From an uncultured Ruminiclostridium sp. (GTDB taxonomy: Bacteria; Bacillota; Clostridia; Oscillospirales; Ruminococcaceae): DNA of 64,000 bases. Both the position numbers and the translations under genes were made by a program. Location: contig CANQIB010000010.1 in NCBI GenBank assembly GCA_947623915.1, forward strand, positions 16,350-80,349, given 5' to 3'. Positions 1 to 64,000 of this stretch are shown in pieces (position 1 is the stretch's first letter; each line of letters begins with the position of its first letter). The notes under the pieces were generated by a model, which saw only the letters and a program-made list of their open reading frames with translations, was not told where the DNA came from and searched no databases.

Positions 1-58
1 TTGCTGCCGCAAAAGCACAAAAACGGGTTTTTACGGCGTAGGTAGTTTCAATTCTGTC

Positions 59-87
59 TTGACTGCTCCGATAAAATGTGCTATACT
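59..87 (+). promoter_or_regulatory. sigma-A promoter of the phosphoglucomutase gene
   Basis: TTGACT at 59-64 and TATACT at 82-87 are separated by 17 bp. This lies about 50 bp before the phosphoglucomutase start codon with no gene between. Read directly from the sequence; the transcription start is not proven. Confidence 0.8.
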
Positions 88-140
88 AATTATGATTTTA
101 ATACGGTTACAACCGTGATAATTCAGAAAGGAAGATCAGC

Positions 141-1859
141 ATGGACAAGACTATGACCCTTTACGCCGAATGGCTTGAAAAGGCGGTGCAGGATCCCGAC
201 CTTAAAGCGGAGCTTATCGGCATTGACGGAAAAGCGGACGAAATATCCGACCGTTTTTATCGCGATCTTGAATTCGGAACAGGCGGACTGCGCGGAGTGA
301 TAGGCGCGGGCACCAACAGAATGAACGTTTACACGGTAGGCAAAGCCACTCAGGGGTTGGCGGACTATCTTAAAAATACAGGCAAGAGCGACCTTAGCGT
401 CGCCGTTGCTTACGACAGCAGAATAAAATCCGACGTATTTGCGCGCCATGCGGCGTCCATTTTTGCCGCTAACGGGATAAAGGCGCATATCTACCCCGAG
501 CTTATGCCCACGCCTATGCTCTCTTTCGCGGTGCGCGCTCTGGGCTGCGACGCGGGTATAATCCTCACCGCGAGCCACAATCCCGCAAAATACAACGGCT
601 ACAAGGTCTACGGCAGCGACGGCTGTCAGGTCACGCTCAACGCCGCTGAGCAGATACTGGCACAAATCGAAAAGCTGGATATATTTGCCGACGTAAAGAC
701 CGTTGATTTTGACAAGGCGGTCAGCGAGGGAAGCATCAGCTATATCGGGCAGGACGTTATCGACGATTATATTGCCAACGTCAAAAAGCAGTCGATACAC
801 CCCGAGCTTTGCGCGGCAAGCGGACTGAAAGTGGTATACACTCCTTTGAACGGAGCGGGAAACAAGCCGGTGCGCCGCATACTTAAAGAGATAGGCATAA
901 CCGACGTTACGGTCGTAAAGGAACAGGAGATGCCGGACGGCAATTTCACCACCTGCCCTTACCCGAATCCCGAAATACGCGAGGCGCTGACGCTCGGTCT
1001 TAAACTGTGCGAGGAGGTAAAGCCGGATCTCCTGCTTGCCACCGACCCCGACAGCGACCGCGTGGGAATAGCCGTCCCCGACGGCGACGACTATGTGCTG
1101 TTCACCGGCAACGAGGTCGGCGCAATGCTGCTGGAATATATCTGCCGTGAAAGGATAGCAAACGGCACTATGCCGAAAGCTCCCATTGCGGTAAAGACGA
1201 TAGTTACCACCGAGCTGGTACGCGCCATCGCGGCAAAATACGGCGTACAGCTTATCGACGTGCTGACCGGCTTTAAGTTCATAGGCGAGCAGATAGGCTT
1301 CCTTGAGGCAAAGGGAGAGGCGGACAGATACATATTCGGCTTTGAGGAAAGCTACGGCTACCTTGCAGGCTCTTATGTAAGAGATAAGGACGCGGTGGTA
1401 GGCTCCATGCTTATCTGCGAGATGGCGGCGTTCTACCGTTCCAAGGGCATATCGCTGGTGCAGGCGAGAGCGGATATGTACAAGGAATACGGATATTACT
1501 GCAACAAGCTGGAAAACTTCGCGTTTGAAGGCGAGAGCGGCATGATAAAGATGAACGGCATAATGGACAAACTGCGTACGGAACATCCCGACTCGGTTGC
1601 GGGCAGCCGCGTTATAGGGCTTGCGGATTACAAGCTCAGCGTTAAATACGACCTCGTTTCCGGCACTCAGGAAACGCTCACGCTCCCCAAATCGAACGTT
1701 ATCACCCTTTATCTTGAGGATAACGCCAGCATAGTTATCCGTCCCTCCGGCACGGAGCCGAAGATAAAGCTGTACTACACCACGGTGGGCTCAAACAGCG
1801 AGGAGGCTGCCGAAAAGCAGGCGGCTCTTTCGGCGGATTTCACAAAGCTGGTCGGCTGA
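141..1859 (+). CDS. pgcA: phosphoglucomutase / phosphomannomutase (alpha-D-phosphohexomutase)
   Basis: This 572-residue cytosolic enzyme should interconvert glucose-1-phosphate and glucose-6-phosphate (or the mannose equivalents), feeding cell-wall and storage-glycan precursors. The family signatures are all visible: the phosphoserine loop TASHNP near residue 143-148, the metal loop DPDSDR near 302, the sugar-binding GFEESYGY, and the C-terminal phosphate-binding RPSGTEPK. Length fits the PgcA/PGM2-like branch of the family (about 570-580 residues). The ATG at 141 follows GAAAGGAAG with good spacing. It stands alone behind its own promoter; the next gene is rpmE, 170 bp away with a separate promoter. 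Substrate preference between glucose and mannose phosphates cannot be read from the sequence. Confidence 0.95.
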   Translation: MDKTMTLYAEWLEKAVQDPDLKAELIGIDGKADEISDRFYRDLEFGTGGLRGVIGAGTNRMNVYTVGKATQGLADYLKNTGKSDLSVAVAYDSRIKSDVFARHAASIFAANGIKAHIYPELMPTPMLSFAVRALGCDAGIILTASHNPAKYNGYKVYGSDGCQVTLNAAEQILAQIEKLDIFADVKTVDFDKAVSEGSISYIGQDVIDDYIANVKKQSIHPELCAASGLKVVYTPLNGAGNKPVRRILKEIGITDVTVVKEQEMPDGNFTTCPYPNPEIREALTLGLKLCEEVKPDLLLATDPDSDRVGIAVPDGDDYVLFTGNEVGAMLLEYICRERIANGTMPKAPIAVKTIVTTELVRAIAAKYGVQLIDVLTGFKFIGEQIGFLEAKGEADRYIFGFEESYGYLAGSYVRDKDAVVGSMLICEMAAFYRSKGISLVQARADMYKEYGYYCNKLENFAFEGESGMIKMNGIMDKLRTEHPDSVAGSRVIGLADYKLSVKYDLVSGTQETLTLPKSNVITLYLEDNASIVIRPSGTEPKIKLYYTTVGSNSEEAAEKQAALSADFTKLVG

Positions 1860-1908
1860 CGCAAAAAACGTTTTGAAAAAGTTTCGGCAAAATATTTTCA
1901 AAAAAGGC

Positions 1909-1937
1909 TTGCATTTTGTGTTTTAATATGATACAAT
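1909..1937 (+). promoter_or_regulatory. sigma-A promoter of rpmE
   Basis: TTGCAT (1909-1914) and TACAAT (1932-1937) with a 17-bp spacer, about 95 bp before the L31 start codon. The leader between shows no recognised riboswitch. Confidence 0.7.
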
Positions 1938-2032
1938 AATAGCCTAGGCGTAAAAAAGCCGATAAAAATGACAACTGCGGCAATAGCTGTAATTTACAGA
2001 AATTCTCACGAGATCGTTTAGGAGGTGACAGC

Positions 2033-2236
2033 ATGAAAGAAGGAATACATCCCGAGTACGAGGCTACTACCATAACCTGCGCGTGCGGCGAGGTGATAGA
2101 GACCCGCTCCACTAAGAAGGATATAAAGGTGGAGATCTGTTCCAAATGCCACCCGTTCTTCACCGGAAAGCAAAAGCTCGTTGATTCCGGCGGACGTGTG
2201 GATAAATTCAAGAAAAAGTACAATCTCGGAAACTGA
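2033..2236 (+). CDS. rpmE: 50S ribosomal protein L31, zinc-binding type
   Basis: This 67-residue protein is a component of the large ribosomal subunit, at the bridge to the 30S head. It carries the four cysteines of the zinc-containing form: CAC at residues 16-18 and CSKC at residues 36-39, followed by the typical HPFFTGKQK segment and basic tail. In Firmicutes this C+ form is the zinc-replete version, replaced by a cysteine-free paralog under zinc starvation; no paralog is in this window. A strong AGGAGGTGA lies just before the ATG at 2033. It is a single-gene unit with its own promoter and terminator. Confidence 0.97.
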
Positions 2237-2267
2237 AAACGCTGCGGGAGAATGTGCTTTCCCGCGT

Positions 2268-2310
2268 AAGAGTGTTGACGGATCGAATTATCAGTCAGCA
2301 CTCTTTTATT
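2268..2310 (+). terminator. intrinsic terminator after rpmE
   Basis: A 12-bp stem, AAGAGTGTTGAC (2268-2279) against GTCAGCACTCTT (2294-2305) with one G-U pair, is followed by a T-rich stretch. It closes the rpmE transcript. Confidence 0.85.
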
Positions 2311-2384
2311 TTGTGTTTAGGTATCCTTTGTTAATCTTGCGTTAATTTTTCCGTGATATGCTCTTGCGTGAAAGGAGAGCGGCA

Positions 2385-3071
2385 ATGTTTCATATAATGG
2401 TTGCGGAGGACGACACCAACACCAGAAAGCTGATGTGCACCGTGCTGAGCCAAAACGGTTACGAACCCGTGCCGGCCGTGGACGGAGCGGACGCGCTGGA
2501 GGTGCTTGACAGACAGCATATCGACCTTATCCTGCTGGACGTTATGATGCCCAAGATAGACGGATTTGAATTTGTCCGCACGCTGCGCGAGGGCGGCTGC
2601 AATATACCCGTGCTTATGGTGACGGCGAGGGAGACCTCCGCCGACAAAATACTCGGGTTCAGAGCGGGCACGGACGATTATATGGTAAAGCCCGTCGACG
2701 ACGAGGAGATGCTGTTGAGGATAGCGGCGCTGCTTAGGCGCAGCAATATCGCAAATTCTCACAAGCTCACCGCGGGAGATACAGTGCTGGATTACGACGC
2801 GCTCACCGTCAGTCGGAAAGGGGCGGTGCAGGAGCTGCCGAACAAGGAGTTCATGCTGCTGTTCAAGCTGTTAAGCTACCAAAACAAGATATTCACCCGC
2901 AGACAGCTCATGGACGAGCTTTGGGACATGGAATCCGACACCGACGAGCGCACGATAGACGTACATATAAACCGCCTGCGCGAAAGGTTCCGCGACAACG
3001 ACGATTTTGAGATAGTCACGGTGCGCGGTCTTGGCTACAAGGCGGTCATCAAAAACGGTACCGCAAAATGA
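2385..3071 (+). CDS. OmpR/PhoB-family response regulator
   Basis: This is a 228-residue DNA-binding response regulator: an N-terminal receiver domain (residues 1-120, acidic pocket Asp9/Asp10, phospho-acceptor Asp52 in LLLDVMMP, Lys in MVKPVDD) and a C-terminal winged helix (about 130-225, ending with RGLGYKA). The ATG at 2385 is chosen over the upstream in-frame ATG at 2358 because AAAGGAG (2371-2377) sits directly before it. It overlaps the histidine kinase gene by 4 bp (ATGA), so the two are translationally coupled. The kinase and the ABC transporter immediately downstream suggest it controls that transporter, as in Bce/Van-type peptide-stress modules. The target genes are not shown by the sequence. 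Confidence 0.93.
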   Translation: MFHIMVAEDDTNTRKLMCTVLSQNGYEPVPAVDGADALEVLDRQHIDLILLDVMMPKIDGFEFVRTLREGGCNIPVLMVTARETSADKILGFRAGTDDYMVKPVDDEEMLLRIAALLRRSNIANSHKLTAGDTVLDYDALTVSRKGAVQELPNKEFMLLFKLLSYQNKIFTRRQLMDELWDMESDTDERTIDVHINRLRERFRDNDDFEIVTVRGLGYKAVIKNGTAK

Positions 3072-4195
3072 GCAAGGATATTTATCTTCGCAGATACCGC
3101 TCAATAAACGTCCAGATAGTGCTGTACGTTTTTCTGATAATGGTAACGGCGAACGCGCTGTGCATAATAATATTTAACGTGCTGTACGCTATGGGAGTGG
3201 TGATGGGTACCGCGCCGATGCTGCTGCTTTTGGTGACGTTCAGCGTCAGCACGGTGATAGGCAGCATACTGACCTTCGTTTTTTCGGGAGTTATCCTGCG
3301 GCCGCTGCTGGAGCTGTCCAAAGCCATGGAAAATGTGGCGAAGGGAGATTTCAGCGTCAAGATAACCGAGCTGAGCTCCATGTACGAGCTAAGGCTGCTG
3401 CAGCAAAACTTCAACATAATGACGCGGGAGCTGGACGGCACGGAAATGTTCCGAAACGATTTTATAAACGGGTTCTCCCATGAGTTCAAGACCCCGATGG
3501 TTTCGGTGTACGGATTTGCAAAGCAGCTTAAAAAGGGCGGGCTGACCGAGGAGCAGCAAAAGGAATATATAGACATAATCCTTGAGGAATCCCGACGGCT
3601 GATAAATATGTCCGGCAATATCCTGGAGCTTAACAAGCTGGAAAATCAAGAGATAGTATCGGACAAAAAGCTGTTCCGCCTTGACGAGGAGATAAGGCAG
3701 AGCATACTGCTGCTGGAACAGCAATGGAGCAAAAAGAACATTACGATGATACCAGAGCTTGACGAGTTGGAATTTTACGGAAATTCCGAAATGTTAAAGC
3801 AGGTGTGGCTGAACGTTATCGGCAACGCGATAAAATACACCGACGACAACGGCGAGATAAGGGTATCGCTTTCGCGCGACTCGGACGGTACGGCAAAAAT
3901 AGCGGTGTGCGACAACGGCATAGGTATGGACAACGCGACCGCCGAGAGGATATTTGAAAAGTTTTACCGTGCCGACGCCTCCCGTGCCTCGGAGGGGAAC
4001 GGGCTGGGGCTTCCTTTGGTAAAGAGGATAGTCGAGCTGTGTCACGGCAGGATAAAAGTGATGAGCGAGCCGGGGCGCGGCACGGAGTTTTATATTTATC
4101 TCCCGCTCGAAATGCCGGACGTTAAGGCAAAGGAATCTAAAAAAAGGCGCAACGCGGAGCATACCGACCGCAGCCTTACGAATATACAAACATAA
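3068..4195 (+). CDS. membrane sensor histidine kinase with very short extracellular loop
   Basis: This 375-residue kinase has two transmembrane segments (about residues 15-40 and 50-78) separated by fewer than ten residues, then a HAMP linker, a dimerisation/phosphotransfer helix with the H-box FSHEFKTP (His138), and an ATPase domain with the N-box NAIKYT, the DNGIGM box and GNGLGLPL. The tiny loop means it has no periplasmic-type sensor domain. Such intramembrane-sensing kinases often read the state of a neighbouring ABC transporter. Partner regulator upstream overlaps by 4 bp; the fused ABC transporter starts 28 bp downstream. It resembles LiaS/BceS-type sensors in size, but unlike BceS it keeps a HAMP. 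The stimulus is unknown. Confidence 0.92.
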   Translation: MSKDIYLRRYRSINVQIVLYVFLIMVTANALCIIIFNVLYAMGVVMGTAPMLLLLVTFSVSTVIGSILTFVFSGVILRPLLELSKAMENVAKGDFSVKITELSSMYELRLLQQNFNIMTRELDGTEMFRNDFINGFSHEFKTPMVSVYGFAKQLKKGGLTEEQQKEYIDIILEESRRLINMSGNILELNKLENQEIVSDKKLFRLDEEIRQSILLLEQQWSKKNITMIPELDELEFYGNSEMLKQVWLNVIGNAIKYTDDNGEIRVSLSRDSDGTAKIAVCDNGIGMDNATAERIFEKFYRADASRASEGNGLGLPLVKRIVELCHGRIKVMSEPGRGTEFYIYLPLEMPDVKAKESKKRRNAEHTDRSLTNIQT

Positions 4196-4223
4196 AAAAC
4201 TTTATATAAAAGAGGAACGAACT

Positions 4224-6896
4224 ATGCTTGAACTGAAAAACATCACGAAAGACTATAAGATAGGAGGCGGCACGGTCAACGCGCTGAGAGGGGTCAGTAT
4301 AGATTTTCGCGAGAGCGAATTTGTTTCGATACTGGGTCAGTCAGGCTGCGGCAAGACTACACTGCTGAATATTATCGGCGGTCTTGACAGGTACACCGAC
4401 GGCGATCTTATAATTGGCGGCAAATCAACAAAGCAGTTTAAAAATTCCGACTGGGACACCTACCGCAACCATTCGATAGGCTTTGTGTTCCAAAGCTACA
4501 ATCTTATACCGCACCAAACGGTGCTTTCCAACGTCGAGCTTGCACTTACGCTGTCGGGCGTTTCCAAGGCGGAGCGCAGAAAGCGGGCTAAAGACGCGCT
4601 GTGCAAGGTCGGGCTGGGCGACCAGTTAAACAAAAAGCCGAATCAGATGTCAGGCGGACAGATGCAGCGCGTCGCGATAGCAAGAGCGTTGGTGAACGAC
4701 CCCGACATTCTGCTTGCCGACGAGCCTACCGGCGCTTTGGACAGCGACACGAGCATACAGATAATGGAGATTCTCAAAGAGATCTCCGCCGACAAGCTGA
4801 TAATAATGGTCACGCACAATCCCGAGCTTGCGGAAAAATATTCCACCCGTATCATAAAGCTGCTGGACGGAAAGGTGACGGACGATTCCAACCCCTATTC
4901 AAGAAACGTCGTCGAGCCTATTAAAAAGGCGGGCAAGGCGGAAAAAAAGCAGAAAAAGCCCTCCATGTCGTTTTTTACCGCGCTGTCGCTCAGCCTTAAC
5001 AACCTTATGACCAAAAAGGCGCGCACCTTTATGACGTCGTTCGCGGGCAGCATAGGTATAATAGGCATCGCGCTGATACTTGCTATCTCGTCCGGCGCGA
5101 GGGCGTATATATCCTCGGTAGAGGAGGACACCCTGTCCAGTTATCCGATAAGTATCGAGAGCAGCTCGGTGGATATGGCTACCATGATGACCTCCATGGC
5201 AAAAACGCGGCAGGAAAGCACCGAACGCGTGCCGGAGGAAAATACCGTATATTCGCTCAACGTCATGAGCAACATGATAAACGCCATGCTGACTCAGATA
5301 CAGTCAAACGACCTTAAAAACTTCAAGGCGTATCTTGAGGGAGAGGGCAGCGAGATAAACGATTACGTCAGCGATATAAAATACAGCTATTCCACGACGA
5401 TGAACGTTTTCCGTGCGGACGGCGAGGACGGTATCTTTCAGGTAAATCCCGCGCAGCTTTTCGACAAGCTGGGAATGACCAACGAGGCAAATTCCGCGCA
5501 GGCGATGAGCATGGTGATGAATTCCACCACCGGCGTTTGGTCGGAAATGCTGGACAATAAAGAGCTTTTGCAGGACCAGTACGAGGTGCTTAAAGGCAGA
5601 CTTCCCGAAAGCTACAACGAAGTCGTTATAATAGTAAACGAGCGCAGCGAGATAACCGATTACAGCCTTTACTGTCTGGGACTGATAGAAGAGGACGAAC
5701 TGGTAGAGGCGGTCAAAAACGCATTTGCGGGCAATACCGACGAAATAGATTTTGAAAGCAAGGACGTTTCTTTCAGCTATGACGAGCTGATGGGTCTGGA
5801 CTTCCGTCTGGTGGTAAACAGCGACTTCTTTACCGAAGAGGACGGCGTTTGGACGGATAAGAGCGACGACGACATCTACATGACCGAAGTGGTCAACAAC
5901 GCCGAGCCTATCAAGGTAGTCGGTATCATAAAGCCGGCGGAAAACGCGATACTGAACACTAATTCGGCGGTAGCGGTGGGATACACTCACGAGCTTACCG
6001 AATATCTGATAAATAAGGTGAACGAAAGCGACGTCGTAAAGCAGCAGAAGGACGATCCGGACACCGATATATTCACCGGACTGAAATTCCCCGATCCCGA
6101 CGAGGAAGCTCCCAAGCTCACTATGGACGACATCACCGCTTATATAGCGACTTTGCCGGAGGAGCAGCAGACGGAAATGACACAGCAGCTCGAGCAGGCG
6201 CAGCAGGCGGGAATGTCCGAGGAGCAGATAATCGAGGCGTTCAGCAAGAATATGCCGAGCAATTCCACCGACGCGACCTACGAGGGCAACCTTGAAAAGC
6301 TGGGAGTATCGTCGCTGGATTCCCCCTATCGGATAAGCATCTACCCCAAGGATTTTGAATCCAAGGAAAAGATAGAGGAGATAATCGACAACTACAACGA
6401 CAAGGTGAAAGCCGACGGCAACGAGGAGCTGGAAATACGCTACACCGATATGGTGGGACTTATGATGACCTCGGTCACCACCATAATAGACGCAATAAGC
6501 TATATCCTTATCGCGTTCGTGGCAATATCGCTGGTGGTTTCCTCCATAATGATAGGTATAATCACTTATGTATCGGTGCTGGAACGCACCAAGGAGATAG
6601 GCATACTCCGCGCAATGGGCGCGTCGAAGCGCGACATCTCGCGGGTATTCAACGCGGAAACGCTTATCATAGGCTTTACCGCCGGAGCAATAGGAATCGG
6701 CGTAACGTTGCTGCTCAGCATACCAATAAATCTTATCATAGAGAACCTTGCCGGTATCTCCGGCATCTGCGCTCTGCCTTGGCTGGGCGGAGTGATACTG
6801 GTGATCATCAGTATGCTGCTCACTCTCATAGCGGGTCTGATACCCTCAAGGGTCGCCGCCAACAAAGACCCCGTCGCGGCGCTGAGAACGGAATAA
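4224..6896 (+). CDS. fused ABC transporter, MacB-type ATPase plus FtsX-type permease
   Basis: One 890-residue polypeptide combines an ATP-binding domain (residues 1-230; Walker A GQSGCGKTT, signature MSGGQMQRVAIARAL, Walker B DILLADEPTGALD) with an FtsX-like permease. The permease has one membrane helix near residues 270-290, a long extracellular region of about 450 residues, and three helices near the C-terminus ending with the conserved ERTKEIGILRAMGAS segment and RVAANKDPVAALR. MacB-like 'mechanotransmission' ABC proteins move substrates without passing them across the membrane, typically antimicrobial peptides or lipoproteins. Ribosome site AGAGGAAC precedes the ATG. Position after a two-component system points to a peptide or envelope-stress role. 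Substrate is not determinable. Confidence 0.9.
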   Translation: MLELKNITKDYKIGGGTVNALRGVSIDFRESEFVSILGQSGCGKTTLLNIIGGLDRYTDGDLIIGGKSTKQFKNSDWDTYRNHSIGFVFQSYNLIPHQTVLSNVELALTLSGVSKAERRKRAKDALCKVGLGDQLNKKPNQMSGGQMQRVAIARALVNDPDILLADEPTGALDSDTSIQIMEILKEISADKLIIMVTHNPELAEKYSTRIIKLLDGKVTDDSNPYSRNVVEPIKKAGKAEKKQKKPSMSFFTALSLSLNNLMTKKARTFMTSFAGSIGIIGIALILAISSGARAYISSVEEDTLSSYPISIESSSVDMATMMTSMAKTRQESTERVPEENTVYSLNVMSNMINAMLTQIQSNDLKNFKAYLEGEGSEINDYVSDIKYSYSTTMNVFRADGEDGIFQVNPAQLFDKLGMTNEANSAQAMSMVMNSTTGVWSEMLDNKELLQDQYEVLKGRLPESYNEVVIIVNERSEITDYSLYCLGLIEEDELVEAVKNAFAGNTDEIDFESKDVSFSYDELMGLDFRLVVNSDFFTEEDGVWTDKSDDDIYMTEVVNNAEPIKVVGIIKPAENAILNTNSAVAVGYTHELTEYLINKVNESDVVKQQKDDPDTDIFTGLKFPDPDEEAPKLTMDDITAYIATLPEEQQTEMTQQLEQAQQAGMSEEQIIEAFSKNMPSNSTDATYEGNLEKLGVSSLDSPYRISIYPKDFESKEKIEEIIDNYNDKVKADGNEELEIRYTDMVGLMMTSVTTIIDAISYILIAFVAISLVVSSIMIGIITYVSVLERTKEIGILRAMGASKRDISRVFNAETLIIGFTAGAIGIGVTLLLSIPINLIIENLAGISGICALPWLGGVILVIISMLLTLIAGLIPSRVAANKDPVAALRTE

Positions 6897-6902
6897 TAAA
6901 GC

Positions 6903-6936
6903 AACGGCTTGCAAACCGAGGTTTGCAAGCCGTTTT
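6903..6936 (+). terminator. intrinsic terminator after the ABC transporter
   Basis: A perfect 15-bp stem with a two-base loop (AACGGCTTGCAAACC at 6903-6917, GGTTTGCAAGCCGTT at 6920-6934) followed by TTT. It ends the response regulator/kinase/ABC operon. Confidence 0.88.
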
Positions 6937-6964
6937 AAATATTTCGCCCTTTTTAATAGATTTT

Positions 6965-7675
6965 TTAGCCGGGAACGTTTCTGGTTTTGAACTGCGGAAT
7001 GGCGCAGATAGCAAAGCCTACCGCCGAAAGAACGTAGCCTATCACGAGGTCCTTTACAAATTCCATCGTCATCGAGCTGTCCGCTCCTCCGAACTCCAGC
7101 AGCTGGTCGGCGCGTCCGATAAATTCAAAGAAGTTGAAGAATACGTCGCCGAATCCGCCGTAACCGAGCAGTTGTGCGACTTCCGCTCCGCCCTCCTGCA
7201 TAAACATCGACATGGTCACTATAAACATATTGCTTGCAAGCACCGCTAAGAGTATAACGATAATGCAGCAGATAATGCCGTATATATCGAACTTTTTACC
7301 CAGCAGTCTGTAGCCGGTAACGGTGCAGAAGCCCATAAGCAGACCGCCTATGTAGGATATGTAACCGAGCATTCCTATAAGCACCCATACCACGCACGCG
7401 ATAAGACCGAACAGTATCGCTCCGACTATTCCGAGCAGCGGATTGCTTTTCGCCGGAACAGGTTTGGCTATAGGAGCAACATAATTGGGATCGGGAACGA
7501 AATTGCCGGGTATCTGTACAGGCTCGCTGTATGTACCCTGCTGTGCAGGAACTTCCTGCTGTGCAGGAGCTTCCTGCTGTGCCGGCTGTTCCTGCTGTGC
7601 GGAAATATTTTTTCCGCAGTAGGCGCAGACAGTAACGTTATCGTCAAGCTGCGCACCGCAATTAGGACAGAACAT
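6965..7675 (-). CDS. zinc-ribbon membrane protein of unknown function
   Basis: This 236-residue protein starts with a zinc ribbon (CPNCGAQL at residues 3-10, CAYCGKN near 17-24), continues with a Gln/Pro/Ala-rich linker containing QQEAPAQQE-like repeats, and then has about four hydrophobic helices, including LLGIVGAILFGLIACVVW and a C-terminal pair. The ribbon faces the cytoplasm if the topology is the usual one. Many Firmicutes encode zinc-ribbon/transmembrane proteins of this build with no known function. It has its own promoter with a 17-bp spacer and a strong AAAGGGGG site before the ATG. The gene lies downstream of thiM on the same strand but seems separately transcribed. Confidence 0.75.
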   Translation of the reverse strand: MFCPNCGAQLDDNVTVCAYCGKNISAQQEQPAQQEAPAQQEVPAQQGTYSEPVQIPGNFVPDPNYVAPIAKPVPAKSNPLLGIVGAILFGLIACVVWVLIGMLGYISYIGGLLMGFCTVTGYRLLGKKFDIYGIICCIIVILLAVLASNMFIVTMSMFMQEGGAEVAQLLGYGGFGDVFFNFFEFIGRADQLLEFGGADSSMTMEFVKDLVIGYVLSAVGFAICAIPQFKTRNVPG

Positions 7676-7755
7676 TTGAGATTTCCCCCTTTGGATCGCC
7701 GTGTAACGGCTTACATAATTTCATTATAGGAGCTGCGCCCCATTATGATATTTAA

Positions 7756-7784
7756 ACTATATCATAAAAGCACGATTTTGTCAA
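7756..7784 (-). promoter_or_regulatory. sigma-A promoter of the zinc-ribbon protein gene
   Basis: On the minus strand TTGACA (plus 7779-7784) and TATAGT (plus 7756-7761) are 17 bp apart, about 80 bp before the start codon. Confidence 0.78.
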
Positions 7785-7794
7785 ACTTTTTCAC

Positions 7795-8613
7795 TTAAAG
7801 CCGCATTTCTTCTACTTTTGCTTTCTCTGCAAGCTCCGCGCCGCTCATTACCGTCAACGCGTCCAGCAGTCCCACATAAAAGCTGCCCGTGCCTTTGGCG
7901 TCCGCCGCGGCTGTCTCCCCCGCTATACCTATAGCCGCCGTCGCGGTCACCGCCGCCGTAAAATTATCCCCCGCCGCGCAAAGAGCCGCGGTAAGTCCCG
8001 ACACCAGACAGCCCGTGCCGGTAACGCGGGAGAGCATCTCCACGCCGTTGCTCACAAGGGCGAGCCTGTTGTTTTTGCAAACGACGTCGGTACTTCCCGT
8101 GACCGCCACCGCGCAGGAAAATTTCTCCGCCGCCGCCTCGGCAAGCCGTATCGCGCCTTCGGGACCGACGTACGCGCTGTCCACGCCCTTTTCCGCACGC
8201 TCGCCTATAGAGGGCGCGCTGACCAGCGCCGCTATTTCGGAGGCGTTGCCGCGTATCGCCGCGAAACGGAACTGCCGCAGCATATAAAGAGCGTTTTTCA
8301 AACGGTACTCCGTCGAGCCCGCGCCGACGGGGTCCAGCACAACGGGCTTTTTGGTAAGCCCCGCCTCCTGCCCGGAGGTAAGCATGGCGCGGCAGCGGTC
8401 TTTGCCGAAAGTGCCCATGTTGAACAGCACCGAATCCGCCTTTTGGGTAATATCCACCGCGTCCAGCGGGCTGTCCGCCATGACCGGCGAAGCCCCCGCC
8501 GCAAGCAGACCGTTTGCCACGGTGTTAGCCGTGACATAGTTAGTTATACAATGCACCAGCGGGCGCTTGTTTCTCATTTTGTCCCAAAGAGCGGCACATT
8601 CCTCAATTATCAT
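7795..8613 (-). CDS. thiM: hydroxyethylthiazole kinase
   Basis: This 272-residue salvage enzyme phosphorylates 4-methyl-5-(2-hydroxyethyl)thiazole with ATP for thiamine synthesis. Recognisable segments are HCITNYVTANTVANG near the N-terminus, VLDPVGAGST, RGNASEI and the C-terminal GTGCLVSGLTAA, which carries the phosphoryl-transfer loop cysteine. The start is set at 8613 because GAAAGGA sits nine bases before that ATG; the in-frame ATG at 8622 overlaps the ribosome site. ThiD and ThiE, usual partners, are absent here. The gene follows an AEC transporter by 26 bp, so the transporter may bring in the thiazole or another precursor (inference). No TPP riboswitch was seen upstream of the pair. Confidence 0.93.
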   Translation of the reverse strand: MIIEECAALWDKMRNKRPLVHCITNYVTANTVANGLLAAGASPVMADSPLDAVDITQKADSVLFNMGTFGKDRCRAMLTSGQEAGLTKKPVVLDPVGAGSTEYRLKNALYMLRQFRFAAIRGNASEIAALVSAPSIGERAEKGVDSAYVGPEGAIRLAEAAAEKFSCAVAVTGSTDVVCKNNRLALVSNGVEMLSRVTGTGCLVSGLTAALCAAGDNFTAAVTATAAIGIAGETAAADAKGTGSFYVGLLDALTVMSGAELAEKAKVEEMRL

Positions 8614-8639
8614 GATATACATTCCTTTCAAAAATTCGT

Positions 8640-9563
8640 TTATCTCACCGTATGCTCAAATATCGTAAGTATAAGCGGCAGGGTGACGCAGGACAGCACC
8701 GTCGCCGCGGCAAACAGCTCGGAGCTGTAGCCGGGATTTTTATCGTATTTTATCGCAAACATGGTGCAGGCGGCAGCCGTCGGACAGGCGGCGGCGATAA
8801 CGTTCACCCCGCTTATCAGCCTGTCAAAGCCGCAAACGGCGCATAAACCGAGCAGCAGCATAGGTATCGCCATCAGCTTTATAAAGCATACCGCGTACAG
8901 CCGAGGCTTTTTCACCGCGTCGCGCAGCCGTACCGTCGCTATTACGGAGCCCGCCACTATCATGGCTAGCGGCGTATTCAGTCCCGCAAGCTGCTCGCAC
9001 ACGTCCAGCAGCACCTGCGGCAGCCTGATATTCAGCAAAAACAGCACCATTCCCACGGCGATGAAAATAACGCAGGGGTGAAGCAGCGCCTTGCCGAGCG
9101 TTTTAAGGGTGAATTTCTCGCCGCTTACCGACAACGCTCCGTGGGTGAACATCAGCACATTGAACAGCGTGATATAAGCGGTGAGGTAAAACACCCCGTC
9201 GTTCCCGAAAAGCCCCTGTATCAGCGGTATCCCCATGAACGCGCAGTTGGAATACACCGCCGCCAGCCTTTCGTTCACCACTCCCGACCGCTCCTTGCGG
9301 CGGAAAATAAGCGGTATTATCAGCAGCGAGGATATTATGCTTGCCCCCGCTAGCGCAAAGGACAGCAGCAACCCTCCCAGCATACTCGCGTCGAACGGCT
9401 TTTGATAGGATACCAGTATCACGACGGGTATAACTATATTCAGCAGCAAGCCGGACAGCTTTTTGGTGCTGTTCTCATCGAGCATATTAGTTTTTCGGCA
9501 GAAGTATCCCACCGCCGCAAGCAGCGCCATCACCGCTACCTGCTGTATTACGGTAATATTCAT
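8640..9563 (-). CDS. AEC (auxin efflux carrier) family permease
   Basis: This 307-residue polytopic membrane protein shows about ten hydrophobic helices, with AALLAAVGYFCRKTNMLD at the N-terminus and the AEC hallmarks PLAMIVAG near residue 190 and AACPTAAACTMFA near 265. Family members move organic acids, malate or small neutral metabolites across the cytoplasmic membrane. It is the first gene of a two-gene unit with thiM (26 bp gap), behind a 17-bp-spaced promoter at 9594-9622. The pairing suggests thiazole or thiamine-precursor uptake, but AEC permeases cannot be assigned a substrate from sequence. Confidence 0.85.
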   Translation of the reverse strand: MNITVIQQVAVMALLAAVGYFCRKTNMLDENSTKKLSGLLLNIVIPVVILVSYQKPFDASMLGGLLLSFALAGASIISSLLIIPLIFRRKERSGVVNERLAAVYSNCAFMGIPLIQGLFGNDGVFYLTAYITLFNVLMFTHGALSVSGEKFTLKTLGKALLHPCVIFIAVGMVLFLLNIRLPQVLLDVCEQLAGLNTPLAMIVAGSVIATVRLRDAVKKPRLYAVCFIKLMAIPMLLLGLCAVCGFDRLISGVNVIAAACPTAAACTMFAIKYDKNPGYSSELFAAATVLSCVTLPLILTIFEHTVR

Positions 9564-9593
9564 TTACCAGCCTTCTTTTGTTCTTTTTCTTTA

Positions 9594-9622
9594 ATTATAC
9601 TATATCCGAGCGCTAAAATCAA
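9594..9622 (-). promoter_or_regulatory. sigma-A promoter of the AEC permease-thiM operon
   Basis: On the minus strand TTGATT (plus 9617-9622) and TATAAT (plus 9594-9599) with a 17-bp spacer. Only about 25 bp of leader precede the start codon, so there is no room for a TPP riboswitch. Confidence 0.75.
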
Positions 9623-9634
9623 TCTTAAAATAAA

Positions 9635-9657
9635 CCCCCGCGGCAGCGCCGCGGGGG
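9635..9657 (-). terminator. terminator of the solute-binding protein gene
   Basis: A perfect 10-bp GC-rich stem, CCCCCGCGGC with its complement around a three-base loop, followed on the minus strand by a T-rich stretch. Confidence 0.8.
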
Positions 9658-9678
9658 TATTGAGGTATCGGGTTGTTC

Positions 9679-11199
9679 TTATGAATTCTTGAGCGATTCT
9701 CTGTAAGGATCGAGGTATCCCTCTACCGTGCCGAAATATTTCTCACGGATAGTGGTATAGGAATCACCGTTCTTGAAAGGCCCGCCGAGGATAGCCTCCT
9801 GACCGTCGGAGTTACCTGTCTGCATAAGAGTGGTAAGCTCGTTGTTGAATCCGAAGCAATCGTCCCATACGAATACGAACTGGTCGCTTTCGGGGTTCTT
9901 CAGCTCAACGGAAAGGTCGTAAAGCTCTTCCGACATAGCAACGTGCGTGTTGTTGACTCTGAGGTCCGCTCCGCAATTCGGGCACTTGCTTAATGTCTTG
10001 TCGGTGCCGGTCTCGCCGCACTCAAGGCACTTGGTATAGTACAGAGTTTCAGCGATAGCCTCTGCCTTTGCTTTTTCTATTCTTTCGGGATCTATCTCGT
10101 TCTCACGGCAAAGCTCCATGTACTTTACGGCAGCCGCTATGTTCTTCGCGCCTGCGGGGCAAAGATAACCGAAGGTATCGGTGTTCATGTAATATTTATC
10201 CGCCTTGTCGTCTCTGGGTATCGGAACGAATTTAACGTCCTGATCCTTCATAGCGGCCTGAGTGGTGGAATAACCCCAGTCAAGACCGAATTCGGAGAAG
10301 AGCGTCTTGCCGTCGATAAGAGCCTGATCGGGGTTCTTGTACTCGCCCTGTATCATGCCCTGTCTTGCGAGATCCTGAAGGAAGTCCTGGCATCTCTGGA
10401 CGTTAGCGTCCTGCATATTGTTGATTATTTCCTTGTTTACACCGTCAACTGAGATCACCTTTGTGCCAGTGGAAACGATAAACGGCATTGCAACAAAGCC
10501 GGTAGGCATGATCCCGTAATAATCCTCGCCGAGGTTGCACCACTCGGTCATGAGGTCTTTCCATGCGGTCCAAGTCCATTCACCGTTTTGATAAAGCTCA
10601 AACGGGTCGGTGCGTATGCCCTCGTTCTCCAGCGCGGTAGCGTTGTAAATAAGCACTACTCCGGCCTTTAACTGGTAGGGGATATAATAATGCTTTCCGC
10701 CATAGTTGAAGTTATCTATGGTCTGCTTCATTCCGCTCCAAAGCGGGCTGTCGAAATCAATGTAGTCGTCCATGGGGGTGTAGAGGTTCTGCTGTATTCC
10801 GTGAGGATAGCACATCCACTCATAGCTTACAAGGTCGGGCGCGTCGCCGGACGCTATAAGCTCCGCCTGCTTAACGAAATACTCACCCGACGTAGTACCG
10901 ATATATTCTATCGTATATCCCGCGTCGTTGAATTTTTCCACCATGTCCTTATCTTGGGTGTTAAGGTCATAGTATCCGCACCATTTCATCACGCTTCCGT
11001 TCGAGGGAAGTTCGGTGACCGTGCCGCCGCTCGATTCGCTGTTCTCGCCGGGCTCCGTCGTCGTTCCGGGGGTGTTGGCCGTAGAGCTTGTTTCGCCGCC
11101 GGCAGACTCCGTGGAAGTGGTATTCTGGCACGCTGTAAGGGAGGTTATCGCCATTGTAGCCGTAAGAATACAGCAAAGCGCTTTTTTAGTCAGCTTCAC
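9679..11199 (-). CDS. extracellular solute-binding lipoprotein (family 1) with embedded zinc ribbon
   Basis: This 506-residue protein is probably a sugar-type ABC-transporter receptor tethered to the outer face of the membrane. It has a basic signal peptide with lipobox LTAC (Cys24), a Ser/Thr/Gly-rich linker, then a family-1 solute-binding fold (segments such as DAPDLVSYEW, YGGKHYYIPY, NEGIRTDPFELYQNGEWTW, and TFGYLCPAGAKN). Oddly, residues 391-409 contain two CxxC pairs, CLECG and CPNCGADL, a rubredoxin-knuckle zinc ribbon not expected in this family or outside the cell. No ABC permease or ATPase gene is adjacent, so its transporter must lie elsewhere. A GC-containing inverted repeat sits between promoter and gene, suggesting repression by a LacI-type regulator. 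Confidence 0.85.
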   Translation of the reverse strand: MKLTKKALCCILTATMAITSLTACQNTTSTESAGGETSSTANTPGTTTEPGENSESSGGTVTELPSNGSVMKWCGYYDLNTQDKDMVEKFNDAGYTIEYIGTTSGEYFVKQAELIASGDAPDLVSYEWMCYPHGIQQNLYTPMDDYIDFDSPLWSGMKQTIDNFNYGGKHYYIPYQLKAGVVLIYNATALENEGIRTDPFELYQNGEWTWTAWKDLMTEWCNLGEDYYGIMPTGFVAMPFIVSTGTKVISVDGVNKEIINNMQDANVQRCQDFLQDLARQGMIQGEYKNPDQALIDGKTLFSEFGLDWGYSTTQAAMKDQDVKFVPIPRDDKADKYYMNTDTFGYLCPAGAKNIAAAVKYMELCRENEIDPERIEKAKAEAIAETLYYTKCLECGETGTDKTLSKCPNCGADLRVNNTHVAMSEELYDLSVELKNPESDQFVFVWDDCFGFNNELTTLMQTGNSDGQEAILGGPFKNGDSYTTIREKYFGTVEGYLDPYRESLKNS

Positions 11200-11272
11200 T
11201 TTAAATCAATCCTTTCATAATAAGGACTCGCCGTCAGAAATTTTCCGGCGGTCCGTTCTCTGCTGCGGCAAG

Positions 11273-11287
11273 TGTAATCGTTTTACA
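11273..11287. promoter_or_regulatory. putative operator upstream of the solute-binding protein
   Basis: TGTAA-N5-TTACA, with a central CG in the spacer, is flanked by nearly complementary GGCAA and TTGCC to give an inverted repeat of about 26 bp with a one-base bulge. It begins about 14 bp downstream of the -10 box, the usual place for a repressor operator. It resembles LacI/CcpA-type boxes, but the half-site spacing is 15 rather than 14. An RNA hairpin is the alternative. Confidence 0.5.
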
Positions 11288-11300
11288 TTGCCACAATAAT

Positions 11301-11329
11301 ATTATATCTCAACGGAAAACTAAATTCAA
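11301..11329 (-). promoter_or_regulatory. sigma-A promoter of the solute-binding protein gene
   Basis: On the minus strand TTGAAT (plus 11324-11329) and TATAAT (plus 11301-11306), 17-bp spacer. The leader of about 95 bases contains the inverted repeat listed separately. Confidence 0.75.
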
Positions 11330-11380
11330 TAAGAGAAAATGACGATTTTTATATTCGTGAATTGTACAATATTCACAAAA

Positions 11381-11424
11381 AAAGTCCGCGCTTTTTGACG
11401 TTCAAAATAAAAGCGCGAACTTTC
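11381..11424 (-). terminator. terminator of the ABC-F gene
   Basis: Minus-strand stem pairing AAAGT..GCGCTTTT with AAAAGCGCG.ACTTT, followed by a run of T residues (plus-strand A-run 11377-11383). Confidence 0.75.
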
Positions 11425-11465
11425 AGTATTTTAATAAGGGTACTTTCCGAAATAAATTCGGTTTG

Positions 11466-13079
11466 TCACAGCGTAAATTTACCGCCGTGCGCCTGTTTTC
11501 TCCATTCTATATATTCCTCATAGCTGCCCTGTCTGTCGTAGCAGCCCGTCTCGGCAAGCTCGATTATGCGGTTGGCGGAGGTCTGGACTATCTCGCGGTC
11601 ATGGGAGGCAAACAGTATGTTGCCCTTAAAATCCCTCAAACCGTTGTTTACCGCGGTTATACTTTCCAAATCGAGATGGTTGGTAGGACGGTCAAGTATC
11701 AGCACGTTAGAGCCGAACAGCATCATACGCGAGAACATACATCTCACCTTTTCGCCGCCGGACAGCACCTTGACCGGCTTATACACCTCGTCGCCGGAAA
11801 ACAGCATTCTGCCGAGAAAACCGCGCAGGTAGGTTTCGGTCTCGTCCTTGGAATACTGGCGTATCCAGTCTATTATCGTTTTGTCGCAGCCGTCAAAAAA
11901 CGCGGAATTATCCTGCGGGAAGTAGCTTACGCTCGCCGTGCTGCCCCACTTATAGCTGCCGGAATCCGGCTCTAGCTCCCCGTTTAATATCCTAAACAGG
12001 GTCGTTACCGCTATCTCGTTATCTCCGACGAACGCTATTTTATCCCCCTTGCCGACGGTAAAGCTGACGTTGTTCAGCACCTTTACGCCGTCAACGGTTT
12101 TGGTCAGCCCGTCCACCGAAAGTATGTCCTTGCCTATCTCCCTGTCCGCCTCAAAGCTGATGAACGGATAGCGGCGGCTGGAGGCGGGCAGCTCCTCTAC
12201 CGTCAGCTTTTCTATCAGCTTTTTGCGGGAGGTAGCCTGCTTTGACTTGGATTTGTTGGCGGAAAAGCGCTGTATAAAGCTCTCCAGTTCCTTTATCTTC
12301 TCCTCCGCTTTCTTGTTCTGCTGCTTTGTCATACGCTGTATGAGCTGCGAGGATTCATACCAGAATTCGTAGTTCCCGACGTACATTTTTATCTTTCCGT
12401 AATCTATATCGACCGTGTGGGTGCAGACGTTGTTCAAAAAATGGCGGTCATGCGATACCACTATCACCGTTCCGAAATATTCCGCCAAAAAGTCCTCCAG
12501 CCACGCCACCGCGTCGATGTCGAGATGGTTGGTAGGCTCGTCCATCAGGATAATATCGGGATTTCCGAACAACGCCTGCGCCAGCAGCACCTTTACCTTT
12601 TCGCTGCCCGCAAGCGAGGACATTTGGGAATACATGATACCCTCGTCCAGACCCAGCCCCTGTATCAGCTTGGACGCGTCGCTCTCGGCTTCCCAGCCGC
12701 CAAGCTCGGCAAATTCGCCCTCCAGCTCGCTTGCTCTTTCTCCGTCCGCCTCCGAAAAATCCTCCTTTTCGTACAGCGCGTCCTTTTCTTTCATTATCTC
12801 ATACAATCGGCTGTTGCCCATTATGACCGTTTCCTGTACCGTATATTCGTCGTAAGCGAAATGGTCCTGCTTCAGTACGGACATTCTCAGTCCCGCTGGT
12901 ATGCTGACGCTGCCGGCGGCAGGCTCAAGCTCCCCGCAAAGTATTTTTAAAAACGTGGATTTCCCCGCCCCGTTCGCGCCTATCACGCCGTAGCAGTTTC
13001 CCGCGTTGAATATAAGGTTCACGTCTTTAAAAAGCGTCTGCCCTCCGAAGTTTATCGCAAGATCCGATACCGTTATCAT
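11466..13079 (-). CDS. ABC-F family ATPase with altered second nucleotide-binding site
   Basis: This 537-residue soluble protein has the ABC-F layout of two ATPase domains joined by a charged helical linker, as in YbiT/YkpA-type ribosome-associated factors. Domain 1 is intact (Walker A GANGAGKST, Walker B IILMDEPTNHLD). Domain 2 reads GDNEIAVTTLF where the subgroup normally has NEIAKTT, so the Walker A lysine is Val358, and DRPTNHLD where DEPTNHLD is expected, so the catalytic glutamate is Arg464. The signature LSGGEKVRCMFSRMML is kept. The start at 13079 is preferred because GAAAGGA lies nine bases upstream. It is a single-gene unit. ABC-F proteins act on stalled or antibiotic-bound ribosomes; this one cannot be assigned to resistance or housekeeping from sequence. 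Confidence 0.9.
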   Translation of the reverse strand: MITVSDLAINFGGQTLFKDVNLIFNAGNCYGVIGANGAGKSTFLKILCGELEPAAGSVSIPAGLRMSVLKQDHFAYDEYTVQETVIMGNSRLYEIMKEKDALYEKEDFSEADGERASELEGEFAELGGWEAESDASKLIQGLGLDEGIMYSQMSSLAGSEKVKVLLAQALFGNPDIILMDEPTNHLDIDAVAWLEDFLAEYFGTVIVVSHDRHFLNNVCTHTVDIDYGKIKMYVGNYEFWYESSQLIQRMTKQQNKKAEEKIKELESFIQRFSANKSKSKQATSRKKLIEKLTVEELPASSRRYPFISFEADREIGKDILSVDGLTKTVDGVKVLNNVSFTVGKGDKIAFVGDNEIAVTTLFRILNGELEPDSGSYKWGSTASVSYFPQDNSAFFDGCDKTIIDWIRQYSKDETETYLRGFLGRMLFSGDEVYKPVKVLSGGEKVRCMFSRMMLFGSNVLILDRPTNHLDLESITAVNNGLRDFKGNILFASHDREIVQTSANRIIELAETGCYDRQGSYEEYIEWRKQAHGGKFTL

Positions 13080-13176
13080 ATTATTCCGTCCTTTCATGTA
13101 TCTAAAGCGTTATCCCCGCTGTGTGAGTTCTTAAACAAATCAGCGTTATTTGAATTTAAAAAGTCACCTAGCGATT

Positions 13177-13205
13177 ATTTTACCATATTCTAAGGCAAAT
13201 TGCAA
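13177..13205 (-). promoter_or_regulatory. sigma-A promoter of the ABC-F gene
   Basis: On the minus strand TTGCAA (plus 13200-13205) and TAAAAT (plus 13177-13182), 17-bp spacer. It is divergent from the promoter at 13267-13295. Confidence 0.68.
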
Positions 13206-13266
13206 CGGTAAAAGGAATAATTCCCACGAAAGGAACAGATTACCGAGCGTCGGCTCAATTTTATAC

Positions 13267-13295
13267 TTGCATTTGACAAAACTATAGTGTATAAT
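13267..13295 (+). promoter_or_regulatory. sigma-A promoter of the dehydratase-activase fusion gene
   Basis: TTGCAT (13267-13272) and TATAAT (13290-13295) with 17-bp spacer. The TTGACA found in between is only 11 bp from the -10 and is rejected as the -35. The intergenic region 13080-13369 contains only these two divergent promoters. Confidence 0.75.
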
Positions 13296-13369
13296 TAAAA
13301 ATGCGGTATTGTCACGACTCGTACCGTAAAATTTTATCCGTCGAACGGATTTGAAAAAAGAGGTCTGAG

Positions 13370-16300
13370 ATGTTACATATAGGACTTGACGTCGGTTCCA
13401 CCACCGTAAAGATAGCGGTGACGGACGACGAGAGAAAACTGATATACAAAAACTACCAACGGCATTATTCGGATATAAAAAAGACTATCGCCGAGGTGCT
13501 GGGCGGCTGCCTTGACTCGCTGACCGACGAATCAGTTACGATAGCGGTCACGGGCTCGGGCGGAATATCCGTGTCCCGTTGGTTGGATATACCGTTCGTG
13601 CAGGAGGTAACGGCAGGCACTGAGGCGATACAGGTGCTGATACCCAAAACCGACGTCGCCATCGAGCTTGGCGGCGAGGACGCCAAGATAACCTATCTGC
13701 GCGACGGCGTGGAACAGCGTATGAACGGGACTTGCGCGGGCGGCACCGGCGCGTTTATCGACCAGATGGCGGCGCTGCTCAACACGGATATAACCGGACT
13801 TAACGAGCTTGCCAAGGAATATACCGTCATCTACCCCATAGCGTCGCGCTGCGGAGTGTTTGCAAAAAGCGACATACAGCCGCTTTTAAACGACGGCGCG
13901 AAAAGGAGCGACGTTGCGGCGTCGATATTCCAGTCGGTGGTAAATCAGACGATAAGCGGGCTTGCCTGCGGAAAGCCGATAAGAGGATATGTGGCGTTCC
14001 TCGGAGGTCCCTTGCACTATCTGTCCGAGCTTAGAAAACGCTTTATAGAAACGCTGCACCTCGACGAGGAGCATATAATATTCCCCCAAGACGCCAATCT
14101 GTTCGTGGCAATGGGCGCGTCCTTCTCGGACAATCGCGCCGAGGCGGACACATCGGCGCTCAGGGAAAAGCTGGCTACCCTTTCAGCGGTGGAGGTACAC
14201 GAGGTCGAAAGGCTCGCCCCGCTGTTCAAAGACGAACAGGAGCGCAAAGAATTTACCGAGCGGCACGCCAAGGCGGTAATACCCGTAAAGGACCTTTCGG
14301 CTCATACGGGAGCGTGCTATTTGGGCATAGACGCGGGTTCCACCACCACCAAAGCCGTGCTTACCGACAAAGAGGGCGAGATACTGTATTCCCATTACGG
14401 CAACAACATGGGCGATCCGTTAAAGTCCGTGATAGAGATACTGCGCGATATATATTCCAAGCTGCCCGAAAAGGCATATATAGCCAAAGCCACCGCTACC
14501 GGCTACGGCGAGCATCTTATCAAAGCCGCGCTGAAAGCGGATTACGGCGAGATAGAAACGATGGCGCATTACAAGGCGGCGGAAAAGTTATTGCCGGGCG
14601 TGCAGTTCATACTTGACATAGGCGGTCAGGACATGAAGTGCATGAGGGTGAAAAACGGCGAGATAGAAAGCATATTGCTGAACGAGGCGTGTTCCTCCGG
14701 CTGCGGCTCTTTTATCCAGAATTTTGCGGCGGCGCTCGGCATGGGATCGTCGGAATTTGCCAAAATAGGACTGGACGCAAAAAATCCCGTCGATCTCGGC
14801 TCGCGCTGCACGGTGTTTATGAACAGCCGAGTAAAGCAGGCGCAAAAGGAGGGAGCGAGCGTTGCGGACATTTCCGCGGGTCTGTCCTATTCCGTGGTGA
14901 AAAACGCGCTTTTCAAGGTCATAAAGATACGCGACCCCAAGGCAATGGGCGAAAAGATAATAGTTCAGGGCGGCACGTTCCTTAACGATTCGGTGCTGCG
15001 CGCATTTGAGCTTACCTGCGGCAGAGAGGTCGTAAGACCCGACAAAGCGGGACTTATGGGCGCATACGGCAGCGCGCTGGTAGCGGCGGAACGCGACGAC
15101 GGCAAGGGCAGCACCATAGCCGCCGCAGACCGTCTGGAAAACTTCCAAATAACCAAGACGACGGCGCGGTGCGGACGCTGCTCCAATAACTGCCTGCTTA
15201 CGATAAGTCGATTTGACGACGGCACAAAATTCATCACCAACAACCGCTGTGAACGCGGCGCGGGAGGAGGAGCAAAGCGCTCCGACCTGCCCAACCTGTT
15301 TGAATACAAATATAACCGTCTTTTCGAGTACGAGCCGCTGCCCGAAAGCGAGGCAAAGCGCGGCGTGGTGGGACTTCCGAGAGTTTTGGGAATGTACGAG
15401 AACTACCCGTTCTGGTTCACATTCTTCACGCAGCTCGGCTACAGCGTAAAGCTGTCCCCGAAATCGGGGCGCGATATTTACGATATGGGTATCGAAACCA
15501 TGCCCTCCGAATCGGTGTGCTACCCCGCAAAGCTGTCACACGGGCATATCATGTCGCTGTTAAAGGACGGCGTGAAATTCATCTTCTACCCCTCGCTGCC
15601 TTACGAGATGGACAACGGAGGCGGCGGCGACAATCACTACAACTGCCCCGTGGTCGCGACCTACAGCGAGGTCATCAAAAACGCCGTTCCTGAGTTGAGA
15701 GAGGACGGGGTCACTTTCCTAAATCCTTTCCTGCCGATATACGACGAAGAAAGAATGTTGGAGCGCCTTATCGAGGTGTTCCACCCGCTGGGCGTCGGCG
15801 GCGAGGAGATAGGCCCCGCGCTGAAAGCGGCGTATAAAGAGGACAGACGTTTTAAGGACGATATACGTTCAAAGGGCGAGGAAGTCCTTAAAATGCTCAA
15901 AGAAACGGGAAGAAAAGGCATAGTGCTTGCCGGCAGACCTTACCACGTCGACCCCGAAATAAATCACGGCATACCCGAAATGATAAACGGATACGGCTTC
16001 GCGGTGCTTACCGAGGACAGCGTGGCGCATCTGGGCAGCATAGTCCGTCCCATTAGAATAGTGGATCAATGGATGTACCACACCCGACTTTATGCCGCGG
16101 CATCACTGGTGGGGAAAACTCCCGAACTTGAGCTGGTGCAGCTTAACAGCTTTGGCTGCGGTCTGGACGCGATAACTACCGACGAGGTACAGGAGATACT
16201 GCAAGGCTACGGTCGTATGTATACGGTGCTGAAGATAGACGAGGTGAACAACCTCGGCGCGGCAAGGATACGCCTGCGCTCGCTCATTTCCGTAATGGAG

Positions 16301-17653
16301 GAGCGGGAGCGCAACGGTATAAAACCGACCGGCGAATTTACCCCCTACAAGCGGCAGCCGCTGTTCACTAAGGAGATGAAGAAAAAGCATACGATAATCG
16401 CGCCGCAGATGTCCCCGATACATTTCGAGCTGCTGGAGGCGGCGTTCCGCTACTGCGGATACAATATCGTTATACTCAAGGACTACTCCAAGCAGGTCGT
16501 GGACGAGGGACTTAAATATGTAAACAACGACGCGTGCTATCCCGCGATAATCACGATAGGGCAGCTGCTGCACGCGCTCAACAGCGGAGAATACGACAAG
16601 GACAACGTGTCGGTGCTGATAACCCAGACCGGCGGCGCTTGCAGAGCGACCAACTATGTAGGTATGCTGAAAAAGGCGCTGAAAGACGCCGGACTTACCA
16701 ACATTCCGATAATCTCACTGAATATCGTCGGAATGGAGAAAAACCCCGGCTTCGGCATTACACCGACGATGATGCTGCGCGCATTCATGGCGCTGATATA
16801 CGGCGACGTGCTTTGCCGCTGTCTGTATAAGGTACGCCCGTATGAAGTGGAAAAGGGCGCGGCGCAGGCGATGTACGAAAAATGGAACGCTTATCTGCGG
16901 GAGGATATAAAACACCTGTCGATAGGACGCTTTAATAAAAACGTCCGCAATATCGTAAGCGATTTCGACTCTATCCCCTGCCTCGATATAGTTAAGCCGA
17001 GGGTAGGTCTGGTCGGCGAGATACTGGTAAAATATCACCCCGCCGCCAACAATTTTGCGGTGGACCTTGTGGAGAGCGAGGGCGCGGAAGCGGTAGTGCC
17101 GGATCTTATGGGATTTATCTACTATATCTGCGACCATGCGAACACCCGTCGTGAGCTGCTCACCGTGTCAAATTCAAGATATGTGCTGTCGAATGCGGCG
17201 ATACATTTCATCGAGTGGATGCAGAATTCCTACAAAAAAGCGATAGAGGGCACGAAGTTCGGCTCGTTCATGAAGATAAGCGATATGCGGCGGTTGGTGG
17301 AGGGCGTCGTTTCCACCGGCAATATAGCGGGAGAGGGCTGGTTCCTTTCGGCGGAAATGATAGAGCTTATCCACAGCGGAGTAAACAACATCATATGTAT
17401 GCAGCCGTTTGCCTGCCTGCCCAACCATGTTACGGGAAAGGGCATAATCGGCGAGCTTAGGCGGCAAAATCCCCATGCCAACATAATCGCGGTGGACTAT
17501 GACCCCGGCGCTTCCGAGGTAAACCAGATAAACCGTATCAAGCTGATGCTGGCACAGGCGTTCCGCCAACTCAAACAGCTTCCCGACGAAACGGAGGTTT
17601 CCCCCTCCGTAAGCGTTGAAGATAAATACGCTTCACTGGTAAAGGACGCGTAA
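13370..17653 (+). CDS. 2-hydroxyacyl-CoA dehydratase activase, large fusion protein
   Basis: This 1427-residue protein joins two BadF/BcrA-type ATPase modules, a DUF2229-like segment and a dehydratase D-component-like C-terminus. The ATPase modules begin with [13 protein letters not shown] (residue 4) and [13 protein letters not shown] (about 318). Each keeps cysteines expected to hold the dimer-bridging [4Fe-4S] cluster: [11 protein letters not shown] and ASRCGVF in the first, [10 protein letters not shown] and GSRCTVF in the second. A CxxC-N-C cluster lies near residue 600 and more Cys-containing loops follow ([15 protein letters not shown]). Activases of this type use ATP to inject an electron into radical acyl-CoA dehydratases. 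This long form is widespread in Clostridia, but its true substrate is unsettled. The next gene follows by 46 bp, probably co-transcribed. RBS AGAGGT. Confidence 0.9.
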
Positions 17654-17699
17654 CGCTCCTTTAAAAGCGAAGAAAAACCAAACAGGAAAGGAAAAGATC

Positions 17700-18629
17700 A
17701 TGGCAAATTTTAAATTTTCCACAGCGGAAAATCCCAAGCAGGTAAACGGTAAAAAGATAGGTCTTATCGTTTTGGCGGTGATAATCCTGATAGTGCTTAT
17801 CACGGTGCTGTTCAACAGCTTTACGATAGTAAACGAGGGCTTTATCGGAGTTAAGTACACATTCGGTAAGATAACGCAGGATAATCTTGCCCCGGGACTT
17901 AATATGTGTATTCCGTTCGTAGAGGAGATACGTCAGGTAGACACCCGTGAACAGGTATACAGCGTGACCGAGGACGCATACACCAGCGACACTCAGAGCG
18001 TGGAGGAGCTGCGGCTGAAGCTGAACTATTACTACGACACCTCAAAGCTGTCCGACATTATAAGAACGGTAGGTATCGACAACGTTGAGACCAAGCTGCT
18101 CGTGCAGAACGTTGCGAAGATAGCCAAAAACGAGATAGGTAAGATAAAGGCGGAGGATCTTGTACAGTCGCGCGCCGACGTTCAGCAGAAGATACAGGAC
18201 GCGCTTTCCGCCACGCTTGAGCCGAACGGTATAATAGTCGCGGCATTCGCGATAGAAAACCTCAGCTTTGATGCGCAGTTCGAGGAATCCATACAGGCTA
18301 AAGTCATAGCGGAGCAGGACGCGCTGAAGATGGAAAACAAGACCAAGGAAAAGGAAGAAGAGGCAAAACAGCGCGTTATCGCGGCGCAGGCAGAGGCGGA
18401 CAGCACCAAGCTCGCCGCCGACGCGCAGGCTTACGCGATAAAAGCGGTGCAGGAGCAGCTTTCCAACAGCCCCAACTATATCGATTATCTCAAAATAAAC
18501 AACTGGAACGGCGAGCTTCCCCAGATAATAGGCGACGGTGTGAACCCGTTCGTAAATCTTGACAGCTCCGCCAACAACGCGTCGAGCGGTTCCGCCTCCG
18601 GCGGTTCGCAGAGCACGAACGAGCAGTAA
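17700..18629 (+). CDS. SPFH/Band 7 domain membrane protein
   Basis: This 309-residue protein has one N-terminal membrane helix (about residues 21-43), a Band 7/SPFH domain (about 44-210, starting IVNEGFIGVKYTFGKI), an Ala/Glu/Lys-rich coiled coil (about 200-255, with KTKEKEEEAKQRVIAAQAEADSTK read in parts), and a Ser/Gly-rich tail. It resembles HflK/stomatin-type scaffolds that oligomerise at the membrane and organise microdomains or proteases. No FtsH or NfeD partner is adjacent. It lies 46 bp after the activase gene and before pcrA; a hairpin follows its stop. Ribosome site AGGAAAGGAAAA. Confidence 0.88.
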   Translation: MANFKFSTAENPKQVNGKKIGLIVLAVIILIVLITVLFNSFTIVNEGFIGVKYTFGKITQDNLAPGLNMCIPFVEEIRQVDTREQVYSVTEDAYTSDTQSVEELRLKLNYYYDTSKLSDIIRTVGIDNVETKLLVQNVAKIAKNEIGKIKAEDLVQSRADVQQKIQDALSATLEPNGIIVAAFAIENLSFDAQFEESIQAKVIAEQDALKMENKTKEKEEEAKQRVIAAQAEADSTKLAADAQAYAIKAVQEQLSNSPNYIDYLKINNWNGELPQIIGDGVNPFVNLDSSANNASSGSASGGSQSTNEQ

Positions 18630-18654
18630 TTTTCGGGTTCTGCCGCTATATGCA

Positions 18655-18700
18655 CAGGCATTCGGGAAAAAGGGAGCTTAGTCCTTTCCTCGAATGCCTG
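18655..18700 (+). terminator. hairpin between the SPFH gene and pcrA
   Basis: CAGGCATTCG (18655-18664) pairs perfectly with CGAATGCCTG (18691-18700); the loop can pair further (GGAAAAAGGGA with TCCTTTCC). There is no U-run after the stem, so it may be a weak terminator, a processing site or a leader element for pcrA. Confidence 0.4.
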
Positions 18701-18735
18701 CGCTGTTGTACTTAATAAAAGACAGAGGTAAACAA

Positions 18736-21078
18736 ATGGACGATAACACGCTGAAAAAACGTGTACTGGAAAAATATTTCAGACGAATGAACGAACGCCA
18801 GCGCGAGGCGGTATTTGCCGTCAACGGAGCGGTGCTGATAATAGCCGGAGCGGGCAGCGGAAAGACCACGGTCTTAGTCAACCGTATCGCCGACCTTGTG
18901 CTTTTCGGGGACGCTTACGGCTGTGAGGAAACTGCGGAGCTGAGCGAGGAGGAACGCCGCTTCGCCGAGGAGTATCTTAACGGCGGGCTTGACGACGCGC
19001 TTGCCGCGCCGAGGCTGTCCGAGATATTCGCGCACGACCGCGTTATGCCGTGGAGGATACTTGCCGTCACCTTTACCAACAAGGCGGCTCAGGAGCTGAA
19101 AGAGCGTCTTTCGGCTCTGGGAGCGAATGTAGAGGGGATATGGGCGGCTACGTTCCATTCGGCGTGCGTAAGGATATTGCGCAGCGACATAGAGGAGCTT
19201 GGGATAGGCTATCGGTCGAATTTCACGGTGTACGACGCCGACGACAGTTTAAGGCTGATAAAAAACGTCATAAAAGAAAACGGCATATCCGAAAAAATGC
19301 TGTCGCCAAAGACGGTGCAGAGCATTATTTCCCATGCCAAGGACAAGCTGATAACGCCGGAAAAATTCGCTACCGCCGGAAAAAACGGCGAGGATTATCT
19401 TCTGGTCTCGGCGAAAAAGATATATGAGGAATACCAAAGCCGCCTTATCGGCGCGAACGCTTTGGATTTCGACGATATAATAATGCTGACGGTGCGGCTT
19501 TTGGAAAGCTGTCCCGAAGCGTCCCAACGCTGGCAGGAACGTTTTCGTTACATCATGGTGGACGAATATCAGGATACCAATCCGGCGCAGTACCGTCTGG
19601 TATCCCTGCTGTCGGGAAAGCACGGCAACCTTTGCGTCGTGGGCGACGAGGATCAGAGCATCTACCGCTTTCGCGGCGCTACTATAGAAAACATACTGTC
19701 GTTTGAGCGCAGATTCAACGCAAAGGTCATAAAGCTCGAACAGAATTACCGTTCGACGCAGACCATTCTTTCCGCCGCAAACGCGGTCATATCCAACAAC
19801 ACCCAGCACAAGGAAAAGACGCTTTGGTCGGAGCTGGGCAAGGGCGAAAAGGTAACGGTGGCGCGCTTTTCCACCGAGCAGGAGGAGGCGTCGTACATAG
19901 CGGAGCATATCCTCGATTCGCTGAGGGACGGGAAAAATTATTCGGACAACGTTATACTGTACCGCAACAACGCGCAGTCCCGAACCGTGGAAACGGCGCT
20001 CGCCAAAAGCGGCATACCCTATCGGATAATCGGGGGCGTGCGCTTTTACGAGCGCAAGGAAATAAAGGACATGGTGGCGTATCTCAGCGTGCTGAACAAC
20101 AACTTTGACGATACGAGATTTCAAAGGATAGTCAACGAGCCTTTGCGCGGCATAGGCGACGCCACTCAGGCGGAGATACTGCGCATAGCGCACGGAATGG
20201 GTATGTCGCCGATACAGGTAATGGCGGAAAGCGCAGAATTTCCCACCCTTGCCAAAAAAGCAAAGCTGCTTATGCCTTTGGGAGAAACGTTTTTCGAGCT
20301 TTCCTCGGCGGCGGAAAACATCGAGGACGGCGGCATAATCGACGAGATACTGGACTGTTTCGGCTACCGCGACGCGCTGAAAGCGCAGGGACTTGAGGGC
20401 GAGGTAAGGCTGGAGAACATCAACGAGCTGAAATCCAACATGATAACCTACGCCAGAGAAAACGAGGGCTGCGGGCTGTCCGAATTTCTGGAGCAGGTCG
20501 CGCTGGTGTCCGACCTTGACAGCTACGAGCAGGACGAGGACAAAGCGGTGCTGATGACCATGCACTCCGCCAAGGGGCTGGAATTTGACACGGTCTTCGT
20601 GATAGGCGCGGAGGAAAACGTATTTCCCGGCTACCGCTCCATGACGGACGCCAACGAGCTGGAGGAGGAACGCCGACTTGCGTATGTCGCGATGACTCGC
20701 GCAAAGCGCAAACTGTACTTCACCTGCGTAAAACAGCGTATGTTGTACGGTCAGACTATGCGAAACCGCGTATCCCGCTTTGTAAGCGAGATACCCGCAA
20801 AATACATGGAATACACCGATAACACCGCGCCGGCGTTTGTCGAGCAGACTCGTCCCATACGCACACGGCAAGGGTACTTGCAGCAGCGTCCCAAGCCGAG
20901 CGCGGCGGTTTCGACGGAAATATACAAAGAGGGCGACAGGGTGAGCCACGGCACGTTCGGAGAGGGCACCGTGCTTTCCGCAAAGCCCATGGGCGGCGAC
21001 TGGCTTTTAGAGATAGCATTTGACACCCATGGCACAAAAAAGGTAGCCGCAAAATTCTCAAAAATGAGAAAGATATAG
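18736..21078 (+). CDS. pcrA: UvrD/PcrA-type superfamily 1A DNA helicase
   Basis: This 780-residue 3'-5' helicase acts in nucleotide-excision repair, in removing RecA filaments and at replication-transcription conflicts. Helicase motifs in order: Q motif LNERQREAV, Walker A GAGSGKTT, Ia TFTNKAAQEL, II DEYQDTN, III GDEDQSIYRFRGA, IV region QNYRS, V TMHSAKGLEFD and VI AYVAMTRAKRKL. An insertion of roughly 50 charged residues sits between motifs I and Ia. The C-terminal 50 residues form the Tudor-like PcrA tail (EGDRVSHGTFGEGTV). The start at 18736 is chosen over the in-frame 18694 because AGAGG lies just upstream. It leads a compact run with two HAD genes, rimM and trmD. Confidence 0.95.
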   Translation: MDDNTLKKRVLEKYFRRMNERQREAVFAVNGAVLIIAGAGSGKTTVLVNRIADLVLFGDAYGCEETAELSEEERRFAEEYLNGGLDDALAAPRLSEIFAHDRVMPWRILAVTFTNKAAQELKERLSALGANVEGIWAATFHSACVRILRSDIEELGIGYRSNFTVYDADDSLRLIKNVIKENGISEKMLSPKTVQSIISHAKDKLITPEKFATAGKNGEDYLLVSAKKIYEEYQSRLIGANALDFDDIIMLTVRLLESCPEASQRWQERFRYIMVDEYQDTNPAQYRLVSLLSGKHGNLCVVGDEDQSIYRFRGATIENILSFERRFNAKVIKLEQNYRSTQTILSAANAVISNNTQHKEKTLWSELGKGEKVTVARFSTEQEEASYIAEHILDSLRDGKNYSDNVILYRNNAQSRTVETALAKSGIPYRIIGGVRFYERKEIKDMVAYLSVLNNNFDDTRFQRIVNEPLRGIGDATQAEILRIAHGMGMSPIQVMAESAEFPTLAKKAKLLMPLGETFFELSSAAENIEDGGIIDEILDCFGYRDALKAQGLEGEVRLENINELKSNMITYARENEGCGLSEFLEQVALVSDLDSYEQDEDKAVLMTMHSAKGLEFDTVFVIGAEENVFPGYRSMTDANELEEERRLAYVAMTRAKRKLYFTCVKQRMLYGQTMRNRVSRFVSEIPAKYMEYTDNTAPAFVEQTRPIRTRQGYLQQRPKPSAAVSTEIYKEGDRVSHGTFGEGTVLSAKPMGGDWLLEIAFDTHGTKKVAAKFSKMRKI

Positions 21079-21085
21079 GTATGGT

Positions 21086-21745
21086 ATGAAGATAGAAGCG
21101 GTAATTTTTGACATGGACGGGCTTATGCTGGACACCGAAAAGCTGTTGGTGCGCTTTTGGTGCGAGGCGGCGCGGGAATACGGTTTTCCCATGGAACGAC
21201 GGCACGCGCTGGAGCTGCGTTCCTTTGCGGGAAAGTTTGCGGCGGTGCAGCTCAAAGAGTGGTTCGGGGAAAGCTGCGATTACAAAAAAATACGCGCCCG
21301 CCGCATAGAGCTTATGAACGCCTACATAAAAGACCACCCCGTCGGAAAAAAGGTAGGCTTGGATGAGCTGCTGGATCATCTGAAAGAACGCGGGATACGC
21401 GCCGCGGTAGCCACCGCTACCGATTTGGAGCGTGCAAAGGAATATCTTATCCCCGCAGGAATATACGACAAGTTTGAACGCATAATCTGCGGAAACATGA
21501 TACAAAACGGCAAACCCTGTCCGGATATATACCTTTACGCGTGCAGTCAGCTGGGACTTGAGCCGGAACGCTGCATGGCGCTGGAGGACAGCCCGAACGG
21601 GGTGAGGTCGGCAAGCGACGCGGGCTGCGTTACGGTGATGGTACCGGATCTGACGCCTCCCGCCATGGAGCAGTACAGTCGGGTATTCGCGGTGTGCGAA
21701 ACGCTGCGCGACGTTATCGGACTGCTGAACGGAGTAAACAAATGA
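21086..21745 (+). CDS. HAD-superfamily phosphatase, beta-phosphoglucomutase-like
   Basis: This 219-residue enzyme has HAD motif I AVIFDMDGLMLDT (nucleophile Asp near residue 9), motif II VATAT, the lysine motif near FERIICGNMIQNGKP and motif IV ALEDSPNGVRSA. The cap is the alpha-helical C1 type used by beta-phosphoglucomutases and small phospho-sugar phosphatases. The start is only eight bases after the pcrA stop, so it is translated from the same transcript. Its 3' end overlaps the next HAD gene by four bases. Substrate is unknown. Confidence 0.85.
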   Translation: MKIEAVIFDMDGLMLDTEKLLVRFWCEAAREYGFPMERRHALELRSFAGKFAAVQLKEWFGESCDYKKIRARRIELMNAYIKDHPVGKKVGLDELLDHLKERGIRAAVATATDLERAKEYLIPAGIYDKFERIICGNMIQNGKPCPDIYLYACSQLGLEPERCMALEDSPNGVRSASDAGCVTVMVPDLTPPAMEQYSRVFAVCETLRDVIGLLNGVNK

Positions 21746-22416
21746 AAAACGAAAAAACAGCCGTAAAAGGCGTGATATTCGACCTTGACGGCACTTTGCT
21801 GAATACTTTGGACGACCTCGCCGACAGCGCAAATCATGTCCTTAGTATGCTCGGACTGCCTGAGCATGAAACGGAAAGCTACAAGTATTTTGTCGGCAAC
21901 GGCATACCCAAGCTGATAGAACGCTGTCTGCCGCCCGACCGACAGGAGCTTTGCGGTAAGGCGCTGGAAATGTTTCTTGAATACTACGACGCGCACAGCG
22001 AGGACAAGACCGCTCCGTACAACGGTATAACGGAGATGCTCAGCAGGCTGCGTGAAATGGGACTGCCTGTCGGCGTTGTCACAAATAAGGCGCATGAAAT
22101 AGCGATAAAGGTAGTGGAGCATTATTTCGGGAAAGGCTGCTTTGACTGTATAAGAGGACTTGACAGCGGCATAAGACCCAAGCCTGCGCCGGACGGCGCG
22201 CTGTTCGTGGCACGGCGGCTGGATATCCCGCCGAAAAATGTACTGTATCTCGGCGATACCAAGACCGATATGCAGACCGCTGTGAACGCGGGGTTTATCC
22301 CCTGCGGCGTGCTGTGGGGATTTCGCAAACGCGACGAGCTTGAAGAAAACGGGGCGAGATACATTATCGGCGACCCCTCGGAGCTATTCGATATTTTAAA
22401 AGGAGCAGCAGAATGA
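21742..22416 (+). CDS. gph: HAD phosphatase, phosphoglycolate phosphatase-like
   Basis: This 224-residue protein has the HAD motifs GVIFDLDGTLLNT, GVVTNKA, KPAP and YLGDTKTDMQTA, and a C1 cap (HVLSMLGLPEHETESYKYFVGNG). It matches the Gph/PpaX-type phosphatases that hydrolyse 2-phosphoglycolate or pyrophosphate. The start at 21742 is set by GGAG eight bases upstream and an ATGA overlap with the preceding stop; the 16 extra residues of the longer in-frame form are not homologous to anything expected. It overlaps rimM by 4 bp. Two HAD genes in tandem probably serve different phospho-metabolites. Exact substrate is uncertain. Confidence 0.85.
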   Translation: MKNEKTAVKGVIFDLDGTLLNTLDDLADSANHVLSMLGLPEHETESYKYFVGNGIPKLIERCLPPDRQELCGKALEMFLEYYDAHSEDKTAPYNGITEMLSRLREMGLPVGVVTNKAHEIAIKVVEHYFGKGCFDCIRGLDSGIRPKPAPDGALFVARRLDIPPKNVLYLGDTKTDMQTAVNAGFIPCGVLWGFRKRDELEENGARYIIGDPSELFDILKGAAE

Positions 22417-22934
22417 GAAAACAGTATCTTGAAGCCGCAAAGATAGTCGCTCCGCAGGGGCTTAAAGGCGAGATACGCGCGCAGTATTACTGCGACGGGC
22501 CGGACTTTTTTACAAAGCTGGAGCGCCTGTTCATCGGGAAAGAGAAGAAAGAAACCAAGCTGCTCTCCTCCCGCGCTCACGGCAATCTGGTCGTACTGAA
22601 GCTGGACGCGGCAAATTCCCGCGAGGAGGTAACGCCGCTTATCGGGAAACTGCTGTATATCGACAGGAACGACGTGACGCTGGAAGAGGGGGTCTACTTC
22701 CTACAGGACCTTATCGGGCTGAAAGTCGTCGACGCGGATACCGGCAAGCTGTACGGCGAGGTGGACGAGATATACCAAAACGGCTCCGCCGACGTGTATT
22801 CCGTGAAAACTCCGGAGGGAAAGCAGCTTATGTTTCCCGCGATACCGCAGGTGCTTATCAGCAGAGATATTGACGGCGGCGTGATAACGATACGCCCGCT
22901 CGAAGGGCTTTTTGATAACGAGGAGCAGCGATGA
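22413..22934 (+). CDS. rimM: 16S rRNA processing protein RimM
   Basis: This 173-residue assembly factor binds ribosomal protein S19 and the 30S head during maturation. The N-terminal RimM domain (KIVAPQGLKGEIRAQYYCD, residues 9-90) and the PRC-barrel-like C-terminus (LQDLIGLKVVDADTG through LMFPAIPQVL) are both visible, and length is typical. It overlaps gph upstream and trmD downstream by ATGA, giving translational coupling. The rimM-trmD order is conserved across bacteria; rpsP and rplS, usual flanking genes, are not here. Confidence 0.95.
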   Translation: MRKQYLEAAKIVAPQGLKGEIRAQYYCDGPDFFTKLERLFIGKEKKETKLLSSRAHGNLVVLKLDAANSREEVTPLIGKLLYIDRNDVTLEEGVYFLQDLIGLKVVDADTGKLYGEVDEIYQNGSADVYSVKTPEGKQLMFPAIPQVLISRDIDGGVITIRPLEGLFDNEEQR

Positions 22935-23968
22935 TACGCATAGATATAGCGACGCTTTTTCCCGAAATGTGCCGCGCCGTGCTGTCCGAAAGCATTATCG
23001 GGCGTGCTATGAAAGCGGGATATATTGATATAAGATGTCACAATATCCGCGACTATGCCGGCAATAAGCACAACCGCGTCGACGATAAGCCGTACGGAGG
23101 CGGCACCGGCATGGTGATGCAGGCGCAGCCGATATATGACTGTATCAACGCGATACGCGCCGAGGTCGGCGAGGACGTCGGGATAATTTATATGTCCCCG
23201 CAGGGCAAGCCGCTCACCCAGCAAAAGGTAAAGGAGCTTGCTCGGCTTGACAGGCTGATAATACTTTGCGGGCATTACGAGGGGATAGACTGTCGGGTGA
23301 CGGAGGAGCTTGGCGCGCAGGAAATATCGGTGGGAGATTTTGTCGTGACCGGCGGAGAACTGCCCGCGCTCATGCTGACCGACGCGATAGCGCGTATGCA
23401 GGAGGGCGTGCTGCCGAATACCGACGCATACTCGCGGGAAAGCCATTACGAGGGGCTTTTGGAATATCCGCAGTACACGCGTCCCGAAGTTTGGAAAGGC
23501 AGAGCCGTTCCGCAGGTGCTGCTGTCCGGCGACCACGCGCAGGTAGAAAAATGGCAGGAGCAAATGTCGTGGCAGACGACGCTTGAAAAAAGACCCGACC
23601 TGCTGACCGCGCGGAAAAAGGACGGCTCGCCTTATGCAAAATACCTTGACTTTTCGGTAAACGCCGAGGGATTTCCCGACGAGGCGGATCTGGCTGTTTT
23701 GCGGTTAGCCCGTCAAAAACTGCTCACCTCCGCTGAAAAAAAGATGTTCGTGAAAATCAACAAATATCTTGCTGAAAAGCTGCCCGATAAGAGGGATAAT
23801 ATTCATATCCTGATAAAAAGCGAAGCGCGGGACATGACGGATATGTATCTGTCGCTTTGCGATATCCTAAAGGCGCATAAAGTGAATTTTAACATAATAT
23901 TTACCGATTTTGCCGGCAAGATAATACGGGAATATGACGATTTCCTGGTTACCGAACCTGAAAAATGA
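22931..23968 (+). CDS. trmD: tRNA (guanine-37-N1)-methyltransferase with C-terminal extension
   Basis: This enzyme methylates G37 of tRNAs reading CNN codons, preventing +1 frameshifting. The SPOUT knot is intact: ILCGHYEGIDCRV and VGDFVVTGGELPALMLTDAIAR, and the substrate loop RPEVWKGRAVPQVLLSGDH. TrmD is normally about 230-250 residues. Here 345 residues are encoded without interruption, adding about 85 residues from LLTSAEKKMFVKINKY onward, predicted alpha/beta with a conserved-looking hydrophobic strand NIIFTDFAGKI. I do not recognise this extension. Start by ATGA overlap with rimM. It is the last gene of the operon; 270 bp of non-coding DNA follow. Confidence 0.93.
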   Translation: MIRIDIATLFPEMCRAVLSESIIGRAMKAGYIDIRCHNIRDYAGNKHNRVDDKPYGGGTGMVMQAQPIYDCINAIRAEVGEDVGIIYMSPQGKPLTQQKVKELARLDRLIILCGHYEGIDCRVTEELGAQEISVGDFVVTGGELPALMLTDAIARMQEGVLPNTDAYSRESHYEGLLEYPQYTRPEVWKGRAVPQVLLSGDHAQVEKWQEQMSWQTTLEKRPDLLTARKKDGSPYAKYLDFSVNAEGFPDEADLAVLRLARQKLLTSAEKKMFVKINKYLAEKLPDKRDNIHILIKSEARDMTDMYLSLCDILKAHKVNFNIIFTDFAGKIIREYDDFLVTEPEK

Positions 23969-24138
23969 CCTATCCGACCGCTTGCGCGGCGTGCGATGGT
24001 GGAAAACTTCTGTGTATCTTCAATATCCGAGCAAACAAATTTTTATGCAAATGATACAAAAAATTGCAAAAAGATTGATGAGTATTGAGCGAATGTGAAG
24101 AATAATTGCAGAAAAAATGACAAAAGATAAAAACTCTG

Positions 24139-24167
24139 TTGACGAACTTGAAATTTACGGCTATACT
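24139..24167 (+). promoter_or_regulatory. sigma-A promoter of ptsH
   Basis: TTGACG (24139-24144) and TATACT (24162-24167), 17-bp spacer, about 70 bp before the HPr start. The rest of 23969-24138 is AT-rich with no gene. Confidence 0.8.
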
Positions 24168-24238
24168 ATATATACAGGGCAGGAAAAGCCCGACAACAAA
24201 GGAAAGAAAACAGTAGAAAACGATGGAGGTAGTTATTC

Positions 24239-24502
24239 ATGTTTGTCAAAGAAGTGAGCGTTAAGAACCAGGTTGGTTTGCACGCAAGACCTGCAACTTT
24301 CTTCATCCAGAAAGCCAACGAATACAAATCATCTATCTGGGTTGAAAAGGAAGAACGCAGAGTCAATGCAAAGAGCCTGTTAGGTATTCTTTCTCTCGGC
24401 ATTGTAGGCGGTACTCCTATCCGCATCATTGCAGACGGCACAGACGAGCAGCTGGCTGTTGACGGCTTGGTAAAGCTGGTAGAGAGCGGTTTTACCGAAT
24501 AA
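24239..24502 (+). CDS. ptsH: phosphocarrier protein HPr
   Basis: This 87-residue protein passes phosphate from enzyme I to sugar-specific EIIA proteins and, when phosphorylated on serine by HPr kinase, acts with CcpA in carbon catabolite control. The active-site GLHARPA (His15) and the regulatory KSLLGILSLG segment (Ser46) are both present, so it is a full HPr rather than a Crh. A strong GGAGGT precedes the ATG. It is monocistronic, with its own promoter and a hairpin after the stop; no ptsI is adjacent. Confidence 0.96.
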   Translation: MFVKEVSVKNQVGLHARPATFFIQKANEYKSSIWVEKEERRVNAKSLLGILSLGIVGGTPIRIIADGTDEQLAVDGLVKLVESGFTE

Positions 24503-24520
24503 TCACATAACAAGAGAATA

Positions 24521-24548
24521 AAAGCCGCCGCGTGTAAACGGCGGCTTT
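24521..24548 (+). terminator. intrinsic terminator after ptsH
   Basis: A perfect 10-bp stem (AAAGCCGCCG with CGGCGGCTTT) around an eight-base loop. The U-tract is short, and the ribosome site of the next gene starts about ten bases on, so some read-through is likely. Confidence 0.7.
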
Positions 24549-24571
24549 ATGCTTTGGAAAAGGAAGATTTG

Positions 24572-25258
24572 ATGTTAAAAAAGATAACCGCGCTCGCGCT
24601 CGCGGCGGCGTTGCTGCTAAGCGGCTGTTCGGCGGACTATTCGGATATCGAAGGGTACGACCTTGTGATGAAGTCAAGGGAGCTGTACACAGGACTTTAC
24701 GGGGCGCACCTTACGGTAACGGACAAGGCTCGCGACCTTGTGACGCAGGAGCTTACGTTTTTATATGACGATGTGGACAGACTGACCTATTCCTATTTCG
24801 GAACGGACGGCGATACCGAATACCGCGAATATCACGACGGCTACAGCTACAGCTACACCGACTCCGACGGCAAATGGATAACCGTAAACGAGGGTGAGGA
24901 AAACTACCGCGGCTACAACCGCATAAGCAAGATGTCTATGACCGACGCGGGAATGATATTTATAAAGCCGGAAAGCATAGAGAGCAGTAATGTCGCTCAG
25001 GACGGCGTAAACACGGTGATAACGCACGTTTACCGCGCCGAGGAGCTTAGCGAGATGATGGCGTCGCAGCTCGGCACAAACGGTTCGCTGACCGAATTTT
25101 CGGTCGTGTATACGCTGGACGGTTCGGGATATTGCCTGTCTATGGAGCAAAAAGGCGTAATGACTCTGGACGGAAAAACGCAGGATATAGACTACCTGCT
25201 GTCCATCGACAGCATGAACGATATAGCTAAAATAGAAAAACCGTTTACCGAAGAGTAA
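24572..25258 (+). CDS. secreted lipoprotein of unknown function
   Basis: This 228-residue protein begins with a short basic signal peptide and lipobox LLSGC (Cys18), so it is expected to be lipid-anchored outside the membrane. The mature part is acidic, rich in Tyr, Asp and Gly, with segments such as DTEYREYHDGYSYSYTDSDG and a likely beta-rich fold. I do not recognise the family. Start at 24572 follows AAAAGGAAG; the in-frame ATG at 24554 lies before that site. The closing hairpins at 25239-25312 separate it from the convergent operon on the other strand. Confidence 0.75.
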   Translation: MLKKITALALAAALLLSGCSADYSDIEGYDLVMKSRELYTGLYGAHLTVTDKARDLVTQELTFLYDDVDRLTYSYFGTDGDTEYREYHDGYSYSYTDSDGKWITVNEGEENYRGYNRISKMSMTDAGMIFIKPESIESSNVAQDGVNTVITHVYRAEELSEMMASQLGTNGSLTEFSVVYTLDGSGYCLSMEQKGVMTLDGKTQDIDYLLSIDSMNDIAKIEKPFTEE

Positions 25259-25273
25259 ACGGTTCTAAAAACA

Positions 25274-25312
25274 AAAAGCTCTGACGGGAATAACTTCCCC
25301 GTCGGAGCTTTT
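25274..25312. terminator. bidirectional terminator between convergent genes
   Basis: A 15-bp stem (AAAAGCTCTGACGGG with CCCGTCGGAGCTTTT, one wobble pair) with A-rich and T-rich flanks serves both strands. A second hairpin, AACCGTTTAC/GTAAACGGTT at 25239-25264, overlaps the lipoprotein stop codon. Confidence 0.85.
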
Positions 25313-25318
25313 GTATTC

Positions 25319-26071
25319 TTAAAAAATAGGCTGTATATCGTCGTTGACGTAAAATACGTCTATTCTGTCGTAGCTTTTGTTGCGGCAGCCGGAGATCGTC
25401 TTTTTGAGCGTTTCCACCAGCATATCGGAATTTTCGCCGTATTCCTGCAAATTGTCCGATACCGTGATATTCAGCACAAAAACGGTCGCCTCGTGGTAGA
25501 CCGTGCCGTTTTCGGTCTCCTCCTCCCAGCTGTTGTCCGCCTCGCTGACGGAATACAGCTTGATTTCTTCCTCCGTATTTTCGTCAAGTCGGTTAAGCTC
25601 CGCCCACTTGTTGAATACCGTTTTCGGGTCGTCGGAAAGGTCGCAGGACTGCGTTTTTTCCGCGCCGTTATCGAGGTAATATATCACGACCTCGCGCTGC
25701 TCGGCCGCCGAGCTTTGGGTATCGCCGCCCGCGGCGCTTTGAGTATCGCCGTCTTGCGAGTCTAACGAGCTATCGCCCTGAGATTCGGCGGTCTGCGTGC
25801 TTTCTTCGCTTTGCGGGTCGGAGCTTTGCGTATCCGCGCCGCTTTGACCGTTCGAGCCGCTTTGGACATCGTCGGACAAGCCGTTATCGCTTTGCGTAAG
25901 GCTGTCCGAAACGGCCGAGCCGCTGCTTTGCGATTCGGTCTGCGCCTTATTGGCGATAAGCACGGCGGATATGACAAACCCCGCTATCACCACGGCGGCG
26001 CATATACCTATCAAAATATATTTTACCATCGCCGCTTTGCCGGCGCTCGTTTTTTTCTCTTTTTCCGGCAT
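25319..26071 (-). CDS. membrane-anchored Ser/Gln/Asp-rich protein with GerMN-like C-terminus
   Basis: This 250-residue protein has a cytoplasmic basic N-terminus, one membrane helix (about residues 14-38), a low-complexity linker of about 90 residues rich in Ser, Gln, Asp and Gly, and an extracellular globular domain (about 125-250). The globular part, with VVIYYLDNG at the start and LVETLKKTI..YDRIDVFYVND at the end, weakly resembles GerMN domains of sporulation and germination lipoproteins; this is a low-confidence guess. It is the last gene of a four-gene minus-strand operon (DUF6171-like, PH-like, GtrA, this one), 21 bp after gtrA. Confidence 0.7.
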   Translation of the reverse strand: MPEKEKKTSAGKAAMVKYILIGICAAVVIAGFVISAVLIANKAQTESQSSGSAVSDSLTQSDNGLSDDVQSGSNGQSGADTQSSDPQSEESTQTAESQGDSSLDSQDGDTQSAAGGDTQSSAAEQREVVIYYLDNGAEKTQSCDLSDDPKTVFNKWAELNRLDENTEEEIKLYSVSEADNSWEEETENGTVYHEATVFVLNITVSDNLQEYGENSDMLVETLKKTISGCRNKSYDRIDVFYVNDDIQPIF

Positions 26072-26092
26072 ATGTTACGTCCTTTCCGATGT

Positions 26093-26617
26093 TCACTCTT
26101 TTTTTCTGAACACGAACAACTTACTGAACACGAAATTCAGCACCAAAACCACGATATTTGAAAATATCTTGACGCACAGCTCATAAAAGCCGTTTTCTAT
26201 CGCGGGCAGATTTACCAGCAGATACATTATGATGAGGTCTACAAACAGCGTAAACAATCGCGCTCCGTAAAAGGAGAGCGCCTGCGCAAGCACTTTTCCC
26301 GCGCCTTTGACGCGACTTTGAAACACCCATATCCGATTAGTGATATAGGCGAACGTGACCGAAACTATCCAGCTTACGATATTCGGCAGGACGGTGGAGG
26401 AATCCCCGTCGGTGAATGTCAGCCGATAGCTCCATTTGAGTATATCCGGCGCGCTCTGCTCGTCGGGAAAAAGCGTGCGTATCACAAAATACGTCACTAT
26501 CGAAACCAGCGTCGTAAGGACTCCGAAAACGATATATAAAATTATCTCGCGGTATTTGCGGTAAAGCTCCCCCCATTCGGAGGGGTGGAGCGCCATGCGG
26601 ATAAATTCTTTTATCAT
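26093..26617 (-). CDS. GtrA family membrane protein
   Basis: This 174-residue protein has four membrane helices, with IVFGVLTTLVSIVTYFVIRTLF and VSWIVSVTFAYITNRIWVF being the GtrA hallmark pair. GtrA proteins are thought to flip polyprenyl-phosphate-linked sugars for glycosylation of O-antigen, teichoic acids or other wall polymers. Its start overlaps the stop of the upstream PH-like gene by 4 bp. No glycosyltransferase is adjacent, so the glycan is unknown. Confidence 0.88.
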   Translation of the reverse strand: MIKEFIRMALHPSEWGELYRKYREIILYIVFGVLTTLVSIVTYFVIRTLFPDEQSAPDILKWSYRLTFTDGDSSTVLPNIVSWIVSVTFAYITNRIWVFQSRVKGAGKVLAQALSFYGARLFTLFVDLIIMYLLVNLPAIENGFYELCVKIFSNIVVLVLNFVFSKLFVFRKKE

Positions 26618-27054
26618 TCGAGGCTGTCCGCTATGCCGTCGCCGTCCATGTCGATATCCGCGGGTTGACCGCCGAGCGCCGCGCCGACCATATCTCTGCC
26701 GCGCACCATGTACTTATCGTACTGTGCCTTGACCGCCTGATCAAGTATTCTCTTTACCTCACGCGGTTTTCTGATGGAACGAAGCTGTTTTTCCGGCGTA
26801 TCGCGGTCGCGCGCTATCAGAATGATAGTACCGCAGCCCACTATCCTTTGACCGAAAGTGAACTTCATGTTCTTGTCCATTATCTTGTACAGATCGATCT
26901 CGTCCTCTTTAATGTTGAGCAGACCGACCTTTGTGTAAAGCGACGTTTCGGTCAGGATATAGCGGGTAAGAGAGATAGGCAGCCCGCATATGCACTTTTT
27001 GCCCGTCCACAGGACCTCTCCGTAATTTCTTCTGAGCTTTTCAAGATTTGCCAT
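26614..27054 (-). CDS. PH-like domain protein with C-terminal Asp-rich calcium-type loop
   Basis: This 146-residue protein has an N-terminal beta-rich region (about 1-85; RYILTETSLYTKVGLLNIKEDEIDLYKI) matching the pattern of bacterial PH-like domains, then a helical stretch, and ends in DIDMDGDGIADSLE, a DxDxDG loop like those of EF-hand or thrombospondin-type calcium sites. There is no signal peptide, so the loop would be cytosolic. It overlaps gtrA by 4 bp and follows the cysteine-rich gene by 14 bp. Function is not known. Confidence 0.75.
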   Translation of the reverse strand: MANLEKLRRNYGEVLWTGKKCICGLPISLTRYILTETSLYTKVGLLNIKEDEIDLYKIMDKNMKFTFGQRIVGCGTIILIARDRDTPEKQLRSIRKPREVKRILDQAVKAQYDKYMVRGRDMVGAALGGQPADIDMDGDGIADSLE

Positions 27055-27068
27055 GTCGATTTCCTTTC

Positions 27069-27314
27069 CTACCAGCGCTTGCGCTCATGGGGGCAGTAGC
27101 TCCGAGCGAAAGCGGCGCGTATTTCCGCAAAACAACCGCATTTTTTGCACATTCCGTTGACAAGGTCGTCGCACTCAAGACAGATCTGCAATCTTTGGCG
27201 GTATGTTTCGTCGTCGGTCTTTTTTTCGGGGGGTATAAATGTAAGATACTCCTGTATCGTACTGTACGCAAGCTCACCCATCTCGTCGGTAAGACACCTG
27301 CGGCATTTTTCCAT
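27069..27314 (-). CDS. small cysteine-rich protein (DUF6171-like)
   Basis: This 81-residue protein has eight cysteines arranged as CRRC near the N-terminus, CLEC in the middle, and CKKCGCF followed by SYCPHE at the C-terminus, a likely two-zinc fold. I recognise the pattern of the DUF6171 family of Firmicutes, whose function is unknown. It is the first gene of the operon with the PH-like, GtrA and Ser/Gln-rich genes, behind a 17-bp-spaced promoter. RBS AGGAG. Confidence 0.75.
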   Translation of the reverse strand: MEKCRRCLTDEMGELAYSTIQEYLTFIPPEKKTDDETYRQRLQICLECDDLVNGMCKKCGCFAEIRAAFARSYCPHERKRW

Positions 27315-27382
27315 TATATTTCACTCCTAACGTTTAACTGCGGCAATAAGGCAAAACGCCGCACAGACAAGGTCTTTATATT

Positions 27383-27411
27383 ATTGTATCACAGTATGCA
27401 AAATAAATCAA
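27383..27411 (-). promoter_or_regulatory. sigma-A promoter of the cysteine-rich/PH/GtrA operon
   Basis: On the minus strand TTGATT (plus 27406-27411) and TACAAT (plus 27383-27388), 17-bp spacer. The leader holds a small hairpin, TGCGGC/GCCGCA, at plus 27338-27363. Confidence 0.7.
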
Positions 27412-27433
27412 GCTAAATTTTCGGGGACAAAAC

Positions 27434-27466
27434 GACCCTCCGACATTTCAAGAACATCGGAGGGTC
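27434..27466 (-). terminator. terminator of the first surface-protein paralog
   Basis: A perfect 10-bp stem (GACCCTCCGA with TCGGAGGGTC) followed by GTTTTGT on the minus strand. Confidence 0.8.
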
Positions 27467-27490
27467 AACTTGTTCAATTTACAGTCTTAC

Positions 27491-28294
27491 TTACTTTCTC
27501 TTCTTTGCAACTATTGCAGCGCCGGTAGCCAGAACTGCAACGCCTGCTGCGACTGCTATACCCTCAGCGCCGGTGTTTGTGCTGGGCTTGCCGCTGTTGT
27601 CGCCCTCGGTGGGCTCGGTAGCGTCGCCTTCATCGGCGGGAGTATCGGTAGCCGCGGTCATGCCGCTTACGGTGAAGTCAACGGTGATGTCGCCGTTAGG
27701 ATCTACCATAGTTGCGTCAACGAGGGACTCGCCATATGTGTTGATAAGGCTGAATACTATCGGGGAAGCGGGTGAATCTGCATCCTGATCAATAAACGCA
27801 TTATCAGCGGGGAACGGTTCAGTGGGGAAGTTATCAGCGGTAAACTCGGTGGTGGAGGGAGTAAGCTCCTGACCTCCGATGGTCACCTTATCAATGGTTA
27901 TTTTAAGGTCGGGATACTGAGCAGGGTCAATGTTGGTAGCCAGCTTGACCATGTTGTAAGCGCCAACCTTACCGCTCTTGCTTTCAAGAGCATGACCTTT
28001 TACGGAAACACTGTAAGAACCGTCGCCGGTAATTTCAACGTCTGTAGCAGTACCGTCTATTTTATAGTACGGAGTGCCGTCATCGCCTTCCAGGAAAGGC
28101 TCTTCGCCTGTTTCTTCAAAATAATCTGAATCACCGACAAGACAGTTGCTCTGGTATATTGTGTCGCGGAAATTCCAAGAATTATTCATCTGGAAAGTGA
28201 TGCCCGCTTTTTCTGCGCTTGCCGCAACAGCCATGGCAGCGGTGAGCGCGGAGGCTACAGCAATGGCGCTGATAGCCTTTGTGATCTTTCTCAT
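27491..28294 (-). CDS. secreted surface protein with NTG-type anchor signal, paralog A
   Basis: This 267-residue protein has a signal peptide (cleavage likely after AASAE), a mature beta-rich domain, a Thr/Asp/Glu-rich linker, and a C-terminal sorting-like signal: STNTGAEG, a hydrophobic helix and KKRK. It is therefore likely a cell-wall-attached product of a sortase that accepts NTG-type motifs; no sortase is in the window. It is closely related to the gene at 28546-29349: the signal peptide, the last 70 residues and the promoter are nearly the same, while the middle differs. RBS GGAGGT. Ligand or partner is unknown. Confidence 0.8.
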   Translation of the reverse strand: MRKITKAISAIAVASALTAAMAVAASAEKAGITFQMNNSWNFRDTIYQSNCLVGDSDYFEETGEEPFLEGDDGTPYYKIDGTATDVEITGDGSYSVSVKGHALESKSGKVGAYNMVKLATNIDPAQYPDLKITIDKVTIGGQELTPSTTEFTADNFPTEPFPADNAFIDQDADSPASPIVFSLINTYGESLVDATMVDPNGDITVDFTVSGMTAATDTPADEGDATEPTEGDNSGKPSTNTGAEGIAVAAGVAVLATGAAIVAKKRK

Positions 28295-28359
28295 TGAATT
28301 TTACCTCCAAATTCGTTCTTTAAATCTATAAAATCAAACGATTTTATAACTTTAAATCA

Positions 28360-28388
28360 AGTATACCCGAATTTAGGTTAAAAAGCAA
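28360..28388 (-). promoter_or_regulatory. sigma-A promoter of surface-protein paralog A
   Basis: On the minus strand TTGCTT (plus 28383-28388) and TATACT (plus 28360-28365), 17-bp spacer. The bases around the -35, reading AAGCAATATACAA on plus, recur at the paralog promoter. Confidence 0.75.
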
Positions 28389-28445
28389 TATACAAAATAC
28401 ACACAAATTAAGACATTTTTGTATACAAAGATAGTTAAAATTGCA

Positions 28446-28510
28446 CAAAAAAGACACACCAACTCCCCCGTTCTCAATTTCATTTTTTGAAAACAGGGAA
28501 ATCGGTGTGT
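28446..28510 (-). terminator. terminator of surface-protein paralog B
   Basis: Long stem closing with ACACACC (28454-28460) and GGTGTGT (28504-28510), with further imperfect pairing inside, followed by six T residues on the minus strand. Confidence 0.75.
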
Positions 28511-28545
28511 TATTTTACTTTATTTTTACAAAGAACTTTCAGAAA

Positions 28546-29349
28546 TTACTTTCTTTTCTTTGCAACTATTGCAGCACCGGTAGCCAGAACTGCAACGCCT
28601 GCTGCAACTGCTATACCCTCAGCGCCGGTGTTGGTGCTGGGCTTGCCGCTGTTGTCGCCCTCGGTGGGCTCGGTAGCGTCGCCCTCATCGGTGGGAGTAT
28701 CGGTAGCTGCGGTCATGCCGCTTACGGTGAAGTCAACGGTGAGGTCGCCGTTAGCGTCTACGAGAGATGCGTCTACGAGAGAATCGCCGTAGACGTTGAT
28801 AAGGCTGAATGTTACAGCGCCTGCCATAGGCTCTACATCCTGATCAACAAAGGAGTCAGCCTTGATCTCTTCGGTGGTGAGAGTTTCGCCGGTAAACTCG
28901 GTGGTGGTAGGAGTGAGCTCCTGACCTGCGATGGTAACCTTATCAATGGTTATCTTGAGGTCGGGGTACTGAGCAGGATCAATGGTGGTAGCCAGCTTGA
29001 ACATATTATATCCAACACTGGAATTACCGCTCTTGTTTGCAAGGCTGTGACCCTTTATAGAAACGCTGTAAGAGCCGTCACCGGTAATGTCAACGTCGGT
29101 AATGGTGCCGTCCATTTTGTAGTAAGGAGCGCCCGTATCATCTTCTACGAAAGGCTCTTCACCGGTTTCTCCGTAGTAATCTTGGTCACCGACCAGAATA
29201 TTGCTCTGGAACAAAGTGTTGCGGAACATATAGTTGCCGGACATCTGGAATGTGATGCCTGCTTTTTCTGCGCTTGCCGCAACAGCCATGGTAGCGGTGA
29301 GCGCGGAGGCTACAGCAATAGCGCTGATAGCCTTTGTAATCTTTCTCAT
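28546..29349 (-). CDS. secreted surface protein with NTG-type anchor signal, paralog B
   Basis: This 267-residue paralog of the downstream gene shares length, signal peptide and the TDEGDATEPTEGD linker plus NTGAEG anchor. The central domain (residues 35-190) is recognisably related but substituted throughout, for example YMFRNTLFQSN against WNFRDTIYQSN. The beta-rich mature domain is not a family I can name. The tandem copies each have their own promoter and terminator. Direct repeats of GTTACAC 11 bp apart lie about 105 bp upstream of its promoter. RBS GGAGGT. Confidence 0.8.
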   Translation of the reverse strand: MRKITKAISAIAVASALTATMAVAASAEKAGITFQMSGNYMFRNTLFQSNILVGDQDYYGETGEEPFVEDDTGAPYYKMDGTITDVDITGDGSYSVSIKGHSLANKSGNSSVGYNMFKLATTIDPAQYPDLKITIDKVTIAGQELTPTTTEFTGETLTTEEIKADSFVDQDVEPMAGAVTFSLINVYGDSLVDASLVDANGDLTVDFTVSGMTAATDTPTDEGDATEPTEGDNSGKPSTNTGAEGIAVAAGVAVLATGAAIVAKKRK

Positions 29350-29426
29350 TGAATTTTACCTCCATAATGTGTGTGTACGTTTTCTTAACTCCCCAAAATG
29401 TTGTGAGGACCTTAAACGTTATAATT

Positions 29427-29455
29427 AGTATAACTTAAATCTCCGAAAAAAGCAA
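29427..29455 (-). promoter_or_regulatory. sigma-A promoter of surface-protein paralog B
   Basis: On the minus strand TTGCTT (plus 29450-29455) and TATACT (plus 29427-29432), 17-bp spacer, the same elements as at paralog A. Confidence 0.75.
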
Positions 29456-29559
29456 TATACAATATGCACAATTTTCCCGCGATAGCGTTTGTGTATTTTT
29501 ACGAATTTTATTTTTTTCGATTTTGCCGATTTTCCTTATGATAATGCGCTTTCGCAGAA

Positions 29560-29577
29560 GTTACACAGTTGTTACAC
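29560..29577. promoter_or_regulatory. 11-bp-spaced GTTACAC direct repeat
   Basis: GTTACAC at 29560-29566 is repeated exactly at 29571-29577. On the minus strand this reads GTGTAAC twice, in the same direction as transcription of paralog B. The arrangement matches the repeats at 59521 and 61002. It may be a regulator binding site; distance to the promoter is large. Confidence 0.4.
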
Positions 29578-29679
29578 ATTCGCCGAAACTTTGTCGGCTT
29601 TTTGCCCATTTGTTAATATGCCACACCCTCCCTCCCCTCGCCGGAAAGGTACGAATATTTATGTGTTCATTGTAAGCTA

Positions 29680-29709
29680 AAAAAATCAGACAGCAAAAAT
29701 CTGTCTGAT
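29680..29709 (-). terminator. terminator of recD2
   Basis: ATCAGACAG (29685-29693) pairs with CTGTCTGAT (29701-29709), which overlaps the end of the recD2 stop codon; a run of T follows on the minus strand. Confidence 0.85.
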
Positions 29710-31961
29710 CATGTATCCTCTTTTTCCGCGTCCTCGCCTTTTCTCATCTCCAGCTCCAGCATAGGTCTGAGCAGCGAATATCTAAGCACCTTTTTGTCAT
29801 TGTCCACCATCTGCTTTATCAATTCCTGCGTACCTATTATTATAAGCAGCTTTTTCGCACGGGTAACTCCCGTATACAAAAGATTTCTGTAAAGCAAATT
29901 TTTGGTAAACCCCGTTATCGGCATTATCACCGCCTCGTACTCGCTGCCCTGACTTTTATGTATCGTGACCGCGTAGGCGTGCTCCAGCTTTCTCAGCATT
30001 TCCGTGGTGTATACCGCCACCCGTCCTTCAAAATCCACCGTGATATTCTGCGAAAACCTGTCCACCTCGCGGATTATCCCGATGTCGCCGTTGAATATCC
30101 CCGAACCTTTTTCCCCCGCGCGCGACCAGATAACGTCATAGTCGTTTTTTATCTGCATGACCTTATCCCCCACGCGGAACACTATATCGTATATTTTAAG
30201 CTCCGGCTTGCTCCTGCTCGGCGGGTTGAGCGCGGACTGCAAAAGTCTGTTCAGCTCTCTTGTCCCCGCCGCTCCCATTTTGGTGGGACAAAGCACCTGT
30301 ATATCGTCTATCGGGGAATATCCGTAGGTCTTTGGCAGTCTGTCTTTTGCAAGCTGCACCACAAGCTCGGATATTTTTTCCTCGTTCGCGTTGCTCATAA
30401 AGAAAAAATCGTTGTGTCGGTCGCTAAGGTTCGGATATTCGCCGTTTACTATCCTGTGCGCGTTGGTGACTATCAAACTGCTCGCCGCCTGGCGGAATAT
30501 CTCCGTAAGCTCGACGGTGGGTATCCTGTGGGAATTGATAAGGTCGCGCAGCACGTTCCCCGCTCCCACCGAGGGGAGCTGGTTGCCGTCCCCCACCATT
30601 ATAAACTTGGAGGTCGGCTTTATCGCCCGCATAAGGCTTTCCATCAGCAGCGTATCCACCATGGACATTTCGTCCGATATTATAACGTCGGCGGGCAGCG
30701 GATTGTTTTCGTTGCGCTTGAATTTAAGCTCCCCCGCCGCCGTGTAATCCACCTCAAGCAGACGATGTATCGTCTTTGCCGGCTCGCCCGTAAGGTCGGT
30801 CATGCGCTTTGCCGCCCTGCCGGTGGGAGCGCACAGCAGTATGCGCTTTTTCATGCCTTTAAGTATCCGTATAACGCCGTTCAGCGTGGTGGTCTTTCCC
30901 GTGCCGGGTCCTCCCGTCAGAATAAACACGCTGCCGGTAAGACAGCCGTTTATCGCCGCCCGCTGTAACGTTTCGTATTTTATGTTTTCGGAAAATTCCA
31001 CCCCCGCTATTTCGTTGGAATAATCCTTTTCGTAGCGCGCAGAGGTCTTTAACATGAACGCCAGCTTTTTTGCAATGTACTGCTCCGCCGAATAATATTC
31101 CGGCAGGTATATAAACTCTTTTCCCGCTATTTCGGCGGAAACCGCAGTCTCGTTTTCTATGCAGCCGCGCAGACAGGAATTAAACGCCCTGCGCTCTATA
31201 CCGAGGTTTTCGCACACCGCGCTTTGCAGCTTTTCCCTCGGCAGGCAGGTATGTCCCGCAAATGCGTTTTCTCTTAGCACATATACTATCCCCGCGCTGA
31301 CGCGAAAGGAATTTTCCGCGTCAAAACCGAGGTCGGCGGCTATCCTGTCCACCTGAACGAAATCTATCCCTATCCCGTCCTCGCAGAGTATGTAGGGATT
31401 TTTCTTTATCTGCGCCACGCTCTCATGCTCGTACAGCGCCCACACACTTACCGCGTGGGCGGGTCCGAGGTCGTACCCGCCGAGGAATTTTATCACCTCG
31501 TTTACGCCGGTTATCTTGCGGTATTCGTTGCCGATATACAGTGCCTTATCCGCGCTTATCCCCTTTACGTCGGTAAGGCGCATACAGTCGTTGTCAAGTA
31601 TATCCAACGTTTCCGTCCCGAATTCCTTTACTATCCGCTTTGCCATTGCGGGGCCGAGCCCTTTTATAACGCCCGAACTCAGGTACGCGGTAATCTCCTC
31701 CGGCGTGGAGGGCATGGATCTTTCGCATATCACCGCCTTGAACTGTCTGCCGTACTTCGTGCTGGTTATCCAGCCCCCGCGCAGCTCCAAGCGTTCTCCC
31801 TCGTTTATGTCGCCGAGTACGCCGACGACCGTCACCAGTCCCTCGTCGCACCCCAGGTCAAGCACGATATAGCCGTTTTCGGGATTTTTATATATAACGC
31901 TTTCCACCGAGCCGGACAGCTCGACGGAAATATCCTGCCTTTCAAATTCCTTCAATGCCAT
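29709..31961 (-). CDS. recD2: RecD2-type superfamily 1B DNA helicase
   Basis: This 750-residue 5'-3' helicase is of the RecBC-independent type found in Firmicutes and Deinococcus, linked to mismatch and oxidative damage repair. It has an N-terminal OB-like domain (1-90), a helix-hairpin-helix region (about 90-190, GLGPAMAKRIVKEFG), and helicase domains with Walker A GGPGTGKTTTLN, IADEM-type motif II (ISDEMSMVD), GDGNQLPSVGAG, an SH3-like insertion and the C-terminal HKSQGSEY and YTGVTRAKKLL. It follows a small membrane-protein gene by 21 bp, downstream of prmA. Confidence 0.95.
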   Translation of the reverse strand: MALKEFERQDISVELSGSVESVIYKNPENGYIVLDLGCDEGLVTVVGVLGDINEGERLELRGGWITSTKYGRQFKAVICERSMPSTPEEITAYLSSGVIKGLGPAMAKRIVKEFGTETLDILDNDCMRLTDVKGISADKALYIGNEYRKITGVNEVIKFLGGYDLGPAHAVSVWALYEHESVAQIKKNPYILCEDGIGIDFVQVDRIAADLGFDAENSFRVSAGIVYVLRENAFAGHTCLPREKLQSAVCENLGIERRAFNSCLRGCIENETAVSAEIAGKEFIYLPEYYSAEQYIAKKLAFMLKTSARYEKDYSNEIAGVEFSENIKYETLQRAAINGCLTGSVFILTGGPGTGKTTTLNGVIRILKGMKKRILLCAPTGRAAKRMTDLTGEPAKTIHRLLEVDYTAAGELKFKRNENNPLPADVIISDEMSMVDTLLMESLMRAIKPTSKFIMVGDGNQLPSVGAGNVLRDLINSHRIPTVELTEIFRQAASSLIVTNAHRIVNGEYPNLSDRHNDFFFMSNANEEKISELVVQLAKDRLPKTYGYSPIDDIQVLCPTKMGAAGTRELNRLLQSALNPPSRSKPELKIYDIVFRVGDKVMQIKNDYDVIWSRAGEKGSGIFNGDIGIIREVDRFSQNITVDFEGRVAVYTTEMLRKLEHAYAVTIHKSQGSEYEAVIMPITGFTKNLLYRNLLYTGVTRAKKLLIIIGTQELIKQMVDNDKKVLRYSLLRPMLELEMRKGEDAEKEDT

Positions 31962-31982
31962 TGTCCTTTCCGAAAACGCGGG

Positions 31983-32279
31983 CTACTCCGCGTCCTTTTC
32001 GCCGCCGTACAGCCGCAATCTCGGCTCGTCGCGCAGCAATCCCCTGCATATCATCAACAGCTCGCGGTCTTTTTTCGCGCCCTCCGGCAAAACTACAACT
32101 ACTTCGCCTCTGGACTCGGCAAGAGCGCAGCGCACCCTATATTCCGCGTCCTCGCAGTCAAAAACGCTTACATACTCGGTTCGGGCGGTCGGCAGCAAAA
32201 GCGTTTTTGCCGCAGCCAGTAAGCTGACCGAGCCTATAAGTCCGAGAAAAACGAACACGAAAAATCCCATACCGCTCAT
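31983..32279 (-). CDS. small membrane protein of unknown function
   Basis: This 98-residue protein has one N-terminal membrane helix (FFVFVFLGLIGSVSLLAAA) and a soluble tail with a possible alpha/beta fold (EYVSVFDCEDAEYRVRCAL, VVVVLPEGAKKDRELL). It is not a family I recognise. The start codon follows AAAGGGG, which itself lies in the 3' arm of a hairpin (32287-32340), so translation may be modulated. It sits between prmA and recD2 with short gaps. Confidence 0.6.
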   Translation of the reverse strand: MSGMGFFVFVFLGLIGSVSLLAAAKTLLLPTARTEYVSVFDCEDAEYRVRCALAESRGEVVVVLPEGAKKDRELLMICRGLLRDEPRLRLYGGEKDAE

Positions 32280-32286
32280 TTAAAAC

Positions 32287-32340
32287 GCCCCTTTCGTCCT
32301 GATACGGACCGTGTTACCGTCAATATATGACGAAAAGGGC
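32287..32340 (-). promoter_or_regulatory. hairpin covering the ribosome site between prmA and the small membrane gene
   Basis: On the minus strand GCCCTTTTCGTC pairs with GACGAAAGGGGC (one wobble). The second arm contains the GAAAGGGG ribosome site of the downstream gene. It could act as a partial terminator for prmA or mask the site. Confidence 0.5.
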
Positions 32341-32347
32341 AAAAGCG

Positions 32348-33316
32348 TTACGCTTTGCGCAGTACCAAGGCGTTCCAGCCCTCTCTCTCGTTCACCGTTA
32401 CGACCTTAAAGCCCTGCGAAACCAGCGCGGCGGTCACTTCCTCCAAGCGTTCGGTTATTATGCCCGAAGTCAAAAGCAGTCCCTCCGGCTTTAAAAAGTC
32501 CGAGAAAAACGGCGACATACTTATTATCACGTCCGCTACTATGTTCGCGGTTATTATATCGAATCCGCCGCCTATCTTCTCCCGCAGCGCCGCGTCGTCG
32601 GCTATGTTTCCGCAGTACGCTCTGACCGTTTCCCCGCCAAAGCCGTTTTTTGCGGCGTTTTCCACAGCCGTATTCACCGAATTTAAAAAAATATCGGTCA
32701 TGGTAACGCTTTGCGCGCCCAACAGCAGCGCCGCCGCGGAAAGTATGCCGCTGCCCGTGCCGAGGTCGAGCATTCTTTCTCCGCCGTGTATCAGGCTGTC
32801 CAGCAGCTCCAGCATCATCGCGGTGGTATAGTGCTGTCCCGTGCCGAACGACGACGCGGGGTCTATCTCCAGCACCCTGCGCCCGTCGGGATTATCCGCC
32901 GTTTCCCAGCTCGGCTTTATAAGCAGCCGTCTGCCGACGGTAAAGGGCTTGTAATACTGCTTCCAGTTTTCCGCCCAGTCCTCCTCCTTTACCTCGTCGA
33001 CCGCTACCTCAAGACTTCCGAAAAAGCCCTCGCCGTCCTTGCCTTTCAGCTCGGCGAGCGCGCCGGATATTGCCGACAGCAGCTCCTCGCCCTGCTCGTT
33101 GTCCTGCACATAGCAGGTTATATGCGTGTCGGTCTCGGACAGCTTCATAAGACTGTCGTCAACGTAATCCCAGTTATGCTCCTTGTTTTCCAAAAACTCG
33201 GCAAAATCCGCCTTGTCGTGTATCTCAAAGCCGTTTATCCCCAACTCGGACAGCCGCATTATAAGCACCTGTACCGCGTCGCTCTCGGTATATATGTCCA
33301 GTTTTTTAAAGTTCAT
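32348..33316 (-). CDS. prmA: ribosomal protein L11 methyltransferase
   Basis: This 322-residue SAM-dependent enzyme trimethylates ribosomal protein L11. The N-terminal substrate-recognition domain (about 1-120, including WAENWKQYYKPF) precedes a Rossmann methyltransferase with PASSFGTGQHYTT, motif I LDLGTGSGILS, and the PrmA hallmark ANIVADVI near residue 240. Length and domain order are standard. The start follows GGAGGAAAC. Its promoter lies inside the terminator hairpin of the upstream chemoreceptor gene. Confidence 0.93.
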   Translation of the reverse strand: MNFKKLDIYTESDAVQVLIMRLSELGINGFEIHDKADFAEFLENKEHNWDYVDDSLMKLSETDTHITCYVQDNEQGEELLSAISGALAELKGKDGEGFFGSLEVAVDEVKEEDWAENWKQYYKPFTVGRRLLIKPSWETADNPDGRRVLEIDPASSFGTGQHYTTAMMLELLDSLIHGGERMLDLGTGSGILSAAALLLGAQSVTMTDIFLNSVNTAVENAAKNGFGGETVRAYCGNIADDAALREKIGGGFDIITANIVADVIISMSPFFSDFLKPEGLLLTSGIITERLEEVTAALVSQGFKVVTVNEREGWNALVLRKA

Positions 33317-33359
33317 GTTTCCTCCGGTGTGTGAATGTTTCCCTTTTTCGGGCGGAAAT

Positions 33360-33400
33360 TTTGCCCGATTATTATACTTTTAGTAGAAAAATCGGGCAAA
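33360..33400 (-). terminator. terminator hairpin after the chemoreceptor gene
   Basis: TTTGCCCGATT (33360-33370) pairs perfectly with AATCGGGCAAA (33390-33400), 11 bp with a 19-base loop. The tail is AAATTT rather than a U-run, so efficiency is uncertain. Confidence 0.55.
33371..33399 (-). promoter_or_regulatory. promoter of prmA embedded in a hairpin
   Basis: On the minus strand TTGCCC (plus 33394-33399) and TATAAT (plus 33371-33376), 17-bp spacer. The -35 is in one arm and the -10 in the loop of the hairpin at 33360-33400. Confidence 0.65.
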
Positions 33401-33424
33401 TTGTCGTATGGTTAATTCATCTTA

Positions 33425-36019
33425 TCAATATTTATTATCGTGATCCTCGGAAAAATCGCTGAAATCGTCGGCTCCGCCGATGTACATGCTTTCCCAGCCG
33501 AAATCCTCCGTAAAAGGATTTTGCTGCGGCGCGACTGCCTGCGGCTCTGCCTGTGCGGGCGCGACTGCCTGCGGCTCAACCTGTGCGGGAGCGGCAGGCT
33601 GCGGCTCTGCCTGTGCGGGAGCGGCAGGCTGCGGCTCTGCCTGTGCGGGCGCGGCCGCCTGCGGTTCTGCCTGTTCGGGAGTGGCTGACTGCGGCTCGAC
33701 CTGTTCGGGAGCGGCTTGCTGCGGCTCGACCTGTGCGGGAGCGGCTTGCAGCGGCTCGACCTGTTCGGGTGCAGCCTGCAGCTCTGCCTGTTCGGGAGCG
33801 GCTACCTGCGGCTCTGCCTGTACGGGTGCAACTGCCTGCGGCTCTGCCTGTTCGGGAGCGGCTTGCTGCGGCTCTGCCTGTTCCGGTTCTGCCTCAACTT
33901 CCGTATTTGCCGAGCCTGTCTCATCGACAGCGCTTTCCTCTTCGGGAATATTATATTCTTCGTAAACGTCCGAGCCGTTTATTTCCCGACTGCCGTCAAG
34001 CAGCTCGCGATCCAGCTTGAACATACCCACCATCTTTTCCAGTATGACCGCCTGCGACGAGAGCTGCTGAGCGGAAGCCGCGCACTCCTCGCCGGTAGCG
34101 GAGTTGGTCTGTACGACGGAGGATATCTGATCCACTTCCGCCGTGACCAAACGCAAAGACTGCGCCTGCTGGTTGGAAGACGCGGAAATATCGTTCACCA
34201 ATTCGGTTATTTTCTCGGTAGCCTTTACTATCGCCTCAAGAGTACGCGAGGTCTTTCCCGCAAGCTCCGTACCTCTGCCTACCGCTTTCATCGAATTTCC
34301 TATAAGCTCGGAGGTATCGTTTGCCGCTCCCGCTACCTTGCCCGCGAGCAAGCGCACCTCGTCGGCTACCACCGCAAAGCCCTTTCCGGCTTCGCCCGCT
34401 CTTGCCGCCTCGACTGCGGCGTTGAGCGCGAGTATATTCGTCTGGAAGGAAATGTCCTCTATCGTCCTTATGATGCTTGCTATCTGCGACGACGTTTCGT
34501 TTATCTGGTTCATCGCCTCAAGCAGCAGGTGCATCTGCTCGTTGCCGGAAGTGACTAACATTTTCGCTCTGCCGGAGCTGTCCGCCGCGTTGTTTGCACG
34601 CTCTGCGTTCCGATTTACCTTGTCGGATATCTCCGTTATGGAGGCGGAAAGCTGCTGTACCGACGCCGCCTGCTTTGCCGCGCCGTAGGACAGATTGCCC
34701 GCGGCGGAGGATACCTGACCCGAACCCGCCGAAACCTCGCTGCCCGCTTTCTTTATGTTGTCCATTGCGGTATTGAGCGAAAGCTGTATGCGGGAATAGG
34801 ATTCCCTCAGCGGCGCAAAGTCGCCCAGATAAACGTCCGCCGGCTTGTAGGTAAGGTCGCCCTCGCCGAATGCCGCAAGCAGCTTATCTATATCGCCTAT
34901 GATGGCGTTAAGTCTTTCGGAGATAAGGTTGGTGCTTTCGCCTAGCTCTCCTATCTCGTTGTCCATTCCGGCAACGTCAAACGGCTCCTGATGCAGATTG
35001 CCCTCCGACAGCTGCACCAGCCGCTCGGAGCATTTCGTAACAGGCACTATCATGCGTCGGATTATGCCGAGGATTATTATTATGGATATTATAAAGCATA
35101 TCACGGTAGCTATAACGCTTATGGCGATAGACATATATATCCCGCCGATATGCTCCGACGGAGTAGCCACCAGTATGCAGGACCAGTCGGTGTTTTCCAC
35201 GGGTATATAATACAGGAATTTATTTATCCCGTCGATAGTCGATTCGTCAAAGCCGGAATTGCCGCCTGTGCTGCCGTCCTCATTCACGGTGCCGAGTCCC
35301 TCTATCGCTTTTTTGAGCACTCCCGCCGTGCTGATATAGCGGTCGTCCGTTTCGGAAAGCGTGATGTAATTTATCCGCTGATTTATAACGTCCGCGTTGG
35401 GGTGACCTATTATGGTACCCTCTCTGTCGATAACGAACGCGTAGCCGGTATCGCCTATGCTTATCTGCCCTATGACCGTTGAAAACAGCGTAACGTCCAC
35501 CACGGCGCACAGCGCGCCGACGACTATCTTGTTCATGTCGTTGGTGATTATCGGGGCGTATATCTCTATGACCGTCATTCCGTATTCATCGGAATAGTAT
35601 ACGGGACTGAGCTGCATCTCGTTGTTTTTTATGGCGTCGATAAAATACTGATTTTGAGTAAAATCCTTCTCCGGCTCGTTTATACATTCAAGATCCATGT
35701 TGACGACATACAGCGCCGGATATATGTCATAGTTTCTCTTTACGTCGATTATCTTCGACCTCACGGCGGAGGAATCCCTTGGATCTCTTATATCCGAGTC
35801 CATCGAAAGCTGCTTTACCAGATCCGTAACGGTATCCAACTGATTCGATATGGTGTCCGATGCGGTGGAGGCTACCTCCGAAAGCTCATTTACCAGCGCG
35901 TCGTTTAAAAAGGTATAGGTGATAAATATGTTCAGCCCACTGACCAACAGCAAAGAACCTCCCACAGCGACGCACATCCAACGGAATATTTTTCCCGACA
36001 GCTTATGCTTTTTCTTCAT
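33425..36019 (-). CDS. methyl-accepting chemotaxis protein with long Pro/Gln/Glu repeat tail
   Basis: This 864-residue receptor has an N-terminal membrane helix (about residues 15-40), an extracellular dCache-type sensor (about 45-290; IGDTGYAFVIDREGTIIGHP is typical), a second helix (about 300-325), HAMP and a cytoplasmic signalling domain with the hairpin tip ILALNAAVEAARAGEAGKGFAVVADEVR. Beyond it is a tail of about 130 residues made of thirteen or so decapeptides close to AAPAQAEPQP, ending in an acidic aromatic peptide. A tail of this kind is unusual for a chemoreceptor. Start at 36019 (ATG) is uncertain: AAAGGAG is 14 bases upstream, and an in-frame GTG lies at 36043. It follows ahcY by 40 bp. 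No che or flagellar genes are nearby. Confidence 0.88.
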   Translation of the reverse strand: MKKKHKLSGKIFRWMCVAVGGSLLLVSGLNIFITYTFLNDALVNELSEVASTASDTISNQLDTVTDLVKQLSMDSDIRDPRDSSAVRSKIIDVKRNYDIYPALYVVNMDLECINEPEKDFTQNQYFIDAIKNNEMQLSPVYYSDEYGMTVIEIYAPIITNDMNKIVVGALCAVVDVTLFSTVIGQISIGDTGYAFVIDREGTIIGHPNADVINQRINYITLSETDDRYISTAGVLKKAIEGLGTVNEDGSTGGNSGFDESTIDGINKFLYYIPVENTDWSCILVATPSEHIGGIYMSIAISVIATVICFIISIIIILGIIRRMIVPVTKCSERLVQLSEGNLHQEPFDVAGMDNEIGELGESTNLISERLNAIIGDIDKLLAAFGEGDLTYKPADVYLGDFAPLRESYSRIQLSLNTAMDNIKKAGSEVSAGSGQVSSAAGNLSYGAAKQAASVQQLSASITEISDKVNRNAERANNAADSSGRAKMLVTSGNEQMHLLLEAMNQINETSSQIASIIRTIEDISFQTNILALNAAVEAARAGEAGKGFAVVADEVRLLAGKVAGAANDTSELIGNSMKAVGRGTELAGKTSRTLEAIVKATEKITELVNDISASSNQQAQSLRLVTAEVDQISSVVQTNSATGEECAASAQQLSSQAVILEKMVGMFKLDRELLDGSREINGSDVYEEYNIPEEESAVDETGSANTEVEAEPEQAEPQQAAPEQAEPQAVAPVQAEPQVAAPEQAELQAAPEQVEPLQAAPAQVEPQQAAPEQVEPQSATPEQAEPQAAAPAQAEPQPAAPAQAEPQPAAPAQVEPQAVAPAQAEPQAVAPQQNPFTEDFGWESMYIGGADDFSDFSEDHDNKY
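33520..33890. repeat. 30-bp tandem repeats encoding decapeptides in the chemoreceptor tail
   Basis: About thirteen imperfect 30-bp units; on the plus strand they read CTGTTCGGGAGCGG or CTGTGCGGGAGCGG with variants. They are in frame within the chemoreceptor gene and likely prone to copy-number change by slippage or recombination. Confidence 0.85.
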
Positions 36020-36059
36020 ATCCCGTGACTTAACTCCTTTCACAGTTTTGACGTATTAT

Positions 36060-37310
36060 TCACGCGTCCCGTCCTAAGTATTCCGCCTGCTTTGCGGTAA
36101 GCGTATCTATACTTATCCCCCAGTCGCGCAGCTTGCGGCAAGCGACCTCTTTATCTATCTCTGCGGGAACGTTCACGGTCTTTTTACCGAGCGCTTTCAG
36201 TTCCTCTCGGTGCTGTACCAGATAACGCGCGGACAGCGCCTGTATCGCAAAGCTCATATCCATTATCTCCGCCGGATGTCCGTCGCCTGCGGCAAGATTT
36301 ACCAGCCTGCCCTCGGCTATAACGTTTATCTTTCTGCCGTTTTTCAGCTTGTAATATGTTATATTGTTCCTTGCCTCGCCGCTCTCCGTGCTTATCTCGC
36401 GCAGCCGCGCCATATTGACCTCCACGTCGAAATGTCCCGCGTTGCAGAGTATCGCTCCGTCCTTCATCACCGAAAACGCCTGCTCGCCTATCACGTCGCA
36501 GCAGCCTGTCACGGTAACAAAAATGTCGCCGAGCTTTGCCGCTTCGTTCATCGTCATGACCTTAAATCCGTCCATCACGGCTTCCATCGCCTTTATCGGG
36601 TCTATCTCGGTTATCACTACCGACGCGCCGAGTCCCTTTGCCCGCATCGCGACTCCTTTGCCGCACCAGCCGTAGCCCGCGACCACAACGGTCTTTCCCG
36701 CAACGATAAGGTTTGTGGTACGGTTTATCCCGTCCCATACCGACTGCCCCGTACCGTATCTGTTGTCGAACAGATGCTTGCAGTCCGCGTCGTTCACCAG
36801 CATCATCGGGAATTTCAGCGTGCCCGCCTTTTCCATGGCGCGCAGCCGCATTATGCCGGTGGTAGTTTCCTCACAGCCGCCTATTACCTTTGACAGCAGC
36901 GAGGGGTATTCGTTATGTATCAGGTTCACCAGATCTCCGCCGTCGTCTATTATGATATCGGGCGCCGCCTCTATGACCGCGCAGATATGACGGCGGTATT
37001 CCTTTTCGGTGGCGTTGTGCCATGCGAACACGTTCATTCCGCCGAACAAAAGCGCGGCGGCTACGTCGTCCTGCGTGGACAGCGGATTGCTCCCCGTCAC
37101 ATACATCTCGGCTCCGCCCGCGGCAAGCACCCTGCACAGATACGCGGTCTTTGCCTCCAAATGCACCGAAAGCGCTATTTTAAGCCCTTTGAACGGTTTT
37201 TCCTTTTCAAATTCTTTTTCGATGCCTCTAAGCAGCGGCATATTGTTCTTTACCCAAGCTATCTTGGTCTCGCCGCTTTTATAAAGCCCCGGATCTCTTA
37301 TTTCGCTCAT
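36060..37310 (-). CDS. ahcY: adenosylhomocysteinase family enzyme
   Basis: This 416-residue NAD-dependent enzyme splits S-adenosylhomocysteine (or S-inosylhomocysteine) to homocysteine and the nucleoside. Signatures: HLEAKTAYL near residue 50, CEETTTGIMRL, the NAD loop VVAGYGWCGKGVAMRAKGLGA, and CNAGHFDVE. It belongs to the shorter branch that lacks the insertion and the Lys-Tyr C-terminal tail of the classical enzyme; it ends ..AEYLGRDA. In archaeal and Thermotoga members of this branch the preferred substrate is S-inosylhomocysteine. The upstream gene encodes an SAH/MTA deaminase, 18 bp away, which fits a deaminate-first route (inference). Confidence 0.93.
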   Translation of the reverse strand: MSEIRDPGLYKSGETKIAWVKNNMPLLRGIEKEFEKEKPFKGLKIALSVHLEAKTAYLCRVLAAGGAEMYVTGSNPLSTQDDVAAALLFGGMNVFAWHNATEKEYRRHICAVIEAAPDIIIDDGGDLVNLIHNEYPSLLSKVIGGCEETTTGIMRLRAMEKAGTLKFPMMLVNDADCKHLFDNRYGTGQSVWDGINRTTNLIVAGKTVVVAGYGWCGKGVAMRAKGLGASVVITEIDPIKAMEAVMDGFKVMTMNEAAKLGDIFVTVTGCCDVIGEQAFSVMKDGAILCNAGHFDVEVNMARLREISTESGEARNNITYYKLKNGRKINVIAEGRLVNLAAGDGHPAEIMDMSFAIQALSARYLVQHREELKALGKKTVNVPAEIDKEVACRKLRDWGISIDTLTAKQAEYLGRDA

Positions 37311-37328
37311 ATTGCCCTGTCCTTTCGC

Positions 37329-38612
37329 TCAGCTGTCTATTCGCTTCATTGCTTTGTTACATTCAAAATATATCCTTTCCTCATCAAGATGAGGTATCAC
37401 ACGGTTTTCCATCAGCAGCTCGCCGTCTACCATCACCGTTTCCACTTCGCTGCCGTTTGCGGAATAACACATCGCCGCCGTCGGGTCGTTCAACGGCTGG
37501 AAGGATGGGGTGTTCATATCCATTATGATGATATCCGCCCTCGCGCCCTCTTTCAGCACGCCCGTGTTCTCCAGTCCCAACGCCTCCGCGCCGGTCTGAG
37601 TCGCCATTTTCAGTATCTCCTGCGCCGTTACCGCGTCGGCGGTGCGGGTATTTCCCTTATGACACAGCGCCATGAACATCATATCGCTGAACATATTCAG
37701 CGTGTTGTTGCTGCCCGCGCTGTCGGTGCCTATCGCTGTCTTTACTCCCGCTTTCATCATATCGGGTATCCGCGCAAAGCCGTTGCCGAGCTTAGCGTTG
37801 CTTATGGGATTGCTCGCCGCGTAAACTCCCCTCTCGGCAAGTATCTTTATATCGTTGTCGGAAAGCTGCACGCAATGCGCCGCCACCGTATGGAATTTGA
37901 ACATACCCATCTCGTCGAGGTATTCCACCGGCGAGCAGCCATGCTCTTTATAGCAGTCCTCCACCTCTTTTACCGATTCGCTGAGGTGTATATTTATCGG
38001 CATTTCGTATTCGGCCGCCTTTTCCATTACCAGCTCAAGGTAAGCCCTGTCGGTAGTATATATCGCGTGAGGCCCCATGGCAAATTTCAGCCTTGGGAAT
38101 TTATTATACGTTCGATAATCGTAAAGGGTGTCGTTTATCCTTTCCAGCCCGCTCTCGTCGTTTCTGCCGTTTCCGACCAAGCCGCGCGAGATCACCGCTT
38201 TCAGCCCGCTCTTGCTTATCGCCTCGGTTATCGCTCCTCGGCAGATGTTCATATCCAAAAACGCGGTAGTGCCGGTCTTTATCATCTCAAGACAGGCGAG
38301 CATAGCGCCCCAGTACATATCCTCCTTGGTGAGTTTGTCCTCCATGGGCATTATCCTGCCGAACAGCCAGTCGTGGAACATAAGGTCGTCCGCGCTGTTG
38401 CGAAACAGCGACATATAGCTGTGGGTGTGCGCGTTCACCAGTCCCGCCGAAGCGAGCTTTCCCTCGCCGTTTATCACTTTATCCGCTTTCAGCTCCCCGC
38501 AGTCGCCTATCTTCTCAACGGTATCGCCGGATACGAATATATCGCACTTTTTCGCCTCAAATCCCCCGTCCTTGGGGAGCAGGGCGGTAACATCCTTTAT
38601 AAGTATTCTCAT
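37329..38612 (-). CDS. mtaD: 5-methylthioadenosine/S-adenosylhomocysteine deaminase
   Basis: This 427-residue amidohydrolase deaminates MTA and SAH to their inosine forms. Metal-binding motifs are clear: VNAHTHSYMSLFR (His-x-His, near residue 63), NIHLSES (His), AAHCVQL (His), and GTDSAGSNNTLNMF (Asp). It starts the mtaD-ahcY unit behind a 17-bp-spaced promoter. Together with AhcY it clears the products of SAM-dependent methylation. Start ATG at 38612 follows GAAAGGTAAG. Confidence 0.93.
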   Translation of the reverse strand: MRILIKDVTALLPKDGGFEAKKCDIFVSGDTVEKIGDCGELKADKVINGEGKLASAGLVNAHTHSYMSLFRNSADDLMFHDWLFGRIMPMEDKLTKEDMYWGAMLACLEMIKTGTTAFLDMNICRGAITEAISKSGLKAVISRGLVGNGRNDESGLERINDTLYDYRTYNKFPRLKFAMGPHAIYTTDRAYLELVMEKAAEYEMPINIHLSESVKEVEDCYKEHGCSPVEYLDEMGMFKFHTVAAHCVQLSDNDIKILAERGVYAASNPISNAKLGNGFARIPDMMKAGVKTAIGTDSAGSNNTLNMFSDMMFMALCHKGNTRTADAVTAQEILKMATQTGAEALGLENTGVLKEGARADIIIMDMNTPSFQPLNDPTAAMCYSANGSEVETVMVDGELLMENRVIPHLDEERIYFECNKAMKRIDS

Positions 38613-38655
38613 TTTATCTTACCTTTCAGACGGCACTTTCCCAATATACGTTTAC

Positions 38656-38684
38656 ATTATATCATAAACAAGAGAATTTTGCAA
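38656..38684 (-). promoter_or_regulatory. sigma-A promoter of the mtaD-ahcY operon
   Basis: On the minus strand TTGCAA (plus 38679-38684) and TATAAT (plus 38656-38661), 17-bp spacer. The promoter of the serine protease diverges from it 45 bp away. Confidence 0.8.
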
Positions 38685-38729
38685 TATCTTAAATAATGTT
38701 TTCGCGGTATTTTTTAACGGCGGCAGCTC

Positions 38730-38758
38730 TTGATTTTTACGGCGGAGGGTTGTATAAT
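38730..38758 (+). promoter_or_regulatory. sigma-A promoter of the serine protease gene
   Basis: TTGATT (38730-38735) and TATAAT (38753-38758), 17-bp spacer, about 65 bp before the start codon. Confidence 0.78.
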
Positions 38759-38824
38759 AAAATCCGACGGGCATAGCTGCTGCATTCCCGTTGTGAAAAA
38801 ACATCTCTATACGGGGGAAACTGT

Positions 38825-39730
38825 ATGAAAGTGTTTAAAATATTGCCGCCTTTGATATGTTCGGCGATCTGCACGGCGGCGCTTGCGCTGAGCGCGCAGG
38901 CGATAGATTTCGACGCCGAGAAAGCCATGGAGTCCGTCTTTGTGGTACATGACGACGATGTGACGGGCAGCGGGTTCGCACTGGGCGAAAACGTCATAAT
39001 CACAAACGCCCATGTCGCTACCGACCTCACGGAGATAAAGCTGACCGCCTACGACGGGAACGAGTACGACGCCTTTTTGATAGGCTATGACAAAGACCGT
39101 GACGTCGCGGTGCTGGGTACGGAGGAGCTCACGCTTGAGCCTCTGCCCACCGCGGATTATCTTGAAATGCCGATAGGCTCGGACGTTTACGCGATAGGCG
39201 CGCCGAAGGGTATGTATTTTTCGTTGTCTAAAGGCGCTGTCTCCGCGCGGGAAAGAAGCGTCGAGGGCTACCCCTTTATCCAAAGCGACGCGGTATCCTA
39301 CGGCGGGAACAGCGGCGGACCGCTGTTCGACAGCAGCGGTAACGTTATCGGAGTAAACACCCTCAACGCCCCCGGCGCGGACGGTCTGACCTTTTCCATT
39401 CCGATAAGGGACGTTATCTCGCTTATGCAAAAGCTGGGACTTGAGGTAAACGAAAAGGGCAACGTGGTAGGCAGAGTGGACAGGTCGATGGAGACCGAAT
39501 ACGACAAGCCGAACAGAAACGGATCCGCCCCGTCCGATACCGCCGTTGATTTTTCGCACAGGCTGACGGCGGAGGACATAGCCATTACCGCGCTGGTGAT
39601 AGGCTGCCTGTCTATATTGCTCAACGTTATACTGGTGCTTATGCTTCGCCGCGTAGACAGACGCGTAAAGCTGAACGCCCTGCAAAACAGCGTTCGCGCC
39701 GAAAAGACCGACGACTCCCCCAAGCAGTAG
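38825..39730 (+). CDS. secreted trypsin-like serine protease with C-terminal membrane anchor
   Basis: This 301-residue protein has a signal peptide (about 1-26), a trypsin-like S1C domain with catalytic His63 (ITNAHV), Asp93 (DRDVAVL) and Ser163 (YGGNSGGPLF), and no PDZ domain. After a short linker, a membrane helix near residues 255-280 (IAITALVIGCLSILLNVILVLML) is followed by a basic cytoplasmic tail. Classical HtrA/DegP proteins are anchored at the N-terminus and carry PDZ domains, so this is the reverse arrangement. The protease domain would face outside. It is a single gene with its own promoter and a shared terminator. Confidence 0.88.
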   Translation: MKVFKILPPLICSAICTAALALSAQAIDFDAEKAMESVFVVHDDDVTGSGFALGENVIITNAHVATDLTEIKLTAYDGNEYDAFLIGYDKDRDVAVLGTEELTLEPLPTADYLEMPIGSDVYAIGAPKGMYFSLSKGAVSARERSVEGYPFIQSDAVSYGGNSGGPLFDSSGNVIGVNTLNAPGADGLTFSIPIRDVISLMQKLGLEVNEKGNVVGRVDRSMETEYDKPNRNGSAPSDTAVDFSHRLTAEDIAITALVIGCLSILLNVILVLMLRRVDRRVKLNALQNSVRAEKTDDSPKQ

Positions 39731-39747
39731 AACTGCATAATATATCA

Positions 39748-39781
39748 AAAAGCGTTTCGGCATTTTTGCTGAAACGCTTTT
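39748..39781. terminator. bidirectional terminator
   Basis: AAAAGCGTTTC (39748-39758) pairs with GAAACGCTTTT (39771-39781), flanked by A- and T-rich sequence. It serves the protease gene and the convergent membrane transferase gene. Confidence 0.85.
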
Positions 39782-39788
39782 GTTTTAT

Positions 39789-40985
39789 TCATTCCGAGTC
39801 GTTCTCCGTCTGCTCGTTTTCCTCCCGCTCTGTGAGAGCCTGCGGCGTATCGCAAAGCACCGGCAGAGTTCTGAACTCGTACAAAGCGGCGAGCAGCACG
39901 GCAAATTCCGCCGCGGCAAGCAGCCGAAAGTCCAGTATCTCGGTTTGGAAGAGATTCTGCGCCGCGCATTGTACCGCGCAAAACTGCGTAACAAACAGCA
40001 CCCACGCTTTTCCCCTGCTCATGAAAACGAATATGACGCACAGCATATCCGACAGGTAAAAATACCTCTCGTGCATATACGGCAGCACATACGGCACAAG
40101 CATTGTAAGCAGGAACGCCGCCGTTATCAGCTTGCTTTCGGACAGCTCCCCGTGTTTTTTGTTCAGCAGGTAAAACACCGCCGCGACCGTGACCGCCGCC
40201 GCAAAGGCTATTCCGGCGTGCGCAAGTTCGGGTATAACGGCGTTGCGGAAAAATATCCAGATATTCGGCAGACAGAGGTTGATATACGGATATTCTCCCG
40301 CCTGACGGAAATACACGGTCAACATTCCTAAAAAGTCCGCTCCCGCGAACAGCGCCGGAAGAGTAAAGCCGACGTACACCGCAGGTATCAGCAGCAGGGA
40401 GCGCAGTCTTATCCGTTTTTTCAGCAGTACGAAGAGAATAAAAGGCGCAAAGAACACCGCTTGCAGCTTAAAGGAAAACGCGACTCCGAAAAATGCCATG
40501 GCTCTGAGGTCTTTCCCTTTTAAAACGCAGTATAAACTTATCACGACAAAAGCCGTAAAGATAGAATCACATTGTCCCCACGCGGCGGAGTTGAGCACCG
40601 CCGACGGGAGAATAAACGCCGCCGCGAACGAAAGCACCGCTCTGCTTTTATCGCAGCGCAGCATGACGGTTTTCATCACAAACAGAGCCGTTACAAAATC
40701 AAAAACGCAGGACACCGCTTTTATCATATACATTTTGTCAAACGGCAGTAGGTTTATAAGCGTCAGAATATAGTAATATGCGGGCGTATAATCCCCGAAT
40801 TTCCCACCGAACTGGGCTATCCCGCCGTTATCCGCGATGTAATCGCACCACGGCAGGAGAAAATTTTTCATATCGTTTGATTCCAGCGGAAACATAAGTA
40901 TCCGCATCAAGAATCCGATAAATACGGTTATTATTATGAATGCGCAGCTTATTATCTGTTCCTGCGAAAATTTAGTCTTTTGCAT
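39789..40985 (-). CDS. GT-C-fold glycosyltransferase-like membrane protein
   Basis: This 398-residue protein has ten or more membrane helices and, in the first extracellular loop, LESNDMKNFLLPWCDYI, whose acidic residue pattern is that of the catalytic loop in GT-C enzymes using polyprenyl-phospho-sugars. YTPAYYYILTLINLLPF and AWGQCDSIFTAFVVISLY are typical of the Gpi18/PIG-M-like mannosyltransferase group of Firmicutes. It probably adds a sugar to a surface polymer or protein. RBS AGAGGAC. It follows the HipA-like gene by 52 bp. Acceptor and donor are unknown. Confidence 0.78.
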   Translation of the reverse strand: MQKTKFSQEQIISCAFIIITVFIGFLMRILMFPLESNDMKNFLLPWCDYIADNGGIAQFGGKFGDYTPAYYYILTLINLLPFDKMYMIKAVSCVFDFVTALFVMKTVMLRCDKSRAVLSFAAAFILPSAVLNSAAWGQCDSIFTAFVVISLYCVLKGKDLRAMAFFGVAFSFKLQAVFFAPFILFVLLKKRIRLRSLLLIPAVYVGFTLPALFAGADFLGMLTVYFRQAGEYPYINLCLPNIWIFFRNAVIPELAHAGIAFAAAVTVAAVFYLLNKKHGELSESKLITAAFLLTMLVPYVLPYMHERYFYLSDMLCVIFVFMSRGKAWVLFVTQFCAVQCAAQNLFQTEILDFRLLAAAEFAVLLAALYEFRTLPVLCDTPQALTEREENEQTENDSE

Positions 40986-41037
40986 GATGTTTTGTCCTCT
41001 TTTGAGTGTTTGTGTTTGTTGAAATTTTTAAAGCTGT

Positions 41038-42171
41038 TCAGTCTAGCAGCCGCCTTGCGCGTCTGCGTATCTGTTCTTCCGTCAGCGCCAGTCGCTTTTT
41101 GTCTAGGTTGTATCTTGAATGTCGCGGCAAACGTATATCCAGCAGTTTTCTTAATCCTTCCCTGTGCCTTTTGGCAAGCACCGACCTTGCTGTGTCAAAA
41201 AAGTCGTCATAAGCGCACGGCAAAAGCGTTTCGGCGTATTTTTCGAGGGCTTCCGACGAAACCAGATCGTCTTTCCCCGCAAAGTTGAACAGCGAATTTC
41301 CGTTGTCGAAAAGCGGCGCGGGCGATATGACGGCGTTGGTGCGGCTGTCCGTCAAAAAGCCGAAATTGCCGAAATGCCTGTCGGTGTTGCAGATGACCGC
41401 GTCAAATACCAGCATATCGTCAAGCGCGTCCGTGTACTTTTCGCCGAGTTTTTCATAATATTCCCTGACGGCTTTCATGCCGCCCGCGCGGACTACCCTG
41501 CCCACGGGGATAAAAGACAATTCCTTGCTTGTAAACAGCTTGCAGGTCGAACACAGCTCGTCTTTCCACATTGAAAGATTGTAGGGTATGGAGTTTATAC
41601 CCATGATATTTGCTACCTGCGCCGCGTAAAACTCGGAATACGGCTCGTTGCCGGTGTTGGACGCGCCTTTCGTCCCGCCTTTGAAAAGCAATATATCGCC
41701 GTTTACCCTCCGCCAGCATTTCGGCAGCATACCGTTGGTGGTAAATTCGGGAGAGGACTCAAACGACGCTCTCGCCGTACTGCCGTATCCTGTAAAAGCT
41801 ATCAGCGAAAGCACGCGGCTGAATTTGTTTTCATATAAATTGTATTTGTCAAACGTTCCGTCGAAATCCTCATCGACCACCCAGTAGCAATCGTTCAGCG
41901 ACAATCCTTTCGATATGTCGATAATATCCATGGGGCGGTTTGCGCTAAGCCCGCATTTACTCAAAAAATTATGGATATACGCCCTGTTGCTCGGTATCGT
42001 CCGACGTCTGAGCCAGCTTGAAAGACCTTTCCCGTTCACTTCCAATCCGAGGGGCAAAAGCGCGGATTTTTCCTTATTTATCCAAAGTATTTCAATTTCA
42101 GGCTCGCTGCTGTTTTTTGTCGCGGTAAAACGCAGCAGCGGTGTATCAAAACAGCGCAGCTCGTATGCCAT
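41038..42171 (-). CDS. solitary HipA-like protein kinase
   Basis: This 377-residue protein has a HipA-type C-terminal kinase fold: a possible ATP lysine in ILLFKGG, the helix PYSEFYAAQVANIMGI with the anchoring Glu, the catalytic FDAVICNTDRHFGNFGFL loop (Asp, Asn), and the metal-binding APLFDNG. The N-terminal 150 residues are not the standard HipA couple domain. HipA kinases phosphorylate tRNA synthetases or other targets and normally pair with a HipB antitoxin; no HTH gene is next to it. The start at 42171 is set by AAAGGAG eight bases upstream. It has its own promoter, just after the tRNA terminator. Confidence 0.75.
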   Translation of the reverse strand: MAYELRCFDTPLLRFTATKNSSEPEIEILWINKEKSALLPLGLEVNGKGLSSWLRRRTIPSNRAYIHNFLSKCGLSANRPMDIIDISKGLSLNDCYWVVDEDFDGTFDKYNLYENKFSRVLSLIAFTGYGSTARASFESSPEFTTNGMLPKCWRRVNGDILLFKGGTKGASNTGNEPYSEFYAAQVANIMGINSIPYNLSMWKDELCSTCKLFTSKELSFIPVGRVVRAGGMKAVREYYEKLGEKYTDALDDMLVFDAVICNTDRHFGNFGFLTDSRTNAVISPAPLFDNGNSLFNFAGKDDLVSSEALEKYAETLLPCAYDDFFDTARSVLAKRHREGLRKLLDIRLPRHSRYNLDKKRLALTEEQIRRRARRLLD

Positions 42172-42203
42172 ATCCGCCACTCCTTTATTCGAAACTTTTT
42201 ATC

Positions 42204-42232
42204 AGTATACCATAGTTTTCCTTTTTTATCAA
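42204..42232 (-). promoter_or_regulatory. sigma-A promoter of the HipA-like kinase gene
   Basis: On the minus strand TTGATA (plus 42227-42232) and TATACT (plus 42204-42209), 17-bp spacer. Confidence 0.75.
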
Positions 42233-42253
42233 GTACCATACCTGCAAAGTGAC

Positions 42254-42302
42254 AAAAAAAGATCGGCAACACTTCCCGTCTTACAAGAAGTATTGCCGAT
42301 CT
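42254..42302 (-). terminator. terminator of the tRNA gene
   Basis: A 17-position stem with a single C-A mismatch, AAGATCGGCAA-C-ACTTC against its complement, followed on the minus strand by seven T residues. Confidence 0.88.
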
Positions 42303-42378
42303 TGGAGCTGGTGAACGGACTCGAACCCCCGACCTGCGCATTACGAATGCGCTGCTCTACCGACTGAGCTACACCAGC
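42303..42378 (-). tRNA. tRNA-Thr(CGU)
   Basis: The minus strand folds as a 76-base tRNA with an encoded CCA end. The acceptor stem GCTGGTG/CACCAGC is perfect, the D-arm is GCTC..GAGC, the anticodon stem is GCGCA/TGCGC, and the loop TTCGTAA places CGT at 34-36, so it reads ACG (Thr). The T-arm loop is TTCGAGT. The T-stem as written pairs GGGGG with CCGTT, giving two G-U pairs and a G-G mismatch at 51-63. It has a consensus promoter and a strong terminator. Confidence 0.95.
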
Positions 42379-42410
42379 ATTTTTGCTTGTTGAAGTCATC
42401 ATACCAGTTT

Positions 42411-42439
42411 ATTATACCACCGCCGACGGAAGTTGTCAA
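42411..42439 (-). promoter_or_regulatory. sigma-A promoter of tRNA-Thr
   Basis: On the minus strand TTGACA (plus 42434-42439) and TATAAT (plus 42411-42416), both perfect, 17-bp spacer. Confidence 0.88.
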
Positions 42440-42498
42440 TAGCTTTTTTGAGCTTATGGCGGCAATTTTCGCCCGACAGGGGCAATATGTATTTTCTC

Positions 42499-42527
42499 TT
42501 GCAAACCGAAATGAAATATGTTACAAT
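42499..42527 (+). promoter_or_regulatory. sigma-A promoter of the signal-peptidase-like gene
   Basis: TTGCAA (42499-42504) and TACAAT (42522-42527), 17-bp spacer, divergent from the tRNA promoter. Confidence 0.72.
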
Positions 42528-42589
42528 ATAGTTGCGGCTTTTTTAAAAAGATGTTTAAATTCGGTAAGCGGCTTGAAAGGATAATAAAA

Positions 42590-43549
42590 ATGGCATATAA
42601 AATAATCACTCGCGTTATCGGGGTGTTGCTGCTGCTTATAGCGGCGGTGCTGGCGGCGCTTTCGATATTTTTCGCGATGGGCAGAGGAACAGCCGGACTT
42701 TTCGGTCACGGTATATATTTCGCGGATAAGAACGGATTTGACTGTATCCCCGCGGGAGCGGCGGCGTTCGGCAGCTTTATCCCCGCCGACGAGAGCCAAA
42801 CGGGAGATATAGTGGTATTTCGCAGCATACAAAGCGGAGATATACGTTTCGGTAAGGTAGCGAACGTTTCGGACGAGAACGGTCTTGTTATAACGCTCGC
42901 CACCGAAAACGGCGGAACGGAGGATATAACCCAGGACGGATTTATCGCCAAGATAACCGATTACAGCGTTGTCATGGGAAACATCATCGGATTTGTACGT
43001 TCTCCGTTCGGTATAGCGACGTTTGTGCTGCTGCCGCTTGCGGGTGTAGCGGCGTTCTATCTGGTAAGACGGGTATATGAACGCAAATATCCGCCGGAGG
43101 AATATGACGACGACGATATGTACTACACCGACGACGATTACGATGAATATGACGACGACTACGACGAATACGACGATGATTATGACGAATATGACGACGA
43201 TTACGATGACGAATACGACGATGATTACGACGATGAGTATGACGACGAGTACGACGACGAATACGATGATGAGTACGACGACAGCGATGTAAGCCCCGCC
43301 GAGCCTGCACCCAAACCCGCGCCGCAACCTGCGCCGCAACCCGCTCCTCAGCCCGCACCGCAGCCCGCACCTCAGCCCGCACCTCAGCCCGCTCCTCAGC
43401 CCGCTCCTCAGCCTGTCGCTCCAAAAGCGCCGGTAGCTCCCAAGCCGCCGACGGCTCCGCAGCAGGCTCCCAAGCCGCCTGTAACGGTCGGACAGACCGC
43501 CGCGGATAAAGCCTACAAAATAGACGACATACTTGAAGAGCTTAAATGA
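42590..43549 (+). CDS. signal-peptidase-like membrane protein with acidic and Pro/Gln repeat tails
   Basis: This 319-residue protein has an N-terminal membrane helix (about 5-30), an extracellular beta domain, a second helix (about 145-165), then a cytoplasmic tail with two low-complexity blocks: about 60 residues of Asp/Tyr/Glu repeats (DDDYDEY units) and about 35 residues of PAPQ repeats, ending in a conserved-looking KAYKIDDILEELK. The beta domain, with QTGDIVVFR, SGDIRFGKVANV and VMGNIIGFVRSPFG, follows the pattern of SipW/S26B signal peptidases, but the SGSMxP catalytic serine region is replaced by IPAGAAAFGS, so it may be inactive. Start at 42590 follows GAAAGGA. Family assignment is tentative. 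Confidence 0.7.
   Translation: MAYKIITRVIGVLLLLIAAVLAALSIFFAMGRGTAGLFGHGIYFADKNGFDCIPAGAAAFGSFIPADESQTGDIVVFRSIQSGDIRFGKVANVSDENGLVITLATENGGTEDITQDGFIAKITDYSVVMGNIIGFVRSPFGIATFVLLPLAGVAAFYLVRRVYERKYPPEEYDDDDMYYTDDDYDEYDDDYDEYDDDYDEYDDDYDDEYDDDYDDEYDDEYDDEYDDEYDDSDVSPAEPAPKPAPQPAPQPAPQPAPQPAPQPAPQPAPQPAPQPVAPKAPVAPKPPTAPQQAPKPPVTVGQTAADKAYKIDDILEELK
43102..43420. repeat. low-complexity coding repeats (Asp/Tyr/Glu, then Pro-Ala-Pro-Gln)
   Basis: GAC/GAT/TAC/GAA codon repeats fill 43102-43290, then CCCGCACCTCAG-type 12-bp repeats run from about 43305 to 43412. Codons vary, which suggests selection on the peptide rather than recent slippage alone. Confidence 0.85.
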
Positions 43550-43687
43550 CGTCGAAAAAGCAAAGCGGTAAAGTTACATTAAAAAAAATAAAAAATTCAA
43601 AAAATCATGTTATTTTTCGATCGCGGCATATGGTAATATTTATTCATGCCTAACGGTGTAAAAACAAATCAGAAAGGTGAAAAGACT

Positions 43688-44641
43688 ATGTTAAAGGAAA
43701 AAGGCTTTCACAAGGGGATAGACCTCGGAGGTTGGCTGTCGCAGTGCGACTACAGCGAGGACAGGCTGAATAATTTTATTACGGAAAAGGATTTTGAAAT
43801 AATAGCGTCATGGGGGCTGGATCATGTGAGGCTGCCCATCGACTACAACGTTTTGGAAAACGAGGACGGCGGCTATAAGCAGGAGGGTTTCGACCGTGTT
43901 TGCCGCGCGGTGGAGTGTGCAAAGAAAAACGGGCTTGGGCTCGTGCTGGATCTGCATAAAACAGCAGGATTTTCCTTTGACCAAGACGAAAACGAAAACG
44001 GCTTTTTTGAAAGCGAAAAATATCAGGAACGTTTCTACAAGCTGTGGGAAAAGCTGGCGGAGAGCTTCGGCGCGTACAATGATTTTGTGCTGTTCGAGCT
44101 GCTCAACGAAGTGACCGACCCGTCGGTCATAACCGCATGGAACGGTATAGTAAAAAACTGTATTCGCCGTATTCGCGCTTATGCGCCTGACACGGTGATA
44201 CTGGTGGGCAGCTACTGGAACAACAGCCCCGACGCGCTGAAAGATCTTGACCCGCCGTATGACGACAAGGTGGTTTATAATTTCCATTGCTACTCGCCGC
44301 TGAAATTCACCCATCAGGGCGCTACCTGGGCGGCGGCTTCGGTAGACGTGGACGCGAGATATTCAGTCGATGAGCTGGGGATAACGCCGGAGTATTTTGA
44401 AAACGCGTTCGCCTCCGCTTTGGAAAAAGCGAAAAGCTGCGGCGCGGAGCTGTACTGCGGAGAATACGGAGTTATAGACGTGGTATCGCCGGAAGAGACC
44501 TTGAAATGGTACAAAGCCATCAACGCGGCGTTTGAAAAATTCGGCATAGCGAGAGCCGCTTGGAGCTACAAGGAAATGGACTTCGGCATCGCCGACAGCC
44601 GTATGGACGGCGTGCGAGCCGAGCTTATCAAGTATCTTTAA
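43688..44641 (+). CDS. glycoside hydrolase family 5 (cellulase-type) enzyme, no signal peptide
   Basis: This 317-residue TIM-barrel hydrolase has the GH5 acid/base in LFELLNEV (Glu141) and the nucleophile in LYCGEYGV (Glu259), with the substrate-binding VRLPIDYNV, LDLHKTAG and FHCYSPLKFTHQGA. GH5 members cleave beta-glucans, mannans or related glycans. There is no signal peptide or binding module, so it should act inside the cell on imported oligosaccharides. Start at 43688 is supported by AGAAAGGTG; the in-frame ATG at 43646 has no such site. It is a single gene ended by the hairpin at 44669-44697. Confidence 0.9.
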   Translation: MLKEKGFHKGIDLGGWLSQCDYSEDRLNNFITEKDFEIIASWGLDHVRLPIDYNVLENEDGGYKQEGFDRVCRAVECAKKNGLGLVLDLHKTAGFSFDQDENENGFFESEKYQERFYKLWEKLAESFGAYNDFVLFELLNEVTDPSVITAWNGIVKNCIRRIRAYAPDTVILVGSYWNNSPDALKDLDPPYDDKVVYNFHCYSPLKFTHQGATWAAASVDVDARYSVDELGITPEYFENAFASALEKAKSCGAELYCGEYGVIDVVSPEETLKWYKAINAAFEKFGIARAAWSYKEMDFGIADSRMDGVRAELIKYL

Positions 44642-44668
44642 ACACGGCGCAACCAGTAATGATATAAA

Positions 44669-44697
44669 AAGCGGACGGAGTAGAACCCCGTCCGCTT
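44669..44697 (+). terminator. terminator-like hairpin after the GH5 gene
   Basis: AAGCGGACGG pairs with CCGTCCGCTT. A near-copy of the whole hairpin occurs at 45087-45116, where it is followed by ATTTTT. Confidence 0.7.
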
Positions 44698-44721
44698 GTC
44701 TGTAGAAAAAGGTCAATATAA

Positions 44722-45116
44722 CTTAGGCAAGATTTTCCCCGCCGCGTATAGCGGCGGGGAAAATTTCGTAATCAGCAGGTGGACACAATCCTCCTGCTGA
44801 TTACCAAGTGCGGCGGCTGCCGCACCTTGCCACGTTGAATGACGGGGCAAGCCCCTTATTGAAAGCGGAAGGAAAGAGTTGAGTTTAAAACTGTCCGCCG
44901 TTCGGCGGAAAGTTCACGGGGAAAACCATCAGGGTTTTCACCCTCAAGTTTGATAAGAGCCGCGCAAAGCTGGCGGCAGCAACCAATTTTTAAAGCATTA
45001 AAAATGGGTTAATCGAGCGATACCGCTTATGCGGTATCACCGATTTTTTGTCAGCTTGTCGAAAAATAACTTTTTCGACAAGCTGAAGCGGACGGAGCAA
45101 AGCCCCGTCCGATTTT
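44722..45116. other. non-coding hairpin-rich element (possible structured RNA or small mobile element)
   Basis: No credible gene lies in 44642-45127. Instead, inverted repeats follow one another: 14-bp stem 44732-44764; 12-bp stem 44768-44804; 7-bp 44808-44825; 5-bp 44844-44855; 7-bp 44894-44909; about 10-bp 44918-44943; 12-bp 44981-45010; 8-bp 45019-45038 inside AATCG/CGATT and followed by T; perfect 16-bp 45051-45086; and a copy of the GH5 terminator at 45087-45116. The first three hairpins are enclosed by GGCAAG (44726-44731) and CTTGCC (44826-44831), giving a four-way junction. I do not recognise an RNA family. Direction, if transcribed, is uncertain; the T-run at 45044-45049 favours plus. 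Confidence 0.55.
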
Positions 45117-45127
45117 TATACTTGGAT

Positions 45128-45766
45128 CTATTTCGTTCCGAACAGTCTGTCGCCGCCGTCGCCTATTCCGGGCACGATATACAGATCCTCGTTCAGTCCG
45201 TCGTCCATCGCTCCGCAATATATATCCACGTCGGGGAAAGCGTCCAAAAGCGCCTTTGCTCCTTCGGGGCAGGCGATAAGGCACATGAATTTCACCGAAC
45301 GAGCGCCGCTCTCCTTTACACGCTTAACGGCGTGTACGGCGGACACTCCCGTCGCCAGCATGAGGTCGGTTATTATAACGTCGCGCTCGTCTATATCGAA
45401 CGGCAGCTTGCAATAATATTCCGACGCGGTGCTGCCGTTGGACTTATCGCGGAAAATTCCGATATGTCCTATCTTTGCGGCGGGCACGAGCTTTATCGCG
45501 CCGTCCACCATGCCCAGTCCCGCGCGGAGGATAGGCACGAAAGCCAGCTTTCTGCCGGATATTATGCTGGAATCGGCTATCGCCACCGGCGTTTGTATCT
45601 GGACCGATTTCAACGGCAGATCGCGCGTCGCCTCATAGCACATCAGCATGGATATTTCCGACACCAGCTCTCTGAATTCCTTAGAGCCGGTGTTTTTATC
45701 TCTGAGCAGAGAGATCTTGTGCTGTACCAGCGGATGATCGCAAATGTGGAGCTTTTCGTTTTCCAT
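45128..45766 (-). CDS. upp: uracil phosphoribosyltransferase
   Basis: This 212-residue salvage enzyme makes UMP from uracil and PRPP. It has the type-I PRTase PRPP loop [14 protein letters not shown], where the usual DPMLATGGS is slightly altered, and the uracil-binding [16 protein letters not shown] at the C-terminus. It closes the minus-strand run fhs-tsaE-tsaB-rpiB-upp, 60 bp after rpiB. Confidence 0.95.
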
Positions 45767-45826
45767 AATGTCCTCGTTTCTCCCCGCAGCACGGGGTATT
45801 ATTTTTTGCTTGCAGCCGTGTTTTAC

Positions 45827-46264
45827 TTAACGTCTGTTTTCTATATCGGTTATTTTTTTCACTCTCTCGGCGTGTCTGCCGCCTTCAAATCCCGTGGAGA
45901 GGAATTTTTTCACTATTCCCTCCGCCACTCCGCTGCCTATGACTCTGCCGCCCATGCAAAGCACGTTCGCGTCGTTGTGCAGCCTTGTGAATTCCGCGGT
46001 ATACTCGTTATGGCATACCGCCGCGCGGATACCTTTTATCTTGTTCGCCGCCATGGATATACCTATGCCCGTACCGCATATCAGTATGCCCCTGTCACAT
46101 TCTCCGACGGTTATCTTCTCGCAGACCGCCTGCGCAATATCGGGATAATCGCAGGTCTCGCCGTTGCAGCCGCAGTCGGTGTATTTTTCTCCCAACTCGT
46201 CCAACAGCTTCATTACCTCGCATTTCAAGGCGTATCCCGCCCTGTCGCAGCCTATCGCAAGCAT
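45827..46264 (-). CDS. rpiB: ribose-5-phosphate isomerase B
   Basis: This 145-residue enzyme interconverts ribose-5-phosphate and ribulose-5-phosphate in the pentose phosphate pathway. The catalytic cysteine loop ILICGTGIGISMAANK and the HNDANVLCMGGRVIG segment are typical. The N-terminal CDRAGYALK has Arg where most RpiB proteins have His after the Asp, in the phosphate-binding area. It is four bases from tsaB upstream. The related LacA/LacB isomerases are less likely given the housekeeping context. Confidence 0.9.
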   Translation of the reverse strand: MLAIGCDRAGYALKCEVMKLLDELGEKYTDCGCNGETCDYPDIAQAVCEKITVGECDRGILICGTGIGISMAANKIKGIRAAVCHNEYTAEFTRLHNDANVLCMGGRVIGSGVAEGIVKKFLSTGFEGGRHAERVKKITDIENRR

Positions 46265-46268
46265 AACA

Positions 46269-46973
46269 TCATTCCTTCCCTGTTTTCAGCCTTTGCTCAA
46301 GCTCTCTTTGCGCCTGCGGGAGCTGAATGTACAACGGCATTATCTTTTCCGCAGGCTGCGCAGCGGTATGCAGCGCCGCAAGGCACACTCCGCAGGCGCT
46401 TGACTGCACCGCCCCGATCGGCTTTACCGTTACGTTTTTGCCTAAATCGGCGGCTTTTGCCAAAACAGCCGCGCCGTCGCCGGTAACTACCGTTCTTTCA
46501 TCGGAATATTTTTCGATAAGTGCGACCGCCTCCTGCAAAGATACGCACCGTTCCTCCGTCAGCCGTTCGAGCTTTTCTCCGTCAGCACGGAACAAAGCGC
46601 AGTACAGTCCGCCTACCTTAGCGTCTATCGCCGCAAGCACCGTTCCGCAGGATTCTCCCGCGGCGTAAGCCGCCGCCTCGCAGGCGGTCACTCCCGCGCA
46701 GGGGATATTTTTCCCAAAGCACAGCCCCTTTGCATAGGATACGCCTATCCTTATGCCGGTAAACGAGCCGGGACCCACCGATACTGCGACAAGTCCTATA
46801 TCCGAAAGGGTGCAGCCGCAGGCAAAAAGCATATTCTCCACCATCGGCGCAAGCGTCACCGAATGTGTCAGTCGGTTGTTTATCTCATACCTTGCGGTGA
46901 ATTTCTCCCGTTCGGTATCGTACACCGCCGCCGCGCACGCCGCCGTGCCGGTATCAATACCCAATATCAGCAT
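46269..46973 (-). CDS. tsaB: tRNA threonylcarbamoyladenosine biosynthesis protein TsaB
   Basis: This 234-residue ASKHA-fold scaffold protein dimerises with TsaD and works with TsaE to install t6A at position 37 of ANN-decoding tRNAs. ILGIDTGTAACAAAV at the N-terminus, HSVTLAPMVENML and SVGPGSFTGIRIGVSYAKGL are the family marks. It follows tsaE by ten bases. TsaD and TsaC are not in the window. Confidence 0.93.
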   Translation of the reverse strand: MLILGIDTGTAACAAAVYDTEREKFTARYEINNRLTHSVTLAPMVENMLFACGCTLSDIGLVAVSVGPGSFTGIRIGVSYAKGLCFGKNIPCAGVTACEAAAYAAGESCGTVLAAIDAKVGGLYCALFRADGEKLERLTEERCVSLQEAVALIEKYSDERTVVTGDGAAVLAKAADLGKNVTVKPIGAVQSSACGVCLAALHTAAQPAEKIMPLYIQLPQAQRELEQRLKTGKE

Positions 46974-46983
46974 TTGTTTCCCT

Positions 46984-47400
46984 TCAGTCGATAAATGTTA
47001 TAGTGCGCGTAAGGTCGCCGGTCTTTTCTATCTCTACAATACAACGATTTTCCAGATAGCTTTCCAAAGCCGGTATATTCTCGCTCCACTCGATAACACA
47101 GATACCGTCCCGCTCGATATAATCGAAAAATCCCATCTCGTACAGCTCGGACAGACTGCTTATTCTGAACAGGTCGAAATGAAATATCGGCGTGCTGCCC
47201 TCATACTCGTTTACGATGGCAAAGGTCGGGCTGACAACGTCGTTTGCTCCGAAATATCCCGCTATCCCTTTTGTGAGCTGAGTTTTTCCCGCGCCCATCT
47301 CTCCTCGGAACAGCAGACAATCTCCCCGCCGCAGATACGACGCTATCTGTCTGCCTATCTCTATAGTTTCCTCCGGCGAGGAGGAGATAAACGTCATCAT
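46984..47400 (-). CDS. tsaE: tRNA threonylcarbamoyladenosine biosynthesis ATPase TsaE
   Basis: This 138-residue P-loop ATPase drives turnover of the TsaBD complex in t6A synthesis. Walker A is FRGEMGAGKTQLTKG, and VSPTFAIVNEYEG and HFDLFRISSLSELYEMG are conserved. The start codon overlaps the fhs stop by ATGA, so translation is coupled to fhs. Length is normal. Confidence 0.95.
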   Translation of the reverse strand: MMTFISSSPEETIEIGRQIASYLRRGDCLLFRGEMGAGKTQLTKGIAGYFGANDVVSPTFAIVNEYEGSTPIFHFDLFRISSLSELYEMGFFDYIERDGICVIEWSENIPALESYLENRCIVEIEKTGDLTRTITFID

Positions 47401-49073
47401 CAGAACAGTCCGGTTATCTCGCCGTCCGCCGCAACGTCTATGCTGTTCGCGGCGGGAACTTTAGGAAGTCCCGGCATGGTCATTATCTCGCCGGTAAGCG
47501 CTACTACAAAGCCCGCGCCGTTGGACAGCTTTACGTCCCTTATCGTTATCTTGAATCCCTCCGGCTTACCCAGCTTGGCGGGGTCGTCCGAAAGAGAATA
47601 CTGAGTTTTTGCGACGCATACGGGTATACGGTCGCAGCCGAGCGCCTCTATCTCCTTTATCGCCTTTTCCGCCTGAGCGGTATAGGTCACGCCGTCGGCG
47701 CGGTATATCTCACGGGCTATCGTTTCGAGCTTTTCCTTTATCGGCAGCTTTTCGTCATACAGCGGACTAAAATCGCTGCCGTCGGACGCCTCGATGGTAT
47801 CGCATACCTTGTTTGCAAGGTCGATACCGCCCTCGCCGCCCTTAGCGAATACCTCCGCCAGCGACACGGTAACTCCCATGTCGGCGCAGAATTTCTCTAT
47901 ATACTCTATCTCCGCGTCGGTGTCGGTATTAAAGCGATTTATCGCCACCACTACCGGCACGCCGAATTTACGCATATTCTCGATATGGGTCTGCAAATTA
48001 ACTATGCCCTTTTTCAGCGCGTCGAGATTTTCCGACGCAAGCTCGGTCTTAGGCACTCCGCCGTTGTATTTAAGCGCGCGTATCGTCGCTACCAGCACGG
48101 TGCAATCCGGCTTCAGCCCCGCAAAGCGGCACTTTATGTCAAAGAATTTCTCCGCGCCGAGATCCGAGCCGAAGCCTGCCTCTGTTATCGCATAATCGCC
48201 TAATTTGAGCGCGAGCTTTGTTGCGCGTATGCTGTTGCAGCCGTGCGCTATATTTGCGAACGGGCCGCCGTGGATTATCGCGGGGGTGTTCTCCAGCGTC
48301 TGTACCAAATTCGGATTTATCGCGTCTTTGAGCAGCGCGGTAAGCGCTCCCACCGCCTGAAGGTCCGCGGCGTATATCGGTTTGTTATCATATGTATATG
48401 CTACCAGTATCCTGCCCAGCCGCTTTTTAAGGTCCTCCAGATCCTCCGCAAGACAAAGTATCGCCATGAACTCGGTCGCTACCGTGATACGGAAATGATC
48501 CTCTCTCGGCACGCCGTTCACCTTTCCGCCAAGACCTATTGTGATATTTCTCAGCGCGCGGTCGTTCATGTCAAGGCAGCGGTCTATCATCACGCGGCGC
48601 GGGTCGATATTCAGCGCGTTGCCCTGCTGGATATGGTTGTCCAACAGCGCGCAAAGCAGATTGTTTGCCGAGGTGAGCGCGTGCATATCTCCCGTGAAAT
48701 GCAGGTTGATGTCCTCCATCGGCACTACCTGCGCGTAACCGCCTCCGGCAGCTCCGCCCTTTATGCCGAACACAGGACCCAGCGACGGCTCACGCAGCGC
48801 CAGCACCGCGTTTTTGCCTATTCGGTTCATCGCCTGACCCAGTCCCACGGAAGTGGTAGTCTTTCCCTCGCCCGCGGGGGTGGGGTTTATCGCCGTTACC
48901 AGTATCAGCTTTCCGTCCGGCTTATCGGCAAGACGGTCGATACATTCCTGCGATATTTTCGCTTTGTAATGTCCGTAAGGTATCAGCTCGTCCTCCGCTA
49001 TACCGAGAGGAGCGGCTATCTCCTTTATCTTCTTCATCTTCGCGTTCTGCGCTATTTCAATATCAGTAAGCAT
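47400..49073 (-). CDS. fhs: formate-tetrahydrofolate ligase
   Basis: This 557-residue enzyme makes 10-formyl-THF from formate, THF and ATP for purines and one-carbon metabolism. The P-loop [34 protein letters not shown], and the C-terminal [18 protein letters not shown] are conserved. The start is taken at 49073, where AGAAAGGG is well placed; the longer in-frame form adds ten residues without a ribosome site. It is first in a run with tsaE, tsaB, rpiB and upp, behind a 17-bp-spaced promoter. No THF riboswitch was recognised in the short leader. Confidence 0.96.
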
Positions 49074-49144
49074 GATTTCCCTTTCTGCGTTCACATCGCA
49101 CATCTTATCGGGGCTGTCCGCCGCCGTATATTTCTCATACTAAG

Positions 49145-49173
49145 AGTATAACACACCGCACGGGAAAATTCAA
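49145..49173 (-). promoter_or_regulatory. sigma-A promoter of the fhs operon
   Basis: On the minus strand TTGAAT (plus 49168-49173) and TATACT (plus 49145-49150), 17-bp spacer. Confidence 0.75.
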
Positions 49174-49215
49174 GTGTAATTTAGTCATTCGTTCGGCGCG
49201 GGAAAAAGCCCGCCG

Positions 49216-51441
49216 TCACTCCAGTTTAAGCTGGGTGATATCCCCGCCTGCCGCGCCTGCCGCAGGCACGTTCTTTGCGCGGTATTTGTCGGGGTCGCGC
49301 AATGTTCCCTCCTCATACGGCATAGCGGCGGCAAGCTCGGTCTTGGTAAGTCTCATTACCTGCACTCCCTGCGTATCTCTTGCCGCTTTGGGCAGGATAA
49401 GCGCGGTATTGAAGATAAGCGTCTTCCCCGCGGCGGAATAAAGCAGGAAATCGCGATCCTCCTTTATATGCCACATCGAAACGAGCGGAGAGGCGTCGCT
49501 GTAAGCGTTAGCCAGCTTTTTGCGGCGGGTCTTGGTCTCAAAGGAGGACATCGGCACTTTGGCGCATTTCCCGTTTTTAAAGAACAGCACCAGCATACCC
49601 GAAAAATCCTCGCAGGCTATCGCCTTGATTATCCGTTCGCCGTTTTCCGCTTCCAGCTTGGCGGGAACATATTCTCCCATAACGCTCGCCTTGGTGTCGT
49701 CAAAATCCGATGCTTTTGCCTTATACACCTGATATTTGTCGGTGAAAAACAGCAGCTCGGTGCGGTTGGTGCCCTCGTGCGACATAACTATCTCGTCGTT
49801 TTCTTTCAGCTTATGCTCGCTGCTCATGCGCAGCGACTGCGGGGTTATCTTCTTGAAGTAACCCTCTCTGGTAAAGAACAGATTGACCGAATAATCCGGC
49901 ACTTCCTCCGCCTGTTCCTCGTTATCCTCCTCTACGTCGTATAAGAACTGTGACTTTCTCGGCTTGCCGTATTTTTCGGATATTTCTTTTAGCTCGGAAA
50001 TGATTATCTGCTTTACCCTGCGCTCGGAGGATAAAATATCCTCCATATCCTCTATATCGGCTTTAAGCTGCTCTATCTCCTCGATACGCTTTAATATGAA
50101 CGCCTTGTTGATATTGCGCAGCTTTATATCCGCGACGTATTCCGCTTGGATCTCGTCTATGCCGAAGCCTATCATAAGGTTAGGCACGACCTCGTTTTCT
50201 TCCTCGGTCTCACGGATTATCTTTATCGCCTTGTCTATATCCAGCAGTATCTTGGAAAGTCCTTGGAGCAGATGCAGCTTTTCTTTCTTTTTCCTGAGGT
50301 CGTATTTTACCCGACGCTTTACGCCTGTCATGCGGAAATCCGACCACTCGTACAGTATCTCCTTTATGCCCATAACCTTGGGCATTCCGCCTATAAGTAT
50401 ATTGAAATTGCAGGAAAACACGTCCTGTAACGGAGTCAGCCTGAACAGCTTTTGCATAAGCGCGTCGGGATCGACTCTGCGTTTAAGGTCCAGCGTTATC
50501 TTAAGGCCTGAAAGGTCGGTCTCGTCGCGCACATCGGTTATTTCCTTTATTTTCCCCAGCTTTACCAGCTCGACTATCTTGTCTATTATGGCTTCCGAGG
50601 TGGCGGTAGGCGGTATTTCGGTTATCTCCACGCAGTTTGCGTCGCTGTCGAAGGTGTATCTGCTGCGCACCTTTACCGAGCCGCGCCCGCTCTCGTATAT
50701 CCTGCGCATCTCCTGCTCGTCGGCTATTATATACCCTCCGCCCGGAAAATCCGGCCCCGGCAGGGTGGATATAACGTCGTGGTCGGGGTTTTTCATCAGC
50801 GCAGCCGCCGTTTCGCATACCTCGGTGAGATTGAACGAGCAGATATTGCTCGCCATGCCGACCGCTATGCCTATATTGCTGTTCACCAGCACCGACGGGA
50901 ATTTCACCGGCAGCAGCACGGGTTCCGTCATACTGTTGTCGTAATTCGGCGCGAAATCCACCGTGTCCTTGTCTATATCCGCAAACAGCTCCGCGCAGAT
51001 AGGGTCGAGCTTTGCCTCGGTATATCTCGACGCGGCGTAGGACATATCCCTGGAATATGCCTTGCCGAAGTTGCCCTTGCTGTCGATATACGGGTGCAGC
51101 AGCGATTCATTGCCCCGCGCAAGTCGTACCATGGTTTCGTATATCGCCGCGTCGCCGTGCGGGTTCAGCTTCATCGTCTGACCTACTATGTTCGCGGATT
51201 TTGTCCTCGCGCCGTTGAGCAGTCCCATTTTATACATGGTATACAGCAGCTTGCGGTGGGACGGCTTAAAGCCGTCTATCTCCGGCAGCGCGCGGGACAC
51301 GATAACGCTCATCGCGTAGGGCATATAGTTGCCTATAAGCGTTTCGGTTATCGGCTGATCCTCTACCTTGCCCGCGCCCTCGATATAGGCGTTGGGTTTT
51401 TTGGCGGAGGACGGCTTTTCTTTTCCGTTCTTTTTCTTCAT
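49216..51441 (-). CDS. parC: type IIA topoisomerase subunit A (ParC-like)
   Basis: This 741-residue subunit cuts and reseals DNA to decatenate or relax it. The catalytic tyrosine is Tyr140 in AASRYTEAKL, and the winged-helix and tower regions are recognisable (PHGDAAIYETMVRLA, FKPSHRKLLYTM). The C-terminal beta-pinwheel is short and no GyrA box was found, so it is ParC-like rather than gyrase. Ala98 occupies the place of quinolone-contact Ser83 of E. coli GyrA. A long charged helical linker (DIEDMEDILSSERRVKQ) is present. It follows an HD-domain gene by 24 bp, in a parE-HD-parC operon. Confidence 0.9.
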   Translation of the reverse strand: MKKKNGKEKPSSAKKPNAYIEGAGKVEDQPITETLIGNYMPYAMSVIVSRALPEIDGFKPSHRKLLYTMYKMGLLNGARTKSANIVGQTMKLNPHGDAAIYETMVRLARGNESLLHPYIDSKGNFGKAYSRDMSYAASRYTEAKLDPICAELFADIDKDTVDFAPNYDNSMTEPVLLPVKFPSVLVNSNIGIAVGMASNICSFNLTEVCETAAALMKNPDHDVISTLPGPDFPGGGYIIADEQEMRRIYESGRGSVKVRSRYTFDSDANCVEITEIPPTATSEAIIDKIVELVKLGKIKEITDVRDETDLSGLKITLDLKRRVDPDALMQKLFRLTPLQDVFSCNFNILIGGMPKVMGIKEILYEWSDFRMTGVKRRVKYDLRKKKEKLHLLQGLSKILLDIDKAIKIIRETEEENEVVPNLMIGFGIDEIQAEYVADIKLRNINKAFILKRIEEIEQLKADIEDMEDILSSERRVKQIIISELKEISEKYGKPRKSQFLYDVEEDNEEQAEEVPDYSVNLFFTREGYFKKITPQSLRMSSEHKLKENDEIVMSHEGTNRTELLFFTDKYQVYKAKASDFDDTKASVMGEYVPAKLEAENGERIIKAIACEDFSGMLVLFFKNGKCAKVPMSSFETKTRRKKLANAYSDASPLVSMWHIKEDRDFLLYSAAGKTLIFNTALILPKAARDTQGVQVMRLTKTELAAAMPYEEGTLRDPDKYRAKNVPAAGAAGGDITQLKLE

Positions 51442-51465
51442 TTATCCGAACTCTCTCCTTTGTCC

Positions 51466-51939
51466 TCAGAGTGAAAATTCTTCCTTGAGCTTTGCGAACC
51501 GCTCAGCCGCGCGGGGATATTCCCGCTCCACCGCGCTTTCGTCCTTCATGAAATGGTGCGCCGCTACGTCCGCGTCCCTGAGCAGCTCCTCATACGGCTG
51601 ACCGACGCTTTCCTTGTCGGAATGCGCGGCTATTGCCGTGGCTATGACCCCTATCTCGCAGGGGGTGAACAGCTCGCTCTTTGCAAGCAGCGGCAGTATC
51701 GCGTCCGCGCTTTTTTTCGCGTGACCGTCGCTCTCGCCGGTGCGGTATTTCTCGTAATCGTGGAGCAGCCCCGCTGCCGCCGCTATCTCTGTGTCCAGTC
51801 CGCGTTTTTTCGCTATCAGCACCGCCGCAAGCTCCGTTCTGAACAGATGGATATATCCGTCCTGCCTGCGCTCGTCCGGCTGCATATCGAGCATTTGCGA
51901 AACTACCGTTTCCAGCACCTTTATCCTGTCTATCTTCAT
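51466..51939 (-). CDS. HD-domain hydrolase
   Basis: This 157-residue helical protein has the HD-superfamily metal site: a histidine near the N-terminus (YIHLFRTELAAVLIA), GLLHDYEKY (the HD pair), and later AIAAHSDKE and LRDADVAAHHF. HD domains of this size hydrolyse phosphoesters or nucleotides. It lies between parE and parC, its start (51939, AAAGGAG before it) just behind the parE stop, so it is co-translated with the topoisomerase subunits. A link to topoisomerase function is not shown. Substrate unknown. Confidence 0.78.
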   Translation of the reverse strand: MKIDRIKVLETVVSQMLDMQPDERRQDGYIHLFRTELAAVLIAKKRGLDTEIAAAAGLLHDYEKYRTGESDGHAKKSADAILPLLAKSELFTPCEIGVIATAIAAHSDKESVGQPYEELLRDADVAAHHFMKDESAVEREYPRAAERFAKLKEEFSL

Positions 51940-51949
51940 TTTTTCTCCT

Positions 51950-53950
51950 TTAAGAAACATCTATATCGTCAAGGTACATATATCCGTAATCCCGAATATA
52001 ATCCTTTCTGCCGTCGAGATTGTCGCCGAGCAGCAGCTCGAATATCTCCTGTGTACGCTCGGCGTCTTCGGGACATACCTTGACCAGCCGCCTCGTTTCG
52101 GGGTTCATGGTGGTGAGCGACATCATCTCCGGCTCGTTTTCGCCCAGACCTTTTGAACGCTGTATGGTGTACTTTTTATCGCCGAAGCCCTCCAGTATCC
52201 GTGACTTTTCCTGCTCGGTATAGGCAAAGTAGGTCTCCTCCCTGCAATTTATCTCGTAAAGCGGGGATTCCGCGATATAAACATATCCCTTTTCTATCAC
52301 GGTAGGCACGAGCCGGTACAGCATTGTGAGTATCAGCGTGCGTATCTGATACCCGTCGTAATCCGCATCGGTGCAGATTATTATCTTATCCCACCTGAGA
52401 TTGTTAAGGTCGAAGGTGGACAGGCTCTTGTTGGATTTGCTCTTTATCTCCACGCCGCAGCCGAGTATCTTCATCAGGTTGGTTATTATCTCGCTTTTGA
52501 AAATGCGCTCATAGCTTGCTTTCAGACAGTTGAGCGTTTTGCCGCGCACCGGCATGACCGCCTGATACTCCGCGTCCCTTGCCTGCTTTACTGCGCCCAG
52601 CGCCGAATCGCCCTCCACTATATAAAGCTCTCGCTTGGATACGTCCTTGCTGCGGCAGTCCACAAATTTCGGTATGCGGTTGGTAAGGTCTATCTTCTCG
52701 GTCAGCGTCTTTTTCATGCTGTCCTTGGCACGGTCGGCATTCTCGCGCGCCCGCTTGTTTATCATGACCTGCTCGCATATCCTCAGCGCGTCGTCGGGAT
52801 TTTCCAGAAAATACACTTCCAGTTCTTTTTTGAGCCAGTCGGTCATCGCCTCTTGGATAAATTTGTTGGTTATGGATTTTTTCGTCTGGTTCTCATAGCT
52901 GGTCTGGGTGGAAAAATTCGAGGAAACGAACACCAGACAGTCCTGTATATCCACATACTTTATCTTGGCTTCGTTTTTGTTGTACTTGTTGTTGGCTCTC
53001 AGCCAACCGTCCACCTGCGCGGTAAAAGCGGCGTTCAGCGCTTTTTCGGGACTTCCGCCGTGTTCAAGATAGCTGGAATTATGGTAATGCTCGATAAGGT
53101 TCACCTTGTTTGAAAAGGCGAACGCCACCTTCAGCTTTACCTTGTACTCCGGCTTGTCCTCTCTGTCCCTGCCGACCCGCATGGTATTCCATACCTGCGG
53201 TACGGTAAAGGCGGTGTCCCCCACCGTTTCCTTTATATAGTCGCTTATGCCGTTCTCGTAAAAATAACTCTTTTCCTCAAAGGTCGTGCCGCCCTGTCCG
53301 TCCTCTTTCTCGCTGCGCAGCACAAAGGTAAGCCCGTCGTTTACCACCGCCTGACGCCTGAGTACGTCGTCAAAATATTCAAACGGGACGTCAATATCGG
53401 TGAACACCTCGCGGTCGGGCTTCCATCTTATCACCGTGCCGGTCTTGCCGTCAGACTGCCTGCGGCGAAATCCCCGTTCTTCCTTTTCGACGTTATAGCC
53501 TTTCTCAAAGTCCAGCTCATATATCCACGTTCCGTTGTTGGAACGCACCTTCATATATTCCGAGGAAAACTGCGTCGAGCAAAGTCCCAGTCCGTTTAGT
53601 CCCAGCGAATAGGAATAGTTCTCGCCGCTGTTGTTATCATATTTTCCGCCTGCATACAGCGTGCAGAACGCCAGCTCCCAGTTGTACTTCTGCTCGTTTT
53701 TGTTGAAATCTATCGGTATGCCGCGTCCGTGATCCTCTACCTCAAAGCTGCCGTCGAGAAAACGCGTGACCGTTATCCTGTCACCGTATCCCTCCCTCGC
53801 CTCGTCGATAGAGTTGGAAAGTATCTCAAACACCGAATGGCAGCAGCCCTCCAGCCCGTCCGAGCCGAATATTACCCCCGGACGCAGCCGCACCTGATCC
53901 GGCCCCTTGAGTTGTTTAAGGCTGTTGTCATCATAAGTCTTTTTAGCCAT
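51950..53950 (-). CDS. parE: type IIA topoisomerase subunit B (ParE-like)
   Basis: This 666-residue ATPase subunit has a GHKL domain (ILSNSIDEAREG with catalytic Glu and metal-binding Asn, HGRGIPID), a transducer with the lysine loop ENQTKKSITN, and a TOPRIM domain with YIVEGDSALGAVKQARD and CTDADYDGYQIRTL. The ATP-lid segment reads SLGLNGLGLCSTQF, where ordinary GyrB/ParE have GGLHGVGxS, so this is a divergent clostridial branch. It starts the parE-HD-parC operon behind a 17-bp-spaced promoter. Gyrase proper must lie elsewhere. Confidence 0.9.
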   Translation of the reverse strand: MAKKTYDDNSLKQLKGPDQVRLRPGVIFGSDGLEGCCHSVFEILSNSIDEAREGYGDRITVTRFLDGSFEVEDHGRGIPIDFNKNEQKYNWELAFCTLYAGGKYDNNSGENYSYSLGLNGLGLCSTQFSSEYMKVRSNNGTWIYELDFEKGYNVEKEERGFRRRQSDGKTGTVIRWKPDREVFTDIDVPFEYFDDVLRRQAVVNDGLTFVLRSEKEDGQGGTTFEEKSYFYENGISDYIKETVGDTAFTVPQVWNTMRVGRDREDKPEYKVKLKVAFAFSNKVNLIEHYHNSSYLEHGGSPEKALNAAFTAQVDGWLRANNKYNKNEAKIKYVDIQDCLVFVSSNFSTQTSYENQTKKSITNKFIQEAMTDWLKKELEVYFLENPDDALRICEQVMINKRARENADRAKDSMKKTLTEKIDLTNRIPKFVDCRSKDVSKRELYIVEGDSALGAVKQARDAEYQAVMPVRGKTLNCLKASYERIFKSEIITNLMKILGCGVEIKSKSNKSLSTFDLNNLRWDKIIICTDADYDGYQIRTLILTMLYRLVPTVIEKGYVYIAESPLYEINCREETYFAYTEQEKSRILEGFGDKKYTIQRSKGLGENEPEMMSLTTMNPETRRLVKVCPEDAERTQEIFELLLGDNLDGRKDYIRDYGYMYLDDIDVS

Positions 53951-54026
53951 TCCGCGACCTTTCTCCTTTCAAATCTTTCATTAACGTGTCTGCTCGTGTA
54001 ACGGAGTTTTCATGCCATAATAAATT

Positions 54027-54055
54027 AGTATAGCATATTTTTAAAAAATTTGCAA
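54027..54055 (-). promoter_or_regulatory. sigma-A promoter of the parE operon
   Basis: On the minus strand TTGCAA (plus 54050-54055) and TATACT (plus 54027-54032), 17-bp spacer. Confidence 0.78.
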
Positions 54056-54094
54056 GTAACGGCGATTTAGCTTCGGGTTTTCCCGATATTACTA

Positions 54095-54123
54095 TTGATT
54101 TTTTTTATAAAAAGTAGTATAAT
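54095..54123 (+). promoter_or_regulatory. sigma-A promoter of the transglutaminase-pilus gene cluster
   Basis: TTGATT (54095-54100) and TATAAT (54118-54123), 17-bp spacer, about 68 bp before the lipoprotein start codon. Confidence 0.78.
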
Positions 54124-54190
54124 TCTATTAGTTATACGTTTAAGCTCTTTCGGAGCAGGTAAAAACAACGTCGGGAAGGAGGTATGCGGT

Positions 54191-55420
54191 ATGAAAAAAA
54201 GCATTGCCGCCATATTGGCAGCCGTGCTGATAATAACTTTCTGTGCGAGCGTTGGCGGCTGCACTGTGCAGACCGTATATCCCGACGCTTCGTCACAGCC
54301 GGAAACGTCGCAGTCGGACAACAGCGGCGCGCCGGACAGCGTTCCCGCAAATTCCTCCTCAAATACCGAAACATCGACGGAAAGCAAGGTCACCCAGTCG
54401 GAGCAAAAGACCACCGTAACGCAGACCACCACCGTTCCCACCAAGACCGACCCACCGAAAACCGATCCGCCAAAGACCGACCCGCCGAAAACGGATCCTC
54501 CCAAGACCGACCCGCCCAAGACGGATCCTCCCAAGACCGACCCGCCTAAGACGAATCCCCCAAAGACCGACCCGCCCAAGACGGAAAAACAGCCGGTCGG
54601 GACTTCTCCCTCGTATGTTCCCTCGGTGTCGGCATCCGGCAAAAAGGTAGCCAAAAACGGAAAGTTTACGATAGATTATTCCAACGCCGACAAAGGCTAT
54701 GTCATGGTAAAGCTCAACAAAGCGTCGAGCGGGCAGTACAAGGTGCTGGTACAGGTAGCGGGCACACAGTATACCTACAACCTCGATTCCGACGGCAGCT
54801 ACGCGGTGATACCCATGACCATGGGCAACAACACCTACACGATATACGCGGGCAAGGTGGTAGGCAGCGGACAGCTCGGCGATTACTTCGCTCAGGAGAT
54901 ATCGGTAACTCTCAGCGACAGCATGAGCCCGTGGCTTACGCCGAACGCGTACTGTATGTACAGTGCGGATTCAAAATGCGTCAAGAAAGCCAGCCAGCTT
55001 TGCGGAGGCTTCAACGAGCTTGAAAAGGTGGAAGCGATATATAAATTCGTTATCAAAAACACCGATTATGTTCCCACCGCCGAGAGCAGCGCGGACGGTT
55101 ACGTCCCCTACCCCGACAGGACATACTCCAACGGCTGGGGGATATGCTTCGACTATGCGTCGCTTATGGCGGCTATGCTGCGCTCGCAGAAGATACCCAC
55201 CAAAATAGTGGTAGGGTACGCGGGCAGCGTTTACCACGCATGGCTCAGCGTATACGTCACCGGCCAGGGCTGGGTGGACGGAATAATCCGTTTTAACGGG
55301 AACAGTTGGACGAGAATGGATCCGACCTTCCTGGACGACGCGTACGATACCTCGCAGTATCAGTCGATGGTAGATTACGTTGCGAACAGCGGGAACTACA
55401 CCGATTATTATTACTATTGA
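54191..55420 (+). CDS. transglutaminase-like lipoprotein with TDPPK repeats
   Basis: This 409-residue protein has a signal peptide with lipobox VGGC, a Ser/Thr-rich stretch, about nine TDPPK pentapeptides, then a beta domain (about 145-240) and a C-terminal transglutaminase-like cysteine-protease fold. The catalytic triad is visible: Cys in WGICFDYASLMAAMLR, His in VYHAWLSVYV, Asp in WTRMDPTF. Bacterial members act as proteases or crosslinkers outside the cell. The start at 54191 follows AAGGAGGT. The first pilus gene begins 34 bp downstream without a new promoter, so it may modify pilins or the cell surface (inference). Confidence 0.85.
   Translation: MKKSIAAILAAVLIITFCASVGGCTVQTVYPDASSQPETSQSDNSGAPDSVPANSSSNTETSTESKVTQSEQKTTVTQTTTVPTKTDPPKTDPPKTDPPKTDPPKTDPPKTDPPKTDPPKTNPPKTDPPKTEKQPVGTSPSYVPSVSASGKKVAKNGKFTIDYSNADKGYVMVKLNKASSGQYKVLVQVAGTQYTYNLDSDGSYAVIPMTMGNNTYTIYAGKVVGSGQLGDYFAQEISVTLSDSMSPWLTPNAYCMYSADSKCVKKASQLCGGFNELEKVEAIYKFVIKNTDYVPTAESSADGYVPYPDRTYSNGWGICFDYASLMAAMLRSQKIPTKIVVGYAGSVYHAWLSVYVTGQGWVDGIIRFNGNSWTRMDPTFLDDAYDTSQYQSMVDYVANSGNYTDYYYY
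54445..54590 (+). repeat. 15-bp tandem repeats encoding TDPPK
   Basis: About nine 15-bp units of the type ACCGACCCGCCAAAG within the lipoprotein gene. They encode a Pro-rich wall-spanning linker. Confidence 0.85.
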
Positions 55421-55453
55421 TATACGGTCATTCAAAGCAGGAGAGGAAAAAAT

Positions 55454-56491
55454 ATGGCAAGAAATCACATTTTTACAAATTCCGGCATCTCTACGCTCTG
55501 CTCGGAGCTGGGCTCGATAATCAAGTCCGGCATAACGGTTTCCGACGGACTGTTTATGCTCGCTCAGGAAGAGGAGGATAAAGACGCCAAGCGCGTGCTG
55601 GAAAAAATGCTGAACACCCTGGAAAACGGCGGCTCGGTGTACGACGCTTTTGAAAGCACGGGAGCGTTCCCGTCCTATCTGCTGGAGATGATAGCGATAG
55701 GAGAAAAGACCGGCAGGATAGAAGCGGTGTTGTTTTCGCTGTCGTCCTACTACGCCCGTCAGGACGAATTATCCGGCGCGATACGCAGCGCGGTCATATA
55801 TCCGGCGGTCCTGCTGGTAACGGTGTTCGCGGTGATAATAATACTGGTTACATATGTACTTCCCGTATTCAGCGAAGTATTCGCGCAGCTGGGTCTGACG
55901 ATGTCCGACCCGTCCGTATGGGTAATGACGGTAGGCGCGTCGATAAGCCGCATAGCCGTGGTGGTGATAGCGGTGATAGCCGCGCTGCTGATAATAGGCG
56001 TTATCCTGTACCGACTCGTTCCGAAATTCAAAAAAGCGGTGCTTTCCGCGGCGTCGCATACCAAGACCGCCAAGGCTCTGTACAGCGCACGCTTTGCCAA
56101 CGCGCTGTCCATGACTCTTTCGAGCGGTATGGATATCGACGAATCGGTGGCGATGAGCGAAAAGCTGATAGAAAATCCGATAATGCTGTCAAAAATACAT
56201 CAGGTACGCAAGGATATGAGCGACGGCGCGTCCTTTGTAGACGCGGTATCGCGGGCGCAGCTCTTCTCAAAGGTATACACCCGCATGATAAGCATAGGCT
56301 TCAACACCGGCTCGATAGACAGCGTTATGGAGGATATAGCCAAGAGCAACGAGGGCAAGGTAAACTCCGTCATGCAAACGGCGGTCAGCCGTTTTGAACC
56401 GGCTATGGTCATAATCATGGCGATAACGGTGGGATTTATCCTGCTTTCGGTCATGCTGCCGTTGTTGGGCATAATGACGGTAATAGGATAG
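55454..56491 (+). CDS. type IV pilus / type II secretion inner-membrane platform protein (PilC/GspF)
   Basis: This 345-residue protein has two T2SSF repeats, residues 10-130 (ELGSIIKSGITVSDGLFMLAQEE and YLLEMIAIGEKTGRIEAVL) and 210-330 (FANALSMTLSSGMDIDESVAM and MISIGFNTGSIDSVMEDIA), with membrane helices near 113-138, 160-185 and 315-340. PilC proteins couple the cytoplasmic motor to the growing pilus. RBS AGGAGAGG. It starts the pilus run; five further genes follow on the same strand. Confidence 0.92.
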   Translation: MARNHIFTNSGISTLCSELGSIIKSGITVSDGLFMLAQEEEDKDAKRVLEKMLNTLENGGSVYDAFESTGAFPSYLLEMIAIGEKTGRIEAVLFSLSSYYARQDELSGAIRSAVIYPAVLLVTVFAVIIILVTYVLPVFSEVFAQLGLTMSDPSVWVMTVGASISRIAVVVIAVIAALLIIGVILYRLVPKFKKAVLSAASHTKTAKALYSARFANALSMTLSSGMDIDESVAMSEKLIENPIMLSKIHQVRKDMSDGASFVDAVSRAQLFSKVYTRMISIGFNTGSIDSVMEDIAKSNEGKVNSVMQTAVSRFEPAMVIIMAITVGFILLSVMLPLLGIMTVIG

Positions 56492-56501
56492 GAGTCGTAG
56501 C

Positions 56502-56825
56502 ATGAAACATTTTCGCAGCGGCTTTTTCGGGGTGCTGGTAAAGGACCTTCTGATACCTGCGGCGGTCTGCGCCGTGATAATCGTGCTGACGGTCTTTTCG
56601 GTAAACTCCGCCGGCGCGAACGCCGAATCGGAAAACGCCATGATAATTGAACAGGGCATAAGACGCGCCGCGACGGCGTGCTATGCCGCCGAGGGGATAT
56701 ATCCCGAAAGCATAGATTACCTTGTGGAAAACTACTCTCTCAAGATAGATACGCAGCGGTACAATATACTGTACAACTCCGTCGCGTCAAACGTCATGCC
56801 CGATATACGGGTATCCGCGAAATAA
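56502..56825 (+). CDS. small pilin-like membrane protein
   Basis: This 107-residue protein has a basic N-terminus, one hydrophobic helix (about 14-36) and a small C-terminal domain with IRRAATACYAAEGIYPESIDYLVENYSLKID..RYNILYN, which resembles the globular part of small pseudopilins (periodic YP..LxxL near GspG). The prepilin peptidase motif G-[F/V]-xx-[I/L]-E is not obvious, so it may not be processed. It lies 10 bp after PilC. Family assignment is moderate. Confidence 0.7.
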   Translation: MKHFRSGFFGVLVKDLLIPAAVCAVIIVLTVFSVNSAGANAESENAMIIEQGIRRAATACYAAEGIYPESIDYLVENYSLKIDTQRYNILYNSVASNVMPDIRVSAK

Positions 56826-56875
56826 CGCCATAGCTTGGGAGCAAAAATTTCGGAAAACGAACGGAAGTGATAAGC

Positions 56876-57385
56876 ATGAACCAAAACGAACCTCAAAAAG
56901 TCAATAAAAGCAGACTGGACACAATTTTTGTGCTGACTCTGTTCGTGCTTTTCGCCGCAAGTCTGCTGACGGTAACGGTGTACTTCGCCAAGGTGTACCG
57001 CGATACCGGCGAGCGCATAACAGAGCGGTTCGACGGCTCCACGGCGATGACCGTGCTGACCCAGAAGATAAGGGCATACGACTGTTCCGGCGGGATAGAG
57101 ATAATCCCGCGTGAACAGGGCAATATCCTGCGGCTGAACGAGGAGATAGACGGGGAAGAGTATTCCACCTACATATACTGTCACGACGGCAGCCTGCGCG
57201 AGCTTTTCAACAGCGCGCAGACCGAGTTTGACGAAAACAGCGGTATGCCGATAATACAAGCTGACAGCTTTGATATAAAGCAGGAGGGCGGCTCGTATAT
57301 GATGACCCTCACCACCGACGGAAAAACGCTGACAAGGTGCGTTGCTCCGAGAGTCGCACAAATCGGAGGTGCCGAAGATGAGTGA
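56876..57385 (+). CDS. pilus-locus membrane protein (DUF4860-like)
   Basis: This 169-residue protein has one N-terminal membrane helix (about 17-40) followed by a soluble beta-rich domain with IKAYDCSGG-like spacing (IRAYDCSGGIEIIP) and a C-terminal KTLTRCVAPR. I recognise the pattern of DUF4860, which occurs with type IV pilus genes in Clostridia; the role is presumably a minor pilin-like or assembly protein. Start at 56876 follows GGAAGTGA. Its end overlaps the next gene by eight bases. Confidence 0.75.
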   Translation: MNQNEPQKVNKSRLDTIFVLTLFVLFAASLLTVTVYFAKVYRDTGERITERFDGSTAMTVLTQKIRAYDCSGGIEIIPREQGNILRLNEEIDGEEYSTYIYCHDGSLRELFNSAQTEFDENSGMPIIQADSFDIKQEGGSYMMTLTTDGKTLTRCVAPRVAQIGGAEDE

Positions 57386-57785
57386 ACGCAGTCATAACCA
57401 TTCAAAATCCGGCGTTTTTCTGATAGAGCTGCTGATAATAATCGCGGTATTCGCGATATGCAGCGCCGTATGCGTAAAGGTGCTGGCGACCGCCGAGGAG
57501 GAGCTTGATTACAGCGAACGGCTCACCCTTGCGGCAAACTACGCCTGCGATATTGCCGAGCGATTCCGCTCCGGCGAGGAAAAAGCCGAGATAATAGAGG
57601 AATACTCCGAGCTTTACTCGAAGGATATAGAGATACTGCCGAACGCAAAGGACTTTTCGGGCGGCACGCTTGTCTGCACGCTGGAGCAGACGGAGGGCGA
57701 AAACAACGTTTCCTATCTGAAGATAGTTATAAGCGACGGCGGCGAGCATACCTATGCCGACGTCACCGCGGCAAGAACGGATTGA
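57378..57785 (+). CDS. prepilin-like protein (minor pilin)
   Basis: This 135-residue protein has the type III/IV prepilin signature: short basic leader, KSG then VFLIELLIIIAVFAICSAV, with glutamate at +5 of the mature helix. The C-terminal part (TLVCTLEQTEGENNVSYLKIVI) is beta-rich. It should be cut by a prepilin peptidase, which is not encoded here. Start at 57378 is set by GGAGGTGCC. Overlap with the preceding gene indicates coupled translation. Confidence 0.8.
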   Translation: MSERSHNHSKSGVFLIELLIIIAVFAICSAVCVKVLATAEEELDYSERLTLAANYACDIAERFRSGEEKAEIIEEYSELYSKDIEILPNAKDFSGGTLVCTLEQTEGENNVSYLKIVISDGGEHTYADVTAARTD

Positions 57786-57822
57786 CCGACAAAGCAACGG
57801 AAAGGAGAGCGCGGGCGCGTTT

Positions 57823-58287
57823 ATGAAAATCAAAAATAAAGCGGGCGGATTTTCGGGAGTCGGCATATCTTCGCTGATAATCGTCTTTACGGTGCTGGCT
57901 CTTACGATATTTACTTTGCTCACCCTGCTTACCGTAAGGCAGGACTTGGAGCTGAGCCGCAAGACCGCGAAAATGCAGACGGATTATTACGCCGCGGACA
58001 CCGCCGCAGTCGAACGGCTGGGGACGCTGAAACGGCTGGCGGCAGAAAATCCCGACGGGGCGCTGCTTAAATTTGCGGCGGACAACGAGGGATTTCAAAG
58101 CAAAAGCGAGGGCGACAGCATCATATTCAGCTGGAGCTCCGAAATAAACGACGCGGGACGCATCGAATGTGAGGCGGTCTACAGCGAAGGAAAAATCACG
58201 GTTACAAAGTGGCATACCGTATCGAATGCCTCTTATATAAACGAGGAGTCGCTCCCCATATGGGACGGCAACACGCTTCCCGTATAA
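57823..58287 (+). CDS. PilX/GspK-like minor pilin or pilus-associated membrane protein
   Basis: This 154-residue protein has a membrane helix (about 14-40, FSGVGISSLIIVFTVLALTIFTLLTLLTV) followed by DYYAADTAAVERL, a segment like the YYAAEAG motif of PilX-type minor pilins, and a beta-rich C-terminus. It lacks the glutamate at +5. The ATG at 57823 is the only good start, though AAAGGAG is 15 bases upstream. It sits between the prepilin-like gene and the PilT-like gene. Confidence 0.7.
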   Translation: MKIKNKAGGFSGVGISSLIIVFTVLALTIFTLLTLLTVRQDLELSRKTAKMQTDYYAADTAAVERLGTLKRLAAENPDGALLKFAADNEGFQSKSEGDSIIFSWSSEINDAGRIECEAVYSEGKITVTKWHTVSNASYINEESLPIWDGNTLPV

Positions 58288-58304
58288 AGAAAGGATATTT
58301 TGTA

Positions 58305-59369
58305 ATGGAACTTATGGAAATACTCAAAAACGCGGTAGAAAAGAGCGCGTCGGACATATTTATCGTTCCGGGGCTGCCTATATCTTATAAAGAGAACGGC
58401 ATAATAAAGCCGCAGGTGGAGGGCATAACCCCGCCCGCCGCCGCCGAGGAGCTGGTAAAAGCGATATACGCCGCGGCAAACCGCAGCATGGCGCATTTCG
58501 ACGAAACGGGCGACGACGATTTTTCAGTATCGGTAAAAGGCCTGAGCCGTTTCAGAATAAGCGCGTACCGTCAAAGAGGCACGCTGGCGGCGGTAATAAG
58601 ACTGGTATCCTTTGACATACCCGACTACCGCACGCTCAACATAATCCCCGAAATAATCACCGACACCGCCTCCCGCACCAAGGGACTGGTTCTGGTGACG
58701 GGCCCCGCGGGCGGCGGAAAATCCACCACCCTCGCCTGCATAATAGACGAGATAAACAAAAACCGAAACGGGCATATCATCACGCTTGAGGACCCCATAG
58801 AGTTTCTCCATAAAAACAAAAAAAGCGTCGTAAGCCAAAGAGAGGTCGGCAACGACACGGAAAGCTACATAACTGCGCTGCGCGCCAGCCTGCGTCAATC
58901 CCCCGACGTGATACTCCTCGGAGAGATGCGCGACTATGAAACGATAAGCACGGCGATGACCGCGGCGGAGACCGGACATTTGGTAATATCCACCCTCCAC
59001 TCCGTCGGCGCACAGAACACGATAGACCGTATAATAGACATATTCCCATCGGGTCAGCAGCAGCAGATAAGGATACAGCTTTCCCAGCTTTTATGCTCCA
59101 TAATCTCGCAGCAGCTCATTCCCTGCGAGGACGACATACTGCGTCCCGCGTTTGAAATAATGAAGTGCAACAACGCGATAAGGAACATGATAAGAGAATC
59201 CAAGACTCACCAGATAGACACGGTGATAACCTCCTCCGGAGCGGACGGAATGGTCACGATGGACGCAAGTCTTATGAAAATGTACAACCAAAAGCTCATT
59301 TCCAAGAACACGCTTATAAGATACAGCACCCATCCTGAGATAGCCGCGAGAAAGATCGGAGAACAGTAA
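58305..59369 (+). CDS. pilT: PilT-type retraction ATPase
   Basis: This 354-residue hexameric motor is of the type that disassembles pilin filaments. Motifs: Walker A GPAGGGKSTT, Asp box ITLEDPIEF, Walker B DVILLGEMRD, His box GHLVISTLHS, and the PilT-specific AIRNMIRE near the C-terminus. No PilB-like assembly ATPase is encoded in the window, which leaves PilT as the only motor in the locus. The start at 58305 follows AAAGGA and is 18 bp from the previous stop. A terminator follows the gene. Confidence 0.9.
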   Translation: MELMEILKNAVEKSASDIFIVPGLPISYKENGIIKPQVEGITPPAAAEELVKAIYAAANRSMAHFDETGDDDFSVSVKGLSRFRISAYRQRGTLAAVIRLVSFDIPDYRTLNIIPEIITDTASRTKGLVLVTGPAGGGKSTTLACIIDEINKNRNGHIITLEDPIEFLHKNKKSVVSQREVGNDTESYITALRASLRQSPDVILLGEMRDYETISTAMTAAETGHLVISTLHSVGAQNTIDRIIDIFPSGQQQQIRIQLSQLLCSIISQQLIPCEDDILRPAFEIMKCNNAIRNMIRESKTHQIDTVITSSGADGMVTMDASLMKMYNQKLISKNTLIRYSTHPEIAARKIGEQ

Positions 59370-59416
59370 AATTTTCGACACGCTGATACGCGGTCTAAGC
59401 TCAGGACCGCAAAAGG

Positions 59417-59448
59417 AAAAGCGGCTTTCTCTCGTGAAAGCCGCTTTT
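59417..59448 (+). terminator. terminator of the pilus operon
   Basis: A perfect 13-bp stem (AAAAGCGGCTTTC with GAAAGCCGCTTTT) and six-base loop. Confidence 0.85.
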
Positions 59449-59767
59449 CATGACGGAAAGAAAAGTAAAAATCAAGGTAGGGTCTACCTATAATCTACGA
59501 TTATATTATTACATTCGGCGGTTACATCTCGGTTACGTTTTGTAAAATTATTTAAGAAATCGTGATATTTTTATATTGTTACAAAAATATGCGCCGATAT
59601 GCGGGATTTTTTATACATATCCCATAACAATAAAGTAACCGTTATTGTTTTTTCAGCATAAAATAGCCCCAAAACGCGCGGCAGGCGGAAAAAACAAAAA
59701 AATTTTTTCGGTTTTTAAGGAAAAAACACACCGTACGAACAAAAAACGGCAGAAAGGAGCAGACGGC
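59449..59767. other. long intergenic region before the SARP-like gene
   Basis: About 320 bp without a gene. It holds a GGTAGGGTCTACC palindrome at 59476-59488, a TATAAT at 59489-59494, direct repeats of GTTAC 11 bp apart at 59521-59537, an isolated GTAACC at 59635-59640, and TAAAAT at 59659-59664. No promoter with both boxes at good match was found. Confidence 0.6.
59521..59538. promoter_or_regulatory. 11-bp-spaced GTTAC direct repeat upstream of the SARP-like gene
   Basis: GTTACAT at 59521-59527 and GTTACGT at 59532-59538 start 11 bp apart; TTACAT also occurs 13 bp before the first. The reverse strand reads ACGTAACCGAG then ATGTAACCGCC, closely matching the repeats before the EAL gene. It lies about 230 bp upstream of the start codon. 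Possible autoregulatory site. Confidence 0.5.
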
Positions 59768-60943
59768 ATGGCGGCATTATACATAACTATGCTGGGCGAA
59801 TTTTCGGTATCCTACCGTGACAAGATACTGCGCGAAAAGGATCTGCGCGGCTCTAAGCTGTGGACGCTGTTTCAGTATCTTATCGCCCATCGGGAGCGTG
59901 AAGTATCCCAAAACGAGCTTATAGAGCTGCTGTGGGAAAACAGCCGCAACCCCGCTAACGCTCTTAAAACGCTCGTTCATCGGCTGCGTCGGCTCATGTC
60001 CGGCATACTGCCGGACGGCGCGGAGCTTATCGTAAATAACGGAAGCTCTTACCGTTTTGCTCCGAATATCGAATGTATCATAGATTCGGGAGAATTTACC
60101 CGCCTTTGCAAGCTGGCGGACGACGGAGGTCTGTCCAGGACCAAGCGTGCAAACCTTTACAAGCGCGCGTTGGAGCTGTACCGAGGGGATTACCTTATCA
60201 GCCGCTCCGACGAAACGTGGGTGCTGCCGGTCAACGTTTATTTCCACACCATGTATACCTCGGCGGTGGACAAATACGTCTGCTTGCTTTACCCTATGGG
60301 GAAATTCAGTGAAATATGTCGGGTATGCGAGCACGGCATAATAATAAACCCCACCGACGAGAAGATGCACATACAGCTGATACGCGCCATGACCGCCATG
60401 GGAGAATATACGCAGGCCGCCAAGCAGTACGAGTACATCAAGCGGCTTTTACTGGAGCAGTACGGCGCGCCGCCCTCCACACGCCTTACCGAGCTGTACG
60501 AAACCACCGTCAAGCCGCGCAACGAAACGCAAAACGACCTTGACGCGGTCATCGGCGAAATATCCGAAGAGCCGCAGTCGGGCGGATATTACTGCGAATA
60601 CGAGGTATTCAAATATATTTTCAGAGCCGACCGCCGTGAAAGCAAGCGCAACGGGCGCGACCTTTCGATAGCAATGCTAACGCTGAACGACGGCAAAGGC
60701 ACTCCGCTGAACGACGGCAAGCTGCTCAACAAAGCCATGGACAGGCTTTTGGAATGTATACGCGGCTCGCTCAGAATGAGCGACGTTTTCACCCGATTCA
60801 GCAGATGTCAGTACATTTTGATGCTGCCGGAGGCGGACAGACAGGCGTGCGACAGGGTGCGGGAAAGAATATCGTCGAAATTCCGACGCTTTCAAAATAA
60901 AAACGGAATTTCGCTGGATTTTACAGACCGACAGATGACCTGA
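59768..60943 (+). CDS. SARP/BTAD-type transcriptional regulator with degenerate GGDEF-like tail
   Basis: This 391-residue protein has an OmpR-type winged helix (1-95; LYITMLGEFSVSYRDKIL, SKLWTLFQYLIAHREREVSQNELIELLW), a bacterial transcriptional activation domain of TPR type (100-245; LYKRALELYRGDYLI, MHIQLIRAMTAMGEYTQAAKQYE), and a C-terminal region (about 275-385) patterned like a GGDEF domain, with LRMSDVFTRFSRCQYILMLPEAD where an active one has R-D-x-x-x-R-x-G-G-D-E-F. The GGDEF signature is lost, so it might bind a ligand or mediate contacts. SARP regulators bind 11-bp direct repeats; such repeats are present upstream. The start at 59768 follows AAAGGAG. Confidence 0.85.
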   Translation: MAALYITMLGEFSVSYRDKILREKDLRGSKLWTLFQYLIAHREREVSQNELIELLWENSRNPANALKTLVHRLRRLMSGILPDGAELIVNNGSSYRFAPNIECIIDSGEFTRLCKLADDGGLSRTKRANLYKRALELYRGDYLISRSDETWVLPVNVYFHTMYTSAVDKYVCLLYPMGKFSEICRVCEHGIIINPTDEKMHIQLIRAMTAMGEYTQAAKQYEYIKRLLLEQYGAPPSTRLTELYETTVKPRNETQNDLDAVIGEISEEPQSGGYYCEYEVFKYIFRADRRESKRNGRDLSIAMLTLNDGKGTPLNDGKLLNKAMDRLLECIRGSLRMSDVFTRFSRCQYILMLPEADRQACDRVRERISSKFRRFQNKNGISLDFTDRQMT

Positions 60944-61001
60944 GCTAACGAAAATATCCCATAGCAAAAAGGAAAAACGGCATTTTGCCGCGTCAAAAAT
61001 T

Positions 61002-61019
61002 ATGTAACCGCAATGTAAC
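61002..61019 (+). promoter_or_regulatory. 11-bp-spaced ATGTAAC direct repeat upstream of the EAL gene
   Basis: ATGTAAC at 61002-61008 is repeated exactly at 61013-61019. The pair ends 18 bp before the -35 box, the usual position of a SARP-type activator site. Probably bound by the regulator encoded next door (inference). Confidence 0.6.
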
Positions 61020-61037
61020 TCGACCGGCTTTTTTTGA

Positions 61038-61066
61038 TTGACATAATCAGCTTGCCATGTTATAAT
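61038..61066 (+). promoter_or_regulatory. consensus sigma-A promoter of the EAL gene
   Basis: TTGACA (61038-61043) and TATAAT (61061-61066), both perfect, spacer 17 bp. The leader is about 45 bases. Confidence 0.88.
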
Positions 61067-61118
61067 TAGTATAATTAAACGAGCAGACGGCATGCCCGCC
61101 GAAAGGAGCGCAGCAGCA

Positions 61119-63848
61119 ATGAGTTTTTTTGAACAGGACGGTAAAACAGCACCGTACTGGCAGCTCTTTACAAAAAATTTCCCCGCTATAGGCGCATTTG
61201 TTATATTCAACACCGAGGACAAGGTATTTATAGATGAAAACGCCGCCGCTGTCCTCAAAGTTCCCATATCCGTCGGAAAGGACGAGATGTTCGCGGTCAT
61301 CGACACGCTGACGGAAAATCCCGACGAGGGCGGGAAGAACATCTATATCTACAAGACCGACGAGGGGCAAAAGTGGATAAGTCTTAAACTTAACTATCTT
61401 TCCGACAGTATGCTCGGCTTTGTGGAAGACGTTTCACAGCAGTTTGCCGAGCGGCAGAAAAACAGCGTCGGTCATGCCGACGACGATTTCCCGCGCGAAA
61501 AATTCATACACGGAGTACGCGCCGCTATGGCTCAGGTTTCGGGCAGCACCGCGCAATGCTGCATGGCGGTACTCAATATAAACGGCATAGAAAAGGCGGA
61601 CAGCGAGCTTAATTACGAACGCACCGACCTTTGCGCCTCCGCGGTAACGCGCGTTTTGAAAAAATTTGAATCGGAAGACGTGCTTATCGGCACGAAAAGC
61701 TATAAGGAATATTACATATTTTTCCGTCAGCTCCCCAAAAGCGAGATATACGGAATGTTCAAGGAAATGTCCGACGCTTTGCAGGACTGCCGCATAATAG
61801 ACGAGCAGGGCAACGAGCTGCAGACCCGCAGCGGGCTGTTCACCGCCATGATAGGATACTGCTGGTATCCCGTGCAGGCGGCAAGTCTGGATATGTCCTT
61901 TACCTATGCGGATTTTGCGCTGTACCGCGCCATGGCGTCCGGCAGCGTGATAAGGGAGTTCGACCCCGCCGAATTTACCTCCGAGCTTATGAGCTATTCG
62001 GCTTCAAAAGAGCTTGACGAGCTTATCGACAAAAACGATTTCGATTATCATTTCCAGCCGATAGTAAACGCGGCGGACGGCTCGATATTCGCTTACGAGG
62101 CGTTGATGAGACCCAACGGCTACACCCCGCTGGAAGTGCTTAAAATGGCGCGCGACAACGGCAGGCTGTATGATATAGAGCTGCTCACCTTTGAAAACGT
62201 GCTTGCCAAGGTGAATAAAAACCTCGACCGATTTGAGGGAAAGAAAATATTCATAAATTCCATACCCGAATGTATGCTTAAGGTCAACGATTTCAACAGG
62301 CTGTGCGAGCGGTACGGCGACCTTATAAGCCGTATCGTCATCGAATTTACCGAGCAGTCGGATTTCACCAACGAGCGGGTAATGGAGCTTAAAGACATCT
62401 ATTGCGCCAAGGGCTGTGAAATAGCCATCGACGATTACGGCAGCGGATATTCAAATTCCGCGGCTATGGTCAAGATAGCGCCGGATTATCTGAAAATAGA
62501 CCGTTCGCTTATCGCGGAAATAAACAAAAACACCCGCAAGCAGCATTTCCTGTCGGGGATAATAGATTTTGCCCGTCTGAACGGCATAAAGGTGCTGGCG
62601 GAGGGCGTGGAAAACTTCGAGGAGATGAGCGTGACGATAAGGCGCGGGGTGGATCTCATACAGGGCTTCTACACGGCGCGTCCGAATCCCGAAGCTATCT
62701 CCCGCTTATCGGAGGAGGTCTTGGGCGAGATAGAAGCGGTCAACCGCACCAAGCCTGAAATAAAGATCTCAAAGTCCTACGAGGTGACCGAAAAGAGCTA
62801 TGTGCCGCTGGATATAAACAAGCTGGCGGAGCAAAAATACACCGATATAGTTATTTCGGCGGATTTTGTTTACCTTAAAGGCGGCGCAGGCACTATCCCC
62901 AACTTCAATATCAAGGTAACGGATCACTCTGTCACCACGATAGTGCTTGAGGACGTGAATATAAACGGCGGGGTAAGGCAATGTATAAGCATAGGCGACC
63001 ATGCCGTGGTAAGTCTTGACCTGCGCGGCAGCAACCTGCTGAGTTATGACGGTATAGCGGTACCCGACAGCGCGTCCCTTTCCGTTATCGGTACAGGCTC
63101 GCTGAAAATAGATTCCTACCGCAACAACGGCTGCTGCATAGGCAGCGCGTACAATGAACCGTTCGGCAATATAACCATAGACACCGAGGGCACTCTGACG
63201 CTTATTTCCAACGGCGACCACAGCGTCGGGATAGGTGGCGGAGTTACCGACGGCGACGGCGGTATCACCGTAAAGCGCGGCACACTGAGTTTGTCCGTTA
63301 CCGGCGAGGACAGCGTGGCTATAGGCTCTTACGACGGCAACTGCAATATCGCGCTGGAGCTTTGCTCGGTGGATATAGTGACCTCCGGCGACCGCTCCGC
63401 GGCTATCGGTTCGCTCAACGGCGCTCCTAAGATAACCGTTCGCAACAGCGATATCAAAATCGACAGCTCCGGCGTTTGTACGGCGGGAATGGGTACGCTC
63501 GCCTCCTATATCCGCAAGAGCAATCTGCCTAAGATAGCGATAGACGGCTCGCGGCTGGAGCTGGTGTTCAAAGGACAGCTCGGCGCGGGTATAGGCAGCC
63601 GCTCGACCGAGTGCGAGATATACATAAACGGCACCGACGCGGGTATCTACTTTGAGGGCGACAAGCTGGCGGGCATAGGCTGCGCAAGCAGCACGGGTCT
63701 GCTGAACATGGACAACTGCAATATAAACATCTCCTCGCTTTGCGGAAGAGATTCCGTCGAGATAGGTTTTCGTGATACCCTCTCGAAGATAACCCACAGC
63801 AAGATAAACAACATCGCAATAAATACCGATTCCTATTCGGGTATTTAA
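61119..63848 (+). CDS. EAL-domain protein with PAS- and GGDEF-like N-terminus and C-terminal beta-solenoid
   Basis: This 909-residue protein lacks a signal peptide and membrane helices, so it should be cytosolic. Residues 1-105 are PAS-like, about 115-290 resemble a GGDEF domain without the signature, and 300-530 are an EAL domain with the catalytic residues kept: Glu327 (YEALMRP), Asn in IFINS, Glu in EFTEQS, Asp438/Asp439 (IDDYGSG), Lys459 (LKID), Glu495 (AEGVE). It is therefore expected to hydrolyse cyclic di-GMP. From about 570 to 905 come repeated strands with AIGS, GIGG and GIGS turns about 25-35 residues apart, the pattern of a parallel beta-helix usually found on surface or carbohydrate-binding proteins. 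This fusion is unusual. It follows the SARP-like gene by 175 bp, with its own promoter. Confidence 0.87.
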   Translation: MSFFEQDGKTAPYWQLFTKNFPAIGAFVIFNTEDKVFIDENAAAVLKVPISVGKDEMFAVIDTLTENPDEGGKNIYIYKTDEGQKWISLKLNYLSDSMLGFVEDVSQQFAERQKNSVGHADDDFPREKFIHGVRAAMAQVSGSTAQCCMAVLNINGIEKADSELNYERTDLCASAVTRVLKKFESEDVLIGTKSYKEYYIFFRQLPKSEIYGMFKEMSDALQDCRIIDEQGNELQTRSGLFTAMIGYCWYPVQAASLDMSFTYADFALYRAMASGSVIREFDPAEFTSELMSYSASKELDELIDKNDFDYHFQPIVNAADGSIFAYEALMRPNGYTPLEVLKMARDNGRLYDIELLTFENVLAKVNKNLDRFEGKKIFINSIPECMLKVNDFNRLCERYGDLISRIVIEFTEQSDFTNERVMELKDIYCAKGCEIAIDDYGSGYSNSAAMVKIAPDYLKIDRSLIAEINKNTRKQHFLSGIIDFARLNGIKVLAEGVENFEEMSVTIRRGVDLIQGFYTARPNPEAISRLSEEVLGEIEAVNRTKPEIKISKSYEVTEKSYVPLDINKLAEQKYTDIVISADFVYLKGGAGTIPNFNIKVTDHSVTTIVLEDVNINGGVRQCISIGDHAVVSLDLRGSNLLSYDGIAVPDSASLSVIGTGSLKIDSYRNNGCCIGSAYNEPFGNITIDTEGTLTLISNGDHSVGIGGGVTDGDGGITVKRGTLSLSVTGEDSVAIGSYDGNCNIALELCSVDIVTSGDRSAAIGSLNGAPKITVRNSDIKIDSSGVCTAGMGTLASYIRKSNLPKIAIDGSRLELVFKGQLGAGIGSRSTECEIYINGTDAGIYFEGDKLAGIGCASSTGLLNMDNCNINISSLCGRDSVEIGFRDTLSKITHSKINNIAINTDSYSGI

Positions 63849-63863
63849 AAGGCGTATTAAATA

Positions 63864-63900
63864 ATTCGACCGCCCGATGCAAAGCATCGGGCGGTCGAAT
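63864..63900 (+). terminator. terminator of the EAL gene, first of three palindromes
   Basis: A perfect 17-bp stem with an AAA loop, followed by TTTC. The stop codon of the EAL gene is 16 bp upstream. Confidence 0.85.
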
Positions 63901-63931
63901 TTCAGACTGTCGATAAACCCACGGCACCATT

Positions 63932-63990
63932 ACGAACAGCCTGAAAGGCTGTTCGTGTCGGAGTTTTGAATTTATATAATTCAAAACTCC
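63932..63990. repeat. two further perfect palindromes at the window end
   Basis: ACGAACAGCCT-GAA-AGGCTGTTCGT (63932-63956, 11-bp stem) and GGAGTTTTGAATT-TATAT-AATTCAAAACTCC (63960-63990, 13-bp stem) follow the terminator directly. With it they form a row of hairpins like that at 44.7-45.1 kb. The window ends ten bases later, so the extent is unknown. Confidence 0.7.
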
Positions 63991-64000
63991 TGCCCTGCGG

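Follow-up and report, generated by a model that had tools for sequence, protein, structure and literature searches.

The question raised by this locus is what a beta-helix, of a kind otherwise seen in secreted proteins, does at the C terminus of an EAL-domain protein that appears to stay in the cytosol. We analyzed a 64,000-nucleotide stretch of contig CANQIB010000010.1 from an uncultured Ruminiclostridium sp. (the window), in which the gene encodes a protein of 909 residues (Table 1). The longest reading frame opens at position 61,092; we judged 61,119 to be the better start because it is preceded by an AGGAG site, is the start of database entry P0001, and has the same layout in six relatives, where a G-rich ribosome site is followed by a start at the equivalent place. 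A promoter-like site lies farther upstream, and from the DNA a separate transcript for the gene is likely; a fixed promoter pattern found matches upstream of the genes at L101, L106, and L107 and none upstream of those at L102-L104. An Rfam scan of the window returned one tRNA and nothing else.

The contig, and with it the window, ends 152 bases past the stop codon, as might happen had assembly joined parts of a phosphodiesterase gene and a surface-protein gene into a chimera. Against this, four further members of the genus have the same uninterrupted fused frame (G009, G035, G030, and G018; 66-73% identity), and fusions are found in many genomes, including the records, not titled MAG, of R. 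flavefaciens Y1, R. albus 8, and Lachnospiraceae LC2019. We consider the chimera refuted, and the fusion first described stands: the reading frame is continuous, with neither frameshift nor assembly join.

Table 1. Features of the EAL/beta-helix gene, its product, and its upstream neighbors (positions in the window)
Feature	Position	Strand	Basis and remarks
Type IV pilus/type II secretion-like cluster	55454-59369		T2SSF, DUF4860 protein, small proteins, T2SSE ATPase
BTAD/Trans_reg_C (SARP-like) regulator	59645..60943	+	Pfam; weak C-terminal GGDEF match, E 0.024; upstream gene, not part of the protein
Sigma-70-type promoter-like site, TTGACA-17-TATAAT, TG before second hexamer	61038..61066	+	12/12 matches
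AGGAG ribosome-binding site	61104..61108	+	Sequence; similar upstream of relatives
CDS, 909-residue EAL/beta-helix protein	61119..63848 (including stop)	+	ORF list; database entry P0001 starts there
PAS-like N-terminal region, residues about 1-115	61119..61463	+	Fold only, no Pfam match
Degenerate GGDEF-like region, residues about 125-285, signature SYKEY	61491..61973	+	Alignment and structure comparison
EAL domain (PF00563), residues 298-522	62010..62684	+	Pfam
C-terminal right-handed beta-helix (predicted), residues 548-909	62760..63845	+	Structure prediction, motif

The EAL domain is the sole Pfam domain above cut-off in the protein (E 1.9e-48, 165.3 bits versus a cut-off of 31.3). Ten EAL positions were checked and all are present, in agreement with the initial annotation, which had reported a complete set of catalytic residues. 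Eight of them (E327, N380, E409, D438, K459, D461, E495, and E498) are kept in 47 of 47 aligned proteins, D439 in 45, and Q515 in 46. The choice of these positions, and of those among them that are catalytic, follows RocR/BlrP1-type work. We infer that the EAL domain is an active c-di-GMP phosphodiesterase. Judged by its residues, the GGDEF-like region has lost the diguanylate cyclase signature: none of 75 family members has an intact GG[DE]EF, and a relaxed xG[DE]EF occurs in four of them. In ten pairs drawn from five orthologues, dN/dS was 0.05-0.13 for the EAL domain, 0.04-0.25 for the GGDEF-like region, and 0.09-0.23 for the helix, with a helix value of 0.089 in the only close pair and synonymous differences of 0.55-0.66 in the other nine. 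The GGDEF-like region is thus no more tightly constrained than the helix, which is itself under purifying selection.

A full-length AlphaFold2 model had a mean pLDDT of 87.1 and a pTM of 0.47, so that each domain is well folded in the model but how the domains sit against one another is uncertain. On structure comparison, residues about 10-530 superposed on GGDEF-EAL and PAS-GGDEF-EAL proteins, e.g., PA0861. The protein shares with PA0861, MorA, and DosP this domain order, the EAL fold, and the catalytic positions. Those enzymes stop at or near the EAL domain, whereas the window protein, besides its lost GGDEF signature, continues into a 360-residue predicted beta-helix. YkuI of Bacillus subtilis (2w27 in the structure-comparison list) likewise carries an extra C-terminal domain after the EAL domain; that domain is PAS-like in YkuI and a beta-helix here.

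When residues 548-909 were modeled separately, the prediction was a beta-helix closed by a 7-residue disordered tail (mean pLDDT 93.3, pTM 0.92), bearing out the helix that had been proposed from the letters, and an xIG-type motif recurs about every 28 residues over most of its length. Pfam and NCBIfam gave no match over cut-off covering the helix in the members scanned. To compare helices across the family, we used a 42-row alignment, A2, which omits 12 of 53 scanned loci, some because they are incomplete sequences; the helix piece in its rows is 338-424 residues long (median 360). At L026, L029, L031, and L040 the helix is followed by a further C-terminal piece, some 50-70 residues long, whose end shows a ...VY.P-type pattern, and the ends of L073 and L091 are similar. 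The pattern is reminiscent of a repeat that follows secreted GIG-type helices.

A profile search with the helix alignment, which scored the 7993 candidates sharing most words, yielded 51 proteins, of which 27 carry EAL, 23 lack it, and one (P0077) is a fragment. Nineteen of the 23 have Beta_helix_3 (PF18889), and 16 look secreted by a criterion applied to this EAL-less set only (10-residue hydropathy >=2.0 near the N terminus, or a lipobox), while some of the others may be truncated at the start. The A2 profile picks up P0078, a Beta_helix_3 protein with SLH domains, at E 1.3e-18, and hhalign aligned A2 with ten secreted-type proteins at a probability of 99.1 (E 4.9e-19, 185 columns, 32% identities). 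These searches agree with the early claim that such helices are otherwise found in secreted proteins. The PF18889 profile had no match in the window protein at E 1. Fused and secreted helices share the run GxNxLxxxGIxVPxxxxLxIxGxGxL and GIG-type turns. They differ in that the secreted proteins lack EAL and are richer in Thr (12.0% versus 6.0%), whereas the fused helices are richer in charged residues (Arg 3.8% versus 1.3%, Glu 6.0% versus 3.4%). We conclude that the helix, whose fold is itself a prediction, probably has a remote common ancestry with adhesin-type, secreted Beta_helix_3 surface helices.

The helix is also a predicted remote relative of the carbohydrate-binding Cthe_2159 domain (PF14262; PDB 4PEU/4PHB), with which it shares, in the model, a right-handed beta-helix fold. 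The kinship lies below Pfam detection: the PF14262 profile gave no match in the window helix at E 1, 2 of the 42 A2 rows match weakly (best 3.3e-4), and P0036 scores 22.7 bits versus a cut-off of 25.8. Unlike Cthe_2159, the window helix has no secretion signal and is joined to a cytosolic enzyme. Cthe_2159 is described as a binder of cellulose and polygalacturonic acid (PMC6712302), and both it and the SRRP adhesins work outside the cell, on carbohydrates or surfaces (PMC6712302, PMC9210967).

This kinship raises the possibility that the helix senses carbohydrate inside the cell: by binding glycogen, or some other glycan in the cytosol or bound to the membrane, it would switch c-di-GMP hydrolysis. 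Such a role would suit the LacI-type sugar-binding fold (PF13377) found at the N terminus of 18 of 47 relatives, the glgA gene in the window's genome, and hosts that are rumen and gut bacteria. Some of these hosts are fibre degraders. The missing PF14262 match of the window helix counts against it, as does the alignment of the helices, in which no conserved exposed patch, aromatic or polar, was evident. Trp makes up 0.10% of the fused helices versus 0.64% in the relatives that are secreted, a scarcity that speaks against sugar stacking on an aromatic face. As for glycogen, a search of 37 genomes found glgA over cut-off in 27, the window's included; it is present both in genus members with the fusion and in members that gave no helix match in the whole-genome scan (e.g., G005, G010, G019, G020, and G021), so we rejected it as a discriminating link. 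Taken together, a glycan sensor seems unlikely, if still a serious competitor. A more specific version, an adhesin-type carbohydrate-binding helix moved to the cytosol as a polysaccharide sensor, so that stored or nascent glycan would directly set c-di-GMP, we hold to be distinctly unlikely.

Where, then, is the helix? In a 19-residue membrane test, a different criterion from that used for the EAL-less proteins, no segment of the window protein reached the threshold, and by eye its N terminus has no signal peptide; the initial placing of the protein in the cytosol thus stands on sequence grounds. By the same test, 63 of 75 members have no membrane segment. Three have two membrane segments, and because both precede the EAL domain, a cytosolic helix is expected in these as well. 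The helix is therefore likely to stay in the cytosol. Cys content was tried as a cytosolic mark and rejected: the whole-protein comparison gave P 0.002, whereas the medians of matched helix segments were 2.46% and 2.34% (P 0.84).

The architecture recurs in other proteins. When hits were scored on the helix region alone, 47 proteins were found, counting that of the window, and every one has EAL; with the profile search and further searches, the total came to 75 clusters of EAL-helix proteins. The order of EAL then helix is constant and the helix is C-terminal, while the part N-terminal to the EAL domain varies. Among the best 80 of 588 EAL-pattern loci, 55 encode the fusion, two of those with short helices; because these are the top-ranking loci, the share does not estimate a frequency. 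Profile search and genome scans added further fusions in Ruminococcus, Lachnospiraceae, and their allies, some of them from isolates. P0048 and P0077, helix proteins that lack EAL, look like fragments of fused proteins. Sources that name family members at all call them "EAL domain-containing protein" or something similar. In the open-licence PMC text covered, PMC9540692 included, no description of an EAL/beta-helix protein was found, and one co-occurrence of the terms concerned different genes. The initial suggestion of an unusual architecture therefore stands insofar as no published description was found; the protein is no lone oddity and belongs to a family of 75 clusters with exchangeable N-termini.

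A whole-genome scan found the helix in 22 of 60 genomes; these 22, the window's own among them, all belong to its genus, which contributed 36 of the 60. In a scan of the order, 16 of 295 genomes matched (own included); 11 matches were strong, and each of these comes from the window's family and has EAL. The other five were weak (E 3e-11 to 2e-16). Four of these, all but G593, were inspected and had no EAL in the stretch seen; two open with a hydrophobic, signal-like start and two have no clear start. In a sample of the phylum, 3 of 398 genomes matched (own included); the module is rare in the phylum at large.

EAL domains closely related to those of the family also occur without a helix. The window's genome itself encodes a close EAL paralogue, L118 (G000:C4:21766-22437), that ends 7 residues past the EAL domain, and the three other EAL domains of this genome are more distant than L118. 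On a quick 85-row EAL tree, with many open forks, with L118 and these three more distant domains absent, and with the short-helix loci L067 and L080 scored as helix-bearing, parsimony gave 8 changes of helix label, at least 3 of them forced by starred branches, versus 24.3 when labels were shuffled. This pattern may reflect an early gain followed by losses, or repeated gains. Such changes, and the helix-less paralogue, are what one would expect if the helix were a passive spacer or stabilizing tail, without a partner and freely gained and lost. We find this quite improbable given the near-constant length of the helix, the purifying selection on it, and its recurrence with different N-terminal modules.

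Conservation along the helix is mainly structural, residing in Gly, Ile, and turn residues. Mean JS conservation was 0.41 over helix residues 1-60, 0.45-0.49 over 61-180, and 0.40-0.34 beyond; the far end varies most and the turns next to the EAL domain are not the most conserved. The best conserved stretch, 61-180, corresponds to the motif run common to the secreted relatives and, because they share it, marks the fold rather than a contact with EAL. Bactofilins are cytosolic beta-helix assemblies, and near-constant length with mostly structural conservation would likewise be compatible with helices assembling end to end, gathering the enzyme into cytosolic filaments or clusters. The far end, however, is the least conserved part and closes in a disordered tail, and we regard self-assembly as improbable.

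The neighborhood offers few clues. The regulator upstream adjoins the EAL-helix gene in 7 of 66 loci, that is, in six other genomes (L021 and L103, equal in length, are apparently one contig), all within the genus. When the neighbors of these 66 loci (55 + 11) were clustered, no cluster besides the protein itself appeared in more than 9 loci. One small protein of the pilus-type cluster has a weak N_methyl match (E 0.097); pilus-type genes adjoin the fused gene in its closest relatives only, and a general pilus link was rejected. Elsewhere, a member of a sigma-70 gene cluster is found close to the fusion in 6 of the 66 loci (L022, L024, L025, L026, L029, and L034; family checked for L022), and a ychF-type GTPase at L022, L024, L025, L028, and L034 (family checked for L025). 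In the window's genome, EAL matched five times and GGDEF 13 times, the latter within 11 frames, and no PilZ match was found. The c-di-GMP-I riboswitch had no match there or in any control genome, so this absence carries no weight.

The explanation that we favor, while giving it somewhat less than an even chance, is an active c-di-GMP phosphodiesterase with a cytosolic right-handed beta-helix as a rigid docking arm that fixes the enzyme's place. The N-terminal module (PAS-like here; a LacI-type fold or membrane segments in relatives) would be the input that sets EAL activity, and the degenerate GGDEF region would pass its signal on to the EAL domain, which would hydrolyze c-di-GMP. The helix would dock on a partner, more probably a protein than a carbohydrate, leading to local clearing of c-di-GMP. 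On our reading, a docking arm fits the pattern of the helix best, with the fold motif in its middle turns and variable turns at its far end. Several observations count against it: the low confidence in the placing of EAL relative to helix (pTM 0.47), the close EAL relatives without a helix, a hydrophobic stretch within the helix of P0033, a conservation peak that falls on the fold motif of the secreted relatives instead of on the turns next to the EAL domain, the lack of any partner gene kept beside the EAL-helix gene beyond the genus, and the extracellular sites of the helix relatives with known roles (Cthe_2159, SRRP adhesins).

Enzymes of c-di-GMP metabolism are usually distinguished by their N-terminal sensors. 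Here the N-termini differ and the constant part is a C-terminal helix of secreted-protein type, in rumen and gut Clostridia that include cultured Ruminococcus. What we regard as new in this predicted phosphodiesterase family is its constant C-terminal beta-helix module, no published description having been found in open PMC text. A helix that docks or senses would represent a new way of aiming or gating c-di-GMP turnover and would put an adhesin-type fold to use in the cytosol.
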